Positions 1 through 64,000 of a stretch of 64,000 bases of DNA are shown one piece after another (the first letter of the stretch is position 1; each line of letters starts with the position of its first letter). The position numbers and the translations under genes were made by a program. Origin of the DNA: Bdellovibrionota bacterium (lineage in GTDB: Bacteria; Bdellovibrionota; Bdellovibrionia; Bdellovibrionales; JAEYZS01); assembly GCA_040386775.1 (NCBI GenBank), contig JAZKEU010000008.1, forward strand, positions 99,794-163,793, given 5' to 3'. The notes under the pieces are model-generated. The model was not told the origin of the DNA and did not search any database. It worked only from the letters and a program-made list of their open reading frames with translations.

Positions 1-108
1 GATCAACTGGATCAACTGGATCAACTGGATCAACTGGATCAACTGGATCAACTGGATCAACTGGGTCAACTGGGTCAACTGGATCAACTGGGTCAACTGG
101 ATCAACTG
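1..108. repeat. 9-bp tandem repeat, 12 copies
   Basis: Twelve head-to-tail copies of gatcaactg. Copies 8, 9 and 11 carry ggtcaactg. On the minus strand the repeat encodes Val-Asp-Pro in the lipoprotein at the window edge. The unit length is a multiple of three, so copy-number change would keep the frame. The array probably continues left of base 1. Confidence 0.95.
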
Positions 109-484
109 GATCTTTTTCTATTACAGTAATAAAGAACTCGTGACCTTCTTCTTCACCACAAGCGTTGGTTGCAACTAAGAATACTGAGTAAACTCCAATC
201 TCATTTAGAGAAGTACTTACGGTTGCTCCTTCAATATCTACTTGAGTTGCGCCTTTTACTAAAGACCATACTCCGTGAATTCTATTTACAGACATATTAA
301 AGACTTCGTCTTGTTTGACTTCGGTAGGATGTATCACGGCCAGTTCGGTGGCATTGCATTCGTCGGGATTTTGTATGTTCTGGTTACTTAAAGATAGCTT
401 ATCAAATTCCATCTGCTTGTTACAAGCAACTGAACTTAAGATAACCATAGACAGTGCTGCTGACTTCAAAAAATATTTTTTCAT
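1..484 (-). CDS. Exported lipoprotein with Val-Asp-Pro repeat, C-terminus cut off by window edge
   Basis: The reading frame is open from an ATG at 484 to the left edge (161 codons). The start has a good ribosome site, GGGAG, just upstream. The N-terminus is a lipoprotein signal: a Lys-rich start, a hydrophobic stretch and the lipobox LSSVAC at about residue 20. About 100 residues follow that look like a beta-sandwich or Ig-like domain, including the segment VATNACGEEEGHEFFITVIE. The frame then enters a run of Val-Asp-Pro triplets encoded by the 9-bp tandem repeat at 1-108. Such runs usually link an anchored domain to further extracellular domains. The function is unknown and the missing part lies left of the window. 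Confidence 0.8.
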   Translation of the reverse strand, partial: MKKYFLKSAALSMVILSSVACNKQMEFDKLSLSNQNIQNPDECNATELAVIHPTEVKQDEVFNMSVNRIHGVWSLVKGATQVDIEGATVSTSLNEIGVYSVFLVATNACGEEEGHEFFITVIEKDPVDPVDPVDPVDPVDPVDPVDPVDPVDPVDPVDPVD

Positions 485-1327
485 AAAAAATCTCCCTTGG
501 GAGCTTAATTGCAGTCTGCATGCCACGGGTGAAGTGCGATCAGTTAGCTAAAAGTCCTGAAAGCTGGCTAAAAGTTAGATCCTGACAAAAAGTTGTATAG
601 TTTTTAATAAATATATTTTTGATTCACGACTCACAAACTACGGATTCATTTGAGAAAACCTAGACCAAAGACTTAGGGAAACATAATTATTCTCAAAGCA
701 AAACAGAATTGATGCGTTTCAATTCACGACAAGTCGATCAAAAAAAAATTCTAATCCAATAATATTGTCAGACATTTTTACAGGACCTTTTGATTTGAAC
801 AGCAATAATTAGAATCAAAAAAATTCTATCCATAGAAATTGTTATCGCATCCATAAGCTCAAAACAAAATTCAACTTATGCATTTTGATTTAATTACATT
901 CAACTTCAAGAAGAGTTTCAGTAAGCGACAAATCTTACTGCCGGAGCGGAAGTGATCAAAATGTATCTTTCTTATCCATATCACCATTGCAGGAAGATGT
1001 CCGCTGACACCAAAGTTTTTTACTAAAAGGTGCCCGTCGACACCGAAAGTTTTTGTAGCGGAACCCGCCGCGTAAAATTCAAATAATATTTTTTAAATTC
1101 AATTCGAGATTGACATGTTATTCAAGGCGGTAGGTTGTCTCTAGACAAGAATATTTCGGAGAAGTTAAATTTTTTAGATTTAAAATTTTATTTTTCGTTA
1201 ATAGCAATTTAATCACTTTTATCCAATATTAAAAAATCATGCAGTCACACTTCGAAAAACTAGATTTAAAAAGGCGTGATATATATTCCTGTAATTTATT
1301 AATTCGCGAACAGTGGAGATAAGGATT
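485..1327. other. Long non-coding stretch with short degenerate repeats
   Basis: About 840 bases, very AT-rich, with no convincing coding frame on either strand. Two features stand out. One is a pair of direct repeats at 998-1020 and 1031-1054. The other is an 18-nt segment at 937-954 that is an exact inverted copy of part of the HNH gene at 1972-1989. The left end must hold the promoter of the lipoprotein on the minus strand, and the right end that of the HNH gene. Confidence 0.6.
998..1054. repeat. Two degenerate direct repeats
   Basis: The pattern tgYccg-NNN-acaccRaaagttttt occurs at 998-1020 and again at 1031-1054, 33 bases apart. The core of the second copy (ggtg-cccgtcga-cacc) is close to palindromic. 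This could be a REP-like element, but there are only two copies here and no associated transposase is in view. Confidence 0.45.
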
Positions 1328-2248
1328 ATGAATGCAAATGTAAAAATAAATACCCTTTCAAATATAGCTCTGGAGAATAAACTTAAAGAACTAATCTCCA
1401 GTGAAAGAAAACTTCTTCATCTTATTCTTTTGCATATTAGGGAAGTAGATAAAAGAAAAATTTATTTAGAAAGAGCGTGCTCTAGTCTTTTTGAGTATCT
1501 CACTAAAAAATTAGGATATTCTTCTTCGGCGGCTCAAAGAAGAATTGAAGCCTCAAGACTTTTGAGAGAAGTTCCAGTTTTGGCAGAGAAGATTGAAAAA
1601 GGAACTTTGAATCTTACGCAAGTGGGGGAGTTCGCAAAGGCCATAAAGCAAAAAGAGAGGGAATCTTCCGAAAAGATAACTTCGGCGGTTAAAAGTGATC
1701 TCTTGCAGAAGATAGAAAACAAGAGTTCATTTGAAACTCAAAAGTTACTGGCACAGGAGTTGGATTTAAATCTCAAGCAACCTGAACAGAATCAGATTCA
1801 AAAAGATGAATCTGTACATCTTCAGATAACGCTGACCAAAACTCAATACGAGAAACTTTTAAAGTGCAAAGATATGAACGCACACAAATTACTTCAAAAC
1901 AACCAAGGAACCGGTCTTGCTGAAGTGATCGAAGTTTTGTCTGATAAGTTTTTAAATGAAAACAAGAGATCCACTTCCGCTCCGGCAGTGAATAGGATTG
2001 GAAATATCGCAAATGAATCAAACAAGACTTTAAGTCTTAAAACCAAGAAAATAATTTTATCCCAACAAATGTGCTGCCAATACAAAGACGCTAAAACTGG
2101 AGAGATTTGTAAAAGCACATTTGCCCTTGAGATAGACCATAAAACTTCAAGATGGGCGGGTGGGAATCACCATATAGACAACCTCCAAGTGCTTTGTTCC
2201 CAACATAATAAGTATAAATACCAAAAGGAATCTGGAGTTCGATTTTAG
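1328..2248 (+). CDS. HNH endonuclease
   Basis: 306 residues. The C-terminus carries a classical HNH nuclease core: LEIDHKTSRWAGGNHHIDNL followed by QVLCSQHNKYK, with the His of IDH, the Asn of DNL and the His of QHN. A Cys pair sits before it (MCCQYKD and EICKS), suggesting a structural zinc. The first 200 residues are helical and highly charged, like the N-terminal part of the HNH proteins that recur in Bdellovibrio genomes. The ATG at 1328 is preferred over the in-frame GTG at 1313, because GGAGATAAGG sits just before it. The gene stands alone, so a restriction or homing role cannot be shown from context. Confidence 0.85.
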   Translation: MNANVKINTLSNIALENKLKELISSERKLLHLILLHIREVDKRKIYLERACSSLFEYLTKKLGYSSSAAQRRIEASRLLREVPVLAEKIEKGTLNLTQVGEFAKAIKQKERESSEKITSAVKSDLLQKIENKSSFETQKLLAQELDLNLKQPEQNQIQKDESVHLQITLTKTQYEKLLKCKDMNAHKLLQNNQGTGLAEVIEVLSDKFLNENKRSTSAPAVNRIGNIANESNKTLSLKTKKIILSQQMCCQYKDAKTGEICKSTFALEIDHKTSRWAGGNHHIDNLQVLCSQHNKYKYQKESGVRF

Positions 2249-2351
2249 CTACGAAAAGCAAGAGGAGTTGTAGATCTCAGATGTTATATAATTAAGAAGG
2301 ATGGTATTTAGGAGCGTAACAAAGCAGCCAGTGAATTTTAAGTTTTTTACC

Positions 2352-2370
2352 GTGGCAAGATATTTGCCAC
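2352..2370. terminator. Hairpin, 7-bp stem, possibly a terminator of the HNH gene
   Basis: gtggcaa (2352-2358) pairs perfectly with ttgccac (2364-2370) over a 5-nt loop. There is no T-run after it, so termination is uncertain. A second GTGGC/GCCAC hairpin lies at 2385-2404. Confidence 0.4.
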
Positions 2371-2431
2371 ATATAAAATACTCTTGTGGCAGTTGAGCGC
2401 CACACTATCTATTAGCTAGCTGATAAGAATT

Positions 2432-2474
2432 TGTGTAGCCGATAAGAATTTATGTTAGTTAAGCAGGCTACACA
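2432..2474. repeat. 9-bp perfect inverted repeat
   Basis: tgtgtagcc (2432-2440) and ggctacaca (2466-2474) are perfect inverted copies separated by 25 bases. They lie just before the conserved element at 2482-2530. The pair could be an operator or an RNA stem. Confidence 0.6.
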
Positions 2475-2481
2475 AAGGATC

Positions 2482-2530
2482 GTTCAGTTTGATAATACTG
2501 GAAATTAATCCAACAAACTTTCGAACGGTA
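2482..2530 (+). promoter_or_regulatory. Leader element, copy 1 of 2
   Basis: The block contains tttgataat, taatccaacaa and gaacggta in the same order and spacing as a second copy at 31643-31692. Both lie upstream of genes for exported proteins (starts at 2552 and 31758). Nature unknown: promoter, RNA leader or short peptide are all possible. Confidence 0.5.
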
Positions 2531-2551
2531 TCTGAATTTAAAGGAGAGTTT

Positions 2552-3100
2552 ATGAAGCAATTTCTGATTATCTTTATTTTTTCTAGCGGTGTGTTTGCAC
2601 AGGAAAGAAATATTTATAATTCCAAACTTATTGTGACCGTACCTGAAGGAGCAAGCAGTCTGAGTTCAGCTGTTTTACCAAGCGGAAATACCACATTTAC
2701 AGAGCCTAGACTTCATATAAATGGAGAAAAATATTTAATCTATATCCCTCAGAGTAAAGGAAACAATTTCGACCAAGTTTGCCGATATCTGGGAAAAACT
2801 GCTGCTGTTAACTTTTATGATGCAGCTGATGTCGCCCTAACTTCAAAGAAGCAATATAGATCTAGTTTTGAAATAGGCGCTGAAATCGTAATAAATTGTC
2901 GTCGAGTATATGGTGAATACGGAGTATTTCTTGGCTATGAGGATGGGACTGACCATAACTGTAGTGAAGAGACGATGGCTCACTTAGACAGGAATGGAGT
3001 TGCTAAACTAGAGAGAGCGCGAACCGACATGGTAGGTGATAGCTATACGGCGACTAATGGTGCAATAAAAAATTACCTTAGTGCAATTATTTGCAAGTAA
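2552..3100 (+). CDS. Secreted protein of unknown function
   Basis: 182 residues. It starts with a short signal peptide, MKQFLIIFIFSSGVFAQ, cleaved after the Ala. The mature part has four cysteines (in QVCRY, INCRR, HNCSE and IICK), enough for two disulfides. The start at 2552 is preferred because AAAGGAGAG lies right before it and the frame gives a proper signal peptide. Longer in-frame starts would add a non-signal extension. I do not recognise the family. It is a single gene followed by a strong terminator. Confidence 0.75.
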   Translation: MKQFLIIFIFSSGVFAQERNIYNSKLIVTVPEGASSLSSAVLPSGNTTFTEPRLHINGEKYLIYIPQSKGNNFDQVCRYLGKTAAVNFYDAADVALTSKKQYRSSFEIGAEIVINCRRVYGEYGVFLGYEDGTDHNCSEETMAHLDRNGVAKLERARTDMVGDSYTATNGAIKNYLSAIICK

Positions 3101-3211
3101 AACTATCTAATGAACTTATCCCAGCAATTAAAGTTATTCTTCAAGAATACATGATGAGAAAGTAATTAGTTCTGAATTTAATCTTCTAACTAATACACAC
3201 CATACTCTATT

Positions 3212-3239
3212 AAAACGCCGATTAAATGATCGGCGTTTT
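3212..3239. terminator. Bidirectional intrinsic terminator
   Basis: AAAACGCCGAT (3212-3222) and ATCGGCGTTTT (3229-3239) form a perfect 11-bp stem with a 6-nt loop. T-runs occur on both strands. It serves the converging genes ending at 3100 and 3270. Confidence 0.85.
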
Positions 3240-3269
3240 AAGTTTTTACCGACATATAACTTGAAGGAC

Positions 3270-4067
3270 CTACCTCTTCGTATCCGTTGATTCAAAGATC
3301 TTGTCTGCCGATTTTTCGACAAAGCCGTGATAGAGTTCGCCGTTTGGAAGATTGTAGCGCTTTGCGAATTCATAATAGCAGCTTGGAATTTCGTGAGTGC
3401 CGTCCGTGAATTTTACTTTCATCTTGCCTGCCAGAGTAGAGGACTGCTCTAGGAATACTGAAGGGCCGCCCTTGATCTCTCCGCCGCTCGCATTCAGTTG
3501 AAAGCCGTTGGATTTTAACAACTCGTTTAGTTCAGCAAGTGTTTTAAAAGTCTTTAGCGCGTTGACGTTGACCGTAAAGTGATTTGCGCAAAAACCAAAA
3601 GCACTCATCCAGCCAGCGTACTCACTGACACTTAAAAGTTCTTGATATGTTTTGTAATCGATATCCCAAGGTCTTCCGGAAATGCAGAATTCAGGAGAGT
3701 CAGTTTGCGCCGCAGTGACTTTCTCACAAAGCGAATTGATGATGTTTTGAGTGTGCTTCGGAAATTTTTCAGTTAAGAGTTCGCTAATAAAAATTTTTGG
3801 TTGAGTCAGATCTTTGTGCTCTAAGTGAATCGCGTACAACTTCTTTTCCTCAAAGTGATATTCGCCCTTATTTTCATACCCATGTTTGCGAAATTCTTTT
3901 GCCAGACTTTCGATTCCCAATTTAGGATGTCTATAAGTTCTGAAAGCGACGTGGTCATTCAATACCTTTTCGCCACGTTCCTCAAGGAGTCTGTGAATCA
4001 CTCGTGCTTGAGGATTGAGTTCTGTGTATTGAGTCCAAAGTTTTTTGAGAATTTGATCTGCTGCCAT
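3270..4067 (-). CDS. DUF1338 family protein, 2-oxoadipate dioxygenase/decarboxylase-like
   Basis: 265 residues. The N-terminal motif NDHVAFRTY, the later ANHFTVNVN and the Glu of CYYEFAKRY match the metal-binding His, His and Glu pattern of the DUF1338 (HglS/YdcJ) family. Characterised members convert 2-oxoadipate to D-2-hydroxyglutarate in lysine breakdown, with a non-haem iron and a VOC-like fold. This one is shorter than the approximately 450-residue bacterial HglS proteins, so the substrate may differ. AGGAGCC precedes the ATG. It lies 16 bases after the ZIP transporter gene and is probably co-transcribed with it, which would fit a metal-dependent enzyme next to a metal importer (inference). 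Confidence 0.75.
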   Translation of the reverse strand: MAADQILKKLWTQYTELNPQARVIHRLLEERGEKVLNDHVAFRTYRHPKLGIESLAKEFRKHGYENKGEYHFEEKKLYAIHLEHKDLTQPKIFISELLTEKFPKHTQNIINSLCEKVTAAQTDSPEFCISGRPWDIDYKTYQELLSVSEYAGWMSAFGFCANHFTVNVNALKTFKTLAELNELLKSNGFQLNASGGEIKGGPSVFLEQSSTLAGKMKVKFTDGTHEIPSCYYEFAKRYNLPNGELYHGFVEKSADKIFESTDTKR

Positions 4068-4083
4068 ATTGGCTCCTATATCT

Positions 4084-4794
4084 TTACTTTAAGATATATA
4101 TAATACTAAGCCCTGCAATAAAAAGTGCAAGATGAATAAAGCGATTACGCCCCTTGTGATGAACTTGCGGTAAAAGATCACTCGTTGCGATATAAATAAA
4201 TGTGCCGGTAGACACAGCAATCAAGATATTTAAAGACGAATTGATCGTTAAATCCAAAGAATACTTAGATAAGAAAATTCCCGCTGGCGTCATAAGGCAA
4301 TACATCAAAATAAACCACACAACGTTCTTGTTCTTAAGCTGAGACTTAATAAGCAGAGTGGATAACGAAAAGCTCTCCGGAATTTTATGCGCCACTACGG
4401 CTGTAAGAAAAGGCGTTAAAAGCTGAACCGTATCTGTAGATTGAATAGCAATCCCTACAGAAAATCCTGTTAAAAGGCAATGAAGTGAAAGTCCAATAAA
4501 AGCAGAAATCCCTACAGTGTGAGAAACGCACCCATGCTCTTGGCAAGGATGAACCATAATGAATCGTTCAGTGATATAAAGAATTAAAAATCCAAGTAAA
4601 ACATAAAACCCCGCATCGGACCCGCTCATTCTAAAGGCCGTCGGAAGCATATATAAAAACGCCGTAGCAATTAAAACGCCACTACAAAAACTCAAAAGAG
4701 GGTTGATCTGTAAGGATTTTTTCTCCCAAACAATAGGAAGGAGAGCAAATACAAACGTGGTTAAAAATAATGTAACTGATGCAACTATGATCAT
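4084..4794 (-). CDS. ZIP family metal transporter
   Basis: 236 residues with about eight predicted membrane helices. Two ZIP signature helices are visible: LHCLLTGFSVG, with His and Gly, and AHKIPESF, with the His-x-x-x-Glu that lines the metal site. A short loop with HPCQEHGC before the fourth helix could bind metal. Members move zinc, iron or manganese into the cytoplasm. The ribosome site is weak. The gene is followed closely by the DUF1338 gene. Confidence 0.85.
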   Translation of the reverse strand: MIIVASVTLFLTTFVFALLPIVWEKKSLQINPLLSFCSGVLIATAFLYMLPTAFRMSGSDAGFYVLLGFLILYITERFIMVHPCQEHGCVSHTVGISAFIGLSLHCLLTGFSVGIAIQSTDTVQLLTPFLTAVVAHKIPESFSLSTLLIKSQLKNKNVVWFILMYCLMTPAGIFLSKYSLDLTINSSLNILIAVSTGTFIYIATSDLLPQVHHKGRNRFIHLALFIAGLSIIYILK

Positions 4795-4838
4795 AGAAAT
4801 CTCATTATAGAGTATGGTGAGATTGAATCAAGTAGTCT

Positions 4839-5726
4839 TTAGGGTTTGGATTGACCTTTTAGTCTCAGATCAGAAATATACATGCCTACTGAAAGCCAAA
4901 TGAGTGCAAACGCAAAGATCTTTGCCTTCTCAAAAGGCTCCCCATAGTAAAAAACTGCCAAAAAGAAGGTCGTCGTCGGCGTAATAAACTGCAAGATCCC
5001 AATTGTAGAAAGTTTAATTCTTTTAAGACTGAACAAGAAGAGAAGCAAAGGAACCGTAGTGATCACTCCGCACATAAAAAGCATCACCGAATCAAACCCG
5101 TTGTGTCCAAAAGAACTTCGCCCTTGGCCCTCAAGATAATACAAATAAGTTAAGGCCGGAACGAGCAAAAGGCTGGCCTCTTGAGCAAGTCCAATCACAG
5201 GATCCATGGGAGCAATCTTTCTAACAAATCCATAGAGCGCAAAAGAAAGGGCAATCACTAAAGATATCCAAGGCAAGTAACCAATACTGATGATGAGGGA
5301 CAAAACACCAATGGCCGCCACGGCCACGGCCCACTTCTGAAGTTTTGAAAGCTTTTCCTTTAGGATCAAGCTACCCAAAAATATATTTAAAATTGGATTG
5401 ATGTAATAACCCAGCGAAGTATCGAGGATATGGTTTTCATTGACCGCCCAAATAAAGATCAACCAATTGGTAGAAATTAAAATCGTAGTTAAGAGCAGAG
5501 TAAAAAAGGACTTTGCTGTTAGAAAACCATGTACGTAAGTTTTGAACCTTTTTTGCGCCAAAATAATAACTAATAATATAACCACCGACCAAATCACTCG
5601 GTGGTTGATCAATTCTAAAGCTGGAATATGCTTGAGTTGTTTCCAGAATATAGGGACGAGTCCCCAAAGCATATAACAAGTGATGGCAGCTAGAAGTCCT
5701 TTTGAATCGTCTGATGATGTCTTCAT
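4839..5726 (-). CDS. rarD: RarD family EamA transporter
   Basis: 295 residues with ten predicted membrane helices, as in EamA/DMT proteins. The N-terminus (GLLAAITCYMLWGLVPIFWK) and the internal LINHRVIWS are characteristic of RarD. The family is named for chloramphenicol sensitivity in E. coli, but its real substrate is not settled. It is the first gene of the minus-strand set reading toward 3270 and is divergent from trpS, so the short gap 5727-5817 holds both promoters. Confidence 0.88.
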   Translation of the reverse strand: MKTSSDDSKGLLAAITCYMLWGLVPIFWKQLKHIPALELINHRVIWSVVILLVIILAQKRFKTYVHGFLTAKSFFTLLLTTILISTNWLIFIWAVNENHILDTSLGYYINPILNIFLGSLILKEKLSKLQKWAVAVAAIGVLSLIISIGYLPWISLVIALSFALYGFVRKIAPMDPVIGLAQEASLLLVPALTYLYYLEGQGRSSFGHNGFDSVMLFMCGVITTVPLLLFLFSLKRIKLSTIGILQFITPTTTFFLAVFYYGEPFEKAKIFAFALIWLSVGMYISDLRLKGQSKP

Positions 5727-5817
5727 GAATCAGAAAATATTAGGCCCATTCATACTATTTAGCAATGACTTTTGGGTTTGGATTGGAGTACCATGACTTT
5801 ACCAAGACGGAGATGCA

Positions 5818-6819
5818 ATGGCAGATAAAGTTGTACTGACAGGAGTTAAACCCACAGGGAAAGTTCATATTGGGAATTATATTGGAGCAATTCGACCAGC
5901 TTTAAGTCACGCCCAACATTTTACCCAATCTTTATTTTTCATTGCTGATTACCATGCTCTCACAACCATTCCAGATCCAAAAGAACTGAAAGAGCTCACT
6001 TATGATGTGGCCGCATCGTGGATAGCCGCTGGCCTTGATCCGAAGAAAAATATTATTTATCGCCAATCCGATGTCCATGAAGTTTTCGAAATCTTCTGGA
6101 TCCTTTCGTGTTTTTCACCCAAAGGTTTGATGAATAGAGCTCATGCGTACAAAGCGCGCGTGCAGGAAAACGAACAAGAAGGAAAATCGGATTTAGATTC
6201 TGGCGTGAATATGGGTCTTTATAATTATCCTATTTTGATGGCGAGTGATATTTTGAGCTTCGACACAGATTTAGTTCCGGTAGGCGAGGATCAGATCCAG
6301 CATCTAGAGATCGCAAGAGATCTCGCGCAAAAAGTAAATCACACTTACAAAACTCAAGTTTTAAAAGTTCCAGAATTTTCTGTTCAAAAAGACGCAAAAA
6401 TAGTTCCAGGATTGGATGGCAGAAAAATGTCTAAGAGCTACGACAATACGATTCCAATGTTTATGGACTCCGCAAAGATGAGAAAGCTCGTCATGAAAAT
6501 CAAAACGGATTCCTTGCCTCCAGAAGCTCCAAAATCTACAAATGATTCTGTGATCTTCACTTTGTATAAAGAATTTGCAAATCCCACGCAGATCAAAGAC
6601 CTTGCCATGAAGTATGAAACAGGAATCGGGTGGGGAGATGCAAAACAACTTCTCTTTGAAGCCATGGATGCGCATCTTGCACCGATGAGAGATAAGTATT
6701 TAGCGCTCATGTCGGACAAAACTGAGCTTGATAGCATCCTGGCAGAAGGTGCAGAGCGAGCTAGACTTCAGGCGAGAGCAGTTCTAAAAAGAGTCAGACA
6801 ATCTATCGGAATGAATTAG
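5818..6819 (+). CDS. trpS: Tryptophanyl-tRNA synthetase
   Basis: 333 residues, the usual bacterial length. Class I synthetase motifs are both intact: HIGN at residues 17-20 and KMSKS in the segment GRKMSKSYDN. The protein charges tRNA-Trp in the cytoplasm. The start is supported by GGAG upstream. It is a single gene. Confidence 0.97.
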   Translation: MADKVVLTGVKPTGKVHIGNYIGAIRPALSHAQHFTQSLFFIADYHALTTIPDPKELKELTYDVAASWIAAGLDPKKNIIYRQSDVHEVFEIFWILSCFSPKGLMNRAHAYKARVQENEQEGKSDLDSGVNMGLYNYPILMASDILSFDTDLVPVGEDQIQHLEIARDLAQKVNHTYKTQVLKVPEFSVQKDAKIVPGLDGRKMSKSYDNTIPMFMDSAKMRKLVMKIKTDSLPPEAPKSTNDSVIFTLYKEFANPTQIKDLAMKYETGIGWGDAKQLLFEAMDAHLAPMRDKYLALMSDKTELDSILAEGAERARLQARAVLKRVRQSIGMN

Positions 6820-6850
6820 TTTAGAACAATACCAAGGTCGCAATTTTTTA

Positions 6851-6867
6851 GTCCTAATCAATAGGAC
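6851..6867 (+). terminator. Weak hairpin after trpS
   Basis: gtccta and taggac form a 6-bp stem with a 5-nt loop 31 bases after the trpS stop. There is no clear T-run, so this is only a possible terminator. Confidence 0.35.
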
Positions 6868-6954
6868 CTATTTCCAGGTAAAAAGTTAAAGCAGTACTTT
6901 TAGTTTGGTTTTTAAGACTCCGAAATTCTCTATATAGAGTTTAGGAGTAATTCG

Positions 6955-8841
6955 ATGCAACCAGTAGTATATAAAAGTCTTGTTTTAGCAGCAGTTCTTT
7001 TAATGACAGTATCTTGTTCAAAGGAAAATTCTGAAAGCATCCAGACACCGACCCAGGTCAGTGAGTTCACAGCATTTCATCCAGTGACTGGACTTCCTCT
7101 AAAAGCTGAAGATTTAACGGCAGAGATGTTAAGAGAAGATGCAGATTATGGTGTGACTTCTAAGGTTGATGATAAAGCTGAAGGTGAAATTCAAGCCATG
7201 GAAGTCCATGAAACGGAAGTGGATGTAGAGAAAAGTAAAAATATTCTACTCTTTGGCTACACGCCTGACGGCAGTTATAATTCTCATATCACTCCTCAAT
7301 GTTACAGAACAGAGGTAGACAAAATTGTTTCTTCTTATAATGGACCAACTTCAAATCTTGCTCAAAGCTTGCAGTCATGGGCAAATCGTTGCGAAAGAGA
7401 GCTTTCGAGATACAATACAAACAACATTGCAGCGGTACTTAAGTTTGCCAATACAAAGTATGACATTACCGGCAACACAATCAAGAATATCGATATCGAG
7501 TTTGAAGACCTTTCTAGAATCAAAGCCATGTTGGGTTTGAAGTCAGGAAAAAGGCCTTTAGTTATTTTTAAATCTGGTGTTTATTCCAACGCCGCTGATG
7601 GAGAAGTGACAAGAAACTTTTTTATGCATCTGTTTGAAGAAAGTCCTTTTCATATTCTTTATTTGGCAAGTGTCACCGGTACAGACTACATGAAGCAAAA
7701 CGGTGCCGTTGCTCTTGGGGGAATGGACGAGGGAAGACAAATTCAAAAGATCGTAGATATGGTGAGTGCAGATCCTAGATATAAAGATCTTATTGAAGAC
7801 ATCCACGTGGTGGGTGTGAGCTTAGGAAGTCATGGAGTATTGTATTCAAGTTTATACAATTCCTTTGAGCAAAACTCTAAGACTAAAATTAAAAGTGCCA
7901 TCGCACTTTGCCCTGTGGTGAATTTAGAGCCAACAATTAAAAGCGTATTTGAGCCTACAATCGCTGGGATCTACTATGCGATCCTCACCAATCAAACTTT
8001 AAAAGACGTGTACGATAGGATTCCAATACTAAGGCAATATTTGGATCCTAGTGGCTTATGGACACAAAAACAAATGTACGATGCTTCAACAAAGTCTACG
8101 CTTTGGCATTACAAAGAGAAGACATCAAAGACCCCACTCAATGGTCTTCCGTTTGAAGGAAAAAGAGTTCATGATTTCTCAGATTTTTGGGAATACAATA
8201 ATTTTGTTCAGTATGTAGATCAGGTGACAACACCAACATTGATTGTGCATTCAAGAGATGACTTTTTGGTTCAATCTATATTCAATAGTGATGAGCTTTT
8301 AAAAAAGACTCAAAATAAAAATTCGCAGGTGGGCATTGTAGAGTTTCAAAATGGTAGCCATTGCGCTCTCAATGTGGCGACCGGTTGGCAGACTGTGTCT
8401 TCGATGCTGAGATCCTTTATTTTAAAACACTCGACATACAAAGAAGAAGAGGGAGTAAAAGTTACGGTTCCATTCAGGGCCCCCTATTTAAACTCTAATC
8501 ATAAAATTTCTAAATTTACATTTGCCGCTGCTAAAGACAACAGCTTTGCGCAAGTTGAGATTCAATACTTTGATGGATCAGAGGTCACAGCAGGAACGCC
8601 TTGCATGAGATATGATCCTCTCTTTGCTCCAGATCTTTGCTACAAGTCTAAAACAGAGAGTGTAGACTTGAACATAATTTCGGGGGTAAGAGTTCCCAAA
8701 ACAGACTTTGAAGTAAAAAGACTTACAAGATGGTTAAATACTCACGTGAGTCTTTTAAATAAAAATTCAGAGCTAGTGATAGGAAGTAATTTGTGGCCCA
8801 CTTCGATTGAAGCAAGCACAAAGCCAGACTTTCAAAACTAA
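6955..8841 (+). CDS. Large exported lipoprotein with alpha/beta-hydrolase fold
   Basis: 628 residues. The signal ends in the lipobox LLMTVSC, so the protein is probably lipid-anchored. The centre carries a nucleophile elbow GVSLGS (in VVGVSLGSHGVLYSS) typical of serine alpha/beta hydrolases. A later segment TPTLIVHSRDDFLV looks like the acid turn, and FQNGSHCALN offers the His. These would complete a Ser-Asp-His triad. A lipase, esterase or peptidase role at the cell surface is likely, but the substrate is unknown. TTAGGAG precedes the ATG. It is a single gene. Confidence 0.75.
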   Translation: MQPVVYKSLVLAAVLLMTVSCSKENSESIQTPTQVSEFTAFHPVTGLPLKAEDLTAEMLREDADYGVTSKVDDKAEGEIQAMEVHETEVDVEKSKNILLFGYTPDGSYNSHITPQCYRTEVDKIVSSYNGPTSNLAQSLQSWANRCERELSRYNTNNIAAVLKFANTKYDITGNTIKNIDIEFEDLSRIKAMLGLKSGKRPLVIFKSGVYSNAADGEVTRNFFMHLFEESPFHILYLASVTGTDYMKQNGAVALGGMDEGRQIQKIVDMVSADPRYKDLIEDIHVVGVSLGSHGVLYSSLYNSFEQNSKTKIKSAIALCPVVNLEPTIKSVFEPTIAGIYYAILTNQTLKDVYDRIPILRQYLDPSGLWTQKQMYDASTKSTLWHYKEKTSKTPLNGLPFEGKRVHDFSDFWEYNNFVQYVDQVTTPTLIVHSRDDFLVQSIFNSDELLKKTQNKNSQVGIVEFQNGSHCALNVATGWQTVSSMLRSFILKHSTYKEEEGVKVTVPFRAPYLNSNHKISKFTFAAAKDNSFAQVEIQYFDGSEVTAGTPCMRYDPLFAPDLCYKSKTESVDLNIISGVRVPKTDFEVKRLTRWLNTHVSLLNKNSELVIGSNLWPTSIEASTKPDFQN

Positions 8842-8992
8842 TTTTTTTAATTCATCATTAAAATCATCAGAGCAAAATAGCAAGATGTTTGCAGTTGCAT
8901 TTTAATTTTTTTTGAATACTATACTAGGCACTGCATAAACCCTTAGTGCTTTTGCTCTAAGACTAACAAAAGACTAACAACGGAGTTTGTTC

Positions 8993-9586
8993 GTGAAAAA
9001 TCTTAGTATTTTAATTATCTGTTTATTAATGACTGCATTTTTATCTGGATGTGGAGTGCAATCTATTCCTCAGCAAAAAAATGCGGTGGATGCTTCGCTG
9101 TCTGAAATTACAAATCAGTATAAAAGAAGAGCTGATCTTATTCCAAATTTAGTTTCAGTGGTTAAAGGATATGCAAAACACGAAAAAGAAACTTTAGAAG
9201 GTGTTGTAGAGGCTAGAGCCAAGGCTACCCAAGTTACAATCGATCCTTCTAAAGTAAGTTCTGAAGATTTAGTAAAATATCAGCAAGCTCAAGGACAGTT
9301 GTCTCAGGCGTTGGGTCGTTTATTGATGGTTTCAGAAAATTATCCACAACTTAAGGCAGATGCAAATTTCAGAGATCTTCAAGCTCAACTTGAGGGAACT
9401 GAAAATAGAATCACAGTGGCCAGACAAAGATACATAGAATCCATCAAAGAATTTAACAACCTCGTAACAGTTCCTCCTTACAGTTGGACAAATTCACTTT
9501 TTTATCATCACGAAAAAATGCCTCAGTGGGATGTGACGGCAGAAGAGAAAACTACAATTGAGAAAGCTCCAGAAGTAAAAATGTAA
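8993..9586 (+). CDS. lemA: LemA family lipoprotein
   Basis: 197 residues from a GTG at 8993, with CGGAG seven bases upstream. An in-frame TTG at 8987 is less well placed. The signal ends in LSGC, a good lipobox. The helical motif YKRRADLIPNLVSVVKGYA is diagnostic of LemA. LemA proteins are membrane-anchored helical bundles of unclear function, regularly encoded next to TPM-domain proteins, as here. The stop codon overlaps the next ATG (TAATG), indicating translational coupling. Confidence 0.92.
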   Translation: MKNLSILIICLLMTAFLSGCGVQSIPQQKNAVDASLSEITNQYKRRADLIPNLVSVVKGYAKHEKETLEGVVEARAKATQVTIDPSKVSSEDLVKYQQAQGQLSQALGRLLMVSENYPQLKADANFRDLQAQLEGTENRITVARQRYIESIKEFNNLVTVPPYSWTNSLFYHHEKMPQWDVTAEEKTTIEKAPEVKM

Positions 9587-10320
9587 TGAAAGCTTTCTTT
9601 TTAGTTTTTTTATTTTCAATCAGTGCTTTTGCTTTTAAAGTTCCAAACCTTACGGGACCTGTTGTTGATCAAGCTAAAGTTATCAATTACGATGACGAGA
9701 AACTTGCTTCAGGAATCATTCGAAAACTCTATGATTCTGGGCAAGCGCAGTTGGTCTTAGTTACGATTCCTTCACTGGAAGGTCAGACGATTGAGCAAAT
9801 TGGAATTAAAATTGCTGATCAATGGAAATTGGGATCAAAAGACAAGGACAATGGCATTCTTCTTATAGCAGCAGTTGAAGACAGAGCCGTACGTATTGAG
9901 GTAGGTCAGGGCTTAGAGGGCACGATCCCAGATGCCACGGCCAATAGAATCATTGAAGATATCATTATTCCTACAATTCGCAGTTCAAATTTATCTAGTG
10001 GCTTAATAACTGGTGTGGCCGCCATTGCACAAAAAATAGATCCAACCATCATTCAGCATTCTAATAAAAATGCTTTTAACCGCAATCGTTTATCGGGAAG
10101 AGATATTGGTGGTGGATTTGGATTTTTATTTTTTGTAATTATCATTCTCATCATTAAATTTTTAAGCTTCATCACAGGTGGAAGAATTGGTGGCAGCAGA
10201 AGGTACCGTGGTTCACATTGGGGTGGCGGCGGAGGTTTTGGTGGTGGATTTGGAGGAAGCGGTGGCTTTGGCGGCGGTGGAGGCGGCTTCAGCGGTGGCG
10301 GCGCAAGCGGTAGATGGTAG
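9586..10320 (+). CDS. TPM domain membrane protein (YgcG type) with Gly-rich tail
   Basis: 244 residues. The signal peptide ends in FAFK-type sequence, followed by an extracytoplasmic TPM domain (GPVVDQAKVIN, then DNGILLIAAVEDRAVRIEVG and QGLEGTIPDATANRII). There is then one membrane helix and a tail made almost wholly of Gly, Ser and Phe ending in GASGRW. This architecture is usual for the partner of LemA. The TPM fold has been linked to photosystem repair in plants and to phosphatase-like activity, but the bacterial role is not established. It is coupled to lemA upstream and to the second TPM gene downstream. Confidence 0.9.
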   Translation: MKAFFLVFLFSISAFAFKVPNLTGPVVDQAKVINYDDEKLASGIIRKLYDSGQAQLVLVTIPSLEGQTIEQIGIKIADQWKLGSKDKDNGILLIAAVEDRAVRIEVGQGLEGTIPDATANRIIEDIIIPTIRSSNLSSGLITGVAAIAQKIDPTIIQHSNKNAFNRNRLSGRDIGGGFGFLFFVIIILIIKFLSFITGGRIGGSRRYRGSHWGGGGGFGGGFGGSGGFGGGGGGFSGGGASGRW

Positions 10321-10342
10321 TGCGAAGATGGTTAAGGAAAAA

Positions 10343-11035
10343 ATGATAGATATGAAATACCCAAATTGGATTTATAAATTTTTATCAGAACAAGAAATCA
10401 ACAGCGTTTCAGAAACGGTGAAGAAGGCTGAGTCCAAAACTTCAGGAGAAATTGTTCCAGTTATTGTACGAAGATCATCGTCGGTGAGGCATTTGCCAAC
10501 ATTGCTGACCTGTTTGCTTTTGATTTTATTTTTCTTACTTAATGGATTTAATTTTCTAGATCATGAATTCAAAATTTACTTTTCTAACATTTTTGCGGTG
10601 ATTGGTCCTTATGTAGCGCTCTCTATTTTAACAGGAGTATTCTATCTTATCTCGTTGAAACTGACGTGTTCTAAGTGTATCCAAAGACTTTTGATCTCAG
10701 AGGAGGAGATGTCTACGCAAGTGGGAGAGAGAGCTCTGTTGGAATTCTATTTGAACCACGTAACAAAAACAGAATTTAAAACTGGAATTTTAATTTTTAT
10801 TTCTCTTATGGAGAGACAAACCGTAGTCTTGGGCGATGAAGCTATCTCTAAGAAAATTCCCAAGGAAACTTGGCAAGAAATTGTAGGCCTCATTGTGAAC
10901 GCGGTAAAAGAAAATAAAACGGCAGAAGGTTTAAAGACTGCTATCACAAAGTGCGGAGAAATTCTAAGCCAACACTTTCCAAGCCAACCTAAAAACCCCG
11001 ATGAATTAGAGAATCATTTAGTGATTAAGGACTGA
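10343..11035 (+). CDS. Second TPM domain membrane protein
   Basis: About 230 residues. The N-terminal region (SETVKKAESKTSGEIVPVIV) and the later GILIFISLMERQTVVLGDEAI match the TPM fold, with two membrane helices between them. The start is uncertain: the ATG at 10343 has TAAGGAA at good spacing, and ATGs at 10328 and 10352 are alternatives. It is the third gene of the lemA operon. LemA with two TPM proteins is a common bacterial arrangement. Confidence 0.82.
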   Translation: MIDMKYPNWIYKFLSEQEINSVSETVKKAESKTSGEIVPVIVRRSSSVRHLPTLLTCLLLILFFLLNGFNFLDHEFKIYFSNIFAVIGPYVALSILTGVFYLISLKLTCSKCIQRLLISEEEMSTQVGERALLEFYLNHVTKTEFKTGILIFISLMERQTVVLGDEAISKKIPKETWQEIVGLIVNAVKENKTAEGLKTAITKCGEILSQHFPSQPKNPDELENHLVIKD

Positions 11036-11037
11036 GG

Positions 11038-11060
11038 CTGTCGCCACGGATGGGCGACAG
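11038..11060. terminator. Hairpin between converging genes
   Basis: ctgtcgcc (11038-11045) and ggcgacag (11053-11060) form a perfect 8-bp stem with a 7-nt loop. No T-run follows, but its place right after the TPM stop and before the converging protease gene suggests a terminator. Confidence 0.55.
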
Positions 11061-11071
11061 TCATGTACCTA

Positions 11072-11974
11072 TTAGCGAGGCAGTAAGCAGCCTTCTTTTA
11101 AAAGGTTGATTTCGTTTGCTTCGGTTAAGCAAGAGTAAACCCAGTAAGTTTGTTGTCCGTAAGAAATACCTTGGTAAGCTTTTTTGTTTCCGTTTTCATC
11201 AACTTCACAGGGATTGTTCATTGTGCAAACTTGTCCATCTTCATTGCTAGTGTTGTTAACGCCAACAACTTGTCTTGTAACTGGATTAATGATTGGTGAT
11301 CCAGAGGTTCCGCCGATAGTGTCGCAACCTGGTTCTGTGTACCGGATCGAATCCTTAAATGTCCAAGCGTCTTCTAAAAGAGTTCCAACGAATTTTTCGA
11401 TAGAGCAAGAGTAGCCTTTTTTCCAGTAGCCAGAAATCACTTCAATAGGATCAGCGGGGCTTGCTTTATTTGAAGAAAGAACAAGCGGGCTTACGTTGTA
11501 CTTTGCTTTAATGTCTGCATACGTTTCGTTGAGTCTGTAAATCGACATGTCTGTTAAAGTCATTGTTCCATAAACGATATGAGTCGAAGTCAATCTTCCA
11601 ACAATTTCTGCAGAAGCATTGTAAAGGCCAAAAGATCTTTCCATTGGCTGGTTATAAATAACTTGTCCTGGATCTAAGAACCCTTGATCTAAATCTAAAC
11701 AATGTCCATTTGTGAGAATAAGTGCGAGGTCTGTTTCTTTAGAGTTCTCATATCTGATCAGGCTGCCTGAACAATTTGAAAGTTTCACGATACCTTCGAA
11801 ATTGTACTTCTGAGCTTCTAGATCATTTAAGAATTTAAAGGCTTTTGTACTTCTAATTGAAAGCTCTTGCTGATTTCCTCTTGGAAGTGGAAACGCAAAT
11901 GCATTGGATGTAACTACTGTAAAAACGAAAATTAATGCTAGTGATTTAAATTTGGAAATAGAAATAAACGACAT
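11072..11974 (-). CDS. Secreted trypsin-like serine protease
   Basis: 300 residues with a signal peptide ending near SNAFA. Chymotrypsin-fold catalytic motifs are in order: His in LILTNGHC, Asp in TLTDMSIYRL and Ser in GGTSGSPI. Cysteines are placed for disulfides (SNCSG with NGHC, and YSCSIE with PGCDT). Predators of this phylum encode many such exported proteases for prey digestion, which is the likely role (inference). A run of Gs (ATCC-CCCC on the plus strand) gives a strong ribosome site. Confidence 0.85.
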   Translation of the reverse strand: MSFISISKFKSLALIFVFTVVTSNAFAFPLPRGNQQELSIRSTKAFKFLNDLEAQKYNFEGIVKLSNCSGSLIRYENSKETDLALILTNGHCLDLDQGFLDPGQVIYNQPMERSFGLYNASAEIVGRLTSTHIVYGTMTLTDMSIYRLNETYADIKAKYNVSPLVLSSNKASPADPIEVISGYWKKGYSCSIEKFVGTLLEDAWTFKDSIRYTEPGCDTIGGTSGSPIINPVTRQVVGVNNTSNEDGQVCTMNNPCEVDENGNKKAYQGISYGQQTYWVYSCLTEANEINLLKEGCLLPR

Positions 11975-12168
11975 GGATCCCCCCTTTGGAATTTGCGAGA
12001 GTTTCTTTTCTCAGGTTAGCGTTGTCAAAACGAATTAAAGAGCACTTCAAAGTCTTCTCAATCGCACTGCGGCATTATCTGTGACCGAGTAATTATTACA
12101 TTATTACATTTGACTCCAAGTCTTACGGAAATACAATTTTTGACTGAATGACAATCCAAGGGGGGATA

Positions 12169-12864
12169 ATGAGAATTACAAAAAATTATGCAATTGCTCT
12201 AGTTGCAATGCTTATTTCTGTATCGGTAACGGCTGTTGAATTTGACAGCAATGTTCCAGCAAATATTCAAGATCAAATGAACCAAGATTTGAACTTCATG
12301 AACACAGTTCAAGGCTCAAACCAAACTCCGCTTCATCAAAAAATCTTCGGAAAAGTAGATGGCGCAAGTTACAAATCTTTTTTTGAAGAAAGAATTAAAT
12401 CCATCGGTAAAAATGCCTGTGGTGGTGGAAATGCGGTGGCTTGTGTGTACCCATTCCTTGGTAAGAAAATGTTCATTACGGATAACTACATCAAGTTTGA
12501 ACATCCTCAGGTTGCAAGACTCATGGTTGTTTATCATGAAGCTCGTCACACAGAATCCGAGAACGGCAATTGGTCCCACGCGACTTGTCCAACTCCATTC
12601 TTGGGAGAAGACGGTAAGGAAATCAAATCGATCTGGACAGGCGCTACATTGGCTGGTGAAGCTGCATGTGACGTGACTCCACTCGGTTCTTATGGTTCAT
12701 CTACAATTATGATAAAAAATATTTCCAAGTTCTGTGATAGCTGCAATGAGAAAGTCAAAATGGATGCTGATGTTTATGCTCAAGACCAAATGAAAAGAGT
12801 TATTGATGCAAAAGCAAAAGCGGATATGAAGAAAGACTTCGAAACTTCTGCTGCTTTGTTATAG
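12169..12864 (+). CDS. Secreted protein with an HEXXH motif
   Basis: 231 residues with a signal peptide ending near SVTAVEF. The motif VYHEARHTE near the middle fits a zinc-metallopeptidase HEXXH helix. A later Glu in LAGEAACD could be the third ligand. Six cysteines are spread through the mature part, including a CDSC pair near the end. A secreted metalloprotease is plausible, but I do not recognise the family. The start at 12169 is chosen because AAGGGGGGATA precedes it and the signal peptide then begins properly. Confidence 0.65.
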   Translation: MRITKNYAIALVAMLISVSVTAVEFDSNVPANIQDQMNQDLNFMNTVQGSNQTPLHQKIFGKVDGASYKSFFEERIKSIGKNACGGGNAVACVYPFLGKKMFITDNYIKFEHPQVARLMVVYHEARHTESENGNWSHATCPTPFLGEDGKEIKSIWTGATLAGEAACDVTPLGSYGSSTIMIKNISKFCDSCNEKVKMDADVYAQDQMKRVIDAKAKADMKKDFETSAALL

Positions 12865-12877
12865 AAAGTAGACTTGA

Positions 12878-13588
12878 ATGACAAAAAAAACCGTCCTGAT
12901 AATTTTAGCGATCTTTTGTATTATTGCTATTTACAATTTAAAGACTCCTTCGAATCGTTTAGCCTCATCTGAAATTGAAAATGAGGTTCCGCTAGTCGAA
13001 GAAATGATCGCGCCCGCAGAGACGGCAGTGGAGCTTGTGTCATCTGGACAAGCTCAAACTGGTTATTCTACCGGTTATTCTCCTGCAACTCTGAGAAAAA
13101 TTTCTATTCTAAAAGAAATTTTAGCTGGAAAAAATGATAACGATCCTAGGATGGATACGGATCTTAAAAATCTATCTAATGAAGACAAAGATGCTTTGGT
13201 GGATATGTATAAAGATCTTAAGGCGGAAAGTCTAAACGACAAGGGAACTATTGCTTTCTTGATTGGTCGTGAGCTGACAAGATCTGAGGATGCGGAGTTT
13301 TTGAAAAACATTCTTTCTGAAGAGCCTTGCTTAAGCCTTGAAAACTGTGGTGTAACAAATTCTCAAAGAGATCCGCACATGGACAACGTGAATAATGTTA
13401 CGCTCAGTTATCCGCAAATTGTCGCGTTAAATCGCATTAAAACTTTCGTACAAACTCAAGACCTTCAAACGGCTAATTCCAATGTTTTGAATCATCTTAT
13501 AGATGCTGTAAAAATAGGCCAAAATTCTAAGATTCCCATGGTGCAAGATCGCTCAAAAGAAATCGCGAATCTTTTGACACGGAATTGA
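12878..13588 (+). CDS. Membrane-anchored or exported protein of unknown function
   Basis: 236 residues. A single N-terminal hydrophobic segment (TVLIILAIFCIIAIYNL) acts as signal anchor. The rest is helical and acidic, with two cysteines at EEPCLSLENCG. It starts 13 bases after the HEXXH gene, so the two are probably one operon, and this may be a partner or processing factor for it (inference). No family recognised. Confidence 0.6.
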   Translation: MTKKTVLIILAIFCIIAIYNLKTPSNRLASSEIENEVPLVEEMIAPAETAVELVSSGQAQTGYSTGYSPATLRKISILKEILAGKNDNDPRMDTDLKNLSNEDKDALVDMYKDLKAESLNDKGTIAFLIGRELTRSEDAEFLKNILSEEPCLSLENCGVTNSQRDPHMDNVNNVTLSYPQIVALNRIKTFVQTQDLQTANSNVLNHLIDAVKIGQNSKIPMVQDRSKEIANLLTRN

Positions 13589-13624
13589 CACAGGAATTGA
13601 CTAAGTCCAAAAAATAATCTTTAA

Positions 13625-14926
13625 ATGGACTCCATGACACAGCATAATTCAGACATAAATTCAGGTACAAAAAAAGTCGACGTATTGGTATTGGGCGCAG
13701 GTATTGTTGGAGTATCGGTTGCTAGAGAGCTTCAATCCAAGGGTAGAAAAGTAACTCTGATTGATAAAGTTAACCCAGGACTTGGTTGCTCTTATGGAAA
13801 TGCAGGGTGGATCACTCCATGTTTTGCGATGCCACTTCCGCAGCCTGGAATGTTCTGGAAATCCATGAAGTGGATGCTAGATCCAGAGAGTCCACTTTAC
13901 ATTAAACCTCAGCCCAGCATGATTTTGTTTCAATGGCTTTTTCATTTTATGAAAAACATGAACGGTAAGAAAATGAATCAGTCGATTGACGTTCTTACAG
14001 AAATTTCAAAAGACAGTTTAAATTTTTATTCCAAGTTGAATGAAAGAAATCCCCAAAAATTTGATTTCCAAAATAAAGGTCTACTCATGGTGAGCGGAAC
14101 TCCATCGGGTGTTCAGGCTGCGCATGAAGAGCTAGACCTAATGGCTACACGTGGAATTGCAGGCAAAAAAATGTCCGCAGAAGAGATTGTAAATTTCGAA
14201 CCTTCACTTAGACCTGAAATGATTAAAGGTGGAGTTTACTTTACGGGTGAAGCTCACGCAGAGCCACTAGACACAGTAAAAACTATCCTTAAAGAATTTG
14301 AAGACTTAGGTGGATACACTCAAGGAAACACTGAAGTTTATGATTTTGAGTTCGAAGGAAATAAAATCAAGAAAGTATTAACCACAAGAGGAACTTTTGA
14401 AGCTGACCTCGTTGTTTTTGCTTTAGGGAGCTGGTCTGAAGGTATCGGCAAGAAGCTGAACACAAGTATTCCGATCATGGGCGGAAAAGGCTATAGCTTA
14501 ATTGTTAAAGATACTAGTTTAACTCCTGGAACTAAGCCTCTACATCCAATCATGATTATTGAAAGAAAGATTGCAGTAACTCCGAGAAAAGATTCTGTGC
14601 GTTTGGCAGGAACTCTAGAGCTTGTGAAAATTGATTTCGCTATCACGACAAGAAGAGTGAATGCGATCATTAAAGGCTCAAAAGAATATTTAAAGCTTCC
14701 GCCACAATTTGAAATCGAAGAGTTGTGGAGAGGCTTAAGACCTTGCACTCCAGATGGAGTTCCAATCATTGGATTTTCTAAGAAATGGAGCAATTTATTT
14801 TATTGTACAGGTCATCAAATGTTGGGCTTACAATCCGCTCCAGGGTCGGCGAGACTTGCAGGTGAGTTGATCTATGGTGAAAAACCATATGTAGATCCAA
14901 AACCATTCGAGGCAGACCGCTTCTGA
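13625..14926 (+). CDS. D-amino-acid dehydrogenase-like FAD oxidoreductase (DadA family)
   Basis: 433 residues. The Rossmann motif GAGIVGVSVA starts at about residue 24 and is followed by the Glu/Asp-ended second strand VTLIDKVNPG. The segment CSYGNAGWITPC and the C-terminal LWRGLRPCTPDGVPIIG, then TGHQMLGLQSAPGSARL, match DadA. Such enzymes oxidise D-amino acids to keto acids at the membrane. In a predator, D-amino acids from prey peptidoglycan are a natural substrate (inference). There is no clear ribosome site, and the ATG at 13634 is an alternative start. Confidence 0.85.
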   Translation: MDSMTQHNSDINSGTKKVDVLVLGAGIVGVSVARELQSKGRKVTLIDKVNPGLGCSYGNAGWITPCFAMPLPQPGMFWKSMKWMLDPESPLYIKPQPSMILFQWLFHFMKNMNGKKMNQSIDVLTEISKDSLNFYSKLNERNPQKFDFQNKGLLMVSGTPSGVQAAHEELDLMATRGIAGKKMSAEEIVNFEPSLRPEMIKGGVYFTGEAHAEPLDTVKTILKEFEDLGGYTQGNTEVYDFEFEGNKIKKVLTTRGTFEADLVVFALGSWSEGIGKKLNTSIPIMGGKGYSLIVKDTSLTPGTKPLHPIMIIERKIAVTPRKDSVRLAGTLELVKIDFAITTRRVNAIIKGSKEYLKLPPQFEIEELWRGLRPCTPDGVPIIGFSKKWSNLFYCTGHQMLGLQSAPGSARLAGELIYGEKPYVDPKPFEADRF

Positions 14927-14949
14927 TCAATTTTCTCTAAGGAGAACAT

Positions 14950-15363
14950 ATGGAAAGCCTATTCAGAAAATTTGCAAGATGGGCTTCAAGAGCTACGGGT
15001 AGGCCGATAACTTTTGTTTTAGCTGTATTTATAATTATAGTTTGGGGAGTGACTGGGCCAGTCTTTGGCTTCAGTGATACTTGGCAGCTCATTATCAATA
15101 CAGGAACAACCATCATCACATTCTTAATGGTATTCCTCATTCAAAATACTCAGAATAGAGACACGGCAGCACTTCAAGTAAAGCTTGATGAATTGATTCG
15201 GGTCACAAAAGGCGCGCACAATGCGCTTCTAGATCTCGAGGAGCTTGAGGAATCTGAGCTTGAGCGTATTCGAGGAAGATATGAAGAAATCGCCGCAAAT
15301 GCCCGTAAGGACATTAAAAGTGGTGGTATAGATACAGAAATTTGTGACGTGAAAAGCGACTAA
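14950..15363 (+). CDS. Low-affinity iron permease family protein
   Basis: 137 residues with two membrane helices and a charged C-terminal helix. The sequence TTIITFLMVFLIQNTQNRD followed by LQVKLDELI is the hallmark of the bacterial members of this family. Iron transport is assigned by family name only and is unproven for bacteria. AAGGAGA precedes the ATG. It lies 23 bases after the DadA-like gene, so co-transcription is likely. Confidence 0.82.
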   Translation: MESLFRKFARWASRATGRPITFVLAVFIIIVWGVTGPVFGFSDTWQLIINTGTTIITFLMVFLIQNTQNRDTAALQVKLDELIRVTKGAHNALLDLEELEESELERIRGRYEEIAANARKDIKSGGIDTEICDVKSD

Positions 15364-15379
15364 ATTTCTTTAGTCGCTT
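15354..15379. terminator. Bidirectional terminator
   Basis: AAGCGACTAAA (15354-15364) and TTTAGTCGCTT (15369-15379) form an 11-bp perfect stem with a 4-nt loop, overlapping the stop codon at 15363. It separates two converging genes. Confidence 0.75.
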
Positions 15380-15391
15380 GGATAGAGGTCT

Positions 15392-16807
15392 TTAGTAAAC
15401 TTGATTTTTAAATACCGGAACAAAAAGTTTAATAAGGGCTAATAGAGCTTTCTTGCCTTTACTTAATAAGCTTTTGAGTCGGGCGGCTTGTTCTTCTTCG
15501 TTTTGCGCGCGACCATCTTGAGCGACAAGTAAGGAGTCTTGGCGGAAGGATTCAATTTCCGCATTCAATTCATTCACTAATTCGGGACTATTTCTGATCA
15601 CCACTCCCACTTCTCTATTTAAGAACAAAGATCTTGGATCTAGATTGAAAGAGCCAACGAAAGCAATTTTATTGTCTATCACAAAAGCTTTTCCGTGTGC
15701 GGTGTCGGGTCCATTGTATTCATAAATTTCCACGCCCATATCAATCATAGATTTTTTTACGGCAAGATATGCGGCTTGGGCAAAGAAGTTATCGGTAGAA
15801 AGAACAGAATTTGTCACCATGCGGATCTTAACTCCACGGAAGATCAACTCTTGCATGATGGCTAGAACTTCCTTTGTAGGAATGAGGTACGGAGACATGA
15901 TGTTCAATTCTTTTTCGGCCGTATTTGCAATTTTCATCAGCGCGTGGCTCATGTATGCTGTTTTTTTGGTTACCAACTCGTCCGGCTTGTGAGAGAGGAA
16001 TTCAATATCAGAATTGTCGGGACGATCTGCGAGCCAATCGTTGCCCGTATTGGATTGCACAAATTGTTCGTGGGTTCCATCAATAATTTTACCTAAAGAA
16101 ATTTCTAAACGTTGAAGAGCTTCGTCGTAAAGTTTAAGAGTGAATTTCTTTCTTTTTTCGCATAGCTGTTGATCTCTATCCAATTGCTGTTCACAGACTT
16201 CTAAAGCTACTTTTGCGGGAAGATTTCTTTCAAAAATTGGATTTTTAACGATCTTGCTTTTGAATACCGCTAAGAAGTCCGCTCTGGCTGCCTGAACTGC
16301 AGGACCATCAAGTATTATATCTAGATCTTTGAAGTTTCTTTTCTTACCGAAGCCAAAGTATTTATCACCCACGTTTCTTCCGCCCGTGATCATCTTCTCA
16401 CCATCTACGATCAATAGTTTGGAATGATCTCTTCTTGTTAGTTTGTGAAGGTTTAAAGTGAAGGGATTATAAAGTCTGAACTCGATGTTCACATTTCCTT
16501 TAGCGTCTGTTCCCTGTTCTATCATCGTTGCAAAGTAAGCTTTTGGGATTTTATTCGCTAAGGCATCGATTACCATTTTTACTTTTACGCCACGTCTAGC
16601 GGCATCTAAAAGTAGAGAAATACCGGCGATGGATTGATCGTCTTTCCAAACAGAAAAGTATTCCACATAGATTTCTGATTTGGCTTGTTGAATAAGATCA
16701 ACTCTAGCTTGCAGAGCTTCTTTGTCATCGGCTAGAAGTCTAGCTCTGTCGGCATGTGCAAAAGGTGAAGCAATAATCAGGGCAAAAAGTACCATTAAGG
16801 CTTTCAT
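15392..16807 (-). CDS. Exported phospholipase D / cardiolipin synthase-like protein
   Basis: 471 residues with a signal peptide ending in FAHA. Two HKD motifs are present: RDHSKLLIVDGEKMITGGRN and HGKAFVIDNKIAFVGSFNLD. This is the pair needed for one PLD active site. The layout resembles ClsC-type cardiolipin synthases, but the cleavable signal suggests periplasmic or secreted action, perhaps on prey phospholipid. GGGAG precedes the ATG. Confidence 0.85.
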   Translation of the reverse strand: MKALMVLFALIIASPFAHADRARLLADDKEALQARVDLIQQAKSEIYVEYFSVWKDDQSIAGISLLLDAARRGVKVKMVIDALANKIPKAYFATMIEQGTDAKGNVNIEFRLYNPFTLNLHKLTRRDHSKLLIVDGEKMITGGRNVGDKYFGFGKKRNFKDLDIILDGPAVQAARADFLAVFKSKIVKNPIFERNLPAKVALEVCEQQLDRDQQLCEKRKKFTLKLYDEALQRLEISLGKIIDGTHEQFVQSNTGNDWLADRPDNSDIEFLSHKPDELVTKKTAYMSHALMKIANTAEKELNIMSPYLIPTKEVLAIMQELIFRGVKIRMVTNSVLSTDNFFAQAAYLAVKKSMIDMGVEIYEYNGPDTAHGKAFVIDNKIAFVGSFNLDPRSLFLNREVGVVIRNSPELVNELNAEIESFRQDSLLVAQDGRAQNEEEQAARLKSLLSKGKKALLALIKLFVPVFKNQVY

Positions 16808-16936
16808 AAGTTACTCCCAAGGCTTAATTAAATTATTGAAATATTGAAAAGGGTTATAACTCAAAATGTCATTGAATCACACCCTAATTGATGGATAATG
16901 AATATTACTCACACTACTTTCCTAAGGAGGGGATTT

Positions 16937-17431
16937 ATGAAAAAAATATTGGCTACTTTAGCTATGGGGATTTGTTTATTTGGATCTCAGGGGTTTGCAG
17001 CAGACCAGAGTTCTGGTTGCGGGCCGGGTTGGTATCTTTTTAAAGATACATCTTTGGTGTCTTCAGCATTCCGTGCAACTACAAACGGAATCCTATTTCC
17101 AGTAACAACTATCGGTATGACCGTAGGGACTTCCAACTGTTCTCAACATAAACTGGTTAAAAAAGAGATGGAAACGCTTCACTTCGCTACTATGAATTAC
17201 TATGAACTAAAAGGTGAAGTAGCGAAAGGAAATGGCGCATATCTTTCAGCTTTTGCCGAAACTATGGGTTGCAACTCTAAGTCTCAGGCACTTTTAAATT
17301 CGGAACTCAAAAACAATTACAAAAACTTGTTTCCACAAGGGAAAGCAAATCCAGAAGGCACATTGTTAGAGGTCTATAAAACTATTTTCCGCAATCAAAG
17401 CTTAACTAGTCAGTGCTTAAGCTTAGGCTAA
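16937..17431 (+). CDS. DUF3015 domain secreted protein
   Basis: 164 residues. The signal peptide ends at GFAA, and the mature protein begins with SGCGPGWYLFKD, the start motif of DUF3015. Conserved TTNGILFPVTTIGMTVGTSN follows. Four cysteines. AAGGAGGGGATTT gives a strong ribosome site at 16937. The 3' end overlaps the next gene by 19 bases. Confidence 0.88.
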   Translation: MKKILATLAMGICLFGSQGFAADQSSGCGPGWYLFKDTSLVSSAFRATTNGILFPVTTIGMTVGTSNCSQHKLVKKEMETLHFATMNYYELKGEVAKGNGAYLSAFAETMGCNSKSQALLNSELKNNYKNLFPQGKANPEGTLLEVYKTIFRNQSLTSQCLSLG

Positions 17432-19260
17432 TTCTGATATTCTTAATCATGCTTTTGGCTCAATTCACTTGGGCCGAGAGCGATTTGGAAAAATTTGCAA
17501 ACTCTTCTCAATGGCAACGGCTTTATCAATATAAAAATAAAAAAAGTAAAATTCAGTCTGAGATATTCTTTTTTGCCAAAGAAGGCATGACAAATCCATT
17601 GAGGGAATTGGAATCTAGTATTTCGGCATTTCATGATACTAAAATTCTTTACGGTACTCTGCAGATACCTGCAGCCTGTGCTTTTCCAGCACGTAAAAAA
17701 ATAATTGAGAAAAATTTAAAAATAAAGTTTCCTGAAATCAAGTGCAAGGATTTAGACAGTTGGATTGAGCAAATCAATGCAGATAAATTGGCTATCGATT
17801 TTGCAGGTGCTTACAGTGGAAATCCCGCATCCATCTTTGGGCATACGTTCTTTCGATTTTATAAAGACGGTTTAACTAGAGAAGGACATGAGCTGCTCAG
17901 TCATGCCGTGGGATTCTTGGCCGTATCACCTCCAGAAGATAGCCGGGCAATGTACATGATTCGAGGTCTTACAGGACAATATCCTGGTTATTACCAAATA
18001 GAGCCTTTCTATATGAAAGTAGGAATTTATAATAATTCTGAAAGTAGGGATATTTGGGAACAGAAATTGAACTTAACACCGGAAGAAGTGAATTTTTCTT
18101 TACTCCTACTCTGGGAGTATAGCTTTAATGCCAAAATTCCTTATTACTTTATTGATGAGAATTGCTCCTATAGACTTTTAAGCCTCTTGGAAGTTGTAAG
18201 ACCTGAAGCCAATTTACTAGATAAGTTTTCCCCTGTGGTTTTGCCTGCGGATACGGTGAGAATTTTATTGGCGGAGGGCCTTGCAGAGCGTGAGCCCAAA
18301 TTCCGGTCTTCTATCTTAAGAAGACTCAATAAAAAATTAGAAAAATTAAATTCTGAAGATAAAAAGCAATTTGAAAAATCTAAGAAAAGCATTGAGTATC
18401 TCCAGGCTGTAGACAATGCAAAAATTCTAGATGCGCTTATAGATCACTGGACTTACACAAATTATAGAGCGCAGACAGATCTAGATGAGAGTGACTCAAA
18501 ACTTATGGAGGAAACTTTTTTAAAAAGATCTAGGCTTCCCGAATTGAGCCTAAAAATGGATGATGAAGAATTAAAAAAGAATGAAAATTTAATTCCTCCT
18601 TATTTGGGGCATAAGACTTCCTCAATAACTATTCTAGGTGGGGGGCAGGAGTTAACTGGGGAAAATAGATCCCATGGAAGATTAAGTTATCGAATGGGTG
18701 CTCATAGTCTCACAGATTCTCAACAAGGTTATGAGGATATCGCTGCTATAGATTATTTGGGTTTTGATATTGAGACACAGGAAGTATGGAGAGCCTTATT
18801 GGTGGATGCGAAGTCCATCGAGCCTTTAAATAACCCGGAAAAAAAATGGTCATGGCTTGCGAATATTTTTTTAGAAAATGAGGAAAAGCATAAGTATTTA
18901 AGCGACACGCGTTTGGTCCTTAGGGGTGGGGGAGGCGGAGCTCTGGGATTTTCATTGGGAAAATTATATTTTATCCCGGCAGTCTTTTCTGAGTTTTGGG
19001 TAGATTCAGAGGTAGATGCAGTTTTGGGAATTGGTTTCGAATCCGGAGTGATTTTTCATTTCAATGATACAAGTATATGGATAAATAATGAATCCAATTG
19101 GAACAGGCTGGGCTATGAGTCAGTGTCGAAGATGAATTTCAGTTATCACATTAAGTTGAATCATACGATATTTGCTGAGTACGCATTGGAGGATTTTAAT
19201 AGGCCTAACAATAACTTGAATTCAAAAATAGGATTGGTGGGATACAAGATTTATCTCTGA
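17413..19260 (+). CDS. DUF4105 domain exported protein
   Basis: 615 residues. A hydrophobic signal (LILIFLIMLLAQFTWA) is followed by a DUF4105 region with AGAYSGNPASIFGHTFFRF and a later FIDENCSYRLLSLLEV, which carry the His and Cys expected of this papain-like-looking family. The C-terminal third looks like beta-strands of an outer-membrane domain (RGGGGGALGFSLGK and following). The start is a GTG inside the DUF3015 gene, so translation is coupled. DUF3015 and DUF4105 neighbours recur in this phylum. The role is unknown, probably cell-envelope turnover. Confidence 0.82.
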   Translation: MLKLRLILIFLIMLLAQFTWAESDLEKFANSSQWQRLYQYKNKKSKIQSEIFFFAKEGMTNPLRELESSISAFHDTKILYGTLQIPAACAFPARKKIIEKNLKIKFPEIKCKDLDSWIEQINADKLAIDFAGAYSGNPASIFGHTFFRFYKDGLTREGHELLSHAVGFLAVSPPEDSRAMYMIRGLTGQYPGYYQIEPFYMKVGIYNNSESRDIWEQKLNLTPEEVNFSLLLLWEYSFNAKIPYYFIDENCSYRLLSLLEVVRPEANLLDKFSPVVLPADTVRILLAEGLAEREPKFRSSILRRLNKKLEKLNSEDKKQFEKSKKSIEYLQAVDNAKILDALIDHWTYTNYRAQTDLDESDSKLMEETFLKRSRLPELSLKMDDEELKKNENLIPPYLGHKTSSITILGGGQELTGENRSHGRLSYRMGAHSLTDSQQGYEDIAAIDYLGFDIETQEVWRALLVDAKSIEPLNNPEKKWSWLANIFLENEEKHKYLSDTRLVLRGGGGGALGFSLGKLYFIPAVFSEFWVDSEVDAVLGIGFESGVIFHFNDTSIWINNESNWNRLGYESVSKMNFSYHIKLNHTIFAEYALEDFNRPNNNLNSKIGLVGYKIYL

Positions 19261-19274
19261 GAATTCATTTTAGC

Positions 19275-20171
19275 TCAATTACTCACGGACAATTTAGCAT
19301 GATATGCTTTTATAAGCTCTAAAATTTCTGTCTTATTCTCTCTTCTAAAAAGAAAATAATAAGTAAAATTTTTAAGTTCTTTTTTTGGAAGTTCTATAGT
19401 TTCAATATCTGCTGGGAAGGTCGAAGAAACATAGACGGGTACTATAGAGAATCCCTGCTGGGCCACGATAAGAGATCGAATGACGCCCCAATCTTCACAA
19501 AGGACTTTGTAGTCTAAAGTTTTCGCATTGAAATCAAAACTTTGAAGCATCACTTCTAGAAAATGTGCGTCTTTTCTGTAAATTAGATGAGGTACATTTT
19601 TAAAAAAATCGCTGGTTGGTTTTCCTTTGGTTTTCTTAAGTAAATTTTTATGGACTGCAAATACAGGGCGACTTTCAAAGGCAACTTTAGAAAAAAGTTC
19701 AGAGGATTCAGGTCTTTCATGAGTTACTGCTAGATCCAATTCTCCTTCTAATATTTTTTTAGAAGCTTCAGCGGCAGATAGCATCGCACAGTGGAATTTT
19801 CCAGGGAAAGATAATTGAGGGAGAATAAATTCTAGAATTTCTGCTCTTGCGCCTATTCGTAAAACTCTTTGGGTCGGATCGCTGAATTTATTTTGCACCA
19901 TTCCCATAGATGCCATGAGTTGATTGAGATGTTGCTTAGCGGAAAGATAAACCTCATTTCCAAAAGGTGTTAAAATCTTTTTTTTACCCACGGTTTTCAT
20001 CAATGGAATGTCCAATGCGTTTTCCAGAGTTCGCATTTGTTGGGTTATAGCGGGTTGGGATATTTTGAGTTTGCTGGCGGCATCTTTAAAGTTTTTAGAT
20101 TCCGCAACCGCTACGATTGTAGGAAGAAGGCGGATTAAGTTAGGATCAAAATTGATTACTTTATTTATCAT
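19275..20171 (-). CDS. LysR family transcriptional regulator
   Basis: 298 residues. The N-terminal winged helix-turn-helix reads FKDAASKLKISQPAITQQMR, then a linker helix and a periplasmic-binding-like effector domain. No divergent target gene is obvious: the next gene upstream, on the same strand, is the AsmA-like gene 135 bases away. The target is therefore unknown. Confidence 0.9.
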   Translation of the reverse strand: MINKVINFDPNLIRLLPTIVAVAESKNFKDAASKLKISQPAITQQMRTLENALDIPLMKTVGKKKILTPFGNEVYLSAKQHLNQLMASMGMVQNKFSDPTQRVLRIGARAEILEFILPQLSFPGKFHCAMLSAAEASKKILEGELDLAVTHERPESSELFSKVAFESRPVFAVHKNLLKKTKGKPTSDFFKNVPHLIYRKDAHFLEVMLQSFDFNAKTLDYKVLCEDWGVIRSLIVAQQGFSIVPVYVSSTFPADIETIELPKKELKNFTYYFLFRRENKTEILELIKAYHAKLSVSN

Positions 20172-20306
20172 AATAGGATTTTGTTATTATATTATTTATA
20201 ATTGAAAGCTATTAAAAAGGGAATAATTTAACAAGATTATGGAAAAAGTAATTTTAACAATTATTTTTACTGTCGTTTCTGTATGAATTACTACAGAGTC
20301 CGAGTT

Positions 20307-23198
20307 TTATTTAAAGATATCTTTCAATTTATCTTTAAGGTTGTCTTTGAGTTTATCCGTTTGCTTTTGAACTTCTTGGCTAGCTTTGGATTTAGCTTTT
20401 TGAACAAGTTTATTTTTTTCATACTGAATTGTTTTTTGGGTCATTCTAGAAATTGTTTCTTGAGCGAATTTAAACTCCGGCTTGAGCGCAGATCCTTGAA
20501 TTTGAATGGGGATTTCTAGTCTTCCTTTCGGGTCCTTATTGGCTTCAAAGAATGCACCCGAGCCTACATCTACAAGAAAGAGAGTTCCATTCATATTGAC
20601 ATTCATATCGAGGCCCAGAACACCAGTGGCATATAATTCTTCATTTTTTTGAGTCATCGCTTGAAAAGGATTTAAGGTAACCTTAGAATTTTTGATATCA
20701 AAGTTTCCGTTTATTTTCATGGGAACAGGTTTATTTGAAATCATTTTATCCATGATCGAACCAGGGATTTTAGCCGTTAAGTCTTTGGCCATATCTGCGA
20801 TGGTGGCTACGTTAAGTAACCCGTTATCCATTTTAAAGTTTCCAGCGACTGTTAGTTTTTGCATAAAATCTTGTGATGAAGGAAGTTTTGAAGATCCTTG
20901 AACTTTCAATTGAGTGCGTCCAGATAAAGTTTTTTGGAACTGGGGGAGTGCCCAAGCGAGGGCTTTTTCAAATAAAAGATTTGGAGATTCAACATTAAAT
21001 TGAATGATAGGATCTTTTTGTAGGAGGCTGAGTTTAATATTTTTTACGTTCACGGATCCATCAAAGATTTTACCTATTTTTACTTGAGATGTGCCAATGC
21101 CATTTTGAACTTGAGATTCTAAAGTGATGCCTTGAGCTCTCAAGGAATCCATTTCAAATTCCTTTATATCAAGACTCACATTTCCTTTGAATTGTCTGAT
21201 AAGAGGTTCGTCAGGCAGAAATCCTTGAGCAGGTACTTGCGAAGGAGTAGGAGATGGTAAAGATTTTTCGATAGGGGATTTTGTCATGACGTATTTAGGA
21301 AGCTGTCCTTTGAGTTTGAGATTTATTGCTAAAGGACTTTTCATAAAATTATCTGCATTCACTCTGCCACTTAAATTCATTGAGAATTGGATATTTCCAT
21401 CAGGGATTTGTTTTTGGAAGGTAGGAAGCAATGCTCTTATTTTTGTGAGATTTAAGGATTTTGAATCCAAAGTGATATTCATGGGAGCTGTCATTGATAT
21501 GGGGGGCATCCCGGAAAAATTGATAATTCCTGCTGAAGTCTGTATTTGACTAGATTTCAAATTGAGAGAACGATTTCTTTGTACGGCATTTAAACTGATA
21601 GACAAAACATCCTTGGCATTTTTTAAAAAAAGATCTTTATAAATAATTTTTAATCCGCTCAAGTTAGAGCTTAAGTTTGCAGAGCCTGAATTGACGGCAA
21701 GCTTATCAATGGACATTTTGCTTTCCATGTTTAAATTGATTGGACCTTCAATCTTTAAATCTGGAGAAATGTATTTGATCTGTGTGGACAAATTTTTAAG
21801 ACTCAAGTCATTGATCTGAATTTTAGATTGAGCTGCATTTTTCAAATCGCCATTTATGGATAATTTTGTAGAGACAAAGCCCGTCATAGGGTACTGAGAA
21901 AGTGGCAGAATAAATTTTTCTAAGCCACTGAGATTTGTCGGATTTATAGTCAAAGAAATTTGTCCGGGCATGGTTTTTGGATCCGTCATCAGTATGGACC
22001 CATGTCCGCTCGCCTCAAGTTGCGCAAATTTTAATGATATAGAATCAATATTTAAACTTTTATTGTAGCTGAATTTTGTTTTAAGTAAGAACGGTGTATT
22101 TTTTGGTTTTTGAATTATTTTGTTGTAGCTGAATTGCATTGAACTTAAATCCAAATCCAGAGATGCGTTTTTGAATACAATTTCTTTTCCGGCCTGAAAC
22201 TCTGTTGCAATATTCGCTGAAAGCGTTCCATCATATTGAGTAGTTTCATCTTTTCCTTGAATTGTTAAAAAGGCATTCTTCAGGTCTAGAAAACCGCTGT
22301 ATGTAATCTGTGAGATGGGTCCTACAATATTGATTCTTGAATTCAAAGATCCTTTCCATGATTTAATCGGAAGGTCGGCTCTTTGCGGAAGTGGAATTTT
22401 TTCTAGAGAAGGAATTTGTGCCAGGATTTGAAAAGCCACGTTCTTTTTGTTCAGGTCGACTTGTCCGCGATTTTTTGTAGAAATTGCTAGTACCGACAGG
22501 TCAGATTGAGAGAGGGATAGAATTCCGTTCTGCAGCACCCATTGAGATTTTAGATCAATAGGAATCCAGATGGGTAGCGGGGATTTATCAGATTTCATGG
22601 ATGCAGAGAGATTCAAAAAAATTGGTGCTTGTAAGCTTTGAAAGGACAGAGCCAGGTTTGCGTCTTTGATGCTGGCAAGTTTTGACATGGGTTCATTAAT
22701 TTCTATGTTAGCATTTTCAATTTTTAAAGACAGTTTTAAGTTTTTGATACTCGGCGATACGATCACATGCTCTAAATTCTGTATAGGTGCAGAAGGAGAA
22801 GCGCTCTGCGGTGGGCCGGGATTTTGTGTTCCACGCAAGAGAGAAATTACTTTTGGATTTTTAAGGATAGCTTCAACATCAGGAAAAAAATTGCTGGTCT
22901 TAAAATATCCATCGAGCATAGCTATTTTTAAAGATATTTTCTCTATTTGTATTTTATGATCTGAGCCGATCTGAATTGTGACATCGTCTAAATGCATTTT
23001 AATAGGTATGCTCAAGCCTATAGAGATATTTTTGTAGTCTAATGAAATACCCATCGGCGACAGAGTGGATTTAGAGATCTCTCTGACTTTGGAATCCAAT
23101 ACGGAATCAACTTTATAACCTAAAATAATAGCGATTATGATTAGGAGCGCTGAGAGTCCAATTGTAATTTTAATAAAAATTTTATTCAAAGATGCCAA
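20307..23198 (-). CDS. AsmA-like envelope protein, 963 residues
   Basis: One N-terminal membrane helix (IFIKITIGLSALLIIIAIIL) is followed by a very long beta-rich region made of repeated two-strand motifs, as in AsmA/TamB-type proteins. The C-terminal part, VAGNFKMDNGLLNVATIADM, resembles the AsmA C-terminal domain. The last 40 residues are a Lys/Gln coiled coil. Such proteins bridge the inner and outer membranes and are thought to carry phospholipid. The start is a TTG with GGAAG close by, and a few residues either way are possible. It is a single gene. Confidence 0.8.
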   Translation of the reverse strand: MASLNKIFIKITIGLSALLIIIAIILGYKVDSVLDSKVREISKSTLSPMGISLDYKNISIGLSIPIKMHLDDVTIQIGSDHKIQIEKISLKIAMLDGYFKTSNFFPDVEAILKNPKVISLLRGTQNPGPPQSASPSAPIQNLEHVIVSPSIKNLKLSLKIENANIEINEPMSKLASIKDANLALSFQSLQAPIFLNLSASMKSDKSPLPIWIPIDLKSQWVLQNGILSLSQSDLSVLAISTKNRGQVDLNKKNVAFQILAQIPSLEKIPLPQRADLPIKSWKGSLNSRINIVGPISQITYSGFLDLKNAFLTIQGKDETTQYDGTLSANIATEFQAGKEIVFKNASLDLDLSSMQFSYNKIIQKPKNTPFLLKTKFSYNKSLNIDSISLKFAQLEASGHGSILMTDPKTMPGQISLTINPTNLSGLEKFILPLSQYPMTGFVSTKLSINGDLKNAAQSKIQINDLSLKNLSTQIKYISPDLKIEGPINLNMESKMSIDKLAVNSGSANLSSNLSGLKIIYKDLFLKNAKDVLSISLNAVQRNRSLNLKSSQIQTSAGIINFSGMPPISMTAPMNITLDSKSLNLTKIRALLPTFQKQIPDGNIQFSMNLSGRVNADNFMKSPLAINLKLKGQLPKYVMTKSPIEKSLPSPTPSQVPAQGFLPDEPLIRQFKGNVSLDIKEFEMDSLRAQGITLESQVQNGIGTSQVKIGKIFDGSVNVKNIKLSLLQKDPIIQFNVESPNLLFEKALAWALPQFQKTLSGRTQLKVQGSSKLPSSQDFMQKLTVAGNFKMDNGLLNVATIADMAKDLTAKIPGSIMDKMISNKPVPMKINGNFDIKNSKVTLNPFQAMTQKNEELYATGVLGLDMNVNMNGTLFLVDVGSGAFFEANKDPKGRLEIPIQIQGSALKPEFKFAQETISRMTQKTIQYEKNKLVQKAKSKASQEVQKQTDKLKDNLKDKLKDIFK

Positions 23199-23270
23199 CC
23201 ACTTCCAATAAATTGCTGTTTTTATTCATATTCATGATACCAGCATTAAAGCTTGTGTAAATATGGAAAA

Positions 23271-23465
23271 TTAATGCTCGCCATCTGCGTCGCTCATTTT
23301 CTTTAAAACGATCTCGATAGTCTCGGAATCTATATGAGCTTTCTTCATCAGTGCTTTGGCCTTGGAGAAATCATCAGAATCGATGGCTTCAAAAAAGTCG
23401 TCGACTTTATCTATTTCAGCAAGCTTCTCAAGGACTAACGTGCCTTCAAAATCTGATTCATCCAT
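23271..23465 (-). CDS. Small acidic protein coupled to the SRPBCC gene
   Basis: 64 residues, helical and strongly acidic (DKVDDFFEAIDSDDFSKAKA). The ATG at 23465 overlaps the stop of the SRPBCC gene by 8 bases, in the sequence ATGGATGA. This indicates reinitiation and argues against the longer in-frame reading that would run deep into the upstream gene. No family recognised. The helix pattern resembles a repeat of a TPR-like or antitoxin-like fold, but this is weak. Confidence 0.6.
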   Translation of the reverse strand: MDESDFEGTLVLEKLAEIDKVDDFFEAIDSDDFSKAKALMKKAHIDSETIEIVLKKMSDADGEH

Positions 23466-23925
23466 TGGAGCCTTTAAGAACTTCCGCTGACAGGCGCTCA
23501 AGATTTTCTTCATTGGATGGAACGACAATATGCTCAACACGACGTGCAACTTCTGAGTTTTCAAATGCCTGAGCCCAAAATACAGTAGTTCCTTCTGTCG
23601 AAGGCTCAAGAGTGATTGTTAGGCGAAACTTTGGTTCAGAGATATGCTGAATAACTATTTTCGTGGGTGCTTCTACTTCTGCAAATACACTTTCATTTTG
23701 ATAGTTTTTGCCGTCGGGTCCGTGCATGACGAATGACCAACGTCCTCCATTTTTCAATTCACAGGTATTAAAAGTATTGGTAAAACCAGCGGGCCCCCAC
23801 CATCGTGCTAAACGTTCAGGATGAAAAGCACCAAAAACTTCCTCAACTGTTGCCAAAATTTTACGAGATGTCTTGAATGTGGTCACGATACCTCCATCAT
23901 CTGATTTGAACCTTTCATTATTCAT
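23458..23925 (-). CDS. SRPBCC (AHSA1-like) domain protein
   Basis: 155 residues. EEVFGAFHPERLARWWGPAG and later GGRWSFVMHGPDGKNY are typical of the AHSA1/START-like fold. The start at 23925 follows GGTGATAAACTT. Longer in-frame readings would run into the PAP2 gene. Members bind small hydrophobic ligands or Hsp90-type partners, and many are single-gene accessory functions. It is translationally coupled to the small acidic protein downstream. Confidence 0.85.
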   Translation of the reverse strand: MNNERFKSDDGGIVTTFKTSRKILATVEEVFGAFHPERLARWWGPAGFTNTFNTCELKNGGRWSFVMHGPDGKNYQNESVFAEVEAPTKIVIQHISEPKFRLTITLEPSTEGTTVFWAQAFENSEVARRVEHIVVPSNEENLERLSAEVLKGSNG

Positions 23926-23978
23926 AAGTTTATCACCTGATTTTAATTGGTCCAATAGGAAATTTCTAAACCTAGCAA

Positions 23979-24530
23979 TCAATTTTTTGAGTAGAAGAGG
24001 ATTAGATATATAAGACTTCCGCAAAGAACACCAAGAAGTAGGCCTCCCAAAAGATCACTTAAAAAATGAACGCCGAGATACAACCTTGAGAAACTAGCTA
24101 ACAAAGCCCAAATTCCGATCCAATAAGCTAAAGGATGTTGCCATATTAATAAGGCCACAAAAAATGAGAAGGTGGATCCGGCATGAAGCGAGGGGAAAGA
24201 ATCATCGAGAGGAGATCCAACTAGGGAAGTGTAATTCGATATACACTGAAACGGACGTTTTCTTTTGAAGTATTTTTTAATTGCATGACCAAAAATCCAT
24301 GCCAGTAGTGGAGCAAATAAAGCTTTAAGAAAAATAGTTTGTTGATCAATCAATTGAACGTTCAGGTAATTTAAAGTATTTAATGCTATTGCAGTACCAA
24401 ACCAAACACGTCCTACAGCTGTATATGTTATGAATTTCAAAAATAAAGTAAATGGAATTCTACGATGGGTGGCGATCCAAAGCATAATCCTACAGTCTAG
24501 TTCTGCAATATTTTTATACGAAAAAAACAT
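23979..24530 (-). CDS. PAP2 family membrane phosphatase
   Basis: 183 residues with about five membrane helices. All three acid phosphatase motifs are present: KKYFKRKRP, PSLHAG and SRLYLGVHFLSD. Family members dephosphorylate undecaprenyl pyrophosphate or phosphatidic acid outside the membrane. The end is 53 bases from the SRPBCC gene and may share its transcript. Confidence 0.88.
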   Translation of the reverse strand: MFFSYKNIAELDCRIMLWIATHRRIPFTLFLKFITYTAVGRVWFGTAIALNTLNYLNVQLIDQQTIFLKALFAPLLAWIFGHAIKKYFKRKRPFQCISNYTSLVGSPLDDSFPSLHAGSTFSFFVALLIWQHPLAYWIGIWALLASFSRLYLGVHFLSDLLGGLLLGVLCGSLIYLILFYSKN

Positions 24531-24931
24531 GAATCAAGAATTAACATTTGCTTTCAATTACAGTCATCGAACAAATGAAGCTAAAGATTTATAACGCGCG
24601 CAAGCTCTAAGTGAGGCAACTAAACTGGCTTGCCTGCCTGACAAGAATAGCTGCGTCACAAAAAATGGAGCTCGAATCACACAATTCAGTGTTTTATTAA
24701 AGTGAGATAAGAATTAAAATGATTTAAGAGTTCCAATTTTTTCCACGCTGAGCAAAGATTCCAACTTTGGGCCATTCGGTATTGTTTCTTTGGTGCCGAG
24801 CAGTTTTTTCTATTTTATGGGGATCTACCTGATTCATATAGAAAAGTATTTCGACATGTGAAAAATCGAATTGCTAGGGATCTATTTTTTAAAAGAATCC
24901 ACTTTCTAATGGGCTTAAAACCTATTACAGT
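24531..24931. other. Intergenic region holding a decayed gene remnant
   Basis: Four hundred bases between the PAP2 gene and the SDR gene. The part 24724-24873 is a broken coding remnant on the minus strand, listed separately. The rest (24531-24720) has no coding frame and no strong hairpin. Confidence 0.6.
24724..24873 (-). pseudogene. Remnant of a TrmO/UPF0066 (TsaA-type) methyltransferase gene
   Basis: A 49-codon open segment with no proper start reads QFDFSHVEILFYMNQVD, then PHKIEKTARHQRNNTEWP and KVGIFAQRGKN, before it runs into WNS and a stop. From memory, the combination FSHVE, RH-R-N--WP and GIFAQRGKNRPN is the core of UPF0066/TrmO proteins, which methylate t6A in tRNA. Here the family's RPN-IG part is missing and the frame is closed by TAG upstream. 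The gene is broken at both ends, so it is a relic. Confidence 0.65.
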
Positions 24932-25600
24932 ATGGTGATGAATATTTTAATCACTGGTGCCGGACGAGGCATTGGCTATCAAATGACAAAACAGCTTTCC
25001 GAAAAAGGGCATACGATTTATGCTGTAGTCAGAACTGTTGCTGACGAGTTAAAAGCTTTAGCAAACGTAAATATCATAGAAGGTCTTGATCTTGAAAATT
25101 TAACCACTATCGATCAAATTGTAGAGAGTTCTGATTTACCTAAAATGGATTGGGTAATTATGAATGCAGGTGTTTTTTTAGAAACACCCCTCAAAGATCT
25201 GGAAATTGAATTGGTACAAAAGCAAATTCAAGTGAACTCCATTGCGCCGCTTTATTTTGTTCAAAAGCTTTTACCAAAAATGAAAGAAGGAACAAAAATT
25301 GGTTTGGTTTCCAGTCAAATGGGATCCATAGGGGATAATTCTTCTGGAGGGTATTATGGATATAGAATGTCCAAGGCTGCTCTCAATATGGCTGGAAATG
25401 CGCTTGCGCATGATCTTAAGAATAGTGGCATCATTGTTTCTATTATGCATCCAGGATACGTAAAAACTCGAATGACTGATTTTATGGGAAATATGGATGC
25501 AGAGCTATCTGCAGCTCGATTGATCAGCTTGATGGAAAAAGCTTCCATCACAACTTCGGGAACCTTTTGGAACTATCAAGGAAATATTCTTCCTTGGTGA
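24932..25600 (+). CDS. Short-chain dehydrogenase/reductase
   Basis: 222 residues. The nucleotide-binding motif TGAGRGIG is at the N-terminus, NAGV in the middle, and the catalytic set is Ser (LVSSQMGSIGDN) and Tyr-x-x-x-Lys (YRMSKAALN). It resembles SDRs related to CsgA/sniffer-type proteins. The substrate is not predictable. ATG at 24932 or 24938; no clear ribosome site. Confidence 0.87.
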   Translation: MVMNILITGAGRGIGYQMTKQLSEKGHTIYAVVRTVADELKALANVNIIEGLDLENLTTIDQIVESSDLPKMDWVIMNAGVFLETPLKDLEIELVQKQIQVNSIAPLYFVQKLLPKMKEGTKIGLVSSQMGSIGDNSSGGYYGYRMSKAALNMAGNALAHDLKNSGIIVSIMHPGYVKTRMTDFMGNMDAELSAARLISLMEKASITTSGTFWNYQGNILPW

Positions 25601-25640
25601 TCTGTTAGGAGTAGGGGGAGCGGGTTTATTTTTTATTCAT

Positions 25641-25721
25641 ATGTCAGATTCTTTTGAGTCACGAAGTCTAAGAGATTTTTATATGCGCAATAATATTTAT
25701 AGATCAACCACCGAAAGGTGA
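25641..25721 (+). other. Short open frame of 26 codons, doubtful
   Basis: An ATG frame reads MSDSFESRSLRDFYMRNN and then IYRSTTER before TGA. It is followed by an AAAGG-type site and a second ATG that stops after four codons. It may be a gene remnant or chance. There is no ribosome site for the first ATG. Confidence 0.2.
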
Positions 25722-25804
25722 TGTTATGAAAACTCCATAACTAAGATTTACTTATCTAACCATATCCATTGTCGATGAATATGGCATAAAGGTTTTTAAG
25801 ATTT

Positions 25805-26179
25805 TTAATTTATTCTTAGAATAACTTTTGGGAGTTGAACTTCAACGCTGTAGATTTCTTGATCACGAATTAATTCTTTTACTTTAGCTTCTAGATCGAT
25901 TTTGACAGTTGGATGCAATAATGCTTCACACATATCCACGCCATTGGACACATCCACTACATTAACGGTAACAACGCCAGAGTTTCCATCCACTTTTGTT
26001 AAATTGACTTCGATAACACTGTTGTGTTCTTTGCATCCGCCGCCTATCGTATAACCGATCTCTAAGTTCTTGCCATCATAGACAATCTCTTGAACTTCTG
26101 AGATGACAGTTCTTACTTCTTCAGCAAAAGCGGAAAAAGACATTAACAATACAATACCTAAAGATAAAATTGATTTCAT
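25805..26179 (-). CDS. Secreted protein of unknown function
   Basis: 124 residues. The signal peptide MKSILSLGIVLLMSFSAFAEE is clear, and GAGGAGC sits before the ATG at 26179, so the upstream in-frame ATGs are rejected. The mature part is beta-rich with two cysteines (GGCKEH and DMCEA). No family recognised. Confidence 0.72.
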   Translation of the reverse strand: MKSILSLGIVLLMSFSAFAEEVRTVISEVQEIVYDGKNLEIGYTIGGGCKEHNSVIEVNLTKVDGNSGVVTVNVVDVSNGVDMCEALLHPTVKIDLEAKVKELIRDQEIYSVEVQLPKVILRIN

Positions 26180-26309
26180 AAAGCTCCTCATTGCTATTTT
26201 CGATAACAACTACAGAGCTTGAGCCCCAATGACAATTAACAGTTATTATTGAGTAAAATATTCTGTGGATTCTAAATTTTAACTAGAGTTACTATTACAT
26301 CGTATGGAT

Positions 26310-26756
26310 CTATTCGAGAGCGATTTTAGCGCATTGTTCATCTTCGATTGCTTTGGCTCCGCTAATTCCTATAGCGCCAACATACTTTTCTTTAATTTGG
26401 ATAGGCAAGCCACCTTCATTAGCGACGACATCTTTTACGGTCACAAGTCCTACGCGGCCTTCTTTAATGCTATCAGCAAAGGCTTTGGTTGGTCTTTGAA
26501 AGGCGTTAGCAGATTTTGCTTTGTCGATTGCTCCGTCGATACTTCCCACATAAGTTCCATCGCCTCTATGAAAATACATAAGGTTGCCTTCGGAGTTGAC
26601 TATTGCGATAGAAAGCTTCCAATTGTTTTTCTTTCCGCAAGCCACGGCCTTGTTTACGATCTTCTGAGCTGCTTCCAAATTAAATTCTGTTGGTTTCTCT
26701 ACAGAATGAGCCGAATGGGCAAAAAGAAAAGATAAGAAAATTACGAAAAACTTCAT
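26310..26756 (-). CDS. Secreted GlcG/HbpS family protein
   Basis: 148 residues. The signal peptide ends near HSAHS. The segments AQKIVNKAVACGKKNNWKLS, IAIVNSEGNLMYFHRGDGT and GGLPIQIKEKYVGAIGISG follow the GlcG/HbpS (DUF336) pattern. HbpS binds haem and senses redox stress in Streptomyces, while other members bind corrinoids or have no known ligand. AGGAGG precedes the ATG. Confidence 0.85.
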   Translation of the reverse strand: MKFFVIFLSFLFAHSAHSVEKPTEFNLEAAQKIVNKAVACGKKNNWKLSIAIVNSEGNLMYFHRGDGTYVGSIDGAIDKAKSANAFQRPTKAFADSIKEGRVGLVTVKDVVANEGGLPIQIKEKYVGAIGISGAKAIEDEQCAKIALE

Positions 26757-26913
26757 AGAACCTCCTGAATAAGCAATTTATTGCAAAATATAAACACTTA
26801 CTGACACTTTCAAGATGAATCGAGTTTTAGAATATTTAAACTGCTGAACAGGCATTCAGCATTGATTTTTAATATAATGTTGATTTTTGAAAACAATAGT
26901 TTTAGGTACAGTG

Positions 26914-27228
26914 ATGGCTGATAATGACGCATTTTATAGAACTTATCTAAAACAAGAACTCCAAAGGAGAAAAGAACGAAACTCTCTCTACTCTCTAAGG
27001 GCATTTGCAAAAAGCTTGTCGATTGATAATGGTCAACTTTCAAAAATTATTTCTGGTAAAGCGCTTTTGTCTGTCGATCTTGCTGATATTATTTCAAAAA
27101 AACTAAAGCTTATTGGTAATGATCGCATTGGCTTTCTTGTTTCCGCAGCGGAGGAGCAAAAGTGCCATTTGCTTTATCTGGTAGATCCTACGCTAACCGA
27201 ATGCGATTCTGACGAGTGCTCGTCATAG
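26914..27228 (+). CDS. Short helix-turn-helix protein like the N-terminus of TIGR02147 regulators
   Basis: 104 residues. The stretch YRTYLKQELQRRKERN followed by YSLRAFAKSLSIDNGQLSKI and ISGKALLS has the layout of the DNA-binding start of TIGR02147 proteins (compare the full-length one at 35072). The roughly 200-residue C-terminal part is absent. The C-terminus ends with an acidic Cys-containing tail, TECDSDECSS. The start at 26914 has AGG eight bases upstream. This is either a stand-alone regulator or a truncated one. Confidence 0.65.
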   Translation: MADNDAFYRTYLKQELQRRKERNSLYSLRAFAKSLSIDNGQLSKIISGKALLSVDLADIISKKLKLIGNDRIGFLVSAAEEQKCHLLYLVDPTLTECDSDECSS

Positions 27229-27814
27229 TGCCCCGCTTTAGTAGGCACACGAATTGTAAATATAGTTCTGGGAAGTTAAATTTAATTTAACTTCTTATTA
27301 ATTCAATCCAACAATTCTTCGCGCTTCTTCACTTCTCATAAACTCATGAATTACTTTCCCAAGTTCGAAACTTGTGAGACTTGGCTTTTTACTGCCCGTA
27401 TATGAAGCCAAGTCGTTTTCAATAACAACAAATTTATCATCGGCCCAAACATTTATCTAAAACGCCGGCAGCCATTTTATGTTTCCAATTTTCTTCAAAT
27501 TATAAATGTTAATTTTGATCTATGCATGAGAATATCTAAGTTTATTCAGCGAATTGGTCTTCTCTGTATTATTAATTGGAGGAACAGATAGGCCTGTCGT
27601 GATAAGGAAGTGCTGTAGTCAATTTTGGATATTAAATTGATATGTAAAATCAATAAGATAGATAATAAACCACATGAATTGTTCTAAATATTTTTACAGT
27701 TCTAAAGTTATTTCATGTTTATAATTTTATACGTATAGATAAATTATTTCGTGGTATGTCTTAATATTCGAACTAATTAACTCGGATCAAGGTAACGAAT
27801 AAAAAGGTACTATA
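27229..27814. other. Intergenic region with a coding remnant
   Basis: About 590 bases. The segment 27298-27519 is a broken gene on the minus strand, listed separately. The rest is AT-rich and without coding sense. The last 100 bases must hold the promoter of the gene at 27815. Confidence 0.6.
27298..27519 (-). pseudogene. Broken coding remnant with an internal TAG
   Basis: A 74-codon frame on the minus strand ends in a natural-looking C-terminus: TSFELGKVIHEFMRSEEARR and then IVGLN-stop. It is interrupted by one TAG at 27457-27459, between KWLPAF and INVWADDKFVVIENDLASYT. There is no start codon with a ribosome site. The amino-acid composition is that of a real protein, but I do not recognise the family. 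Confidence 0.55.
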
Positions 27815-28222
27815 ATGAAAATGATGGCTTTTATACTTATGTTTTGTGCAAGCACAAATATTATGGCTACAGATAATTTTTGTAAAGTGACTCCGAATCC
27901 TAAGGGAACAATTTCTCAAACTGTATGTAAAGTCACTTTTGATGAGGTCCTTTTAGCCACTGCAGAATTAGATTCCGAAATAGTTTGTCATATTGAAGGA
28001 CAAACAAGAGGGCTCAGCGCCTACTTAATGAATAATGAAATTAAAATTCAAGTGATCAAATTGGACGCTCAACCTACAGATGTTTTAAACGAAGTTGTAC
28101 TTTATAAAGTCATAGAAATGCTTGGAACTTTTACGACTAGTTATGATGCTAAAGCTTCTGTGCAATATTCTGTAATGATTAATAAGAAACGCTTAAATTT
28201 GAAATGTCTTCCTAGCGAATAG
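27815..28222 (+). CDS. Small secreted protein of unknown function
   Basis: 135 residues. The signal peptide ends at NIMA. The mature chain has four cysteines (NFCKV, TVCKV, VCHIE and LKCLP) and a repeated CKVT motif near its N-terminus. AAAAAGGTACT precedes the ATG. It is followed by a hairpin terminator. No family recognised. Confidence 0.7.
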   Translation: MKMMAFILMFCASTNIMATDNFCKVTPNPKGTISQTVCKVTFDEVLLATAELDSEIVCHIEGQTRGLSAYLMNNEIKIQVIKLDAQPTDVLNEVVLYKVIEMLGTFTTSYDAKASVQYSVMINKKRLNLKCLPSE

Positions 28223-28226
28223 TATT

Positions 28227-28259
28227 ACCCGCTTCAGTATCTGCAATACTAAAGCGGGT
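28227..28259. terminator. Hairpin terminator between converging genes
   Basis: acccgctt/aagcgggt (28227-28234 and 28252-28259), with an inner stem agtat/atact and one mismatch, form a 13-bp hairpin with a 5-nt loop. It is placed between two converging genes. Confidence 0.65.
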
Positions 28260-28284
28260 TGAATAAAAACTATTCACTATATTA

Positions 28285-28635
28285 CTACCAAGCATATATA
28301 CACTTAAAAAGACCTTTTGCTATTGTCGTGTAGCAAACTTCCCTCATATTCGAATTGAAATTTTCTTTATATTCGTAAGTGTAACCGGATATTAGTGAGC
28401 AACCATAAAAATAATCATCGGTTTTTCCTACACTCTCTAGAAGAGTTTGTACCGCGAGGTCCTCTGACGGGTAGGAGCATTTACCGAAACATGAACCGGT
28501 CCAGAAGCTATATGCATAACATGCCTGCACAGCGCCTTTATGTTCTTCTTCAATCTCTACAGCTTGAGCACGCTGAAGACCCAACGAGCTTATTCCTATT
28601 AACAAACTCATTAAAAATAATTTAGTATGTTTCAT
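28285..28635 (-). CDS. Small secreted Cys-rich protein
   Basis: 116 residues. The signal peptide ends at QRAQA. Six cysteines follow in the mature part (QACYA, GSCFGKC, YGCSL, EVCYT and FKCIY, some in pairs), which suggests a disulfide-stabilised exported domain. AAGGGAGGAACA precedes the ATG. No family recognised. Confidence 0.7.
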   Translation of the reverse strand: MKHTKLFLMSLLIGISSLGLQRAQAVEIEEEHKGAVQACYAYSFWTGSCFGKCSYPSEDLAVQTLLESVGKTDDYFYGCSLISGYTYEYKENFNSNMREVCYTTIAKGLFKCIYAW

Positions 28636-28726
28636 TGTTCCTCCCTTAGTTAACGAATTTCTAAATACAGTTGTAGTAAAAAATTATATTGAATAATAGT
28701 TCATTAAAGTTATATACACTTAACTA

Positions 28727-29593
28727 ATGGATATAGATCGAGTTAGATACTTTCACATATTTGCTGAAACGGGCTCGCTGGTAAGAGCTTCAGAAATCCT
28801 TCATATTTCGCAACCGGCCTTATCAAAAGCCCTAAGACTGCTAGAGCACGAAGTAGGAGCAAAGCTTGTTGAAGCGGAGGGAAGAGGTTTAAGACTCACC
28901 CACAGTGGCGTTACTTTTAGGAAAGAAACAGCAGGCTTATTGGACAAATGGCTGCAATTGCCCAAGTTAATTCAATCAGAACATTTGCAGGCACCAACCA
29001 AAATAGGATCTTTCGAAGTTTTTACGACTTATTTTTTAGAGAGTCTGACTAAATTTATTAAACTCGAAAACCTAGAGCTGCACGAGTACATACCTGGCCA
29101 GCTCGAAGAAGCAATTATCAATGGAACAGTTGATATTGGAATAACCTATGCCCCCATTCCCAAACAAGGAATTGAGTTTATAGAAGTGACTAAGATCCGG
29201 ATGGGAGTTTTTGGTTTAAAAAAGTATAAAGATGTAACTTTATCCGAGTTACCCTTTGCAGTTCCTCTTTCTCCTATTGAAGGAACTCCTTCCAAAGTTG
29301 TAGGTCTTGATGGATGGCCCGATCATAAAATTCCAAGAAATATTAAATACCGAGTCACCCTAATGGAGTCTGCGATTGAACTCAGTAGAGAAGGGCATTG
29401 TGTTGCCTATTTACCAGAGTTCATTGTTCATAATCATAATAAGAAAGTGTTACCGGAATTTAAACTCATAGAACTTGAGTCATCCGTGTCGAAGAAAGAC
29501 CGCATCCAGAGTGTCTTCCTAATTTACCGCAAGCATGCTGATGAATCGGTACTTGTCCGCCAATTGGCAAAATGCTTGCGATCGTTATCGTAA
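28727..29593 (+). CDS. LysR family transcriptional regulator
   Basis: 288 residues. The helix-turn-helix GSLVRASEILHISQPALSKA starts near residue 16 and is followed by a linker helix and an effector domain. It is divergent from the small Cys-rich protein gene at 28285 across 91 bases, so that gene is a possible target. The stop overlaps the end of the converging GFA gene by 9 bases. Confidence 0.9.
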   Translation: MDIDRVRYFHIFAETGSLVRASEILHISQPALSKALRLLEHEVGAKLVEAEGRGLRLTHSGVTFRKETAGLLDKWLQLPKLIQSEHLQAPTKIGSFEVFTTYFLESLTKFIKLENLELHEYIPGQLEEAIINGTVDIGITYAPIPKQGIEFIEVTKIRMGVFGLKKYKDVTLSELPFAVPLSPIEGTPSKVVGLDGWPDHKIPRNIKYRVTLMESAIELSREGHCVAYLPEFIVHNHNKKVLPEFKLIELESSVSKKDRIQSVFLIYRKHADESVLVRQLAKCLRSLS

Positions 29594-29974
29594 TGGATGT
29601 GGCCCCGGATCGTCCGCAAGTGGGAGTGAGCGACCATCAAGAATGCTTATCTTTAACTCTAGTGCATCCAACTGCTCAACGCATCCCAGGTTTACGCGAT
29701 ATCCCCATTTTTGATTTCCAAAATAAGGAAATATCCCGCAAGTCTTGCAGAAAAGAGCGTCAACTGCGCGATCATTCCAACGATAAATTGCCATATGTTC
29801 AGGGTTTTGATGAGGGCGGAAATCTTCTGCTGGAATGTATTTCGCTGACATAATTGTTCCCCTGCGAATACAAAGTGAGCAATTACAGCGCCGTCCTTCG
29901 GTGATTTCTTCGCACGCAAAGGAAAATAGAATGTCTCCACAATGACAGCGAGCTGTGTATTCTTTTTTATTCAA
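29585..29974 (-). CDS. GFA (Mss4-like) zinc protein
   Basis: 129 residues. The zinc ligands of the family are all there: CHCG at the N-terminus, CNCSLC in the middle and CKTCG later. Family names refer to glutathione-dependent formaldehyde activation, but most members have no proven substrate. The start is a TTG with AAAAGGTG at the right distance. Confidence 0.88.
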   Translation of the reverse strand: MNKKEYTARCHCGDILFSFACEEITEGRRCNCSLCIRRGTIMSAKYIPAEDFRPHQNPEHMAIYRWNDRAVDALFCKTCGIFPYFGNQKWGYRVNLGCVEQLDALELKISILDGRSLPLADDPGPHPLR

Positions 29975-30003
29975 AGAGGCACCTTTTCAATTTTGATAAT
30001 TAA

Positions 30004-30537
30004 TTATATTCCCATATAAACATTTTTTTGCTCGAGCATTTTTCCATTTTTATCAAACGAAGAGAGAAGTGGTAGAGCGTGGTCGATGTTCTCCACCTTG
30101 GTGTGAAGTCTACCATCAATTATCAGCTCAACTTCATGTTTTTGGGTTTCAGCGAGGACTACAGTTTGCAATAATTTATGATTAGCGTCCTTAACTTGAA
30201 TTGTGGAACGCTTTAACTGAGTCTCCGGTATGATTTCGTGTTGAACGTAAAAAGTTTTACCATCTTGATGAAATATTTGAGTGGATTCAGAAACTCGACC
30301 TTGCCAAAAATCAGCCGTATTGTTAACGACAACGTCTATAAGCATCGTAATTAAGAAAACCACTGAGGTAAGAAGGTAAAGGACAACTCTTAATCCGACC
30401 TTCTTTGAGTTGATCCACGTAGAGTAATCTCTAGTCAACTCCCACCCGCCAGAGACACATCCAGTTTGAAAAATCATCATCAGACAAGCTGTTGCGGTTC
30501 CCAAATGATATAACAATTTTGATAAGAGTTTTTGCAC
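30004..30537 (-). CDS. DUF3332-like membrane or lipoprotein
   Basis: 177 residues from a GTG at 30537 that has GGGGGAATATAC before it. A TTG start further upstream (30594) has no ribosome site. The N-terminal signal ends in FQTGC, a weak lipobox, followed by WELTRDYSTWINSKK and a second membrane helix (VLYLLTSVVFLITMLIDVVV). This order is typical of DUF3332. Function unknown. It lies 29 bases upstream of the GFA gene. Confidence 0.68.
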   Translation of the reverse strand: MQKLLSKLLYHLGTATACLMMIFQTGCVSGGWELTRDYSTWINSKKVGLRVVLYLLTSVVFLITMLIDVVVNNTADFWQGRVSESTQIFHQDGKTFYVQHEIIPETQLKRSTIQVKDANHKLLQTVVLAETQKHEVELIIDGRLHTKVENIDHALPLLSSFDKNGKMLEQKNVYMGI

Positions 30538-30791
30538 GTATATTCCCCCGTAGGTGGCTAGATTTAATAATAACTGTGTTGCTTTGTTTTTCAAGGTGAA
30601 AGTACTTAAAGTGCCTAGTTTTATACCGCCGGCGCCGAAGGTGCATATAAATGATAAGCTAGCTAATTAGGTTAAAAATACCGTTGTTGCAAATTGGCAA
30701 GGTTGACAATGGCATTTATCAATGTACTCTCCTCAATTAATGTAATTGAATAATTTTGATTCAATGCAAACTCAAAGAGGGGGAATATCTT

Positions 30792-31286
30792 ATGAAAATA
30801 AATATAATTGCTACCATAATTTTTCTATCATCTAGTTTAGGATGGGCTCAGTCTTATACAGACAAAGCGCTTCTTTTTGAAAGAAAAATGAAAATTGATT
30901 GGGAAGAGTGTAAGAAAAAATGGCAAACTAACAATGTAACTAGCTTTGAAGGTTTTTATTCTTACGGTGGAGGTTGTACAGTTTCGGTTACAGGAACTTC
31001 TCCTGAGCCATTTGGTACTGGCAGTCATTTCAAATACGAAATACAAGGTGGAAAACACGGCTCAATGAGAACGTCAATAAACGTTGATGCAAACCCTGAT
31101 GGTTATAGCATTTACTACAGCTATACTTTCGAAGCTACTCCTACGCAAGTTGTGCTTCCTACATTTGAAGAAGCATATGCTGATATTAAATCTAGATTTA
31201 ATTTAGGTGACGAGATAATTGCCTTTGGTAAACAAGATGGTGATAGATACAAAATTATTGATTACCGATACAAAATTAAAGAATAA
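30792..31286 (+). CDS. Secreted protein of unknown function
   Basis: 164 residues. The signal peptide ends at GWAQ. The start at 30792 has GAGGGGGAA upstream. Two cysteines (EECKKK and GGCTVS). The mature part is polar and aromatic-rich (YSIYYSYTFEATPTQVVLPT). It is followed by a strong terminator. No family recognised. Confidence 0.7.
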   Translation: MKINIIATIIFLSSSLGWAQSYTDKALLFERKMKIDWEECKKKWQTNNVTSFEGFYSYGGGCTVSVTGTSPEPFGTGSHFKYEIQGGKHGSMRTSINVDANPDGYSIYYSYTFEATPTQVVLPTFEEAYADIKSRFNLGDEIIAFGKQDGDRYKIIDYRYKIKE

Positions 31287-31307
31287 TTTCTTAATTTTAC
31301 TGAACTT

Positions 31308-31344
31308 AAAAAAACGCAAAGCTTTAAAAGCTTTGCGTTTTTTT
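31308..31344 (+). terminator. Strong intrinsic terminator
   Basis: AAAACGCAAAGCTTT (31311-31325) and AAAGCTTTGCGTTTT (31327-31341) form a long perfect stem, with an A-run before it and a T-run after it. It works in both directions. Confidence 0.9.
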
Positions 31345-31501
31345 ATTTTAGGTGGATCGAGAGAATATAAGGTTGTGCCGTCGGTTTGGTATTCACATGG
31401 ATTTCCGTATCTTGCTGAATCCAATAATTAATGTGGCCTTGCGGAGATGGAGATATATAAGCCATATGATTGATCTGATTGATATACTTTAGAGAGAAAG
31501 A
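31343..31501 (-). pseudogene. Duplicated C-terminal fragment of the peptidase gene at 33908
   Basis: The frame reads SFSLKYINQINHMAYISPSP, then QGHINYWIQQDTEIHVNTKP and TAQPYILSIHLK-stop. The peptidase at 33908 ends with an almost identical series, but has 31 extra residues between its YMA and YVSPSPQG. The fragment therefore carries a clean 93-bp in-frame deletion and lacks the catalytic part. No start with a ribosome site. It abuts the terminator at 31308-31344. Confidence 0.85.
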
Positions 31502-31642
31502 ATTATGGATATTGGATGGTGTAAGTTTGAGAAACTTTTTAGGGCACGAAAAGTTATGTTTTAGACATCTCTTTGGCTTTAAATCCAAATAAATCTATTT
31601 TTAACCTGGCATGCTATCTGCTTAGTAAATGAATTGAAAAAC

Positions 31643-31692
31643 CGTCATATTTGATAATTTTGGGAAGTAATCCAACAAGCTTTGGAACGGTA
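31643..31692 (+). promoter_or_regulatory. Leader element, copy 2 of 2
   Basis: Matches the element at 2482-2530 with the shared blocks tttgataat, taatccaacaa and gaacggta in the same spacing. It ends 65 bases before the start codon of the aminotransferase gene. Confidence 0.5.
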
Positions 31693-31757
31693 CGTATCCA
31701 TTTTAGTGTTTAGAACGTGCGGTGACATTTTTGCGCCCCACGGTAAAGGTGCTTGCT

Positions 31758-32972
31758 ATGAAACTATTTATAGGACTGCTTTTTATTTGCGTGACCCTAT
31801 CCCATACTAGCGCCGAAGCCAATAGCCAGTGTGCAAGCCTCTTTGAAGAAGAAATTGTCGATTTTTCCAGTGAGTGGGGAGTTAATTTTCTATCTTATTC
31901 TGATCCAGCTTGGACTGAGCCCGGTTACCTGAAAGAACTGGCGAAGTATGCGGCACCAACAATCACTAATTACGGCGGCCGCGCAGAGTTGCTTCTATCT
32001 AAATTTGATAAGGTTTTCAATGATTTCAGTGATGGATTCATTGCAAGATTTACGATTAGCGGCACTGATGCAAACAATTATCTATTTGATTATGCGGCTC
32101 AGTCTTACCATTCTAGAACGCGCAAAGAACCAATTGATGTTAAATTGTTATCATTCGAGGACCCTTATGCAGGAGCATACGGTAAAATTTACGATTTGAA
32201 GTATGGAAGCTCTCAACTGACGATTCCGACTCCAAGACTGCATCCAAATCGCAAGTATAGTAAGGCGGAACTTGCCGAGATTAAAAAGATAGAACTTAGA
32301 GCACTTAAATTTATTCGAGAGAAAGTCAAGAACCCAGATCTTGAAATTGGCGGAATATTTATTGAGCCCATTCCAGTCAGTCATGGCATTTATATGTATC
32401 GCCCAGAATTTATGAGACAATTACGAAAACTTGCTGACGAACTGAAGGTACCTATTTTCGCAGATGAAATATTGACGGGTGGTGGAAGAACTGGAAAGTT
32501 TTGGGCCTATGAGCACTATGAAGGGTTCGTTCCTGATTTAGTCACTTTCGGTAAGGGACTTGTTGTTGCCGGTATATTTGTACCAACTCGAAAATCATCT
32601 TCTCTAGAAATTAACCCTTGGGACATTGGAAGCACAACTACATCGGCCAATCCGCTAAGCTTAGTGCAAGCAATACAAGTGCTCGAAACAATCAAAAAAC
32701 GCAACCTCATCGACAACGCGCGAGACGTCGGAGAATATTTTTATGAGCGTCTCAAGCAAAGGCATCTAGAGTCAAAAATCTATAAGACTGATGACTTAGA
32801 TGTTCGCGGAGTAGGGCTTTTGCTTTGGTATTCTTCTTATAGAAGAAATTTTAAAATTGATTCATATAAAGAGGGGTATGGTCCCAGAATGCTTCCTCCT
32901 CTAACACTAACAAGACAACAAGTTGATGACCTGTTTATTGAGTCTAGTAAAAACGACGGGAATTCTCTTTAG
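31758..32972 (+). CDS. Exported class III PLP-dependent aminotransferase-like protein
   Basis: 404 residues. The first 20 form a signal peptide (MKLFIGLLFICVTLSHTSAE), and AAAGG sits before the ATG at 31758. The rest is a class III aminotransferase: SGTDANNYLFDYA, the PLP aspartate region VPIFADEILTGGGRTGKFWA and the lysine in LVTFGKGL. These enzymes are normally cytoplasmic, like ornithine or acetylornithine aminotransferase. An exported copy is unusual and could act on prey- or envelope-derived amino compounds, or could have lost activity. It is a single gene. A hairpin at 33080-33105 lies downstream. Confidence 0.8.
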   Translation: MKLFIGLLFICVTLSHTSAEANSQCASLFEEEIVDFSSEWGVNFLSYSDPAWTEPGYLKELAKYAAPTITNYGGRAELLLSKFDKVFNDFSDGFIARFTISGTDANNYLFDYAAQSYHSRTRKEPIDVKLLSFEDPYAGAYGKIYDLKYGSSQLTIPTPRLHPNRKYSKAELAEIKKIELRALKFIREKVKNPDLEIGGIFIEPIPVSHGIYMYRPEFMRQLRKLADELKVPIFADEILTGGGRTGKFWAYEHYEGFVPDLVTFGKGLVVAGIFVPTRKSSSLEINPWDIGSTTTSANPLSLVQAIQVLETIKKRNLIDNARDVGEYFYERLKQRHLESKIYKTDDLDVRGVGLLLWYSSYRRNFKIDSYKEGYGPRMLPPLTLTRQQVDDLFIESSKNDGNSL

Positions 32973-33079
32973 GAAAAACTAAAATAGGTTTCCAATTGGT
33001 CTTTTAAAATATCAAGAAACACGTGGCATTCCACACCGAAACGGGGGAATTTATCCTATCCGTGAGCCCTGAAAATCTA

Positions 33080-33105
33080 GGTATGCCCCTTGTAATGGGC
33101 ATACC
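33080..33105 (+). terminator. Hairpin, 9-bp perfect stem
   Basis: ggtatgccc (33080-33088) and gggcatacc (33097-33105) pair perfectly with an 8-nt loop. There is no T-run. It lies between the aminotransferase gene and the sensor gene at 33172. Confidence 0.5.
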
Positions 33106-33171
33106 GCTTGCAGTTATTAAACTAAACTATGGCTTAAGCTATGACTCCTTCAAAAAAAAGGACGGTCCAAG

Positions 33172-33855
33172 ATGCTCGCAGATTTTTTGACCACGAAAAA
33201 AAATGAAATATTGGCTCTCACAGAAGAAAAAACCTTAGAGCTGGCGGGGGACCATCCGAGCTCAGTGCAACTTAAAAAAGGACTGCCCATTTTTCTTAAT
33301 CAAGTGATTGACGTGATTCGCAATTCTGAAAAACATTCTTCTCCTCCGCAGAAAGATATTAAAGCGATCGCCGAAGCAGCTGACAGAGGCGATGAAGCTG
33401 CGATGGCTGAGGCTGCAGGTCGACCTGAGGAAGCTGAATTAGCGGAATCGGCCGGTCGTCACGGCACTGAGTTCCAGCGATTAGGTTATAACCTTTCTCA
33501 TGTAGTTCACGCATACGGAGCCATGTGCCAGGCTATCACGGAGGTTGCATCCAAAAATCAGTTTAAAATTTCTACGACTGAATTCCATTCCCTCAATCGA
33601 AGCCTCGACGTCGCAATCGCCGGTGCTGTTACGGGCTATCAATCACTCCAAGAGACCAAAGAACAAAAGCACGACAGTAACCAAACAAAATTTTTTGTCG
33701 ATGAAATCCGTAACACTCTCACTTGTGCTCAGGTGGCCTTGCAATCTATTAAAACTGGAACCGTAGGTATCGGCGGAAACACAGGTCGGATCCTGGAACA
33801 GAGCTTAGGAAAAATTGGAGAACTTTTAGACCGGTCTCAAGAAAATTCGCCTTAA
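33172..33855 (+). CDS. Kinase-like sensor: RsbRD N-terminal domain plus degenerate dimerisation helix, no catalytic domain
   Basis: 227 residues. Residues 1-145 match the RsbRD N-terminal domain as I recall it: GTEFQRLGYNLSHVVHAYGA, MCQAITEVA and LNRSLDVAIAGAVTGYQ. The next 75 residues correspond to the dimerisation part of related histidine kinases, including the segment GTVGIGGNTGRILEQSLGKI. In the kinases this part starts with AHELRN, but here it reads VDEIRN, so the phosphorylated His is replaced. The gene stops before any ATPase domain. An inserted Ala/Glu-rich stretch (EAADRGDEAAMAEAAGRPEE) sits at about 65-95. It probably acts as a non-catalytic partner or decoy sensor. Confidence 0.72.
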   Translation: MLADFLTTKKNEILALTEEKTLELAGDHPSSVQLKKGLPIFLNQVIDVIRNSEKHSSPPQKDIKAIAEAADRGDEAAMAEAAGRPEEAELAESAGRHGTEFQRLGYNLSHVVHAYGAMCQAITEVASKNQFKISTTEFHSLNRSLDVAIAGAVTGYQSLQETKEQKHDSNQTKFFVDEIRNTLTCAQVALQSIKTGTVGIGGNTGRILEQSLGKIGELLDRSQENSP

Positions 33856-33907
33856 TATAAAATAGTTAATATTGATTTCGTATCGAATCTCAAGGCTCTT
33901 ATGACTT

Positions 33908-34957
33908 TTATTTTAGATGGATCGAAAGAATATAAGAATGTGCAGTCGGTTTTGCGCTCACATTGATTTCCATATCTTGTTGAATCCAATAATTAATGTA
34001 GCCTTGCGGAGATGGAGATACATAGCCCGTATAATTTCCATAAATACGTGGACGAGAGTGTTTATTTGTCTCTACTCCATCCATCACAATGTACTTTTCG
34101 TATTGAGCTTCTTCTTGAGCCATGTAATTGATCTGATTGATATACTTTGCAATTTGAAAAGACTTAAAGAGTTCGTTAAAATTTGGAAAGATAATTTTAG
34201 GATCAGAGCTTGAATGATTTAAAACATAATTTATAAATTTACGACCTTCTTTTTTTTCAAGATACGAAACAAATAAAAGTGCATGTCCATAGAAAGATTC
34301 TTTATCTTCTACCAGCTCCAATTTTTTTGAGGGCTCAAGCGGCATCCATGGAGATTTCATCAAATGAGTTGCTGCTAATGAGAAATTTTCTTCACTGGAT
34401 ATTTTATTTTCAAAGTAAAGAGCCATTCCTTCTTCAAACCAGGTCGGATAAGTTTTTCCTAGCTGTTGACTGATATAATGAAAAAGCTCATGTGTGAGCT
34501 TTCTTTTAAAGAAAGAAACATCACTTAAAAAAGCATCATTCACAAAGATTTTAAAATCTGTTTTTGATTGTTGAGACTTGCAGACGATCGCAGCAAAATC
34601 TTTAAATGGGGCGGGTAGTGTGTCCCCAAATGAATAGATATGAATACGATTTGGGACAAGAGAACTTAAATTATGTTTATGCAATTCTCTAACAATTTGA
34701 ATCCATGCGACTTGAAAGGATTCTGTGGAATGAACCGCGTAAGGCACTTCTTTTTTCCAATATATAGACAGCTCACTGTTCTCTAAATTATTGATTTTTT
34801 GCGATTTAAATAAGGCCAAGTTTAAATCAAAACAGCCACCAGGAAGTAAAAAATCATTGCTAGAGAATCCTTTTTGAGTCCCTAATAATATCAAAAATAT
34901 AAATAATATTAAAAGCTTAAGCTTATTTATCAATTTATGCCCCTTGAACTTCCTCAA
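33908..34957 (-). CDS. Exported gluzincin-type metallopeptidase
   Basis: 349 residues. An N-terminal membrane or signal segment (LKLLILFIFLILLG) is followed by a zinc motif LTHELFHYIS and, 18 residues later, WFEEGMALYFE. This is the His-Glu-x-x-His plus Glu pattern of the peptidase MA-like clan. The C-terminal 100 residues form a separate region, which is the part duplicated as a remnant at 31343-31501. It is divergent from the TIGR02147 gene at 35072 across 114 bases, so the two may share control. Confidence 0.78.
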   Translation of the reverse strand: MRKFKGHKLINKLKLLILFIFLILLGTQKGFSSNDFLLPGGCFDLNLALFKSQKINNLENSELSIYWKKEVPYAVHSTESFQVAWIQIVRELHKHNLSSLVPNRIHIYSFGDTLPAPFKDFAAIVCKSQQSKTDFKIFVNDAFLSDVSFFKRKLTHELFHYISQQLGKTYPTWFEEGMALYFENKISSEENFSLAATHLMKSPWMPLEPSKKLELVEDKESFYGHALLFVSYLEKKEGRKFINYVLNHSSSDPKIIFPNFNELFKSFQIAKYINQINYMAQEEAQYEKYIVMDGVETNKHSRPRIYGNYTGYVSPSPQGYINYWIQQDMEINVSAKPTAHSYILSIHLK

Positions 34958-35071
34958 TTTAACTCAAGCGTTCCCTAAATCGGAACGAATATTTTATAAA
35001 TTGAATATTTTTCTATATAAGTTGGGAATGCGCTGAGATATACAACTGCAAAACCAAAAACGTGGGACGAA

Positions 35072-35977
35072 ATGGAAATTGAATCGAACAAAAACATTCG
35101 AACTAGTAAAGCTAGCGCAGACCAAAAGTCTCCGCGTGTCTTTGATTATTTGGATTATCGTGAGTATCTCAAAGCATACTACGAATACAACAAGTCCATT
35201 AACCCTCACTTTTCCTATGGGCAGTTTGCTAACAAAGCCAAGTTTCAAACTCGCAATTACCTAAAAAGAATCATTGATGGCGAAAGACCCATTACAAATG
35301 AAAACCTTCCGAAGTTCTGTATCGCACTTAATTTGACCTTAAAAGAATCTCAGTACTTTGAATCTCTAATTAACTACAATCAGGCTAAAGATCCATCAGT
35401 TAAAAAATATTATTTCCAACACTTAAGAGAGGCCGCAACAGGCGTTCCCAATTCAGCTATTGAGTTGAGTTATAACCAGTATGAACTCTTCTCGAACTGG
35501 TACAATATTCCTGTGTTTGATGCCCTCTCGCTAACACACATTGATCCTACGCCAGAGAGTATTTCTAAAGTATTTCGAAAGAAAATCACTCCTAAAGAAG
35601 TCAAAGGGGCGTTAGAGCTTTTAGAAAAAGTAGGATTAATTTATTTTGATGCCGAATCTCAACGATACAAGAGATCAATGGAAAAAATAAAATACACTCA
35701 AAGTGTTGTGAATCTCGCCGTGAGAGAGTTTCACAAGCAAACTCTTTCTAATGTGATTGATTTTATCGAAGAAGAGCCACTCGAGGCAAGATATCTTCGA
35801 TCTCTGACGGTTTCAATCAACAAAGATCACATCAAAGAAGTTTATTCTGAGATCGATAGCTTGATCCAAAAGTTGAATAATAAATATTCCGACACTCAGG
35901 GTGATAAAAATATGCTCATGCAATTAAATTTAAATGTTTTAAATCTTATTAAAAATAATAAAGGAGAAACGAAATGA
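35072..35977 (+). CDS. TIGR02147 family regulator
   Basis: 301 residues. The N-terminal part VFDYLDYREYLKAYYEYNKS followed by FSYGQFANKAKFQTRNYLKR, and the later ALELLEKVGLIYFDAESQRY, are typical of TIGR02147 proteins, which combine a helix-turn-helix with a helical domain. They are common in Bdellovibrionota and Fibrobacteres and lie next to exported-protein genes. GGGACGAA precedes the ATG. The stop overlaps the next start (ATGA), so this regulator heads a single operon running to 41268. Confidence 0.9.
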   Translation: MEIESNKNIRTSKASADQKSPRVFDYLDYREYLKAYYEYNKSINPHFSYGQFANKAKFQTRNYLKRIIDGERPITNENLPKFCIALNLTLKESQYFESLINYNQAKDPSVKKYYFQHLREAATGVPNSAIELSYNQYELFSNWYNIPVFDALSLTHIDPTPESISKVFRKKITPKEVKGALELLEKVGLIYFDAESQRYKRSMEKIKYTQSVVNLAVREFHKQTLSNVIDFIEEEPLEARYLRSLTVSINKDHIKEVYSEIDSLIQKLNNKYSDTQGDKNMLMQLNLNVLNLIKNNKGETK

Positions 35978-36897
35978 AAATTTTAAAATCGACACTTGCG
36001 GTCTTTGCAATATTGCTGATCGCAGGACAAGTGAATGCCGGATCGGATATCGGCGGGGGCACGCTTAATGAATTTGGAGTTGAGTATCCAACTCAATCTT
36101 CAGAGGATAGCTACTATTGTGATTATAGCTATGACACTTTAGATATTGCAATGTCTACGGCACTCAACCAGGCAAGAACTGATTTTGGTAGAGCTAGAAA
36201 TACAATCCGCAGAGGTATCCAAAGCGCAATTATTGGTTTTAGCAAATGGGGTAAAAACTATAAACCTCTCACAAAGGATGCTTTGGTTAGGGCTTTAGAA
36301 TTAGATCGTATCTTTAATGATAGCTGTGGAGAAAAAGTAGAATTCTGCCAAGCAGATAGAAGAGCCTTAAGATTTGTTTACGGATATTTGCAGCATGTAA
36401 AAGAGAGAATTGTTCCTCTGGATCGCGATTATTATATGCCATTAAATTCTTACCAAAGACCTTACACTCCTGTGAATGGTTCTCAATATGATGATGGTAG
36501 AACCTATGCTGGTGGAAATTTGTATGGTGGTGGCGGCATGTGGGAAATCTTTGCTTCAAAATATAAAGACACAGCGATAGCACTTCTTCAAGTTTATGCT
36601 GGTCAAGGATCTGACTATCAACTTCCGGAGGCTTTCGGTAATGACACTTACGAATTGAGAGCTGCTGTAAAAATCTTTAATTACGCAAGTTATGATTTAA
36701 GACGTGATGATCTCAATAGAGTATTTAAATGTGAGATCAGTGGTCTTAGTTCTTTAGCTCAAATGCTATCAGCACAATTGAACGGTAACGGTCCATTCTA
36801 TAGCAAACGCGAAGCTTGTTTAGAAGCAAGAGGCTTTGCAGACCGTGTGATAACAACTTCAGATGCATATCACTGCCGAATGAATAGAAGAAATTAA
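35974..36897 (+). CDS. Secreted protein in the TIGR02147 operon
   Basis: 307 residues. The signal peptide ends at VNAGSD. The mature chain is rich in Tyr, Asp and Gly, with a long Gly/Tyr linker in the middle (DGRTYAGGNLYGGGGMWEIF). Six or more cysteines include CGEKVEFCQ. Translationally coupled to the regulator by ATGA. No family recognised. The shared transcript suggests a joint role with the paralogs that follow. Confidence 0.75.
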   Translation: MKILKSTLAVFAILLIAGQVNAGSDIGGGTLNEFGVEYPTQSSEDSYYCDYSYDTLDIAMSTALNQARTDFGRARNTIRRGIQSAIIGFSKWGKNYKPLTKDALVRALELDRIFNDSCGEKVEFCQADRRALRFVYGYLQHVKERIVPLDRDYYMPLNSYQRPYTPVNGSQYDDGRTYAGGNLYGGGGMWEIFASKYKDTAIALLQVYAGQGSDYQLPEAFGNDTYELRAAVKIFNYASYDLRRDDLNRVFKCEISGLSSLAQMLSAQLNGNGPFYSKREACLEARGFADRVITTSDAYHCRMNRRN

Positions 36898-36912
36898 TAA
36901 AGGAGAATTTTT

Positions 36913-37686
36913 GTGAAATTATTAACGTTAGCTATATTGCTTTTTTCTCTAAAAGGATTTGCGGGACCGCAACTTCCACAGGATTTCTCTCAACTCGAGG
37001 GAGCATTCAAAGGTGTCGGGCTCTCAAGCAAAAAATCTGCTTATCTTTTGGTGTATAGAGTTTTAGAAAACAACCAGTCCAGCTGCAGATTCAATATCTT
37101 TTTAATCTCTCAAAATAAAGCGGGTGGACAAGTTCTAGAAGCAGAATGCATTGGGGCGACAGCTCTTGCTGTTCTGGGAATCGGAACAACAAGCAATTCT
37201 AAATATCTCGAGGCTAAGCTTCCACCTGCGGGCATTTTAGAAGAAAGATTCGATGCAAAGCATGGCAGATATTTGCACCTAGGTAGACAAAAAAATACCT
37301 CCTTTCTTCCAAGCCCGCTTGCTGAAGACTATGCATTCACATCTGATTCAGATGACATACGTGTTTATACAGGTGCACCACTGGGTTTATTCAATAGCAA
37401 CTCAAACTCGGTCAGTAGCACAAAGGGCAATCAAGGAACATTGAATCTTGTTACTCAGCTTCCTTCATTGGGTTTAACTGGAAAGTTTGTGGGCGTATCA
37501 GAGCTTGCGGGTGTAACTATTTTGAGAGAACAAAAATTGGACAATAGCTTGTATCAATACAGCGAAGGTGAAATCTCGGGAATGCTTGTAACAATTGTAA
37601 GCGGGAAGCGTGTGATGGTGGTGGTTGGAAAAATTTCTGACGGAAGACCTCAGTCCATTGTATTTTTACCCCTAACTAAAAACTAA
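36913..37686 (+). CDS. Secreted protein in the TIGR02147 operon
   Basis: 257 residues from a GTG at 36913 with AAAGGAGAA before it, 15 bases after the previous stop. The signal peptide ends at GFAG. The mature protein looks all-beta, with two cysteines (SSCRFN and EAECIG) and a Ser/Asn-rich linker (SNSNSVSSTKGNQGT) in the middle, so it may be two related beta domains. No family recognised. Confidence 0.72.
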   Translation: MKLLTLAILLFSLKGFAGPQLPQDFSQLEGAFKGVGLSSKKSAYLLVYRVLENNQSSCRFNIFLISQNKAGGQVLEAECIGATALAVLGIGTTSNSKYLEAKLPPAGILEERFDAKHGRYLHLGRQKNTSFLPSPLAEDYAFTSDSDDIRVYTGAPLGLFNSNSNSVSSTKGNQGTLNLVTQLPSLGLTGKFVGVSELAGVTILREQKLDNSLYQYSEGEISGMLVTIVSGKRVMVVVGKISDGRPQSIVFLPLTKN

Positions 37687-37695
37687 GGATTTTAT

Positions 37696-38478
37696 ATGAA
37701 ACCTCTTATACTTTTATTATGCCTGACTTTTACGATGACTTCTTTTGCACAAGAAGGCGTTTCAACAGACATCGATCCTGCAAGACTCAACGAAGTGATG
37801 GACTGGGTGAACAATGCAAAGTTTGAATTGGACACGGGAATCGAAGATATTTCTAAATCTTCTATCACTGAGCAAGAGTCCTCTTACAGTCAATTGATTG
37901 CTAGGGTTCTCCAGGCCTCAGGAACAAGATCTAATGAATTTCTAATGAGAAATATGCTTTACAGAACTCAAGTGGTTTATAAGTCCATTCAAAATACTGC
38001 GCCTTCGCCAAAACGAGATGCCTATGCTCGCAGAATTTTGGATGAAGGAGTGGCGTGGTCATTAAGACTCTACCAATTGGACAAGAGTTTGCTTGAGCAA
38101 ATGAAATCTCAATCTATCCCTGATTATGTTCGTGGAGTTTCTTTTGTTAGTCTAGGACTTCAATGGACTGAGTATATGTTTAGTCTTTATTATGCAGTTC
38201 CTGATAATAAGGCCAAACTACAACTTATGAAAGATCTAATGGGACTTTTGTATAACGACATCAATAATGATGATTCTGTAAAAAGAATTTTAGCTCCAAT
38301 TTCTGGAAAGATTGCTTTTAAAAATGAAGAGTTAAAAAATAAGTTACAAAATAATCCTCCGAAGACTCCGATTGAAGAACTTGCGCTTGCCAGAGATTTG
38401 AGAAGATTTATGGAGCAACATATCGAGGCTGCTAAAAAATTATTATCACCCTATTCAAAGTCTGGGACTAGATTTTGA
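37696..38478 (+). CDS. Tandem paralog 1: short form of the exported helical module
   Basis: 260 residues. The signal peptide ends at SFAQ and is followed by the signature EGVSTDIDPARLNEVMDWV. The most conserved block is NEFLMRNMLYRTQVVYKSIQ, then SPKRDAYARRIL and a second one ending LMKDLMGLLYNDIN. The protein stops right after the shared module, so it represents the bare module. It is helical throughout. Two more copies with added tails follow. Family not recognised. Confidence 0.78.
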   Translation: MKPLILLLCLTFTMTSFAQEGVSTDIDPARLNEVMDWVNNAKFELDTGIEDISKSSITEQESSYSQLIARVLQASGTRSNEFLMRNMLYRTQVVYKSIQNTAPSPKRDAYARRILDEGVAWSLRLYQLDKSLLEQMKSQSIPDYVRGVSFVSLGLQWTEYMFSLYYAVPDNKAKLQLMKDLMGLLYNDINNDDSVKRILAPISGKIAFKNEELKNKLQNNPPKTPIEELALARDLRRFMEQHIEAAKKLLSPYSKSGTRF

Positions 38479-39905
38479 AGATTATAATTTTTCTTGCATT
38501 AACATTATCAACAGCCTGTTCCTTCGCTCAAGTTGGTGTATCGACGGATATTGATCCGAAGAGAATCAATGAAGTATCAGAGTGGGTTGATAATGCAAAG
38601 TTTGAATTGGATAAGGGGATTGAAGACATCTCTAAGCTTCCAATTCCTGAGCAAGAAAATGGTTATAATGATCTTATCGATAAAGTTCTAAAATTATCAA
38701 ATGCAAAACCAAATGAGTTCTTAATGCGTAACATGCTTTATAGAACTCAGGTGGTTTATAAAGCCATTCAAAATAGCTCATCATCTCCAAAGCGTGATGC
38801 ATATGCACGAAGAATCTTAGAGGAAGGAGCAAAGTGGGCGTTAACACTTTATGAGGCGGATCAAGATTTGCTTCATAAAATAAAGACTTCAAAAGATCCT
38901 AGCGAATTCAAAGGAGTGTCATTTGTTAATCTTGGGCTCCGCTGGGCTGATTATGTTTTTAATTTGTATTATTCAGCGCCGGACAACAGCTCTAAATTTC
39001 TTTTGATGAAAGATATGTTAGGGCTACTTTATAATGACATCAACGATGATGCTGCAGTTAAGAAAATACTCGCAGCTGTCTCGAAAAAAATTATATCAAA
39101 ACATGCCGAGCTAAAAAACTACGATCCAAAAAGTCTAAATGAAGAACTTGAAGCTGCAAGAGATCTCCGCCGATTTATCGAACAGCATATTTCAGCTATC
39201 AAAAATATCATTTCTGATTACCCTGATATCTATAAGAATCTTATTCCTTTTGATGCCTATAATTTGAGGCTCGAGGTTTTATCGTCGGTAATGTATAAAA
39301 ATATATTTCCTATCTGTGAGGGTATGGAATTTTCAGAAATTTTATTCTCTAGACCTTTGCTGAGCGGAATGATCATTCGTATTCTTGAGCCGCTGAAGTG
39401 GGGAGATAAACTTGACTACAATCAGCCAGTTCGTTTTCGATTGGAAGAAAGTAGTCCGAAAATTTCAGATTACGCACCTTTATTGCCAAATTGTGAAGGA
39501 ACTCTTTCCTTGTCATCGCTAATACGAGAAGGAGATTATAAACTAAATGATAAGTATTTTAGACCCGTCAGTGAAGCTGTAACTTTTAATAGTAGGCATG
39601 GTATAGCTAAAGAGAATGTGTACTTAGTTGATAAAAAAAACCTTAAACCTTATGATAGAAAATGTCTTATTATTCCACAGCATACAAAGCTTACAGTCAG
39701 TAGCAAAGATGTGAAGTCACTTCCTTTTTTTATGCCTGATTTACTTGGAGTAATTGAGTCATTTATTTCCAGAAAAAACAAATTTATTGTTTCAGATATA
39801 GATCCTAAGCAGATTTATAACTTTGTAGAAGTTGTAAGCGATGACCCTAAGCTTAACGGCTGTAAAGGGTATATTCTTAGACATTATATTACTATGGTGG
39901 AATAA
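38475..39905 (+). CDS. Tandem paralog 2: helical module plus tail of about 225 residues
   Basis: 476 residues from a TTG overlapping the previous stop. The signal peptide ends at SFAQ. Residues 20-245 repeat the module (VGVSTDIDPKRINEVSEWV, NEFLMRNMLYRTQVVYKAIQ and SPKRDAYARRIL). The tail (about 250-476) is beta-rich, has five or more cysteines and ends with GCKGYILRHYI. It does not resemble the tail of paralog 3 apart from a short Gly-Cys-x-Gly-Tyr ending. SH3-like folds are possible for the tail, but this is weak. Confidence 0.75.
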   Translation: MKIIIFLALTLSTACSFAQVGVSTDIDPKRINEVSEWVDNAKFELDKGIEDISKLPIPEQENGYNDLIDKVLKLSNAKPNEFLMRNMLYRTQVVYKAIQNSSSSPKRDAYARRILEEGAKWALTLYEADQDLLHKIKTSKDPSEFKGVSFVNLGLRWADYVFNLYYSAPDNSSKFLLMKDMLGLLYNDINDDAAVKKILAAVSKKIISKHAELKNYDPKSLNEELEAARDLRRFIEQHISAIKNIISDYPDIYKNLIPFDAYNLRLEVLSSVMYKNIFPICEGMEFSEILFSRPLLSGMIIRILEPLKWGDKLDYNQPVRFRLEESSPKISDYAPLLPNCEGTLSLSSLIREGDYKLNDKYFRPVSEAVTFNSRHGIAKENVYLVDKKNLKPYDRKCLIIPQHTKLTVSSKDVKSLPFFMPDLLGVIESFISRKNKFIVSDIDPKQIYNFVEVVSDDPKLNGCKGYILRHYITMVE

Positions 39906-39906
39906 A

Positions 39907-41268
39907 ATGAAAATACTATTAATTGCATTTCTATCTTTAATTTCTTTAAATCTGAATGCCGCGGAAGGCGTTTCGACTGAAGTTGATCCCTCGAAGCTGA
40001 CGCAAGTTGAAAAATGGATTGAGAATGCAAAGTATGATTTAGATATTGGAATTGACGATATTTCAAAAGGACCTATTACTGAACGGGAAGAACGTTTTAG
40101 AAATTTAATTGTTCAAGTTTTAGAAAAGTCGGGGAAAAACTCCAATGAATTTTTAATGCGCAATATGCTTTATAGAACTCAAGTGGTTTATTCTTCGTTA
40201 CAAAAATCCGTTCCATCCGAAAAAAGAGATGCTGTTTCGAGAAAAGTTCTAGAAGAAGGAGTGAGATGGGCCTCATCTCTTTATCAAGCTGATCTCTCGC
40301 TCATTGGCAGCATAAAAAATAAGACAGCAGAAGATTACACTCCTGGAGTTGCGTTTGCGACGTTGGGTTTGGAGTGGGCTGAATATATGTTTGGTCTTTA
40401 TTACGATATTCCAGATAATAAAATGAGATTTGAGCTTTTAAAAGATCTTATGGGTCTTATGTACAATGATGTTAACAGCGACTCTGCTGTGAATCGCATT
40501 CTGGCTCCTGTAAGTAAAAGTATTGTTCAAAAGAACGAGGAAATAAAACAAATTCCAAATATTCCGAGAACTCCACAAGAGGAATTAGAGCTTGCCAGAA
40601 GCTTGCGTACATTTATTGAAACTCATATTGATGAGACGAGAGCTCTTCTTGAGCCTTATGCTGTCAATTTTTACGGTGAGGGATTTAGGGCAAGTCCTGG
40701 AGACATAGGAGATGTTGCTAGAACACTGAGTTTTGAAAGTGTCACAACCCCTGGTTGCTCTCGTGCTTCTTCTATTAATGAGAAGCTGCAGGTTATTGAA
40801 AATGGAAGTAAGATTAGATTTTTACCTCATCATAATTCTGATTTGTATTATGTTGAAGTGATTGATATTCCAAGCACCTCATCTCCTATGGGTGCTCAAG
40901 TAAGCTGCAAAGGATTTCTCACAAAAAGAATGTTGAGTTTTGGTGTAAAAAGAATTTTTAAAAGAGATGCTGAGCATATCACAAGGATTAAAACTCAAGC
41001 AAAAACCAACATGATTCATTTTGTGATAGCAAAAAAGAATGAAAGACTTAAAAAGTATTGTCGCTATCTTGACCGAAATACAAATGTAGTGCTTGTGGAT
41101 TTCGTTAAATATTACCTTTTTCAGCCAACTAGACCAAGCGGATTAGGTCCTCTGTTTGATTTACCATCCGCAGAGGTTTATTATCTCGTTAGAGTCGACG
41201 ATCAAAATTCTATGCACTATGGTTGCACGGGATATTTTCCAGCAAGCGGTTTAACCATATTAGATTAA
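39907..41268 (+). CDS. Tandem paralog 3: helical module plus a different tail of about 200 residues
   Basis: 453 residues from the ATG at 39907, which gives a signal peptide ending at NLNAAE. The earlier in-frame extension into paralog 2 is rejected. Residues 20-250 repeat the module (EGVSTEVDPSKLTQVEKWI and NEFLMRNMLYRTQVVY). The tail has two beta-rich units, the first with YYVEVIDIP and SCKGFL, the second with YYLVRVDDQ and GCTGYF, as in bacterial SH3-like repeats. It ends the operon. Confidence 0.76.
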   Translation: MKILLIAFLSLISLNLNAAEGVSTEVDPSKLTQVEKWIENAKYDLDIGIDDISKGPITEREERFRNLIVQVLEKSGKNSNEFLMRNMLYRTQVVYSSLQKSVPSEKRDAVSRKVLEEGVRWASSLYQADLSLIGSIKNKTAEDYTPGVAFATLGLEWAEYMFGLYYDIPDNKMRFELLKDLMGLMYNDVNSDSAVNRILAPVSKSIVQKNEEIKQIPNIPRTPQEELELARSLRTFIETHIDETRALLEPYAVNFYGEGFRASPGDIGDVARTLSFESVTTPGCSRASSINEKLQVIENGSKIRFLPHHNSDLYYVEVIDIPSTSSPMGAQVSCKGFLTKRMLSFGVKRIFKRDAEHITRIKTQAKTNMIHFVIAKKNERLKKYCRYLDRNTNVVLVDFVKYYLFQPTRPSGLGPLFDLPSAEVYYLVRVDDQNSMHYGCTGYFPASGLTILD

Positions 41269-41271
41269 TGC

Positions 41272-41288
41272 GTTTCCCTCTAGGGAAC
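41272..41288. other. Short hairpin after the operon
   Basis: A 5- to 6-bp stem, ttccct/aggga, follows the stop of paralog 3. An A-run comes after it on the plus strand, so it would terminate only minus-strand transcription. Role unclear. Confidence 0.3.
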
Positions 41289-41300
41289 GAAAAAAAACTA

Positions 41301-41356
41301 CCTTAGTTGACTAAAAGTTGTTCTATGAAAATATAAGGACAACAAAACTAAGGAGG
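41301..41356 (+). promoter_or_regulatory. 5' leader hairpin that pairs with the Shine-Dalgarno
   Basis: ccttagtt (41301-41308) is complementary to aactaagg (41346-41353). The latter contains the first bases of the AAGGAGG ribosome site (41350-41356). Inside it gttgttc (41317-41323) pairs with ggacaac (41337-41343), with one G-U. The two stems give 15 pairs in total and would hide the ribosome site of the gene at 41361. Confidence 0.55.
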
Positions 41357-41360
41357 ATTT

Positions 41361-41711
41361 ATGAAAATAATAATCGCACTCTGCTTGATCTTTACAAGCA
41401 TGCAAACTTTTGCAAACCCACGTACTTTTGAAAACTCGGAGCGGATTTTAGAATCAAGTCATGCCAGAGCAGGTTCTTACTATGACTGGGGTCGTGCTAA
41501 AAACGGCTGGGGCTACTGCTACATGTGGTCATCCAATGGATATGTATTGAACGAAGGAAAGCCAGTATCAAACTACAACTGCGAACGCTACCGTCCTTCA
41601 TACTACGACTGGGGAAAAGGCGTGAACGGTTACACTTACTGTTATCAATGGACTCCTTACAGAGTAGCAATGAACGAAGGTAAGCCTGTAGACAACTACT
41701 ACTGTCATTAA
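41361..41711 (+). CDS. Small secreted two-repeat protein (YYDWG repeats)
   Basis: 116 residues. The signal peptide ends at TFAN. The mature part has two copies of a unit of about 36 residues. Each begins YYDWG, has NG and a Tyr-Cys-Tyr core (WGYCYMWS and YTYCYQWT), then LNEGKPVSNY or MNEGKPVDNY and a Cys. Four cysteines give one disulfide per unit. The start is supported by AAGGAGG. It lies just downstream of the paralog operon and has its own leader, so it may be controlled separately. Confidence 0.8.
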   Translation: MKIIIALCLIFTSMQTFANPRTFENSERILESSHARAGSYYDWGRAKNGWGYCYMWSSNGYVLNEGKPVSNYNCERYRPSYYDWGKGVNGYTYCYQWTPYRVAMNEGKPVDNYYCH

Positions 41712-41721
41712 AACGTGCGAT

Positions 41722-41746
41722 GGGGGCCGAATGGATTTTCGCCCCC
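41722..41746. terminator. Hairpin terminator between converging genes
   Basis: ggggg-c-cgaa pairs with ttcg-ccccc, with one bulged base and a 6-nt loop. It lies between the converging genes ending at 41711 and 41766. Confidence 0.65.
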
Positions 41747-41765
41747 TCTGTCCACAAATTATGGT

Positions 41766-42539
41766 TTATATTTTTCCACAACGGTAAAATCTCATTTTTT
41801 CTGTAATCCATGGTGTATAGATTTTTTCAGTTAAATGAAATCTTTGAAATTGGTAGGGAGCTTTCGAGGTTTCTCCATTTTTAGTGAATACCCAGTTATC
41901 TTTGATGTAGACAAATGCATGCTCAGGTTTGCCCATAAGAATAAATACACCAATATCTCCAAATTGAGGTTTCGTAACCTCTTCACAATTTTTTAAAAAT
42001 TCAACAAGTACCTCTTGGTCCATTGACTCCATCGGTTCTTCAGGAGCATGAAAACGAACGGCTGCGTTGAAGCAATTGCCTCTTGTAGTATATTGGTAAA
42101 GATTATCGGTAATATTTTTAGGTATACATTCGGTTACGTCCACCTTAAAAATAATATCAGGTAAAGAAAAATACTGAGTGATACTTTCAAGTTTATTCCC
42201 TTCTTGTAGAGCTTGGGGATAGCCTGGAATGATATTAAAACCTGGGGCTAATACTTCTTCAAGGGGAAGAGATATAGGTTGCCCCCCTCGCTCTAGCGTC
42301 ACAAACCGCACAGGTTCGATTTCTTTGGTAGGAGTGCTAATAGGGACTTTAGCACAAGATGGGCTAGGAAAAATGCCAGAGGCCTTCAGGGCTTCATCTA
42401 TGTTAGGAAAGTAAAAAAAGGTTTTTTTTGAGTCAGTGTCTATTTTGGTTTGGATAGAAAGTAAATCCGCGTTTGATTTCAGAGAAACTATTAATATAAA
42501 CAAACTCAAAATGTGTTTAATTGAGATTAAATTTTTCAT
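41766..42539 (-). CDS. Exported protein with a possible papain-like Cys/His pair
   Basis: 257 residues. The signal peptide MKNLISIKHILSLFILIVSL follows the ATG at 42539. There is no clear ribosome site, so the start is uncertain. The C-terminal half has RGNCFNAAVRFH, then FGDIGVFILMGKPEHAFVYI and DNWVFTKNG. A Cys before a helix, a His on a strand and a following Asn/Asp match an NlpC/P60- or CHAP-like peptidase. This is an inference. It would be a peptidoglycan amidase-type enzyme. No family was recognised outright. Confidence 0.6.
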   Translation of the reverse strand: MKNLISIKHILSLFILIVSLKSNADLLSIQTKIDTDSKKTFFYFPNIDEALKASGIFPSPSCAKVPISTPTKEIEPVRFVTLERGGQPISLPLEEVLAPGFNIIPGYPQALQEGNKLESITQYFSLPDIIFKVDVTECIPKNITDNLYQYTTRGNCFNAAVRFHAPEEPMESMDQEVLVEFLKNCEEVTKPQFGDIGVFILMGKPEHAFVYIKDNWVFTKNGETSKAPYQFQRFHLTEKIYTPWITEKMRFYRCGKI

Positions 42540-42658
42540 AGTTTTTGATTTAGTATCAATAATGGAGCACAAGATAGTTAGAATGTTACTTTTGAAAAAA
42601 AGTGGCTTAACATTTTTCAAATATCTATAAAAATGAAGCTTAAACCTATCGAATTTAA

Positions 42659-42697
42659 TGGCGGGACAGGTGGGACGAGTTTAGGACTTTTCCCTGC
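42659..42697. repeat. tRNA-end-like dispersed repeat, copy A
   Basis: Sequence tggcgggacaggtgggacga followed by gtttaggactttt. It precedes the nucleotidyltransferase pair at 42787. It closely matches the copy at 51679-51719. Confidence 0.6.
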
Positions 42698-42786
42698 TTT
42701 GAGGAATGCATAACGCAGAGCCTTGTTGGAGCTTTAAACAGATATGAGGGTTGTTTGAGGTTTTATTTGATAAACTTTGAGTTTTA

Positions 42787-43008
42787 ATGGATTACTTAAA
42801 GTTAATGGGTTTAAAAAAAGAAGATCAAAATCTAGATGCTAGTGCCATTTCCAAAGAAGCTGAGGCTTTGGCCGCTATATCCATAAAAGAACGTTTATCA
42901 ATGAGCTATGAAGAACGCATTGAAGCCCATGAAAACGCAAGAGTATTGATGCAAGATCTTAAATCTCAAGGAGAGTTGCTCCGTGCAAAATCTCAAAGAA
43001 CTTCTTGA
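42787..43008 (+). CDS. Small charged protein paired with a nucleotidyltransferase
   Basis: 73 residues, helical, with no signal peptide, ending with a basic tail. It overlaps the following nucleotidyltransferase gene by 26 bases. Small proteins in this place are often the DNA-binding or antitoxin partner. I do not recognise it. It has no good ribosome site. Confidence 0.55.
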   Translation: MDYLKLMGLKKEDQNLDASAISKEAEALAAISIKERLSMSYEERIEAHENARVLMQDLKSQGELLRAKSQRTS

Positions 43009-43462
43009 AAGGCTTCTCAAAAATAATATTGATTTTGTTCTAGTTGGTGGATTTGCAAGTGTATTGCATGGATCAACTTTAGTAACTCAAGACCTTGATA
43101 TTTGTGTTGCTATGGCAGATGAAGAGATCGATAAACTTCGCCAAGCACTGAAAGACTTAAATCCTATTCATCGAATGAATCCAAATGCTAAAATTTCTTT
43201 TATGGAGCAACCGAAGGATTTAAGTAATATTAAAAATATTTACCTTAAGACTAATCTTGGAATTTTAGATATTATGTCAGAACTTCCACCTGTGGGAAAT
43301 TTTGAAGTTATCAAAAAAAATGCTATTGAAATTAACCTCTACAATTACAAATGCAAAGTCATTTCCCTAGAAGATTTAATAAAAATCAAAGAATCTATGA
43401 CTCGTCCAAAAGATAGAGAAACTCTAAATCATCTTAAGCAAATTCAAAAAATGAAAAAATAG
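42983..43462 (+). CDS. DUF6036/AbiEii-like nucleotidyltransferase
   Basis: 159 residues from a GTG with AAGGAGAG seven bases upstream. The nucleotidyltransferase core reads DFVLVGGFASVLHGSTLVTQ and then DLDICVAM, giving the Gly-Gly and Asp-x-Asp motif. Further on, a sugar-fold-like segment ends with VISLEDLIKIKESMTRPKDR, typical of the AbiEii/DUF6036 type. Such proteins occur as toxin, or as toxin-modifier, with a small partner. The pair is bounded by repeat copies A and B. Confidence 0.75.
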   Translation: MQNLKELLERLLKNNIDFVLVGGFASVLHGSTLVTQDLDICVAMADEEIDKLRQALKDLNPIHRMNPNAKISFMEQPKDLSNIKNIYLKTNLGILDIMSELPPVGNFEVIKKNAIEINLYNYKCKVISLEDLIKIKESMTRPKDRETLNHLKQIQKMKK

Positions 43463-43470
43463 TTTACCTA

Positions 43471-43504
43471 GTCAGATGGGATGAGTTTAGAACTGAATGC
43501 TGGG
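43471..43504. repeat. tRNA-end-like dispersed repeat, copy B (short)
   Basis: gatgggatgagtttagaact followed by gaatgctggg. It resembles the second half of copies A and E and lies directly at the 3' end of the DUF4267 gene. Confidence 0.5.
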
Positions 43505-43873
43505 TTAGTAACTAAGAATTAACCACGTACCGTATCCAGTAACAGCAATGGCGCCAAAAAGGTGAATCCAAGAAGTTTTTTTGTCGCCATTCTTTTGAAC
43601 TACTAAAAAGTCAGAAACCGCTACAATTCCAATACAAAGATTGATAGCACCAAGCGTGTTCCATTGTTCTTTGTAAAATAAAATCAAAACAGTTAGTCCT
43701 ATAAAAACATCTCGAATACCTGTGCTCACAACATATGGAAGAGCAGGGCCATTTACAGAAATTCCAAATTTTTTTGACATTGGTTCCGGTTTTAACACTG
43801 CTGCAACACCAATTAGAAGAGTAAGGAGCCCTATGATGAGAGCAATATAGTGAGCAAGTGTTGGTACATTCAT
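43505..43873 (-). CDS. DUF4267 small membrane protein
   Basis: 122 residues from the ATG at 43873, with GGAG eight bases upstream. Four membrane helices are predicted (YIALIIGLLTLLIGVAAVL first). Motifs such as GPALPYVVSTGIRDVFIGL fit DUF4267. Function unknown. Longer in-frame starts would run through the upstream repeat. It is bounded by repeat copies B and C. Confidence 0.75.
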   Translation of the reverse strand: MNVPTLAHYIALIIGLLTLLIGVAAVLKPEPMSKKFGISVNGPALPYVVSTGIRDVFIGLTVLILFYKEQWNTLGAINLCIGIVAVSDFLVVQKNGDKKTSWIHLFGAIAVTGYGTWLILSY

Positions 43874-43934
43874 TCGATTGACTCCAATTTTAAAACAATA
43901 AAAAAGTTCAAGATCCATTGTCGTACTTGTAAAA

Positions 43935-44008
43935 GCGTATCTAAACATTGGAGATTGTTGAAGTGAAAAATGGCGGGGCAGGTGGCAAGAGTTGAGTGCG
44001 GGCTCTGC
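43935..44008. repeat. tRNA-end-like dispersed repeat, copy C with extended flank
   Basis: tatctaaacattggagattg leads into gttgaagtgaaaaatggcgg and then ggcaggtggcaagagttgag. The first 40 bases match 52405-52444, and the end resembles copies A and E. A short hairpin aagtgc/gcactt lies just after it (44009-44031). Confidence 0.6.
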
Positions 44009-44202
44009 AAGTGCAATTTTTTTTGGCACTTAAAGCTCAGGGCAGGATTACCCAGGTACAGAAAAATATCCCCGTGTTAGGTTACAAAAAGTCTTCTAAA
44101 TAAATATAAATAGTTTGGGCTCGGTCTTTACTGGTATTGAGTTTGCAATTTATGGGGTAGGAAGCTGCATAAGCAGTATAACTTAAACAAAAGGAAAGCA
44201 TC

Positions 44203-45024
44203 ATGCGAAGCGATCAAGCTTATTTAGAAACACCTCATACTCATAAACATCTTATATGTTGGAAGTCGACATTGGCAGGACTGGCCTTAGCAATCGTCGT
44301 TTTCCTTGGATTCTTGGCTCTGTCCGTGGCATTTGGAGGTATCGGTTTGTCCGATGGGTCTTCAGCTAAAGCTGCGGGTACGTTCGTCGCAGGATCATTA
44401 ATCATTGCTACAATCTTCGCGGCATTTTCGGGTGGCTACTTGGCTTCACGCCTTGGTCGTACCGAAGTGGACGCTCTAGGAACTACGCAAGGTATGGTTG
44501 TAGGCGCAGTCTTTTTGATTTTTGTGATGTGCCAAGTGAATTCAGTAGTTGGTGCGATCGGAAAAGCCGCAGGACATGCTATGGGTGCTGCAACAATTGC
44601 AGTTGGTGGTGCCGCGACAGCCGCCAGCGAAAATCCAATGGTTCAAGATATCGTGCAAGATAATTTTGGAGAATTGAGATTAAAATCTGATCCCGCAGTA
44701 GTAGCTAAAGGTGTTGCGAGTAGGCTTTTGCGTGGTGATGACGAGAGCGCCAAAAATTACTTAGCCTATCAAGCAGGTGTTCCCGCATCAGAAGTGGATC
44801 AAAAAATCAATGCAGCTAAAGCAAAAATAGATGAAGCAACGACAAAACTTCGTGAGGCTACCGCGAGTGCCATGAAGGCCACGGGATGGAGTTTATTTGT
44901 TATTCTAGTTTTAGGAATGATCTCTTCAGGCGTTGGTGGATTGTTGGCTACAAAGTGTAACGAAAAATATACTTTAGATACTCATGATGATCTTAAAAAA
45001 GATTATAAGAGAACGCGTACATAG
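44203..45024 (+). CDS. Membrane protein with a central helical segment
   Basis: 273 residues with about four membrane helices: two or three in the first 115 residues, an Ala/Gly-rich stretch at 115-145 and one near 230. Between them lies a soluble helical segment with DDESAKNYLAYQAGVPASEV and Lys/Ala-rich coiled coil. AAAGGAAAG precedes the ATG. The layout resembles small stress or TIGR-type membrane proteins, but no family is recognised. The small membrane protein at 45082 may be in the same transcript. Confidence 0.72.
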   Translation: MRSDQAYLETPHTHKHLICWKSTLAGLALAIVVFLGFLALSVAFGGIGLSDGSSAKAAGTFVAGSLIIATIFAAFSGGYLASRLGRTEVDALGTTQGMVVGAVFLIFVMCQVNSVVGAIGKAAGHAMGAATIAVGGAATAASENPMVQDIVQDNFGELRLKSDPAVVAKGVASRLLRGDDESAKNYLAYQAGVPASEVDQKINAAKAKIDEATTKLREATASAMKATGWSLFVILVLGMISSGVGGLLATKCNEKYTLDTHDDLKKDYKRTRT

Positions 45025-45081
45025 ATTTAAAAACATGAACTTTAAGTTTCGATTAAAAACGATTAAACAAAGGATTATAAA

Positions 45082-45201
45082 ATGAACCCATCAGAAATTA
45101 TTTCAAATCAAAAAGGTGCCATCGGTTGGATTCTACTATGGCTGGTAGGAATTCCATTACCGATTCTATTACTATTATTTCTAATTCGTGGCGGAACCTG
45201 A
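45082..45201 (+). CDS. Small single-helix membrane protein, 39 residues
   Basis: The frame reads MNPSEIISNQKGAIGWILLW, then LVGIPLPILLLLFLIRGGT. AAAGGATT sits before the ATG. The pattern GWILLW-GIPLPILLL-LIRGG matches a family of tiny hydrophobic proteins found next to stress genes in proteobacteria. It has one transmembrane helix. It follows the membrane gene ending at 45024 by 57 bases. Confidence 0.7.
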   Translation: MNPSEIISNQKGAIGWILLWLVGIPLPILLLLFLIRGGT

Positions 45202-45231
45202 GTAAAAAGGTACCGCCCACTGTACCTTTAA

Positions 45232-45375
45232 TTATTCTAATCCTACTCCACATTCCATATCCATTTGGATAGAAGTTTGTTCGTAACTGTCCACTTGAAT
45301 CATAAAATTACCCACTACGCCACGATCTCTTAGGGACATGCACTCAAAAACGTGCGGCCATTTAAACAGAGACCT
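45232..45375 (-). pseudogene. Coding remnant of about 47 codons
   Basis: The frame has no good start and reads RSLFKWPHVFECMSLRDRGV, then VGNFMIQVDSYEQTSIQMDM and ECGVGLE before TAA. The composition and the natural ending argue for a former gene. An internal ATG would give 35 residues with only a weak ribosome site. I do not recognise the family. It is closed by TAG on the upstream side. Confidence 0.45.
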
Positions 45376-45450
45376 CTAAAAGAATTTTTTTTGATGACCA
45401 TATCCGCTGTTAGCCATAATGTTGGCTATTGAAAAGCAAAGGAGAATACT

Positions 45451-45780
45451 GTGAAAATTGAAAATATCCCTTTTATGACAACCGATTGGAGTAAGATTTC
45501 ATCCACGGAGCACAAAGGAGAGGTGGGAAAGGCTTTTTGGAGAACTCTTGAAGTCGAAAATATTCGCGTTAGAATGGTGGAATATACGCCTGGTTACATC
45601 GCTGACCATTGGTGTTCTCGTGGTCACGTCTTACTTGTTCTAGAAGGCTCGCTTGTAACGGAATTAAAAGATGGTCGAAAATTCAATATGAGCACTGGTA
45701 TGACTTACCAAGTGGCATCGAATGCAGAACCACATCGATCTTCATCTGCAGATGGAGCGAAGCTCTTTATTGTAGACTGA
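45451..45780 (+). CDS. DHCW motif cupin
   Basis: 109 residues from a GTG with GGAGAA upstream. The segment YIADHWCSRGHVLLVLEGSL is the signature of the DHCW cupin group. The double-stranded beta-helix fold is plain and a metal site is likely. Function unknown. It is a typical free-standing accessory gene. A repeat-like motif lies shortly after the stop. Confidence 0.88.
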   Translation: MKIENIPFMTTDWSKISSTEHKGEVGKAFWRTLEVENIRVRMVEYTPGYIADHWCSRGHVLLVLEGSLVTELKDGRKFNMSTGMTYQVASNAEPHRSSSADGAKLFIVD

Positions 45781-45810
45781 CCAATCAATCTCCTGCTTTA
45801 AAAATTATTT

Positions 45811-45840
45811 TTGAAAATGGCGGGTGGGTATCATGCCGAA
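45811..45840. repeat. tRNA-end-like dispersed repeat, copy G (weak)
   Basis: ttgaaaatggcgggtgggta shares the start of copies A, C and E (gaaaatggcggg) but diverges soon. It is placed just after the cupin gene. Confidence 0.4.
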
Positions 45841-45963
45841 ATAATAACAAGGATAAATATCAATTTTTGTAAAAGAAAAAGAGAACTCCGAAAATATTGG
45901 TAAACATGCAAGAGACTATCGTGAATTGAGGGGGAGGTATAAATGTTGTTTCTAATACCTGAT

Positions 45964-47244
45964 TTATCGAATGATTTCGATGGCTGTTTCGGGAACAGCT
46001 GTTTGAACTTTGAATTCCCAATACGAGGGTAGGTTGGCAGGATTGAATCCAAAATTTCTTATGGCGGACATTGGGTGTTCTGCAGATAAAATTTCTACAT
46101 AAGCCTCGTGGAATTCTTTCTTGTCTTTTTCTAATAGAAGGCTAACTTCTCCCAAAAAGACTAATCGTACAAATTCTTTGTAATCTCTAACAGTAAAGTC
46201 AAGCTGACCTTGTGATTGTCTTAATGTATTCCAAAAATCAGGATTAGATTCAAAGTTACTTTTCCAATCGGCATCATTTGGATGCTTCCTTTTTAATAAA
46301 CTTCCAAATCTCGTTAAATATTTATCTGTTTCTTTAGGATGAAGCGAGTAACCAATTGATCTAACAAGTTCATCTGGATACATTACAAATGTTGATACCC
46401 ATCCATTTTCGACAGCATAATCATCTTTGATTAAAAGTGTATTTTTACCATATTCTGATTCTTGTGCTATCTTATCAGTATTTTTAAACTTTATATCCAC
46501 ATGAAAATAAACAGATTCATCGCTTTTCAACCATCTATTGAAAGCTAAATTTGTTAACCCAATATCCAAACCAATTTCACGAAGAACTCTTGTAGACATT
46601 AAAGGCATATTCAGATCATTCGATACCTTTAAAGCTCTATTATGAAAAAAATAAAAATCCAATTTATCAAACCATTCTTGAACTTTCTTGAATTTAATAT
46701 TGGACTCAGCCAAGCGTATTGAAGCTTCATATTTAGTAGTATATTCACTTAAATTTTTCATGCTTATTTTTTCTAAATTGTTTCGACCTGAATTATTTGT
46801 CAATTTGCGGACTCTAGTTTCTAAAACATTGTTATAGGATTTATCTTGCTCGCGATGTAAATTATCTCCACTAATCTCAAGAATTTTTTGATAAAGATAT
46901 TCTCCAATTATCTTCGTTTGCTGTACTTCTGATAATCTTGAGAAGGCTTTGGAGTTGGAGCCTTTTTCACGTAAAAATTGATTGAATGGTACAGATTCTA
47001 CAAGCATTTCTCTTGCATTACGAGTACTGCCAATTCTTGAAATCCAAAATCCATTTTGTGCAATGCTATTTAGATCGTTCAAAAAATTATTAATATTGTC
47101 AGTTTGTATTTTTTGAGGAGCAGCAGGTCTAGCTGTGGGTACTTCTGTATTTGTAAAAAGCCTGCGACAACTAAGGCCTGCTAGAGCAAAAGTGGGCTCT
47201 GTAGAAATAAGAATAAGTATGAGTATATTCATTAGGTTTTTCAT
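45964..47244 (-). CDS. Large secreted protein of unknown function
   Basis: 426 residues if the ATG at 47244 is used, which gives a signal peptide ending near TFALAG. Several ATGs lie nearby and none has a ribosome site. The mature part is helical and charged, with segments such as IAQNGFWISRIGSTRNAREM and KLDFYFFHNRALKVSNDLNM. I do not recognise the family. An exported effector or toxin is possible. Nineteen bases of non-coding sequence separate the longest reading from the next gene. Confidence 0.6.
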   Translation of the reverse strand: MKNLMNILILILISTEPTFALAGLSCRRLFTNTEVPTARPAAPQKIQTDNINNFLNDLNSIAQNGFWISRIGSTRNAREMLVESVPFNQFLREKGSNSKAFSRLSEVQQTKIIGEYLYQKILEISGDNLHREQDKSYNNVLETRVRKLTNNSGRNNLEKISMKNLSEYTTKYEASIRLAESNIKFKKVQEWFDKLDFYFFHNRALKVSNDLNMPLMSTRVLREIGLDIGLTNLAFNRWLKSDESVYFHVDIKFKNTDKIAQESEYGKNTLLIKDDYAVENGWVSTFVMYPDELVRSIGYSLHPKETDKYLTRFGSLLKRKHPNDADWKSNFESNPDFWNTLRQSQGQLDFTVRDYKEFVRLVFLGEVSLLLEKDKKEFHEAYVEILSAEHPMSAIRNFGFNPANLPSYWEFKVQTAVPETAIEIIR

Positions 47245-47355
47245 ATGCATATGATATAGAGCTATATACAATATATGTGCCAATTTTTGGGTACAAGATT
47301 GTATACGTTTGTTGCGAACTCTTAAAATGTATATCAAGTTATCATTTTCGATTAA

Positions 47356-47994
47356 TTAAAAAAGCGAAGCACAAACCTTTCCATGAAACTCAGGCTTGGA
47401 AACCAATTGTCTAAAGATATCCATACTCTGTTTTAAATGAAACCATGCATGCTCTTGAACAATAATTTGCGGATTTATCCTTGGCGAATATTGAAGAGAA
47501 GTTTTTTGATAGTGCACATGAGATCTGACAAAACATTCATAGGCCTTTGCATATTCACGTCTATCGTTATATACATGACCTAACCAATGATAAGCATCTC
47601 CCAAAATTAACTCTTTTTGCTGAAGTTCAGTTTTATCTGACGAACTTTGAGTCCGAGTAATCAACTCTTCTAGATCGGCCTTACTTTTCTCTGGGCTTGA
47701 GAATCGATAAGGCGAGATTCCTGATGCCAAAATAAATTCCATTTCAGCGGGTCGATCGAGAATGAACTTGGCTAAGTATGGATTTTTATTATTGTAAGCA
47801 TCTTGCACCATCTCTGTAGCGGGCAAACTTAAATCTTCCCTGACTTTTGCATACTCATTAGCATATTTTGGATCGACATCAGGCAAGGCCCAAGCATTAC
47901 TATAATTACCAAGAATAAAAAACTGAGCAAACAATATGCAAAGAAATTTTATGCTTTGTCTTAAAATTTGATTATCATCGACCAACAATTTCAT
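47356..47994 (-). CDS. Exported TPR-like protein
   Basis: 212 residues. A hydrophobic segment (SIKFLCILFAQFFILGNYSN) after a charged start acts as signal. The later part LILGDAYHWLGHVYNDRREY followed by AKAYECFVRSHVHYQK is a TPR-like helix pair. AGGTGG precedes the ATG. The order fits an operon with the gene at 45964, so it could be a partner or chaperone. No family recognised. Confidence 0.6.
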   Translation of the reverse strand: MKLLVDDNQILRQSIKFLCILFAQFFILGNYSNAWALPDVDPKYANEYAKVREDLSLPATEMVQDAYNNKNPYLAKFILDRPAEMEFILASGISPYRFSSPEKSKADLEELITRTQSSSDKTELQQKELILGDAYHWLGHVYNDRREYAKAYECFVRSHVHYQKTSLQYSPRINPQIIVQEHAWFHLKQSMDIFRQLVSKPEFHGKVCASLF

Positions 47995-48406
47995 AAACCA
48001 CCTAAAGTAGATTCAACTCTTTGGTTTGAATTTTGACTAATTAATATACACCTTGCTTAATTTTGTTAGAATAACAGCCCTTAAAATGCTTAAAAACGCT
48101 AACAAAATTAAGTTATATTTTTCTATGCTTTATCTGTACCAAAAATTGTACGACGCGAGTCAACTTTTAAACTCTTTATCGAGCATACCAGCCAAAACCA
48201 ATTATAGGTCGGTGAAGAGCCACAGCATGTAATGAGTATATGTTTAAGATTTTTTTCACCACTCAAATGACTTAAAGTGTTAGATATCAATGCATGTTTT
48301 TTAGATGCAATCTCCTTTCCCTGCTTGCGCGGGACAGGTGATGCGTAAATGGATTATTAACAACAGAATGGTTAAAACCATTTAATTGGTATTTCAGGAG
48401 GAGACT
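47995..48406. other. Intergenic region with a long inverted repeat
   Basis: About 410 bases without coding sense. It has a 14-bp perfect inverted repeat at 48056-48112 and, near 48329-48340, the motif gcgggacaggtg, identical to part of repeat copy A. The promoters of the divergent genes at 47994 and 48407 must be here. Confidence 0.6.
48056..48112. repeat. 14-bp perfect inverted repeat
   Basis: cttaattttgttag (48056-48069) and ctaacaaaattaag (48099-48112) are exact inverted copies with 29 bases between them. It may be an operator, a terminator-like RNA stem or a recombination site. Confidence 0.8.
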
Positions 48407-48754
48407 ATGACAAAAATATTATTGGTATTGTCATTATTCAGTATCTGTATGTCAGTATCTGCATTTGACGGGACTTCATCATCTCAAGACCAAGATGGCA
48501 AATCAGGATGTACTGAAAGTTATAATGGGAAGGTCGCTTGCGGCAAAAATGCGACAGGCTGTATTGAGTCGTATAACGGCAACGTTGCTTGCGGACGAAA
48601 TGTAAATGTTTGCATTGAATCTTATAACGGCAAGGTTGCTTGTGGTGGTAATGCCAAAAGCTGCATTGAATCTTATAACGGCAACGTTGCTTGTGGTGGT
48701 AATGCCAAAAGCTGCATTGAATCTTATAACGGTAATGTTGCTTGCCCGGAGTGA
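48407..48754 (+). CDS. Small secreted protein of five 17-residue Cys repeats
   Basis: 115 residues from the ATG at 48407, with AGGAGGAG upstream. The signal peptide ends at SVSAF. The mature chain is nearly all repeats of 17 residues with the pattern C-I-E-S-Y-N-G-N-V-A-C-G-x-N-A-x-x. Five copies are present, the last one partial. The two cysteines nine residues apart in each repeat could form a ladder. The last complete copies are almost identical at DNA level, so copy number may change. Function unknown. Confidence 0.82.
   Translation: MTKILLVLSLFSICMSVSAFDGTSSSQDQDGKSGCTESYNGKVACGKNATGCIESYNGNVACGRNVNVCIESYNGKVACGGNAKSCIESYNGNVACGGNAKSCIESYNGNVACPE
48516..48752 (+). repeat. 51-bp tandem repeat inside the Cys-repeat gene
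   Basis: Five units of 51 bases, each starting at the codon of the first Cys of the repeat. The last full units share tgcattgaatcttataacgg and ggtggtaatgccaaaagc. The unit length is divisible by three. Confidence 0.8.
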
Positions 48755-48791
48755 GCCCCTACCGTTCTGAAGATGAGAAACTTATTTGTGA

Positions 48792-49715
48792 TTACTTAGA
48801 TTTTCCAAAAAAAACTGTTAAATTACGATCAGGAGCAAAGTTTGAAGCACGAAATTCGAAAGTATTTTTATCAATAGCCTTTAAGGGTCCGAGTGTCGAG
48901 CCTACAAAGGTTTCTGGAGCGTCTCGTTTGATAATTAGTGTAAATTGACTAACTCCACCCAAGCTCCAAGTTTTGGCCGTTGTCAGAATATAATTCAGTG
49001 AATTTCCGCCTGTAATGTCAGAACGTTGAAATTCAAGAGATTTAATATTTTTGTCAGTTTCCCATCGCAAATTTGGATTTCTATCCCAATGCGGAGCCAT
49101 ATTAAAAAACCAAGCGGGACTTCCGCTATCCACACCCAATACAGGCGCATAAGAGTGTTCAATTTTCACAATTCTATTGGGCGGAAATTCTTGCTCCCAA
49201 TAATATGTAATTCTTGTTTTATATAGAACGTCTTCGGGATCGGTCCCATTATAATCTTCAGCCCATTTTGTTTTCTGCGCTTTCTTGAATAGTTCTTTAT
49301 TTTTATCGAGCTCCCGACAATCAGCTGGCAACTTGGCTTTTTTTATCTGTTCGGTTACATCCTGTCCGTCCTTAAAGGCTTTGACTTCTTTTCGGTATTC
49401 TACTTTTTTTCCATCAACTACAACTGAGAAATCCTCAGGCGCATTCGATTTACCCCAGTAACCACAACTCATTTCTGGCATTGGAAATGCTATTAAAGCC
49501 TTTTCAGTCTTTTTTGCCTCGGCTTCACCAACTCGATTTATAAATTCATATTTTACATTCACATTCATTTTAGAAATCGTGAGTACTTCTGTTAACATCT
49601 CTATATTGCTAGATTTCTTAAATACGATCCCGCCTGCGCCTATAGCGGAATAACCATCATTTGCCATGGCAAGATCTGAAATAACGAAAATTAAAAACAG
49701 AATATATATTTTCAT
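48792..49715 (-). CDS. DUF4424 secreted protein
   Basis: 307 residues. The signal peptide ends at LAMAND, and the chain then starts GYSAIGAGGIVFKKSSNIEM, the diagnostic opening of DUF4424. Later segments such as RITYYWEQEFPPNRIVKIEH and SYAPVLG also agree. Two or three cysteines. Function unknown. It ends 37 bases from the end of the Cys-repeat gene, with which it converges. Confidence 0.88.
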   Translation of the reverse strand: MKIYILFLIFVISDLAMANDGYSAIGAGGIVFKKSSNIEMLTEVLTISKMNVNVKYEFINRVGEAEAKKTEKALIAFPMPEMSCGYWGKSNAPEDFSVVVDGKKVEYRKEVKAFKDGQDVTEQIKKAKLPADCRELDKNKELFKKAQKTKWAEDYNGTDPEDVLYKTRITYYWEQEFPPNRIVKIEHSYAPVLGVDSGSPAWFFNMAPHWDRNPNLRWETDKNIKSLEFQRSDITGGNSLNYILTTAKTWSLGGVSQFTLIIKRDAPETFVGSTLGPLKAIDKNTFEFRASNFAPDRNLTVFFGKSK

Positions 49716-49879
49716 AATGTTCCAATAAATCTACAAATTAATGACAATTCATCAATTCTGTTAAAAAACCATGAATTAGTTTTTTGTTAATACTCAAAAG
49801 AGTCAATAGCTAAAACGCGCTGATTTTCAAAACTCTTTTGAGTTGTCGAGAATGCTTAGATGCTGGTACAATTCAATCT

Positions 49880-50479
49880 ATGAGTTTTCAAAAATTTCGT
49901 CCGCATCCTTGGCATGGAATAGCATCTGGTAAAGAACCTCCTGTGCTAGTAACAGCCTATATAGAAATTACGCCTATCGATGGTATTAAGTACGAAATCG
50001 ATAAAGATACTGGATACCTAAAAGTAGATCGACCGCAAGTGAACTCTTCATTGCCACCAGCTTTGTATGGCTTCATTCCTCAAACTTATTGCGATACTCA
50101 GGTAGGTCAAATTTCAGGAAAAAATTTAAAAGGCGACAGAGATCCTCTGGATATCTGTGTTTTTAGCGAGCGACCAATCACTCGCAGCGAAGTTTTAGTT
50201 CCCACAAGAGTCATCGGTGGACTGAGAATGGTAGATAAAGGCGAGGCTGACGATAAAATCATTGGTGTTCTAGAAAACGATCCTTACTGGAGCGGTGTAA
50301 CTGACATTGGCCAACTTCCTTCTGTTCTTCTCCAAAGACTACAGCATTATTTTTTAACATATAAATTAAAACCTAATCAACAATCTGAAGTTACAATAGA
50401 TGAAACATACGGATTAGATGGCGCTAAAAAAGTAATTTTAGCTGCCCTTGAAGATTATAAAAACGAATTCAATAAATAA
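49880..50479 (+). CDS. ppa: Inorganic pyrophosphatase (family I)
   Basis: 199 residues. The signature of family I is present, with [15 protein letters not shown] and the acidic centre [11 protein letters not shown], giving the aspartates that bind magnesium. It hydrolyses pyrophosphate in the cytoplasm. The ATG at 49880 is preferred because the homologous part begins with [14 protein letters not shown]. There is no ribosome site in view, and an upstream TTG frame is possible. Confidence 0.92.
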
Positions 50480-50484
50480 TTTTC

Positions 50485-51147
50485 TTAGAGTTGAAAATTG
50501 GGATGAGCTTGGAACCTATTGTCGAAAGTTGTTAGTTGGTAGATACAAGTATTTTTATCTTTAAACACGCCATCGCTCTCATGCAGGTCTCTTTGTGTGT
50601 ATCCTAGAGTAATGTGAGGGTAAAAGTGATCTGGATCGAAGTCATTTAAATTTCCGCCTTTAGCAACCACTAGACTCTGGATTTCTCGTCTTATATTTAA
50701 GAGATTTTCTGAATGAACGACAATATAGAATGTTTTTAGCTCTTTATCTGCAGTTGATTTTCCTATTCCTAAACAAAGAATATCAAACTGGGAGCTTTGA
50801 ATCTTCATAGATTCCGCAATTTGATTGATTTCATACATGGTGATGTTTAGAGGCTTTAATATATTCCAGTATTCAACAGGAGTAATCACGGTGATATGAG
50901 CTTCTCCTCTGTTTTTAAGAATTAAATTTTCTTTGTTCTGAAGTTCTTGCAAGAGACCCGTTGTAGGTTCAAATGGCAGATTCATCGTAAGGTAATTATC
51001 CCATTGCCCCGGGCCACTGAATTTTAAAAACTCAACGGACTCACCATTTTTGATTTTAGAATCAATGAATAGGGAATTCTCACTTGCACTTATACCAAAA
51101 GATGCAAAATAAAGTAATACAGTGATGAGTTTTAAAAATTTGTGCAT
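50485..51147 (-). CDS. Exported 2H phosphoesterase (2'-5' RNA ligase-like)
   Basis: 220 residues. The signal peptide ends at GISAS. Two HxT motifs are present, EAHITVI and YPHITLGYT, the pair that forms the active site of 2H phosphoesterases such as 2'-5' RNA ligase. They are normally cytoplasmic. An exported one suggests action on external or prey RNA or cyclic nucleotides (inference). AAGGGGAA precedes the ATG. Its last codons coincide with a weak copy of the dispersed repeat (50497-50524). Confidence 0.8.
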   Translation of the reverse strand: MHKFLKLITVLLYFASFGISASENSLFIDSKIKNGESVEFLKFSGPGQWDNYLTMNLPFEPTTGLLQELQNKENLILKNRGEAHITVITPVEYWNILKPLNITMYEINQIAESMKIQSSQFDILCLGIGKSTADKELKTFYIVVHSENLLNIRREIQSLVVAKGGNLNDFDPDHFYPHITLGYTQRDLHESDGVFKDKNTCIYQLTTFDNRFQAHPNFQL

Positions 51148-51273
51148 AATTCCCCTTAAAGATTTGGAGCATTATTGAACTGAGTATCCCTGTCAAGAGC
51201 CCAACGGTTGGCGCTTCAAGTTATTCAAGTAAGCTCAATAAAAACACAACAAGCTGAATAACATAGATCATAA

Positions 51274-51585
51274 TTAATAATCTCGCTCTACTTTGCAAAT
51301 TCTTACTTTAAACTGCTTATACCACTTTTCTTTTCCGAGATTTTGAGCTTCACGATGCTCTATATTTTGTTTCCAATTAGTAATACTCTCAAGTGTTTCC
51401 CAGTATGAAATTGTAATTCCAAAACCATTTGAATCACGCACTGATTCCATTCCTAAGAAACCTGCCTGCATTTGCGAAAGATGAACCATTTTATCAGCCA
51501 TAGATCCATAGCCATTATCACCATCTGTTCGGATAGAAGTGAATATAGCTGCATAATATGGAGGGTTGGGAGTTTTAGAAATCAT
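51274..51585 (-). CDS. Antibiotic biosynthesis monooxygenase (ABM) domain protein
   Basis: 103 residues. YAAIFTSIR, then FLGMESVRDSNGFGITISYW and ESITNWKQNIEHREAQNLGK match the ABM ferredoxin-like fold, with the Trp and the His conserved. Members oxidise small aromatic molecules or haem, or have no known substrate. No ribosome site is visible. It is a free-standing small gene. Confidence 0.85.
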   Translation of the reverse strand: MISKTPNPPYYAAIFTSIRTDGDNGYGSMADKMVHLSQMQAGFLGMESVRDSNGFGITISYWETLESITNWKQNIEHREAQNLGKEKWYKQFKVRICKVERDY

Positions 51586-51678
51586 GATTTAGCATAGAGG
51601 CATTATTTGAAAATGCAAAGAGTTCCATAGTTCAAATGCCCTAATTTTTTATTTTATTGAATTTGTTCAGGAAAATAG

Positions 51679-51719
51679 TGGCGGGGCAGGTGGGACGAGC
51701 TTAGAACTTATTGCTGGGA
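51679..51719. repeat. tRNA-end-like dispersed repeat, copy E
   Basis: tggcggggcaggtgggacga followed by gcttagaacttattgctggg. It lies 10 bases beyond the 3' end of the LysE gene. It is close to copy A and, in its second half, to copy B. The first part resembles the 3' end of the tRNA at 54143 (tggcggggtggacgggact). Confidence 0.65.
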
Positions 51720-51728
51720 ATCGAAGAT

Positions 51729-52358
51729 TTAAACTTCTTTTATCCATCCAAGAACATCAGTGCCTAGCTTCAAAGCAAGCGCAATTAAAATAAGGCCAGA
51801 AAATAAAGAGACTATCCTCATTGCTTTTGGGTTGTTTAGAAAGCGACTAGCAATTGAGGCGAGGAGAGCTAGTCCAAAAAACCAAAGAGTTGAGAAGAAG
51901 GATGCTCCAGCGCCAAAATAAAATCTTTCAGTTAAACTGCCGAACTTAGATGAATACCCGCCTACTAACACAATAGCATCAAGATATACATGTGGGTTAA
52001 GCAGACTAAATCCAAGAGCGGCTAGAATTGTTTGCTTAATGGTTGTTGTCTGTTTTGAAGATTGGGAAAGCGAGATCCCATTTCTTGCTTCATTCAGCTT
52101 TAATATTCCATAGAAGAATAAAAAGCCTACACCTATAATTCCAAGCCCAATCTTTAATAGTGGAAACTGAATAAAGAACGTAGCTACTCCAAGAACTCCA
52201 ATGAAAATAAGAAGCGTATCGCACAAGGAAGAAACAGAGGCGACTAGCAAATGCCTTTGTTTACGAAGGCCAGAGTTAAGTACAAAAATATTTTGAGCGC
52301 CCAAAGCCAGAATTAAACTTGCCTGTAGAAAAAAACCTTGAGCGAAAATACTTAACAT
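51729..52358 (-). CDS. LysE/ArgO family amino-acid exporter
   Basis: 209 residues with six membrane helices. The N-terminus FLQASLILALGAQNIFVLNS and the later LGFSLLNPHVYLDAIVLVGG are typical of ArgO/LysE. These export basic amino acids. GGAG lies upstream of the ATG. The gene is bounded by repeat copies E and F. Confidence 0.9.
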   Translation of the reverse strand: MLSIFAQGFFLQASLILALGAQNIFVLNSGLRKQRHLLVASVSSLCDTLLIFIGVLGVATFFIQFPLLKIGLGIIGVGFLFFYGILKLNEARNGISLSQSSKQTTTIKQTILAALGFSLLNPHVYLDAIVLVGGYSSKFGSLTERFYFGAGASFFSTLWFFGLALLASIASRFLNNPKAMRIVSLFSGLILIALALKLGTDVLGWIKEV

Positions 52359-52774
52359 TTATGACTCCAAAAGTTCGAGACCCGTATGAATTCACTTGAA
52401 AAACACTATCTAAATATTTGGAATTATTGAAGAGAAAAATGGCGATATCTCGCAAATAACGTCATCGGAGACAGATCGAAATTCTCAAGGAGAAAATGCA
52501 TTACTGCTAGCAGTGAAAATGAAGCGCTTCGATATTATTAGACCTTTGCTAACATTCTACTGAATTCAAATGTTCTTCTTTTAAGAAGGAATCCAAACAA
52601 TTAGCGGATAACGAAATCTCTTCATTATTGAAGGGGCTTTTTAAATAATTCTTTCATCGAAATAGCTGACATAATGAATAACTTAAGAATATTTTGTAAT
52701 CAATACCTGTTAAAGACATAACACTTCCATTTTTAAACCAATTACGGATAAAATCACTTTTTTTAGGAGCTATT
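52359..52774. other. Intergenic region with one repeat copy
   Basis: About 415 bases with no coding frame. Repeat copy F lies at 52405-52444. A 12-bp direct repeat gataaaatcact occurs at 52748 and again across the start codon region at 52777. Nothing else was seen. Confidence 0.55.
52405..52444. repeat. Dispersed repeat, copy F (flank type)
   Basis: ctatctaaatatttggaatt then attgaagagaaaaatggcg. It matches the first 40 bases of copy C at 43935 and lies at the 5' end of the LysE gene, just as copy C lies at the 5' end of the DUF4267 gene. Confidence 0.6.
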
Positions 52775-53566
52775 ATGATAAAATCACTACTTGTATGTGT
52801 TGTTTTATGTGTTGGAACTTATGCCTACGCTGGTGAGAGTTTTGGACATTGCTCAGGACTTTTTAGCTCTTCCGAATCACATTTTTATTCAAATTCAAAA
52901 GTTAATTTGATCAAAACAAACAGCGGGATTGATGCGATATTTGAAGATGGCCATATTCAGACATTAGTGTATGGCGATGGCTTGGCTATTCCGTTTCAAT
53001 TACCTAATGGCCGTATTGTTGTAGGAACAGGTAAAGATATTATTGTTTTTTCACCAAAAGATAATACTTTTGAAATGAACACTTGGACACAAATATACAG
53101 CGACAGAAGCGCTATTACCAATTGGAATATTTCTCCCAATGGAAAATTTGTAGTTGCTACTAATACTTACTCCGAACATTTGCAGCTAGTCTCGATTGAA
53201 ATTGATAAATTCTTGTCATCTAATTACAAAGAAAAAAGACAAAGCCAAATAAACATAAATCCATTAGTTTTGAGAGATCAGGTAATTAAAGTTGTCCCAC
53301 AAGACGATGGCAGTGTCGTTGTTCATACTGTATCAGGAAAGATTTCGATAGGACGCGTGGATCTATTGGCTTCAGTTACAAAAATCAAGGCTATAGATGA
53401 GATGAGAACTCAAGAGCTTCCTATTGAGGCTGTGAAAATGAATATTAGAAATGCACTTGTTGAAATTGGGTATTCTTCGCAGCAAGCCGATACGTTAACG
53501 ACCGAAATGCTTAATTTTGAAAACAGAAATATTACTGCGCTTGAAATACTACAGCGTATGGCATGA
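52775..53566 (+). CDS. Secreted beta-propeller-like protein, member of a pair
   Basis: 263 residues. The signal peptide ends at AYAGE and is followed by SFGHCSGLFSSSESHFYSNS. The chain is beta-rich with repeated blade-like segments (IVVGTGKDIIVFSPKD and WNISPNGKFVVATNTYSEHL) and a helical C-terminus. AGGAGC precedes the ATG. It is related to the next gene by the shared opening C-S-G/S-L-F-S and a similar strand pattern. Function unknown. Confidence 0.72.
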   Translation: MIKSLLVCVVLCVGTYAYAGESFGHCSGLFSSSESHFYSNSKVNLIKTNSGIDAIFEDGHIQTLVYGDGLAIPFQLPNGRIVVGTGKDIIVFSPKDNTFEMNTWTQIYSDRSAITNWNISPNGKFVVATNTYSEHLQLVSIEIDKFLSSNYKEKRQSQININPLVLRDQVIKVVPQDDGSVVVHTVSGKISIGRVDLLASVTKIKAIDEMRTQELPIEAVKMNIRNALVEIGYSSQQADTLTTEMLNFENRNITALEILQRMA

Positions 53567-53606
53567 GTTGCATATAAAGATGCTAATCTAAACTAGGGAT
53601 CATATA

Positions 53607-54137
53607 ATGAAATTATTAATATTCTTTATTATCATACTTTTAAATTTCAATTTGCATGCGTCTAATACATGCTCCTCGCTTTTTTCAAGAAATGAGATCG
53701 GTAAAAATGGAGAAGCTAAATTAGAAATAAGTTCTATAGGTCAAATCAGCGTAACAGACTTAAACGGGAAAGAACTACTTCTTGAAAATAAATATTTCGA
53801 TGCCGAATATAGCTTTAAATTTACTCAAGAGGTAGTTGACGTTATATCAGGGCCTAAATGGTTTTTATTAATTGGAACTAAGACCCTGATATTGATTAAA
53901 AGAATTGATCAAAGAGACGATTCTCAAGAAACGAAGACCAATGGTATTCAATATCATTTTGGAAATAGCGGAGTATTTGATAACGTTATCCGTGTCGAAA
54001 AGGGCTCTAATGGTCTATTCACTGTGGTAGATCGTAAGCAAGATGGAAGCTTAGTCCATTATACTATGAAAGTAAGGGACGAAGATTTAGACCGAGACAT
54101 AGTCCTTCAAAGTCATACTACTCAAATTTCTCTTTGA
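53607..54137 (+). CDS. Secreted protein, shorter relative of the upstream gene
   Basis: 176 residues. The signal peptide ends at LHASN and is followed by TCSSLFSRNEIGKNGEAKLE, which parallels the opening of the preceding protein. The rest is beta-rich (WFLLIGTKTLILIKRIDQRD). The helical C-terminal part of the neighbour is absent. AGGGATC precedes the ATG, 40 bases after the previous stop. The two are probably one operon. It runs to six bases before the tRNA. Confidence 0.7.
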   Translation: MKLLIFFIIILLNFNLHASNTCSSLFSRNEIGKNGEAKLEISSIGQISVTDLNGKELLLENKYFDAEYSFKFTQEVVDVISGPKWFLLIGTKTLILIKRIDQRDDSQETKTNGIQYHFGNSGVFDNVIRVEKGSNGLFTVVDRKQDGSLVHYTMKVRDEDLDRDIVLQSHTTQISL

Positions 54138-54142
54138 AAAAT

Positions 54143-54219
54143 TGGCGGGGTGGACGGGACTCGAACCCGCGGCCTCCGCCGTGACAGGGCGGCGTTATAA
54201 CCAACTTAACTACCACCCC
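54143..54219 (-). tRNA. tRNA-Asp (anticodon GTC)
   Basis: Seventy-seven bases fold as a standard cloverleaf: acceptor GGGGTGG with CCACCCC, anticodon stem CCGCC/GGCGG with loop CTGTCAC, T arm GCGGG-TTCGAGT-CCCGT, and an encoded CCA end. The anticodon GTC lies at 54183-54185 of the plus strand, read in reverse. Confidence 0.96.
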
Positions 54220-54407
54220 GCAAAAGATGAAATAGTCGATCTATAATTAAATAGAAGACAAATATATAAGGCTTTTAGGTCACTTTGTTCAAGAATGTTT
54301 TGCGGTTGACGCGACGCTAACATTGCTATGAAAAGTATCAAACCATACATTTTATTGCATATTTTTATTTGTTGTCTGTATAAGTAAGCATCTCTGGGGA
54401 GGGGTTT

Positions 54408-55487
54408 ATGAAATCATTTATTATTCTATCACTTAGCATTTTTTTAATTTTTGAAAGCGCGACGGCAGCATTGCCAATTTTTGATACAGGAATAATGGTT
54501 CCGCAGGTCTTGAGTGGAAACGCAGCCACTCCTGATTTTACCAGCAAACAATTTTATCTCGAAGATGCTCCTCAAGGAATCGGGGCGCGCTCTGCTTGGT
54601 CACTCGCAGGCGGTACCGGAGAAAATGTAAAAATCATTGATATTGAAATTGGTTACGAACAAAAGCACGAAGATCTCGCTGCATTTTTCTTTAGTCCGAG
54701 CAATTTTCCCTCGATTGACCTGAATCATGGCTCGGCAGTGTTAGGTGTCTTGGCTGGCCAACCCAATTCAATGGGAATAATAGGCATTGCTCATGCGGCC
54801 GAAATGGGATTCATCGGATTCAAAGAAGGCGCGCAAGACGATGTTGATCAACCCTACATTGATGGGATCAATGAAGCGATTAAAGCAGCAATATCCAAAC
54901 TGGAAGCTGGAGATGTATTGGTCATCGAGCAACACATGGTGGGACCTGACAGCCGAAAATATACGGCAGTGGAATATTGGGAACCGATTTTTAATGAACT
55001 CAAAAAAGCCACGGATGCAGGAATTCATTGCGTGGAGGCTGCTGGCAATGGCGGTTCTAACTTTGACTCTCCCGTTTATGGTGGAGCCTTTGATTTAAAG
55101 CTTCGTGATTCAGGTTGCATCATGGTGGGCGCAGGTAGCGCTCAGAGTAAAGAAAGACTTGGATTCTCGAATTACGGTTCAAGAGTAGATGCCTTTGGAT
55201 TTGGTGAAATGGTAACTACGATTGGCTACGGGGATTTATTCAATGACGGAAGTCCTCGTGCTTATACTCAGAGATTCAATGGCACTTCTAGCGCTACTCC
55301 GATTGTGGCCGGAGCGGTGGCTGTGGTGAGTTCTATTGCGGAAGCTCAAGGCGTGGTTATAACACCTACAAAAATGCGTGAAGCTTTGCGTGCAACAGGC
55401 ACTTCGCAGGGACCGATGACAAAGGAAAAACGCATTGGTAATTTACCGAATGTCTCTGCGATGCTCGAGTATTTAAACTTAAAGTGA
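54408..55487 (+). CDS. Secreted subtilisin-like serine protease (S8)
   Basis: 359 residues. The signal peptide ends at ATAAL. The triad is visible: Asp in VKIIDIEIGYEQKHEDL, His in DLNHGSAVLGVLAG and Ser in FNGTSSATPIVAGAV. The oxyanion Asn is in EAAGNGGSNFDSP. It is shorter than many subtilases, with no long propeptide visible. GGGGAGGGG precedes the ATG. A role in prey protein digestion is likely by context of the phylum. Its 3' end overlaps the converging arginase-like gene by 9 bases. Confidence 0.9.
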   Translation: MKSFIILSLSIFLIFESATAALPIFDTGIMVPQVLSGNAATPDFTSKQFYLEDAPQGIGARSAWSLAGGTGENVKIIDIEIGYEQKHEDLAAFFFSPSNFPSIDLNHGSAVLGVLAGQPNSMGIIGIAHAAEMGFIGFKEGAQDDVDQPYIDGINEAIKAAISKLEAGDVLVIEQHMVGPDSRKYTAVEYWEPIFNELKKATDAGIHCVEAAGNGGSNFDSPVYGGAFDLKLRDSGCIMVGAGSAQSKERLGFSNYGSRVDAFGFGEMVTTIGYGDLFNDGSPRAYTQRFNGTSSATPIVAGAVAVVSSIAEAQGVVITPTKMREALRATGTSQGPMTKEKRIGNLPNVSAMLEYLNLK

Positions 55488-56435
55488 TTCAAACATAATT
55501 TGAGCAGCTAATTTCGAAGTCTTATTATCCTGATCAAGAGGTGGTGAGACTTCGTAAATACCTAGAAGCTTTACATCCAGTCTTTCACGTAAAACTTTGA
55601 AAACTGTAAAGAAATTTTCTGGATCAAAACCAGTCGCAAAACTCTGACTGCATCCCGGCGCATAGGCATTTGAAAACCCATCAATATCGACACTCAAGTA
55701 ACAAGCTCTTTTCTTGAGCAAGAACGGCTCCAGGAATTCTAGGATTTTTATATGTGCAGAAACTCCAGAATATAGAATTTCATCGTAAGAAAGAATATGA
55801 GCGTCTTTGGATTGTGCCCATTCAAGATGATATCTGCTGTTGCAATGAGATTGGATACCGATCTCTAGAAAATCAAATTCCACTTCAAGCTCAGATCGGT
55901 ATTTCGATAGCAATCTATAGAAAGGTGTTCCGCTAGTGATATTATCTTTGTGTGGTCTGACATCCAAGTGAGCATCAAAGTTTATAATCAAAGGCTTTTG
56001 CTCTTTGTCTGATTTTTTTTGGAACACTTCCAAAAATGCTGCGCCATCAGGATATCCGTAATCATGACCGCCACCCAAAGTGATCACTCGGGTTTGCTTT
56101 AAAAGATCTTCAAGGGCACTTTGCGCTTTCTCGTGACGGTCTTCCAGTGTTCCTTCAATTTTTAAATCTCCAAGATCATAGATCTTTGAGTCTATGTTTT
56201 TCAAAAGGTGGGGAGTCATCTTGTAGAAATTTTCTCGGATGATCTTAGGAGCGTCTTTTGCTCCAGGTCTGCCCTTGTTATTTAGAATGCCTTCGTCGTC
56301 AGGGTATCCCAAGATGACAACAGAATCTTTAAGATCTGTGACTTCAGTAAGACTTCTCGCAAAATCTCCGAGTCTTAAATCTTGAGGATTGTCTCTTGTA
56401 AAAAATGTTTTGTTGGGAACGAAGTTTTTGAACAT
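55479..56435 (-). CDS. Arginase/formimidoylglutamase-family hydrolase
   Basis: 318 residues. The ureohydrolase motifs are in place: GGGHDYGYPDG, NFDAHLDVR and SVDIDGFSNAYAPG. They supply the His and Asp ligands of the two-manganese site. The overall pattern is nearer to formimidoylglutamase (HutG) than to arginase, but the substrate cannot be told from motifs. It starts three bases after the M42-type peptidase gene, so the two form an operon for amino-acid breakdown (inference). Confidence 0.88.
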   Translation of the reverse strand: MFKNFVPNKTFFTRDNPQDLRLGDFARSLTEVTDLKDSVVILGYPDDEGILNNKGRPGAKDAPKIIRENFYKMTPHLLKNIDSKIYDLGDLKIEGTLEDRHEKAQSALEDLLKQTRVITLGGGHDYGYPDGAAFLEVFQKKSDKEQKPLIINFDAHLDVRPHKDNITSGTPFYRLLSKYRSELEVEFDFLEIGIQSHCNSRYHLEWAQSKDAHILSYDEILYSGVSAHIKILEFLEPFLLKKRACYLSVDIDGFSNAYAPGCSQSFATGFDPENFFTVFKVLRERLDVKLLGIYEVSPPLDQDNKTSKLAAQIMFESL

Positions 56436-56438
56436 ATA

Positions 56439-57545
56439 TTATTCCAACATCTTATTTAGATTTTTAAGATTTACCATAAGTCTTTTCTGAAGATCAGGAC
56501 CTACAGTTTTGAATATTTTCAGGTTCTTTGCAACTTCTGCAAGTAATCTTCTTCCATTTTCCGCATCATCCAAGTGGATGATCTCAGGAGCAGGACCTTT
56601 TACGCCTTGGTTATGATAATTCTTAAGAGGAACGGCGAGTCCCATTGTTTTGTAACCAAATTGCGATAGAGCAGTGGCTTCGCAAGATCCACCGTCCATA
56701 ATTCTCTTTTGGAATTTGAACTTTTGATCTTTGGCTTTTAGGGCTTGCGCTTGCTTTTGGATAAAGAGTGAGAAGTTAGAATCAAACAGCGTTGAGGCAT
56801 CACCCAATCGAATTACGGGGCCTTCACCTAAAAGTGCTCCTGGCAAAGTTCTTGAAGCTTCAAGGGACACGACCATTGTGTTCATGGGAATCACTTTGGA
56901 TTTGATCATATGAAGACATCCTACAAATCCCACCTCTTCAGCTCTGGTGAAAACTGCAATGGCGGGGACTTTTAATTTCTTAACGTCAATTAAAGCTCCA
57001 ATGGCCATCACACAACCGGCAAGATCATCGGCGCATTTGGTATGGACATACCCATTGCGGTATTTAAAACCTTCAAAGTTAAAGGCTCCAAAATAATTTT
57101 TTGTTTTGACGGCTTTTTCGTTTAATTCTTTTGTCGTTTCAATTTCGAAAGGAATACCTTCTCGGTGATTTCCTTTAAGATCGAAATTTCTGATTGTGCC
57201 TTTATAAAACTTCTCTGAGGTCACGTCAGAGAAAATTCTTACCAGTTTTCCTTCCATTTGGTGGAAAGGGGCTCCGCCATACCAAGTGGCTTTATATTTA
57301 TAGGCAGATATTTTTTCATGGATGATAAAGCCTGGATGATCTGTGTGTGCAAAAAATGCAACATGGTCCTTGGACTTTAATTTTTGTGCACTTGAAACGC
57401 CGGCGATGATTTGGCCTACGGAATCTTCGAAGTAGGGAATTTTGTTTTCTTCTAAAATGGATTTGATTTCAGCGAGCACAAAAGACTCTCTAAATGGAGC
57501 AGTTGGTTGGTTAAATAATCTCTCAGTCAGGGTTTGCGTATTCAT
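56439..57545 (-). CDS. M42/M28-type zinc aminopeptidase
   Basis: 368 residues. Metal-ligand motifs HTDHPGF, KCADDLAG, TRAEEVGFVG and SLEAS, and the final NYHNQG, follow the M42 glutamyl aminopeptidase pattern. A cytoplasmic peptidase that trims peptides is expected. AGGAA precedes the ATG. It heads a two-gene operon with the arginase-like gene. The start is only 17 bases from the divergent gene at 57563. Confidence 0.87.
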   Translation of the reverse strand: MNTQTLTERLFNQPTAPFRESFVLAEIKSILEENKIPYFEDSVGQIIAGVSSAQKLKSKDHVAFFAHTDHPGFIIHEKISAYKYKATWYGGAPFHQMEGKLVRIFSDVTSEKFYKGTIRNFDLKGNHREGIPFEIETTKELNEKAVKTKNYFGAFNFEGFKYRNGYVHTKCADDLAGCVMAIGALIDVKKLKVPAIAVFTRAEEVGFVGCLHMIKSKVIPMNTMVVSLEASRTLPGALLGEGPVIRLGDASTLFDSNFSLFIQKQAQALKAKDQKFKFQKRIMDGGSCEATALSQFGYKTMGLAVPLKNYHNQGVKGPAPEIIHLDDAENGRRLLAEVAKNLKIFKTVGPDLQKRLMVNLKNLNKMLE

Positions 57546-57562
57546 AAAAATTCCTATACTTT

Positions 57563-58015
57563 ATGTCCATGGCTCACGTTCAGCATTCTAGCGTAATACC
57601 GGTTTCAAAAAACGATCTTTTTGATTTTCTATCAGACTATCGCAAACGTCCACGCATTATGCCACCTGACATAAGTTTAGAGCTAACTTCTGTGCCTGGC
57701 GAGCTAAAAACTGGTGTGATCTATAACTTTAAGATCACAAGGTATGGTATGAGCTATGCTTTCGCGGTAAATATTGAAAACTGCATTAAAGGCAGCACGA
57801 TTGTTGAAAAATCCCAAACAAGTTTTTTTGATGAATGGACAAATACCATTCTTTTTGAGGAGCATGGGGAGAAGGCTACGCTCTTAACCAGTATTATGGA
57901 GTATAAGCTTCCTTACGGCGTTCTAGGAACCCTTGCGGATGACTTATTTGTTAAGGGTGACCTCTTGAGAATCTTGACTTACAGCCACAATAAGATCAAA
58001 AGTTTCTTTGACTGA
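57563..58015 (+). CDS. SRPBCC/START-like domain protein
   Basis: 150 residues. The chain has SVIPVSKNDLFDFLSDYRKR, later FDEWTNTILFEEHGEKATLL and a final amphipathic helix, as in the polyketide-cyclase or coenzyme Q-binding type. No signal peptide. There is almost no leader: TATACT lies just before the ATG, so translation may be leaderless or begin at the ATG at 57569. It is divergent from the peptidase gene. Confidence 0.75.
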   Translation: MSMAHVQHSSVIPVSKNDLFDFLSDYRKRPRIMPPDISLELTSVPGELKTGVIYNFKITRYGMSYAFAVNIENCIKGSTIVEKSQTSFFDEWTNTILFEEHGEKATLLTSIMEYKLPYGVLGTLADDLFVKGDLLRILTYSHNKIKSFFD

Positions 58016-58126
58016 TTTTTCATCTCACTTTTTTTCAAAAGTCTTTTTGAAATCCCTTCCAATTTAAAGTCTCGAATTGTCTAACCACCAAGACAAAGAC
58101 ATACTTTTCGAATCTAGGGGGGAATC

Positions 58127-59125
58127 ATGTTCAAATATCTAATTCTTTCCGTTCTACTTGCTTACTCTCAGTATTCAAATGCATTAATAGCTAATGATAT
58201 CAGATCGGGTCTTGAGGCAGCGAGAACCTTTCACGAGTATATAGAAGAAACTGTAGAGCCTGGAATTGTTAAAACTTTAAAAAAATATAAAGAAAATCCT
58301 CTAGAATTTTGTGAGTCTCTTTCGCATATGTCAGATAATGAATTGATTTATCTCAATGATGTAATCGATGGAATAAGATCTGAAGTTCCGTGTGCAGTAC
58401 CTGTAAGCCAAAGAATTAGTGATTTTTATGAGAATTATAGAAATGGATCTATATACCGTATCAAAATTAATTCATTAATTAAATTATTACCTCTTGCTAA
58501 AATGGAATCAGCTAAAATTATTTTAGACAAAGCCTACTCTCTGCCTGCTGAAAAACAACTGCCAGCCAAAGTTATCAATCTTACTTTCGATGATGGACCT
58601 CATGAGAGCAATACGGAAAGAGTATTAAAGATCTTAGAGGATTATAATATTAAGGCGAATTTTTTCGTGGTGGGTAGAAACGTCAAAAAATATCCAACGC
58701 TGGTCGAAAAAACTGCTTCCCTTGGACATGCTATTGGCGGTCACTCAATGACTCATGCAAGTTTGGATAAATTGAGTTTTGATTCTGCTAAAAAAGAAAT
58801 TGATCAAACATTTGATATAGTAAAAAGCATATTGAGTGGAGTAGATCCATTCTTTAGATTTCCCTATGGTGCGAGAACAAAAGCTCTTAGAGCTTATTTA
58901 AGCGAAAATAATATTTCTGATTTTTTCTGGAATGTAGACACTCTGGATTGGAAATACAAAGATCCAGATGTTTTATTAAAATACGCTCTTGAACAAACAA
59001 CAAAGACGGGCAGAGGGATTGTTTTATTCCATGATGTGCAGCCACAGACATCGGCGATTTTACCGGAGTATCTGAATACTCTCGCAAATTCAGGTTACAG
59101 CACCGTGGTTTACGAACCTCAGTAA
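58127..59125 (+). CDS. Secreted polysaccharide deacetylase (NodB domain)
   Basis: 332 residues. The signal peptide ends at YSNAL. A helical region of about 130 residues precedes the catalytic domain. The NodB motifs follow: LTFDDGPHESNTERVLKILE with the catalytic Asp, GHAIGGHSMTHASL with the His pair, FFRFPYGARTKAL, then DTLDW and IVLFHD. The enzyme removes acetyl from peptidoglycan or chitin-like sugars. Predators of this group use such deacetylases on the prey wall. GGGGGGAA precedes the ATG. A strong terminator follows. Confidence 0.92.
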   Translation: MFKYLILSVLLAYSQYSNALIANDIRSGLEAARTFHEYIEETVEPGIVKTLKKYKENPLEFCESLSHMSDNELIYLNDVIDGIRSEVPCAVPVSQRISDFYENYRNGSIYRIKINSLIKLLPLAKMESAKIILDKAYSLPAEKQLPAKVINLTFDDGPHESNTERVLKILEDYNIKANFFVVGRNVKKYPTLVEKTASLGHAIGGHSMTHASLDKLSFDSAKKEIDQTFDIVKSILSGVDPFFRFPYGARTKALRAYLSENNISDFFWNVDTLDWKYKDPDVLLKYALEQTTKTGRGIVLFHDVQPQTSAILPEYLNTLANSGYSTVVYEPQ

Positions 59126-59135
59126 GAGAGCAAAA

Positions 59136-59180
59136 AAAAGCCTGGTTTTCTGTTTTATTTAAACAAGAAACCAGGCTTTT
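59136..59180 (+). terminator. Strong intrinsic terminator
   Basis: aaagcctggttt and aaaccaggcttt form a long stem with a small internal mismatch (the arms extend to tgttt/aaaca). The A-run before and T-run after allow action in both directions. Confidence 0.85.
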
Positions 59181-59305
59181 AAACCACCATTCAGAAGTAC
59201 CTACGGGCTACTTGTGAAACTTACTTTTATAAGTCTACGCATGAGAAGAATTCCAGTCAAAGAAGCTTTCTAAATTTTAAAGAACTAGACCAGCTCTTTT
59301 TTTAA

Positions 59306-60352
59306 TCACATTTTTTGAATTGCCCACTCAATAAGCTCTTGAGAAAAGTCCGGCAAAGTTTCATCGTTTCTTAGATTCAATAGATCTTGTTTCAATTCTT
59401 TTAAGTCGTAATGAACGCTGATGAGGATTGCGTTTCTTTTGTGTGCCCAGGGTTTTGCGCGGTTCATGGGCGTGTTATTAAAAAAAGTTTTTATGCTTTG
59501 AGTATCTAAACAGAGGATGCTTTTAATTTCAGCAATCAGTTCATTGCGGTTTTTAATAGGGTCTAGGTCGTTAGAGACCTTAAGAGTTTCTTTATATATC
59601 TTCTGATTCCACGGACAAACTGTTTGGCAAAGATCGCAACCATAATACCAACCTTCAAATTTATCCCGGAGTTCGAGGGGTGGGGTCTTTTTAGATTCTA
59701 TGGTCCAGTAAGAAATGCATTTGTTGGAATCCAAAACTCTCGGCTCAACCAAAGCGTTGGTAGGGCAAATATCAATGCACCTTGTGCAAGTCCCACAACG
59801 ATCGGGGTGAACATCAAGTTTTGCTTTAACTTCCAAGGTTGAGTAAATCTCTCCGATAAAGAAAAACGATCCTTTCTTCTCGTTGATCAAACACGTGTTC
59901 TTTCCTACCCAACCTAGGCCTGCGCGATATGCAAGGTCTCTTTCGAGCACGGGCTTAGAATCGGTGAAGGCTACGAACTCATGTTCTGGATATTTTACTT
60001 TAAGTATTTTACATAAATCATCGAGTTCTTTTTGAAACCAAACATGATAATCTTCTTGTTTCGCATAAGAAGCGACTTTCAAATGTTTTAATGGAAACGC
60101 TTCATCTTGCTTTGAATAATACTCTTTTCCAAAAACGAAAGAGGTCTGAGCCTTTTTGAGTAATAGTTGAGGTGTTTCTTTAATTTCTATATGCCGTTTT
60201 AAATAATCCATATCCGCATGGTAGTTTTGCTCTACCCAAGATTTGTAGAAGGCCATACTCATAGGCTTTTCGAGCGTGGTCCAGCCGTAGTGATCAAAAC
60301 CATTTTCTTCGAATGTTTGCTTTAAGCTGGAGACGTTATGAGAATTACTCAT
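59306..60352 (-). CDS. queG: Epoxyqueuosine reductase
   Basis: 348 residues. Two 4Fe-4S clusters are marked by CGTCTRCIDICP and CDLCQTVCPWN. The cobalamin-binding N-terminal domain and VEPRVLDSNKCISYWTIE are typical of QueG. It makes queuosine in tRNA wobble position 34 by reducing the epoxide, with cobalamin. The ATG overlaps the stop of the HEPN gene by eight bases (ATGAGTAA), so translation is coupled to the HEPN/MNT pair. Confidence 0.95.
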   Translation of the reverse strand: MSNSHNVSSLKQTFEENGFDHYGWTTLEKPMSMAFYKSWVEQNYHADMDYLKRHIEIKETPQLLLKKAQTSFVFGKEYYSKQDEAFPLKHLKVASYAKQEDYHVWFQKELDDLCKILKVKYPEHEFVAFTDSKPVLERDLAYRAGLGWVGKNTCLINEKKGSFFFIGEIYSTLEVKAKLDVHPDRCGTCTRCIDICPTNALVEPRVLDSNKCISYWTIESKKTPPLELRDKFEGWYYGCDLCQTVCPWNQKIYKETLKVSNDLDPIKNRNELIAEIKSILCLDTQSIKTFFNNTPMNRAKPWAHKRNAILISVHYDLKELKQDLLNLRNDETLPDFSQELIEWAIQKM

Positions 60353-60731
60353 TTATTTTTTGAAGAATATTTTTATATACATCTTCGGCAATTTTCAATG
60401 CTTTAGAAACTTCTTCACCAGTTAAGTTTTGCTCTACAAGTTGTGGGTATCGGAATTTAGCCGCATACTGAGTTAAAAAATGTGCGCCATCTAGCAAGTT
60501 TTTTAAACTATCATCATGAACATTAATATCTCTAGTTAATTCATTAATATCATGAGTTTTTTTAATTTTTTTTCTTAAAAAAACCAGATATGCTTTAATT
60601 GATTTCTCAGCTACTTGCTGACTTAAAAACAATACGATATTTGCGTGCTCAATTCCCAAAGAAGAAAGAACTTTTGCTGTGTTTAATTCTGTTCTGGCTA
60701 TTTTTAACCATTCCTGGACCATCTTAGACAT
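60345..60731 (-). CDS. HEPN domain protein
   Basis: 128 residues from the ATG at 60731, which overlaps the MNT stop by eight bases (ATGTCTAA). Longer in-frame starts within the MNT gene are rejected. The helical pattern NIVLFLSQQVAEKSIKAYLV followed by the loop KKTHDINEL matches HEPN proteins, which are often toxins or RNases whose partner is an MNT nucleotidyltransferase. It forms the middle of the three-gene unit with queG. Confidence 0.82.
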   Translation of the reverse strand: MSKMVQEWLKIARTELNTAKVLSSLGIEHANIVLFLSQQVAEKSIKAYLVFLRKKIKKTHDINELTRDINVHDDSLKNLLDGAHFLTQYAAKFRYPQLVEQNLTGEEVSKALKIAEDVYKNILQKINE

Positions 60732-61041
60732 TAAGCTCAATTCCTTCTTGTACGCATTCGTAAGGAATTGCTCCAAATTCAGTTTTCCATTCATCAAATT
60801 CTTTTTGAGTATAAATTAAAAAATCAATACTTGCAGGGACATCAAATGTTGATAAATGTAAGTTACCAATGAGTTCAGATCTTCTGCCTGTGACTTCGTC
60901 TACTATAATAAGAATGTCATAATCGCTATGATCACTGTGATCCCCGCGAGCTCTAGATCCGAATAAGTAAATCTTAGAAGGAGCCAACTGCTTCTTTATG
61001 ATTTGAACTATTTGATTGAGAATTAGATCTTCGTTTTGCAC
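60724..61041 (-). CDS. MNT-type minimal nucleotidyltransferase
   Basis: 105 residues. The core LFGSRARGDHSDHSDYDILI is the nucleotidyltransferase signature with Gly-Ser and the Asp-x-Asp. Such MNT proteins often pair with HEPN and adenylylate it to neutralise it. A GTG at 61041 is the likely start. No ribosome site is visible. It is divergent from the CCA-type gene. Confidence 0.86.
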   Translation of the reverse strand: MQNEDLILNQIVQIIKKQLAPSKIYLFGSRARGDHSDHSDYDILIIVDEVTGRRSELIGNLHLSTFDVPASIDFLIYTQKEFDEWKTEFGAIPYECVQEGIELNV

Positions 61042-61122
61042 AAAAATATTTTTAACGTATTCTCAACTCAAAAACAACTTAAACTGTTTACAAATTATAT
61101 TAATGATATCAAGATATTATCC

Positions 61123-62391
61123 ATGAGCAACTTTGATCTCACAAGATTTTCTGGGCATCCACAATATCCAAAGGTTTTAGAGGTTTGTAACCTTTTGAAA
61201 AAGAATGGATACACGGCATGGCTTGCAGGTGGTTGCGTAAGGGATTATCTGTTGGGAATCCCGGCTAAGGACTTTGATGTCGCAACTGATGCTAAACCTC
61301 GGGATGTTCAAAGAATATTTCCAGGATCTCTAGATATCGGTGAGCAATTTGGCATCATAATGGTTCCACTCAAAGATGCCAACAACTCCAACTTCCAAAT
61401 CGAAATTGCAACCTTCCGAAGTGACGGTGAGTACAAGGACGGAAGACGTCCTGAGGAAGTCAACTTCACAACTCCAGAAGAAGATGCTTTGAGGCGCGAC
61501 TTCACAGTAAATGCCATGTTTTACGATCCCTTAGAAAATAAACTTTATGACTTCGTTGAAGGCCAAAATGATTTAAAACTCAAAATCCTAAAAGCTGTCG
61601 GCGATCCCATGAAGCGCTTTGAAGAAGACAAATTGAGAATGCTCCGTGCGATCAGGTTCTCGGCGCAACTGGACTTTGAAATCGAAGAACAAACTTTTAA
61701 GGCCATTCAAAAGAAGCGAAAAGAAATCACGGTCGTTTCGAAAGAAAGGATTCATCAAGAGGTCACCAAAATGATGAATTCCAAAGCCCTTATTAGGGGT
61801 TTAAAATATTTCAAAGAAAGTCACTTGAACGAAGTGCTATTCGATAGTTTTAAGCATTTTAAAGATTTAGATCTAAGATTTGAGAAATCAGTTCAGCTAT
61901 TAAAGAACCACAAAGAGCTAGATGAAATTACAAAGTGGAGTTTGTTTTTTCATCCTTATTTTGAGAACACCTTTAATTCTTTGTCTGCCATTGAGGTATT
62001 CTTGAAAGACTACAAATTCTCGGGGAAGTTCGTAGATTCTATAATGTATAACTTTGACCGCCTCAAATGGATGGAGACCTTCTCTAGCTATAGAAATGGT
62101 GAAGTATTAGAGTTTATTTTTTCTAAAGATGGAAGGCAGTTCTTGAGCTACTACGCCGAACTCCCGCATTCTCCTCAGGAATTCCAGAGTCTCGATCGTA
62201 TTATAAAACTTAAAAACCAATATAAAGAATTACCAGAACCGCTTTTAAATGGAAATGATCTAATGGATCTCGGTTTGAAACAGGGACCTCAATTCAAAAA
62301 GATTTTAAAGTCTGTGTACTACCATCAGCTCGAAAATAAAATTACAGACAAGGAGAAGCTCATCGTCTGGACCAAAGCACAGAGTTTCTAG
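61123..62391 (+). CDS. CCA tRNA nucleotidyltransferase / poly(A) polymerase family
   Basis: 422 residues from the ATG at 61123 (MSNFDLTRFSGHPQYPKVLE). The class II nucleotidyltransferase core has AWLAGGCVRDYLLGIPAKDF followed by DVATDA, then RRDFTVNAMFYDP and RMLRAIRFSAQLDF. It repairs or adds the CCA end of tRNAs, or polyadenylates RNA. CCA-adding enzyme and poly(A) polymerase cannot be separated by motif alone. There is no ribosome site in view. The first 29 codons of the longest reading are unlikely to be translated. Confidence 0.88.
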   Translation: MSNFDLTRFSGHPQYPKVLEVCNLLKKNGYTAWLAGGCVRDYLLGIPAKDFDVATDAKPRDVQRIFPGSLDIGEQFGIIMVPLKDANNSNFQIEIATFRSDGEYKDGRRPEEVNFTTPEEDALRRDFTVNAMFYDPLENKLYDFVEGQNDLKLKILKAVGDPMKRFEEDKLRMLRAIRFSAQLDFEIEEQTFKAIQKKRKEITVVSKERIHQEVTKMMNSKALIRGLKYFKESHLNEVLFDSFKHFKDLDLRFEKSVQLLKNHKELDEITKWSLFFHPYFENTFNSLSAIEVFLKDYKFSGKFVDSIMYNFDRLKWMETFSSYRNGEVLEFIFSKDGRQFLSYYAELPHSPQEFQSLDRIIKLKNQYKELPEPLLNGNDLMDLGLKQGPQFKKILKSVYYHQLENKITDKEKLIVWTKAQSF

Positions 62392-62722
62392 ATCTTTGTT
62401 TTAGGGACTAAAGTATTTCTCTCTACTCGACGAGACATAAGTATCCAATTAATAAGTCCAGTTAGTAGCGGACTTATCCATAGAAAAGCCCTCGAAGATG
62501 AGGGTTTTATTTTTTCCGGCCTGTAGCCCCAATTCCTTCGTCATTGGTAACCATTTCACTCTCATTTTCAAAGCTTTAGGTCATTAATAGTGAGTTTCTG
62601 TTTATCTTTTTTACGCATTTATTCTTTAGACATTTTAACTCAATTTAAGTCGAGAATTCTGGACTAGGCTGGACTTAACATGGATCAAAGTTTGCTCGAC
62701 AAGACTATATATCGGGGGATTT
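62392..62722. other. Intergenic region with two hairpins
   Basis: About 330 bases. An 8-bp perfect inverted repeat ataagtcc/ggacttat lies at 62452-62477, and the intrinsic terminator follows at 62484-62516. The remainder holds the promoter of the von Willebrand A gene. No coding frame seen. Confidence 0.6.
62484..62516 (+). terminator. Intrinsic terminator
   Basis: ccctc (62489-62493) and gaggg (62500-62504), flanked by an A-run and by tttta-tttttt, form a standard hairpin after the CCA-type gene. Confidence 0.75.
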
Positions 62723-64000
62723 ATGTCTAATAGACTCTACCTTAATCTAAGCTTACTAATACTGATCGCACTTTGTACAGCGAGATGTTCCGACGTTAAT
62801 TTAAGTAAAATAGCGCCTTCAACGTCCAACGCAGTTTCCAAGGGATCGTTTTGTACCTACAATCCGGAAGAGAAATTGGCCTACACAAACTATTTATTCA
62901 TTATCGATTATTCCGGAAGTAATGGTCAGACGGACAGTAAAAAAACAAGAGTAAAAAAAGCTCTAGCATTCTATGAAGAAAAGAAGGCAATGCCTTATGT
63001 TCGTTGGGGATCAATTGGGTTCGATGATGATCCAAAAGCCATGATCTATGAAACAAATAATCAAGAACCAATATTTACGAATGATCCAACAATCATTAAT
63101 CCTGGCATAGAAAGAATGAAAAAAGAAAGTCACAGTGGCTCGACTAACTATTCAGACACTATAGATATGGCGACGGAAGCCATAGCTCTGGATATGGCGC
63201 AAAATAAACGTGACGATAATTATATTGTATTTTTTCTGACAGATGGAGAGCCAAATAGAGGTGATACTTCAACAGCAGGCCTTGTTCGTAGAGTGCAAAA
63301 TCTGGTTGGCCTTAAGGCTGGCAAAGTATTTTTTAGCTCGGCCTATTATGGTGGACAAGGTGATCCAAACAAATTGAGAGCTATGGCTGAGGCTGGTAAT
63401 GGTAAGTTTTTAGAATTTAACAACACGGATACCTTAAATTTTGATGAATTGACTCCACCTGGACCTCAGAAGGAAGCATGGATATTAAAAAATGATGCCT
63501 TCTTTGTTTATAATTTAAACTCGGCAATCTGTGAAAGAGCGGGATACAAATATGCAGCAGATTCAGATGCCGATGGCGTATGCGATCTTGACGAGGTTTT
63601 CTACGGTCTTGATCCAGTGAGAAGATCTACTCCGCAAAAGAATGCCGAAGGTGTACTTGTTAACAAAGGATATTCTGACTACTTTATCTTGGCAGAAATC
63701 CAAGGGAAAACTATTCTTCCAAACTGTAACGACCCCAAACTGTTAGAAGATCTTGATAACGATCTTCTTAATGAGTGTGAGGAAAATATTGTCGCAAACC
63801 AAACTCCAATCGGAACAGAGTACAAGGATATCGTTTGGAAGCATGGAAATCCAAAAGATCCAGACACAGACAATGACGGGATCATTGATGGTCTAGATGC
63901 TGTAGTCTTCAGAAAACATTTTGGATGGGCTTTGGACAATAGAGTCGACAAAGACTGGGATAACGAAGGAACTTCTGCCTTCAGACAAGTGCAACAGCAC
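62723..64000 (+). CDS. Exported von Willebrand A protein with calcium-binding repeats, cut by window edge
   Basis: At least 426 residues; the frame is open to base 64000. GGGGGA sits before the ATG. A signal peptide (LNLSLLILIALCTARC) may carry a lipidated Cys. The von Willebrand A domain has a full metal-ion site: DYSGSNG, the Thr in GSTNY and the Asp in FLTDGEPN. Further on, DSDADGVCDLDE and DPDTDNDGIIDGLD are Asp-rich calcium loops like thrombospondin type 3. Such proteins are surface adhesins or scaffolds. Its end and partners lie to the right of the window. Confidence 0.85.
   Translation, partial: MSNRLYLNLSLLILIALCTARCSDVNLSKIAPSTSNAVSKGSFCTYNPEEKLAYTNYLFIIDYSGSNGQTDSKKTRVKKALAFYEEKKAMPYVRWGSIGFDDDPKAMIYETNNQEPIFTNDPTIINPGIERMKKESHSGSTNYSDTIDMATEAIALDMAQNKRDDNYIVFFLTDGEPNRGDTSTAGLVRRVQNLVGLKAGKVFFSSAYYGGQGDPNKLRAMAEAGNGKFLEFNNTDTLNFDELTPPGPQKEAWILKNDAFFVYNLNSAICERAGYKYAADSDADGVCDLDEVFYGLDPVRRSTPQKNAEGVLVNKGYSDYFILAEIQGKTILPNCNDPKLLEDLDNDLLNECEENIVANQTPIGTEYKDIVWKHGNPKDPDTDNDGIIDGLDAVVFRKHFGWALDNRVDKDWDNEGTSAFRQVQQH

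Follow-up and report, generated by a model that had tools for sequence, protein, structure and literature searches.

The question raised by this locus is what purpose is served by an operon in which a regulator gene of the TIGR02147 type is followed by five genes for exported proteins, three of which have a module in common. The operon lies in a window (the whole stretch of 64,000 nucleotides of DNA that was analysed) from a member of the Bdellovibrionota, and it is composed of six genes, all of them on the + strand: the TIGR02147/DUF4423 regulator P0001 (35072-35977), the exported protein P2 with its Gly-rich mature N-terminus, GSDIGGG (35974-36897), the exported protein P3 (36913-37686) and three module proteins. 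The first of these (P0004; 37696-38478) is a module without tail, the second (38475-39905, TTG start) carries a tail of about 229 residues with four cysteines, and the third (39907-41268) a tail of about 204 residues, also with four cysteines. The successive gaps are of -4, 15, 9, -4 and 1 bases. These genes had been read as an operon in the initial annotation and the operon is real, with the same coordinates, a single strand and either 4-base overlaps or gaps of 1-15 bases. The regulator at its head was also recognised correctly, being a clear member of TIGR02147 (Fsuc_second; E 8.1e-57, 192.7 bits vs an NCBIfam cut-off of 50, model positions 3-269 of 272) and DUF4423 (E 9.6e-23), a family named by similarity only. 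The five proteins described as exported all have signal-peptide-like starts, as judged from the sequence and a home-made rule rather than by SignalP, and none has a meaningful match in Pfam or NCBIfam. An Rfam scan of the operon region revealed no RNA families.

A further gene, overlooked in that annotation, belongs to the same unit. It is located on the opposite strand, 114 bases upstream of the regulator (33908-34957, - strand), and encodes MP, an exported HExxH zinc metallopeptidase of the gluzincin or Peptidase MA type, assigned from Peptidase_MA_2, motif, profile and synteny; its likelier start is the TTG at 34933 (MINKLKLLILFIF...), with AAGGGG upstream. The match to Peptidase_MA_2 (E 2.2e-4, 21.5 bits) is under the cut-off of 32.4, and MP is therefore named by clan and not by family. 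Residues H156, E157, H160, E176 and G177, which make up HE..H and EG.A, are invariant in 11 MP homologues, and the family profile matches solved structures of collagenase and M1 aminopeptidase, from E 1.1e-6; on these grounds MP is considered a gluzincin-like zinc peptidase. It resembles the gluzincins (collagenase M9, aminopeptidase M1) in the HExxH and the downstream EG motif, whereas it differs from these families in being exported and small (about 310-415 residues), in its tie to TIGR02147 loci and in staying below the curated cut-offs. The linkage between MP and TIGR02147 persists even at loci that have lost the other genes or have others in their place (L050, L052, L053, L055). A remnant of a second MP copy, the last 66 or so residues of which match the family profile (E 8e-6), is found 2.3 kb from the intact gene (31343-31588, - strand).

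The region between MP and the regulator contains the palindrome CGTTCCCTAAATCGGAACG (34969-34987; CGTTCC-N7-GGAACG), a candidate operator. Similar palindromes are present in the same intergenic region of G128 (L008), G139 (L009) and G138 (L050) and absent from that of G090 (L007), so the element is seen at four of the five closest loci. GTTCC-N5-8-GGGAAC occurs a single time in the 2.86-Mb source genome (G000), between MP and the regulator, and in nine distinct places in the roughly 13 Mb of five genomes; four of the nine lie in the MP-regulator intergenic region. Since a backwards control pattern is overall at least as frequent, it is the position of the palindrome that counts and not its number. 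The TIGR02147 protein is predicted to bind it. More distant clades have different intergenic repeats, as seen by eye; for example, TGCTGACTGG and CCAGTCAGCA, which possibly represent a clade-specific operator, are common to the MP-regulator sequences of another family (L131:3804-3859, L132:5424-5549, L133:5047-5171 and L134:5295-5329). Within the window, a second, imperfect palindrome, CGTTTCCCTCTAGGGAACG (41271-41289), which resembles the upstream one, is located just after the operon and 72 bases before an exported gene whose product, of 116 residues (41361-41711, + strand), has two YDWG...YCY...YC repeats. By eye this protein resembles the YC-repeat tails considered below, a kinship that is not supported, since a repeat profile gave it no better score than shuffles. 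Another small exported-looking protein (48386-48754, + strand) is made of near-identical CIESYNGxVACG repeats.

The module of the three last proteins comprises about 250 residues, with 54-62% identity. That an exported module is common to these consecutive proteins, as had been claimed, is borne out by sequence similarity: the modules of proteins 2 and 3 (62 and 54% identical to protein 1, respectively) match P0004 with E 1.7e-96 and 7.8e-91, and the block NEFLMRNMLYRTQVVY is invariant in all three. Further copies outside the operon were not found in the source genome. The best of five AlphaFold2 models of the P0004 module is all-helical (pLDDT 84.7, pTM 0.82; the other four had pLDDT 45.6-66.9). 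The fold search gave nothing at E <= 0.001, the best match (0.19) being a designed protein, and there were zero matches to Pfam, NCBIfam and PDB sequences; the lack of a characterised relative in these searches is in favour of the initial annotation.

P2, whose family is described by profile A3, is also a distant relative of the module. Comparison of the family-wide alignments with hhalign gave E 2.8e-8 over 209 columns, vs background values for the controls (0.35-0.92 for shuffled columns, 0.6 for reversed); this similarity is significant only with whole families and not with small alignments. As P2 and the module are related, the operon encodes four members of one broad family. The homology of P3 is clear inside groups, with same-position homologues in L007, L008 and L009, and weak across groups; in other families it is mostly positional, with weak profile links, and the position of P3 in the locus is consistent across families. 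Weak matches were also obtained for P3 in G060 and for the module in G027, G069, G078, G081, G098 and G115 (E 0.005-0.07); these were set aside, in part for lack of a fitting gene context.

The Gly-rich start of P2 relates it to a larger set of proteins. There are about 31 TIGR02147 genes above the cut-off in the source genome, and 28 of the 30 loci examined (L073-L102) have a gene on the same strand after the regulator; all 28 products look exported, which bears out the claimed linkage of such regulators to exported proteins. A Gly-rich motif near the mature N-terminus (G-x0-3-GG or GG-x0-2-G) was found in 23 of these 28 proteins, P2 being one of them, vs 7 of 156 other exported-like proteins (Fisher p 1.4e-18). 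The motif was spotted in the source-genome data before its test and the signal peptides were assigned with the home-made rule; G288 (loci L170-L196) serves as an independent check, with 11 of 11, and in G004 the motif follows TIGR02147 in 2 of 11 cases, others having NGG variants. A short or truncated relative of the regulator may be encoded at 26887-27228 (+ strand), where a 113-residue ORF matches no more of TIGR02147 than its N-terminal part (a weak match, E about 5e-6 when the genome was searched). The cellulolytic genus Fibrobacter has an expanded TIGR02147 family as well. Searches of open papers gave no text match for TIGR02147, and its link to the Gly-rich tag appears undescribed there; for DUF4423 they gave just a table entry for Bd3700.

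The whole row (MP, TIGR02147, P2, P3 and module) is conserved in G090, G128 and G139 (L007, L008 and L009), and because the members in these three relatives share only 21-40% identity with their counterparts in the window, the gene order must have been kept for long. The five parts are found all together at 14 loci of seven families (f1, f8, f9, f10, f12, f15 and f28), and most of them, in other order, at L122, L126 and L129. Scans of genome contigs with single proteins or alignments detected nothing or one locus, and iterated profiles were needed to reach the wider family: a profile of eight modules (A11) detected the module in 32 of 369 genomes of the phylum, and a profile of 44 modules (A13) in 35 of 369, belonging to 23 of 182 genera. 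Profile drift is unlikely, because the new module matches adjoin genes for the peptidase, the regulator and P2 that had been matched independently. None of the listed genomes of g7, a well-sampled genus, has the module. Module genes often stand in tandems of 2-4, and orphan copies away from the locus occur at L121, L123, L124 and L127. In G059 and G188 a module gene lies near a different large HExxH protein, without TIGR02147; these exported proteins of 814-820 residues (L069:612-3074 and L139:7380-9824, both + strand) have similar starts and adjoin the modules, and the two loci are perhaps a variant system. The gene cluster is apparently undescribed so far, and scattered in Bdellovibrionota genomes.

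The constancy of the module stands against the variety of what follows it. Adjacent module genes of a locus encode modules with 52-94% identity, vs 21-32% for their tails, a background level, except for two pairs at 48%. The 37 tails of at least 95 residues fall into 22 sequence groups (BLAST at E < 1e-3), most of them without a recognised fold, and no target class is common to the tails. Pfam matches correspond to LamG (E 1.8e-16), HEAT (E 9.5e-13), WD40/propeller (E 3.6e-6) and, in two proteins, FGE-sulfatase (best E 3.9e-5; in L008 the reading of the FGE tail passes over Ns that fill an assembly gap). A PADLOC match of the HEAT tail to HEAT-ARM_XIII was read as a repeat match and not as a defence system. 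Further kinds, seen by eye, are Cys-rich repeats and long beta-rich, W-ending sequences resembling outer-membrane barrels. The folds that can be recognised are of binding or scaffold type and not toxin domains. In the module tree, which has some weak forks and points where long branches join, the copies group mostly by genome or genus; since FGE, GVC-type and YC-repeat tails recur on distant branches, it is concluded that tails were exchanged. In genus g105 two tail types track their module lineages, so that inheritance and exchange both occur. The number of cysteines is even in 24 of 28 long cysteine-containing tails, whereas most modules have no cysteine and there is almost none overall, which supports a location of the tails outside the cytoplasm. 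The constant N-terminus with variable tails proposed for the operon thus holds across the phylum, where the survey of relatives found many other combinations, a second outcome in favour of the initial annotation.

Within the operon itself this proposal has to be corrected in part. The first module protein does stop after the module as had been described, but the two long tails, which had been called unrelated, are probably distant relatives: their global alignment scores above all 1000 shuffles (about 3.9 sd, and about 4.7 sd for the last 75 residues). When these tails were compared by profile with CVGD-type tails from other genomes, the score stayed at background. The SH3-like features ascribed to one tail are not upheld, as there is no Pfam match; with a pLDDT of about 22-31 for the tail in the AlphaFold2 model of P0006, an SH3-like tail stays unproven. 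Tail-less module proteins are retained in P0004, L069 and L070. Directly after the one in L070 (G136) there are five tandem paralogous exported genes (L070:3935-9177, - strand), most of which encode Cys-repeat proteins, with a weak match to the Cys tail in L121.

Taken as a sequence-based reading, the locus may tentatively be regarded as a regulated polymorphic display system of the cell envelope, a reading we favour at a little under an even chance. The TIGR02147 protein would control its own operon and the divergent MP gene through the palindrome between them, and P2, P3 and the module proteins would be exported by their signal peptides. The nearly cysteine-free helical module, present in P2 and in the tandem copies, would be the constant element, docking in a single envelope complex, and the exchangeable tails, outside the cytoplasm, would provide heads for binding or scaffolding whose targets vary. 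MP might mature, trim or remove the module proteins, and duplication of module genes with exchange of tails would diversify what gets bound. In its favour are the recurring gene order, the tandem modules with divergent tails, the return of tail types on distant branches, the even cysteine counts, the position of the palindrome and the exported products encoded after TIGR02147 genes. The patchy presence of the module (35 of 369 genomes), the lack of the palindrome in L007 and the other intergenic sequences of more distant clades, the variety of tails with neither a common target class nor, for most groups, a recognised fold, the orphan copies and the loci of G059 and G188 without TIGR02147 were counted against such a display.

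The same genes could instead form a periplasmic or outer-membrane maintenance complex, in which the module family and P3 would be a structural or chaperone-like assembly policed by MP, and the tails adaptors for internal envelope partners, not for external targets. The barrel-like tails ending in an aromatic W (L136, L137), which would put the module on the periplasmic face, the retention of tail-less module proteins and the peptidase nearly always nearby are consistent with this idea; the patchy presence argues against it, and such fast domain swapping is rare in housekeeping complexes, so that we consider it unlikely. That the proteins are polymorphic toxins or effectors for delivery to prey or competitors is improbable. 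Polymorphic toxin systems combine a conserved exported N-terminus with a C-terminus that varies and is exchanged at a fixed boundary, and the locus has these traits in common with them; tandem copies and a phylum with known predators would also fit. Nevertheless, catalytic toxin domains are absent in Pfam, NCBIfam and PADLOC scans of 36 members, the recognised tails are LamG, HEAT, WD40 and FGE, the module genes are usually directly adjacent, with no immunity gene recognised between copies (such genes can be unrecognisable), and the locus differs in its dedicated P2, P3 and metallopeptidase. From the polymorphic effector or surface proteins suggested in the initial annotation, then, the constant N-terminus and the exchanged tails stand, and toxin domains and immunity genes were not recognised; the prey-directed role and the tie to predators suggested there gain no support from these results. 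A system for binding and processing polymers or nutrients, with tails as substrate-binding domains and MP as the enzyme, is the least probable of all, since the LamG and FGE folds, the relation of the HExxH enzyme to M9/M1 folds and the expansion of TIGR02147 in Fibrobacter are set against loci among whose constant neighbours, as read, we noticed neither a transporter nor a TonB receptor or glycosidase.

Returning to the display system, the module family would by analogy work most like the mosaic adhesive trimer (MAT) fibres of Bdellovibrio bacteriovorus, whose N-terminal part is invariable and whose C-terminal binding domains, among them one with a C-type lectin fold, are exchanged (PMC10769870). 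MAT proteins form long fibres of trimeric beta-helix, in some cases with an S74 chaperone, and diversify by tip swapping (PMC10769870). The phylum is the same and so is the exchange of C-terminal domains on a constant N-terminus, whereas here there is a helical module of about 250 residues, in proteins of 260-703 residues, and a fixed regulator-peptidase locus. The module family is therefore not a member: MAT proteins are defined structurally by a trimeric beta-helix/beta-prism fibre and the MAT N-terminus, the best module model is all-helical, and the family is set apart from MAT by description. A bolder proposal, which we regard as doubtful, is that these proteins may be a new envelope recognition class of the Bdellovibrionota, unrelated in sequence to MAT or toxins, with a helical docking module, exchangeable heads and a fixed locus with regulator, operator and metallopeptidase; it would be part of the wider TIGR02147 loci, whose Gly-rich tag would be a sorting or sensing signal.

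The locus thus points to a widespread protein family, as yet without a name, whose members diversify by exchanging their tails in a phylum that includes known predators, and supplies this family with a dedicated regulator, a candidate operator and a peptidase. Besides, the link between TIGR02147 and the Gly-rich tag gives a first way to approach the question of what a large uncharacterised regulator family controls.
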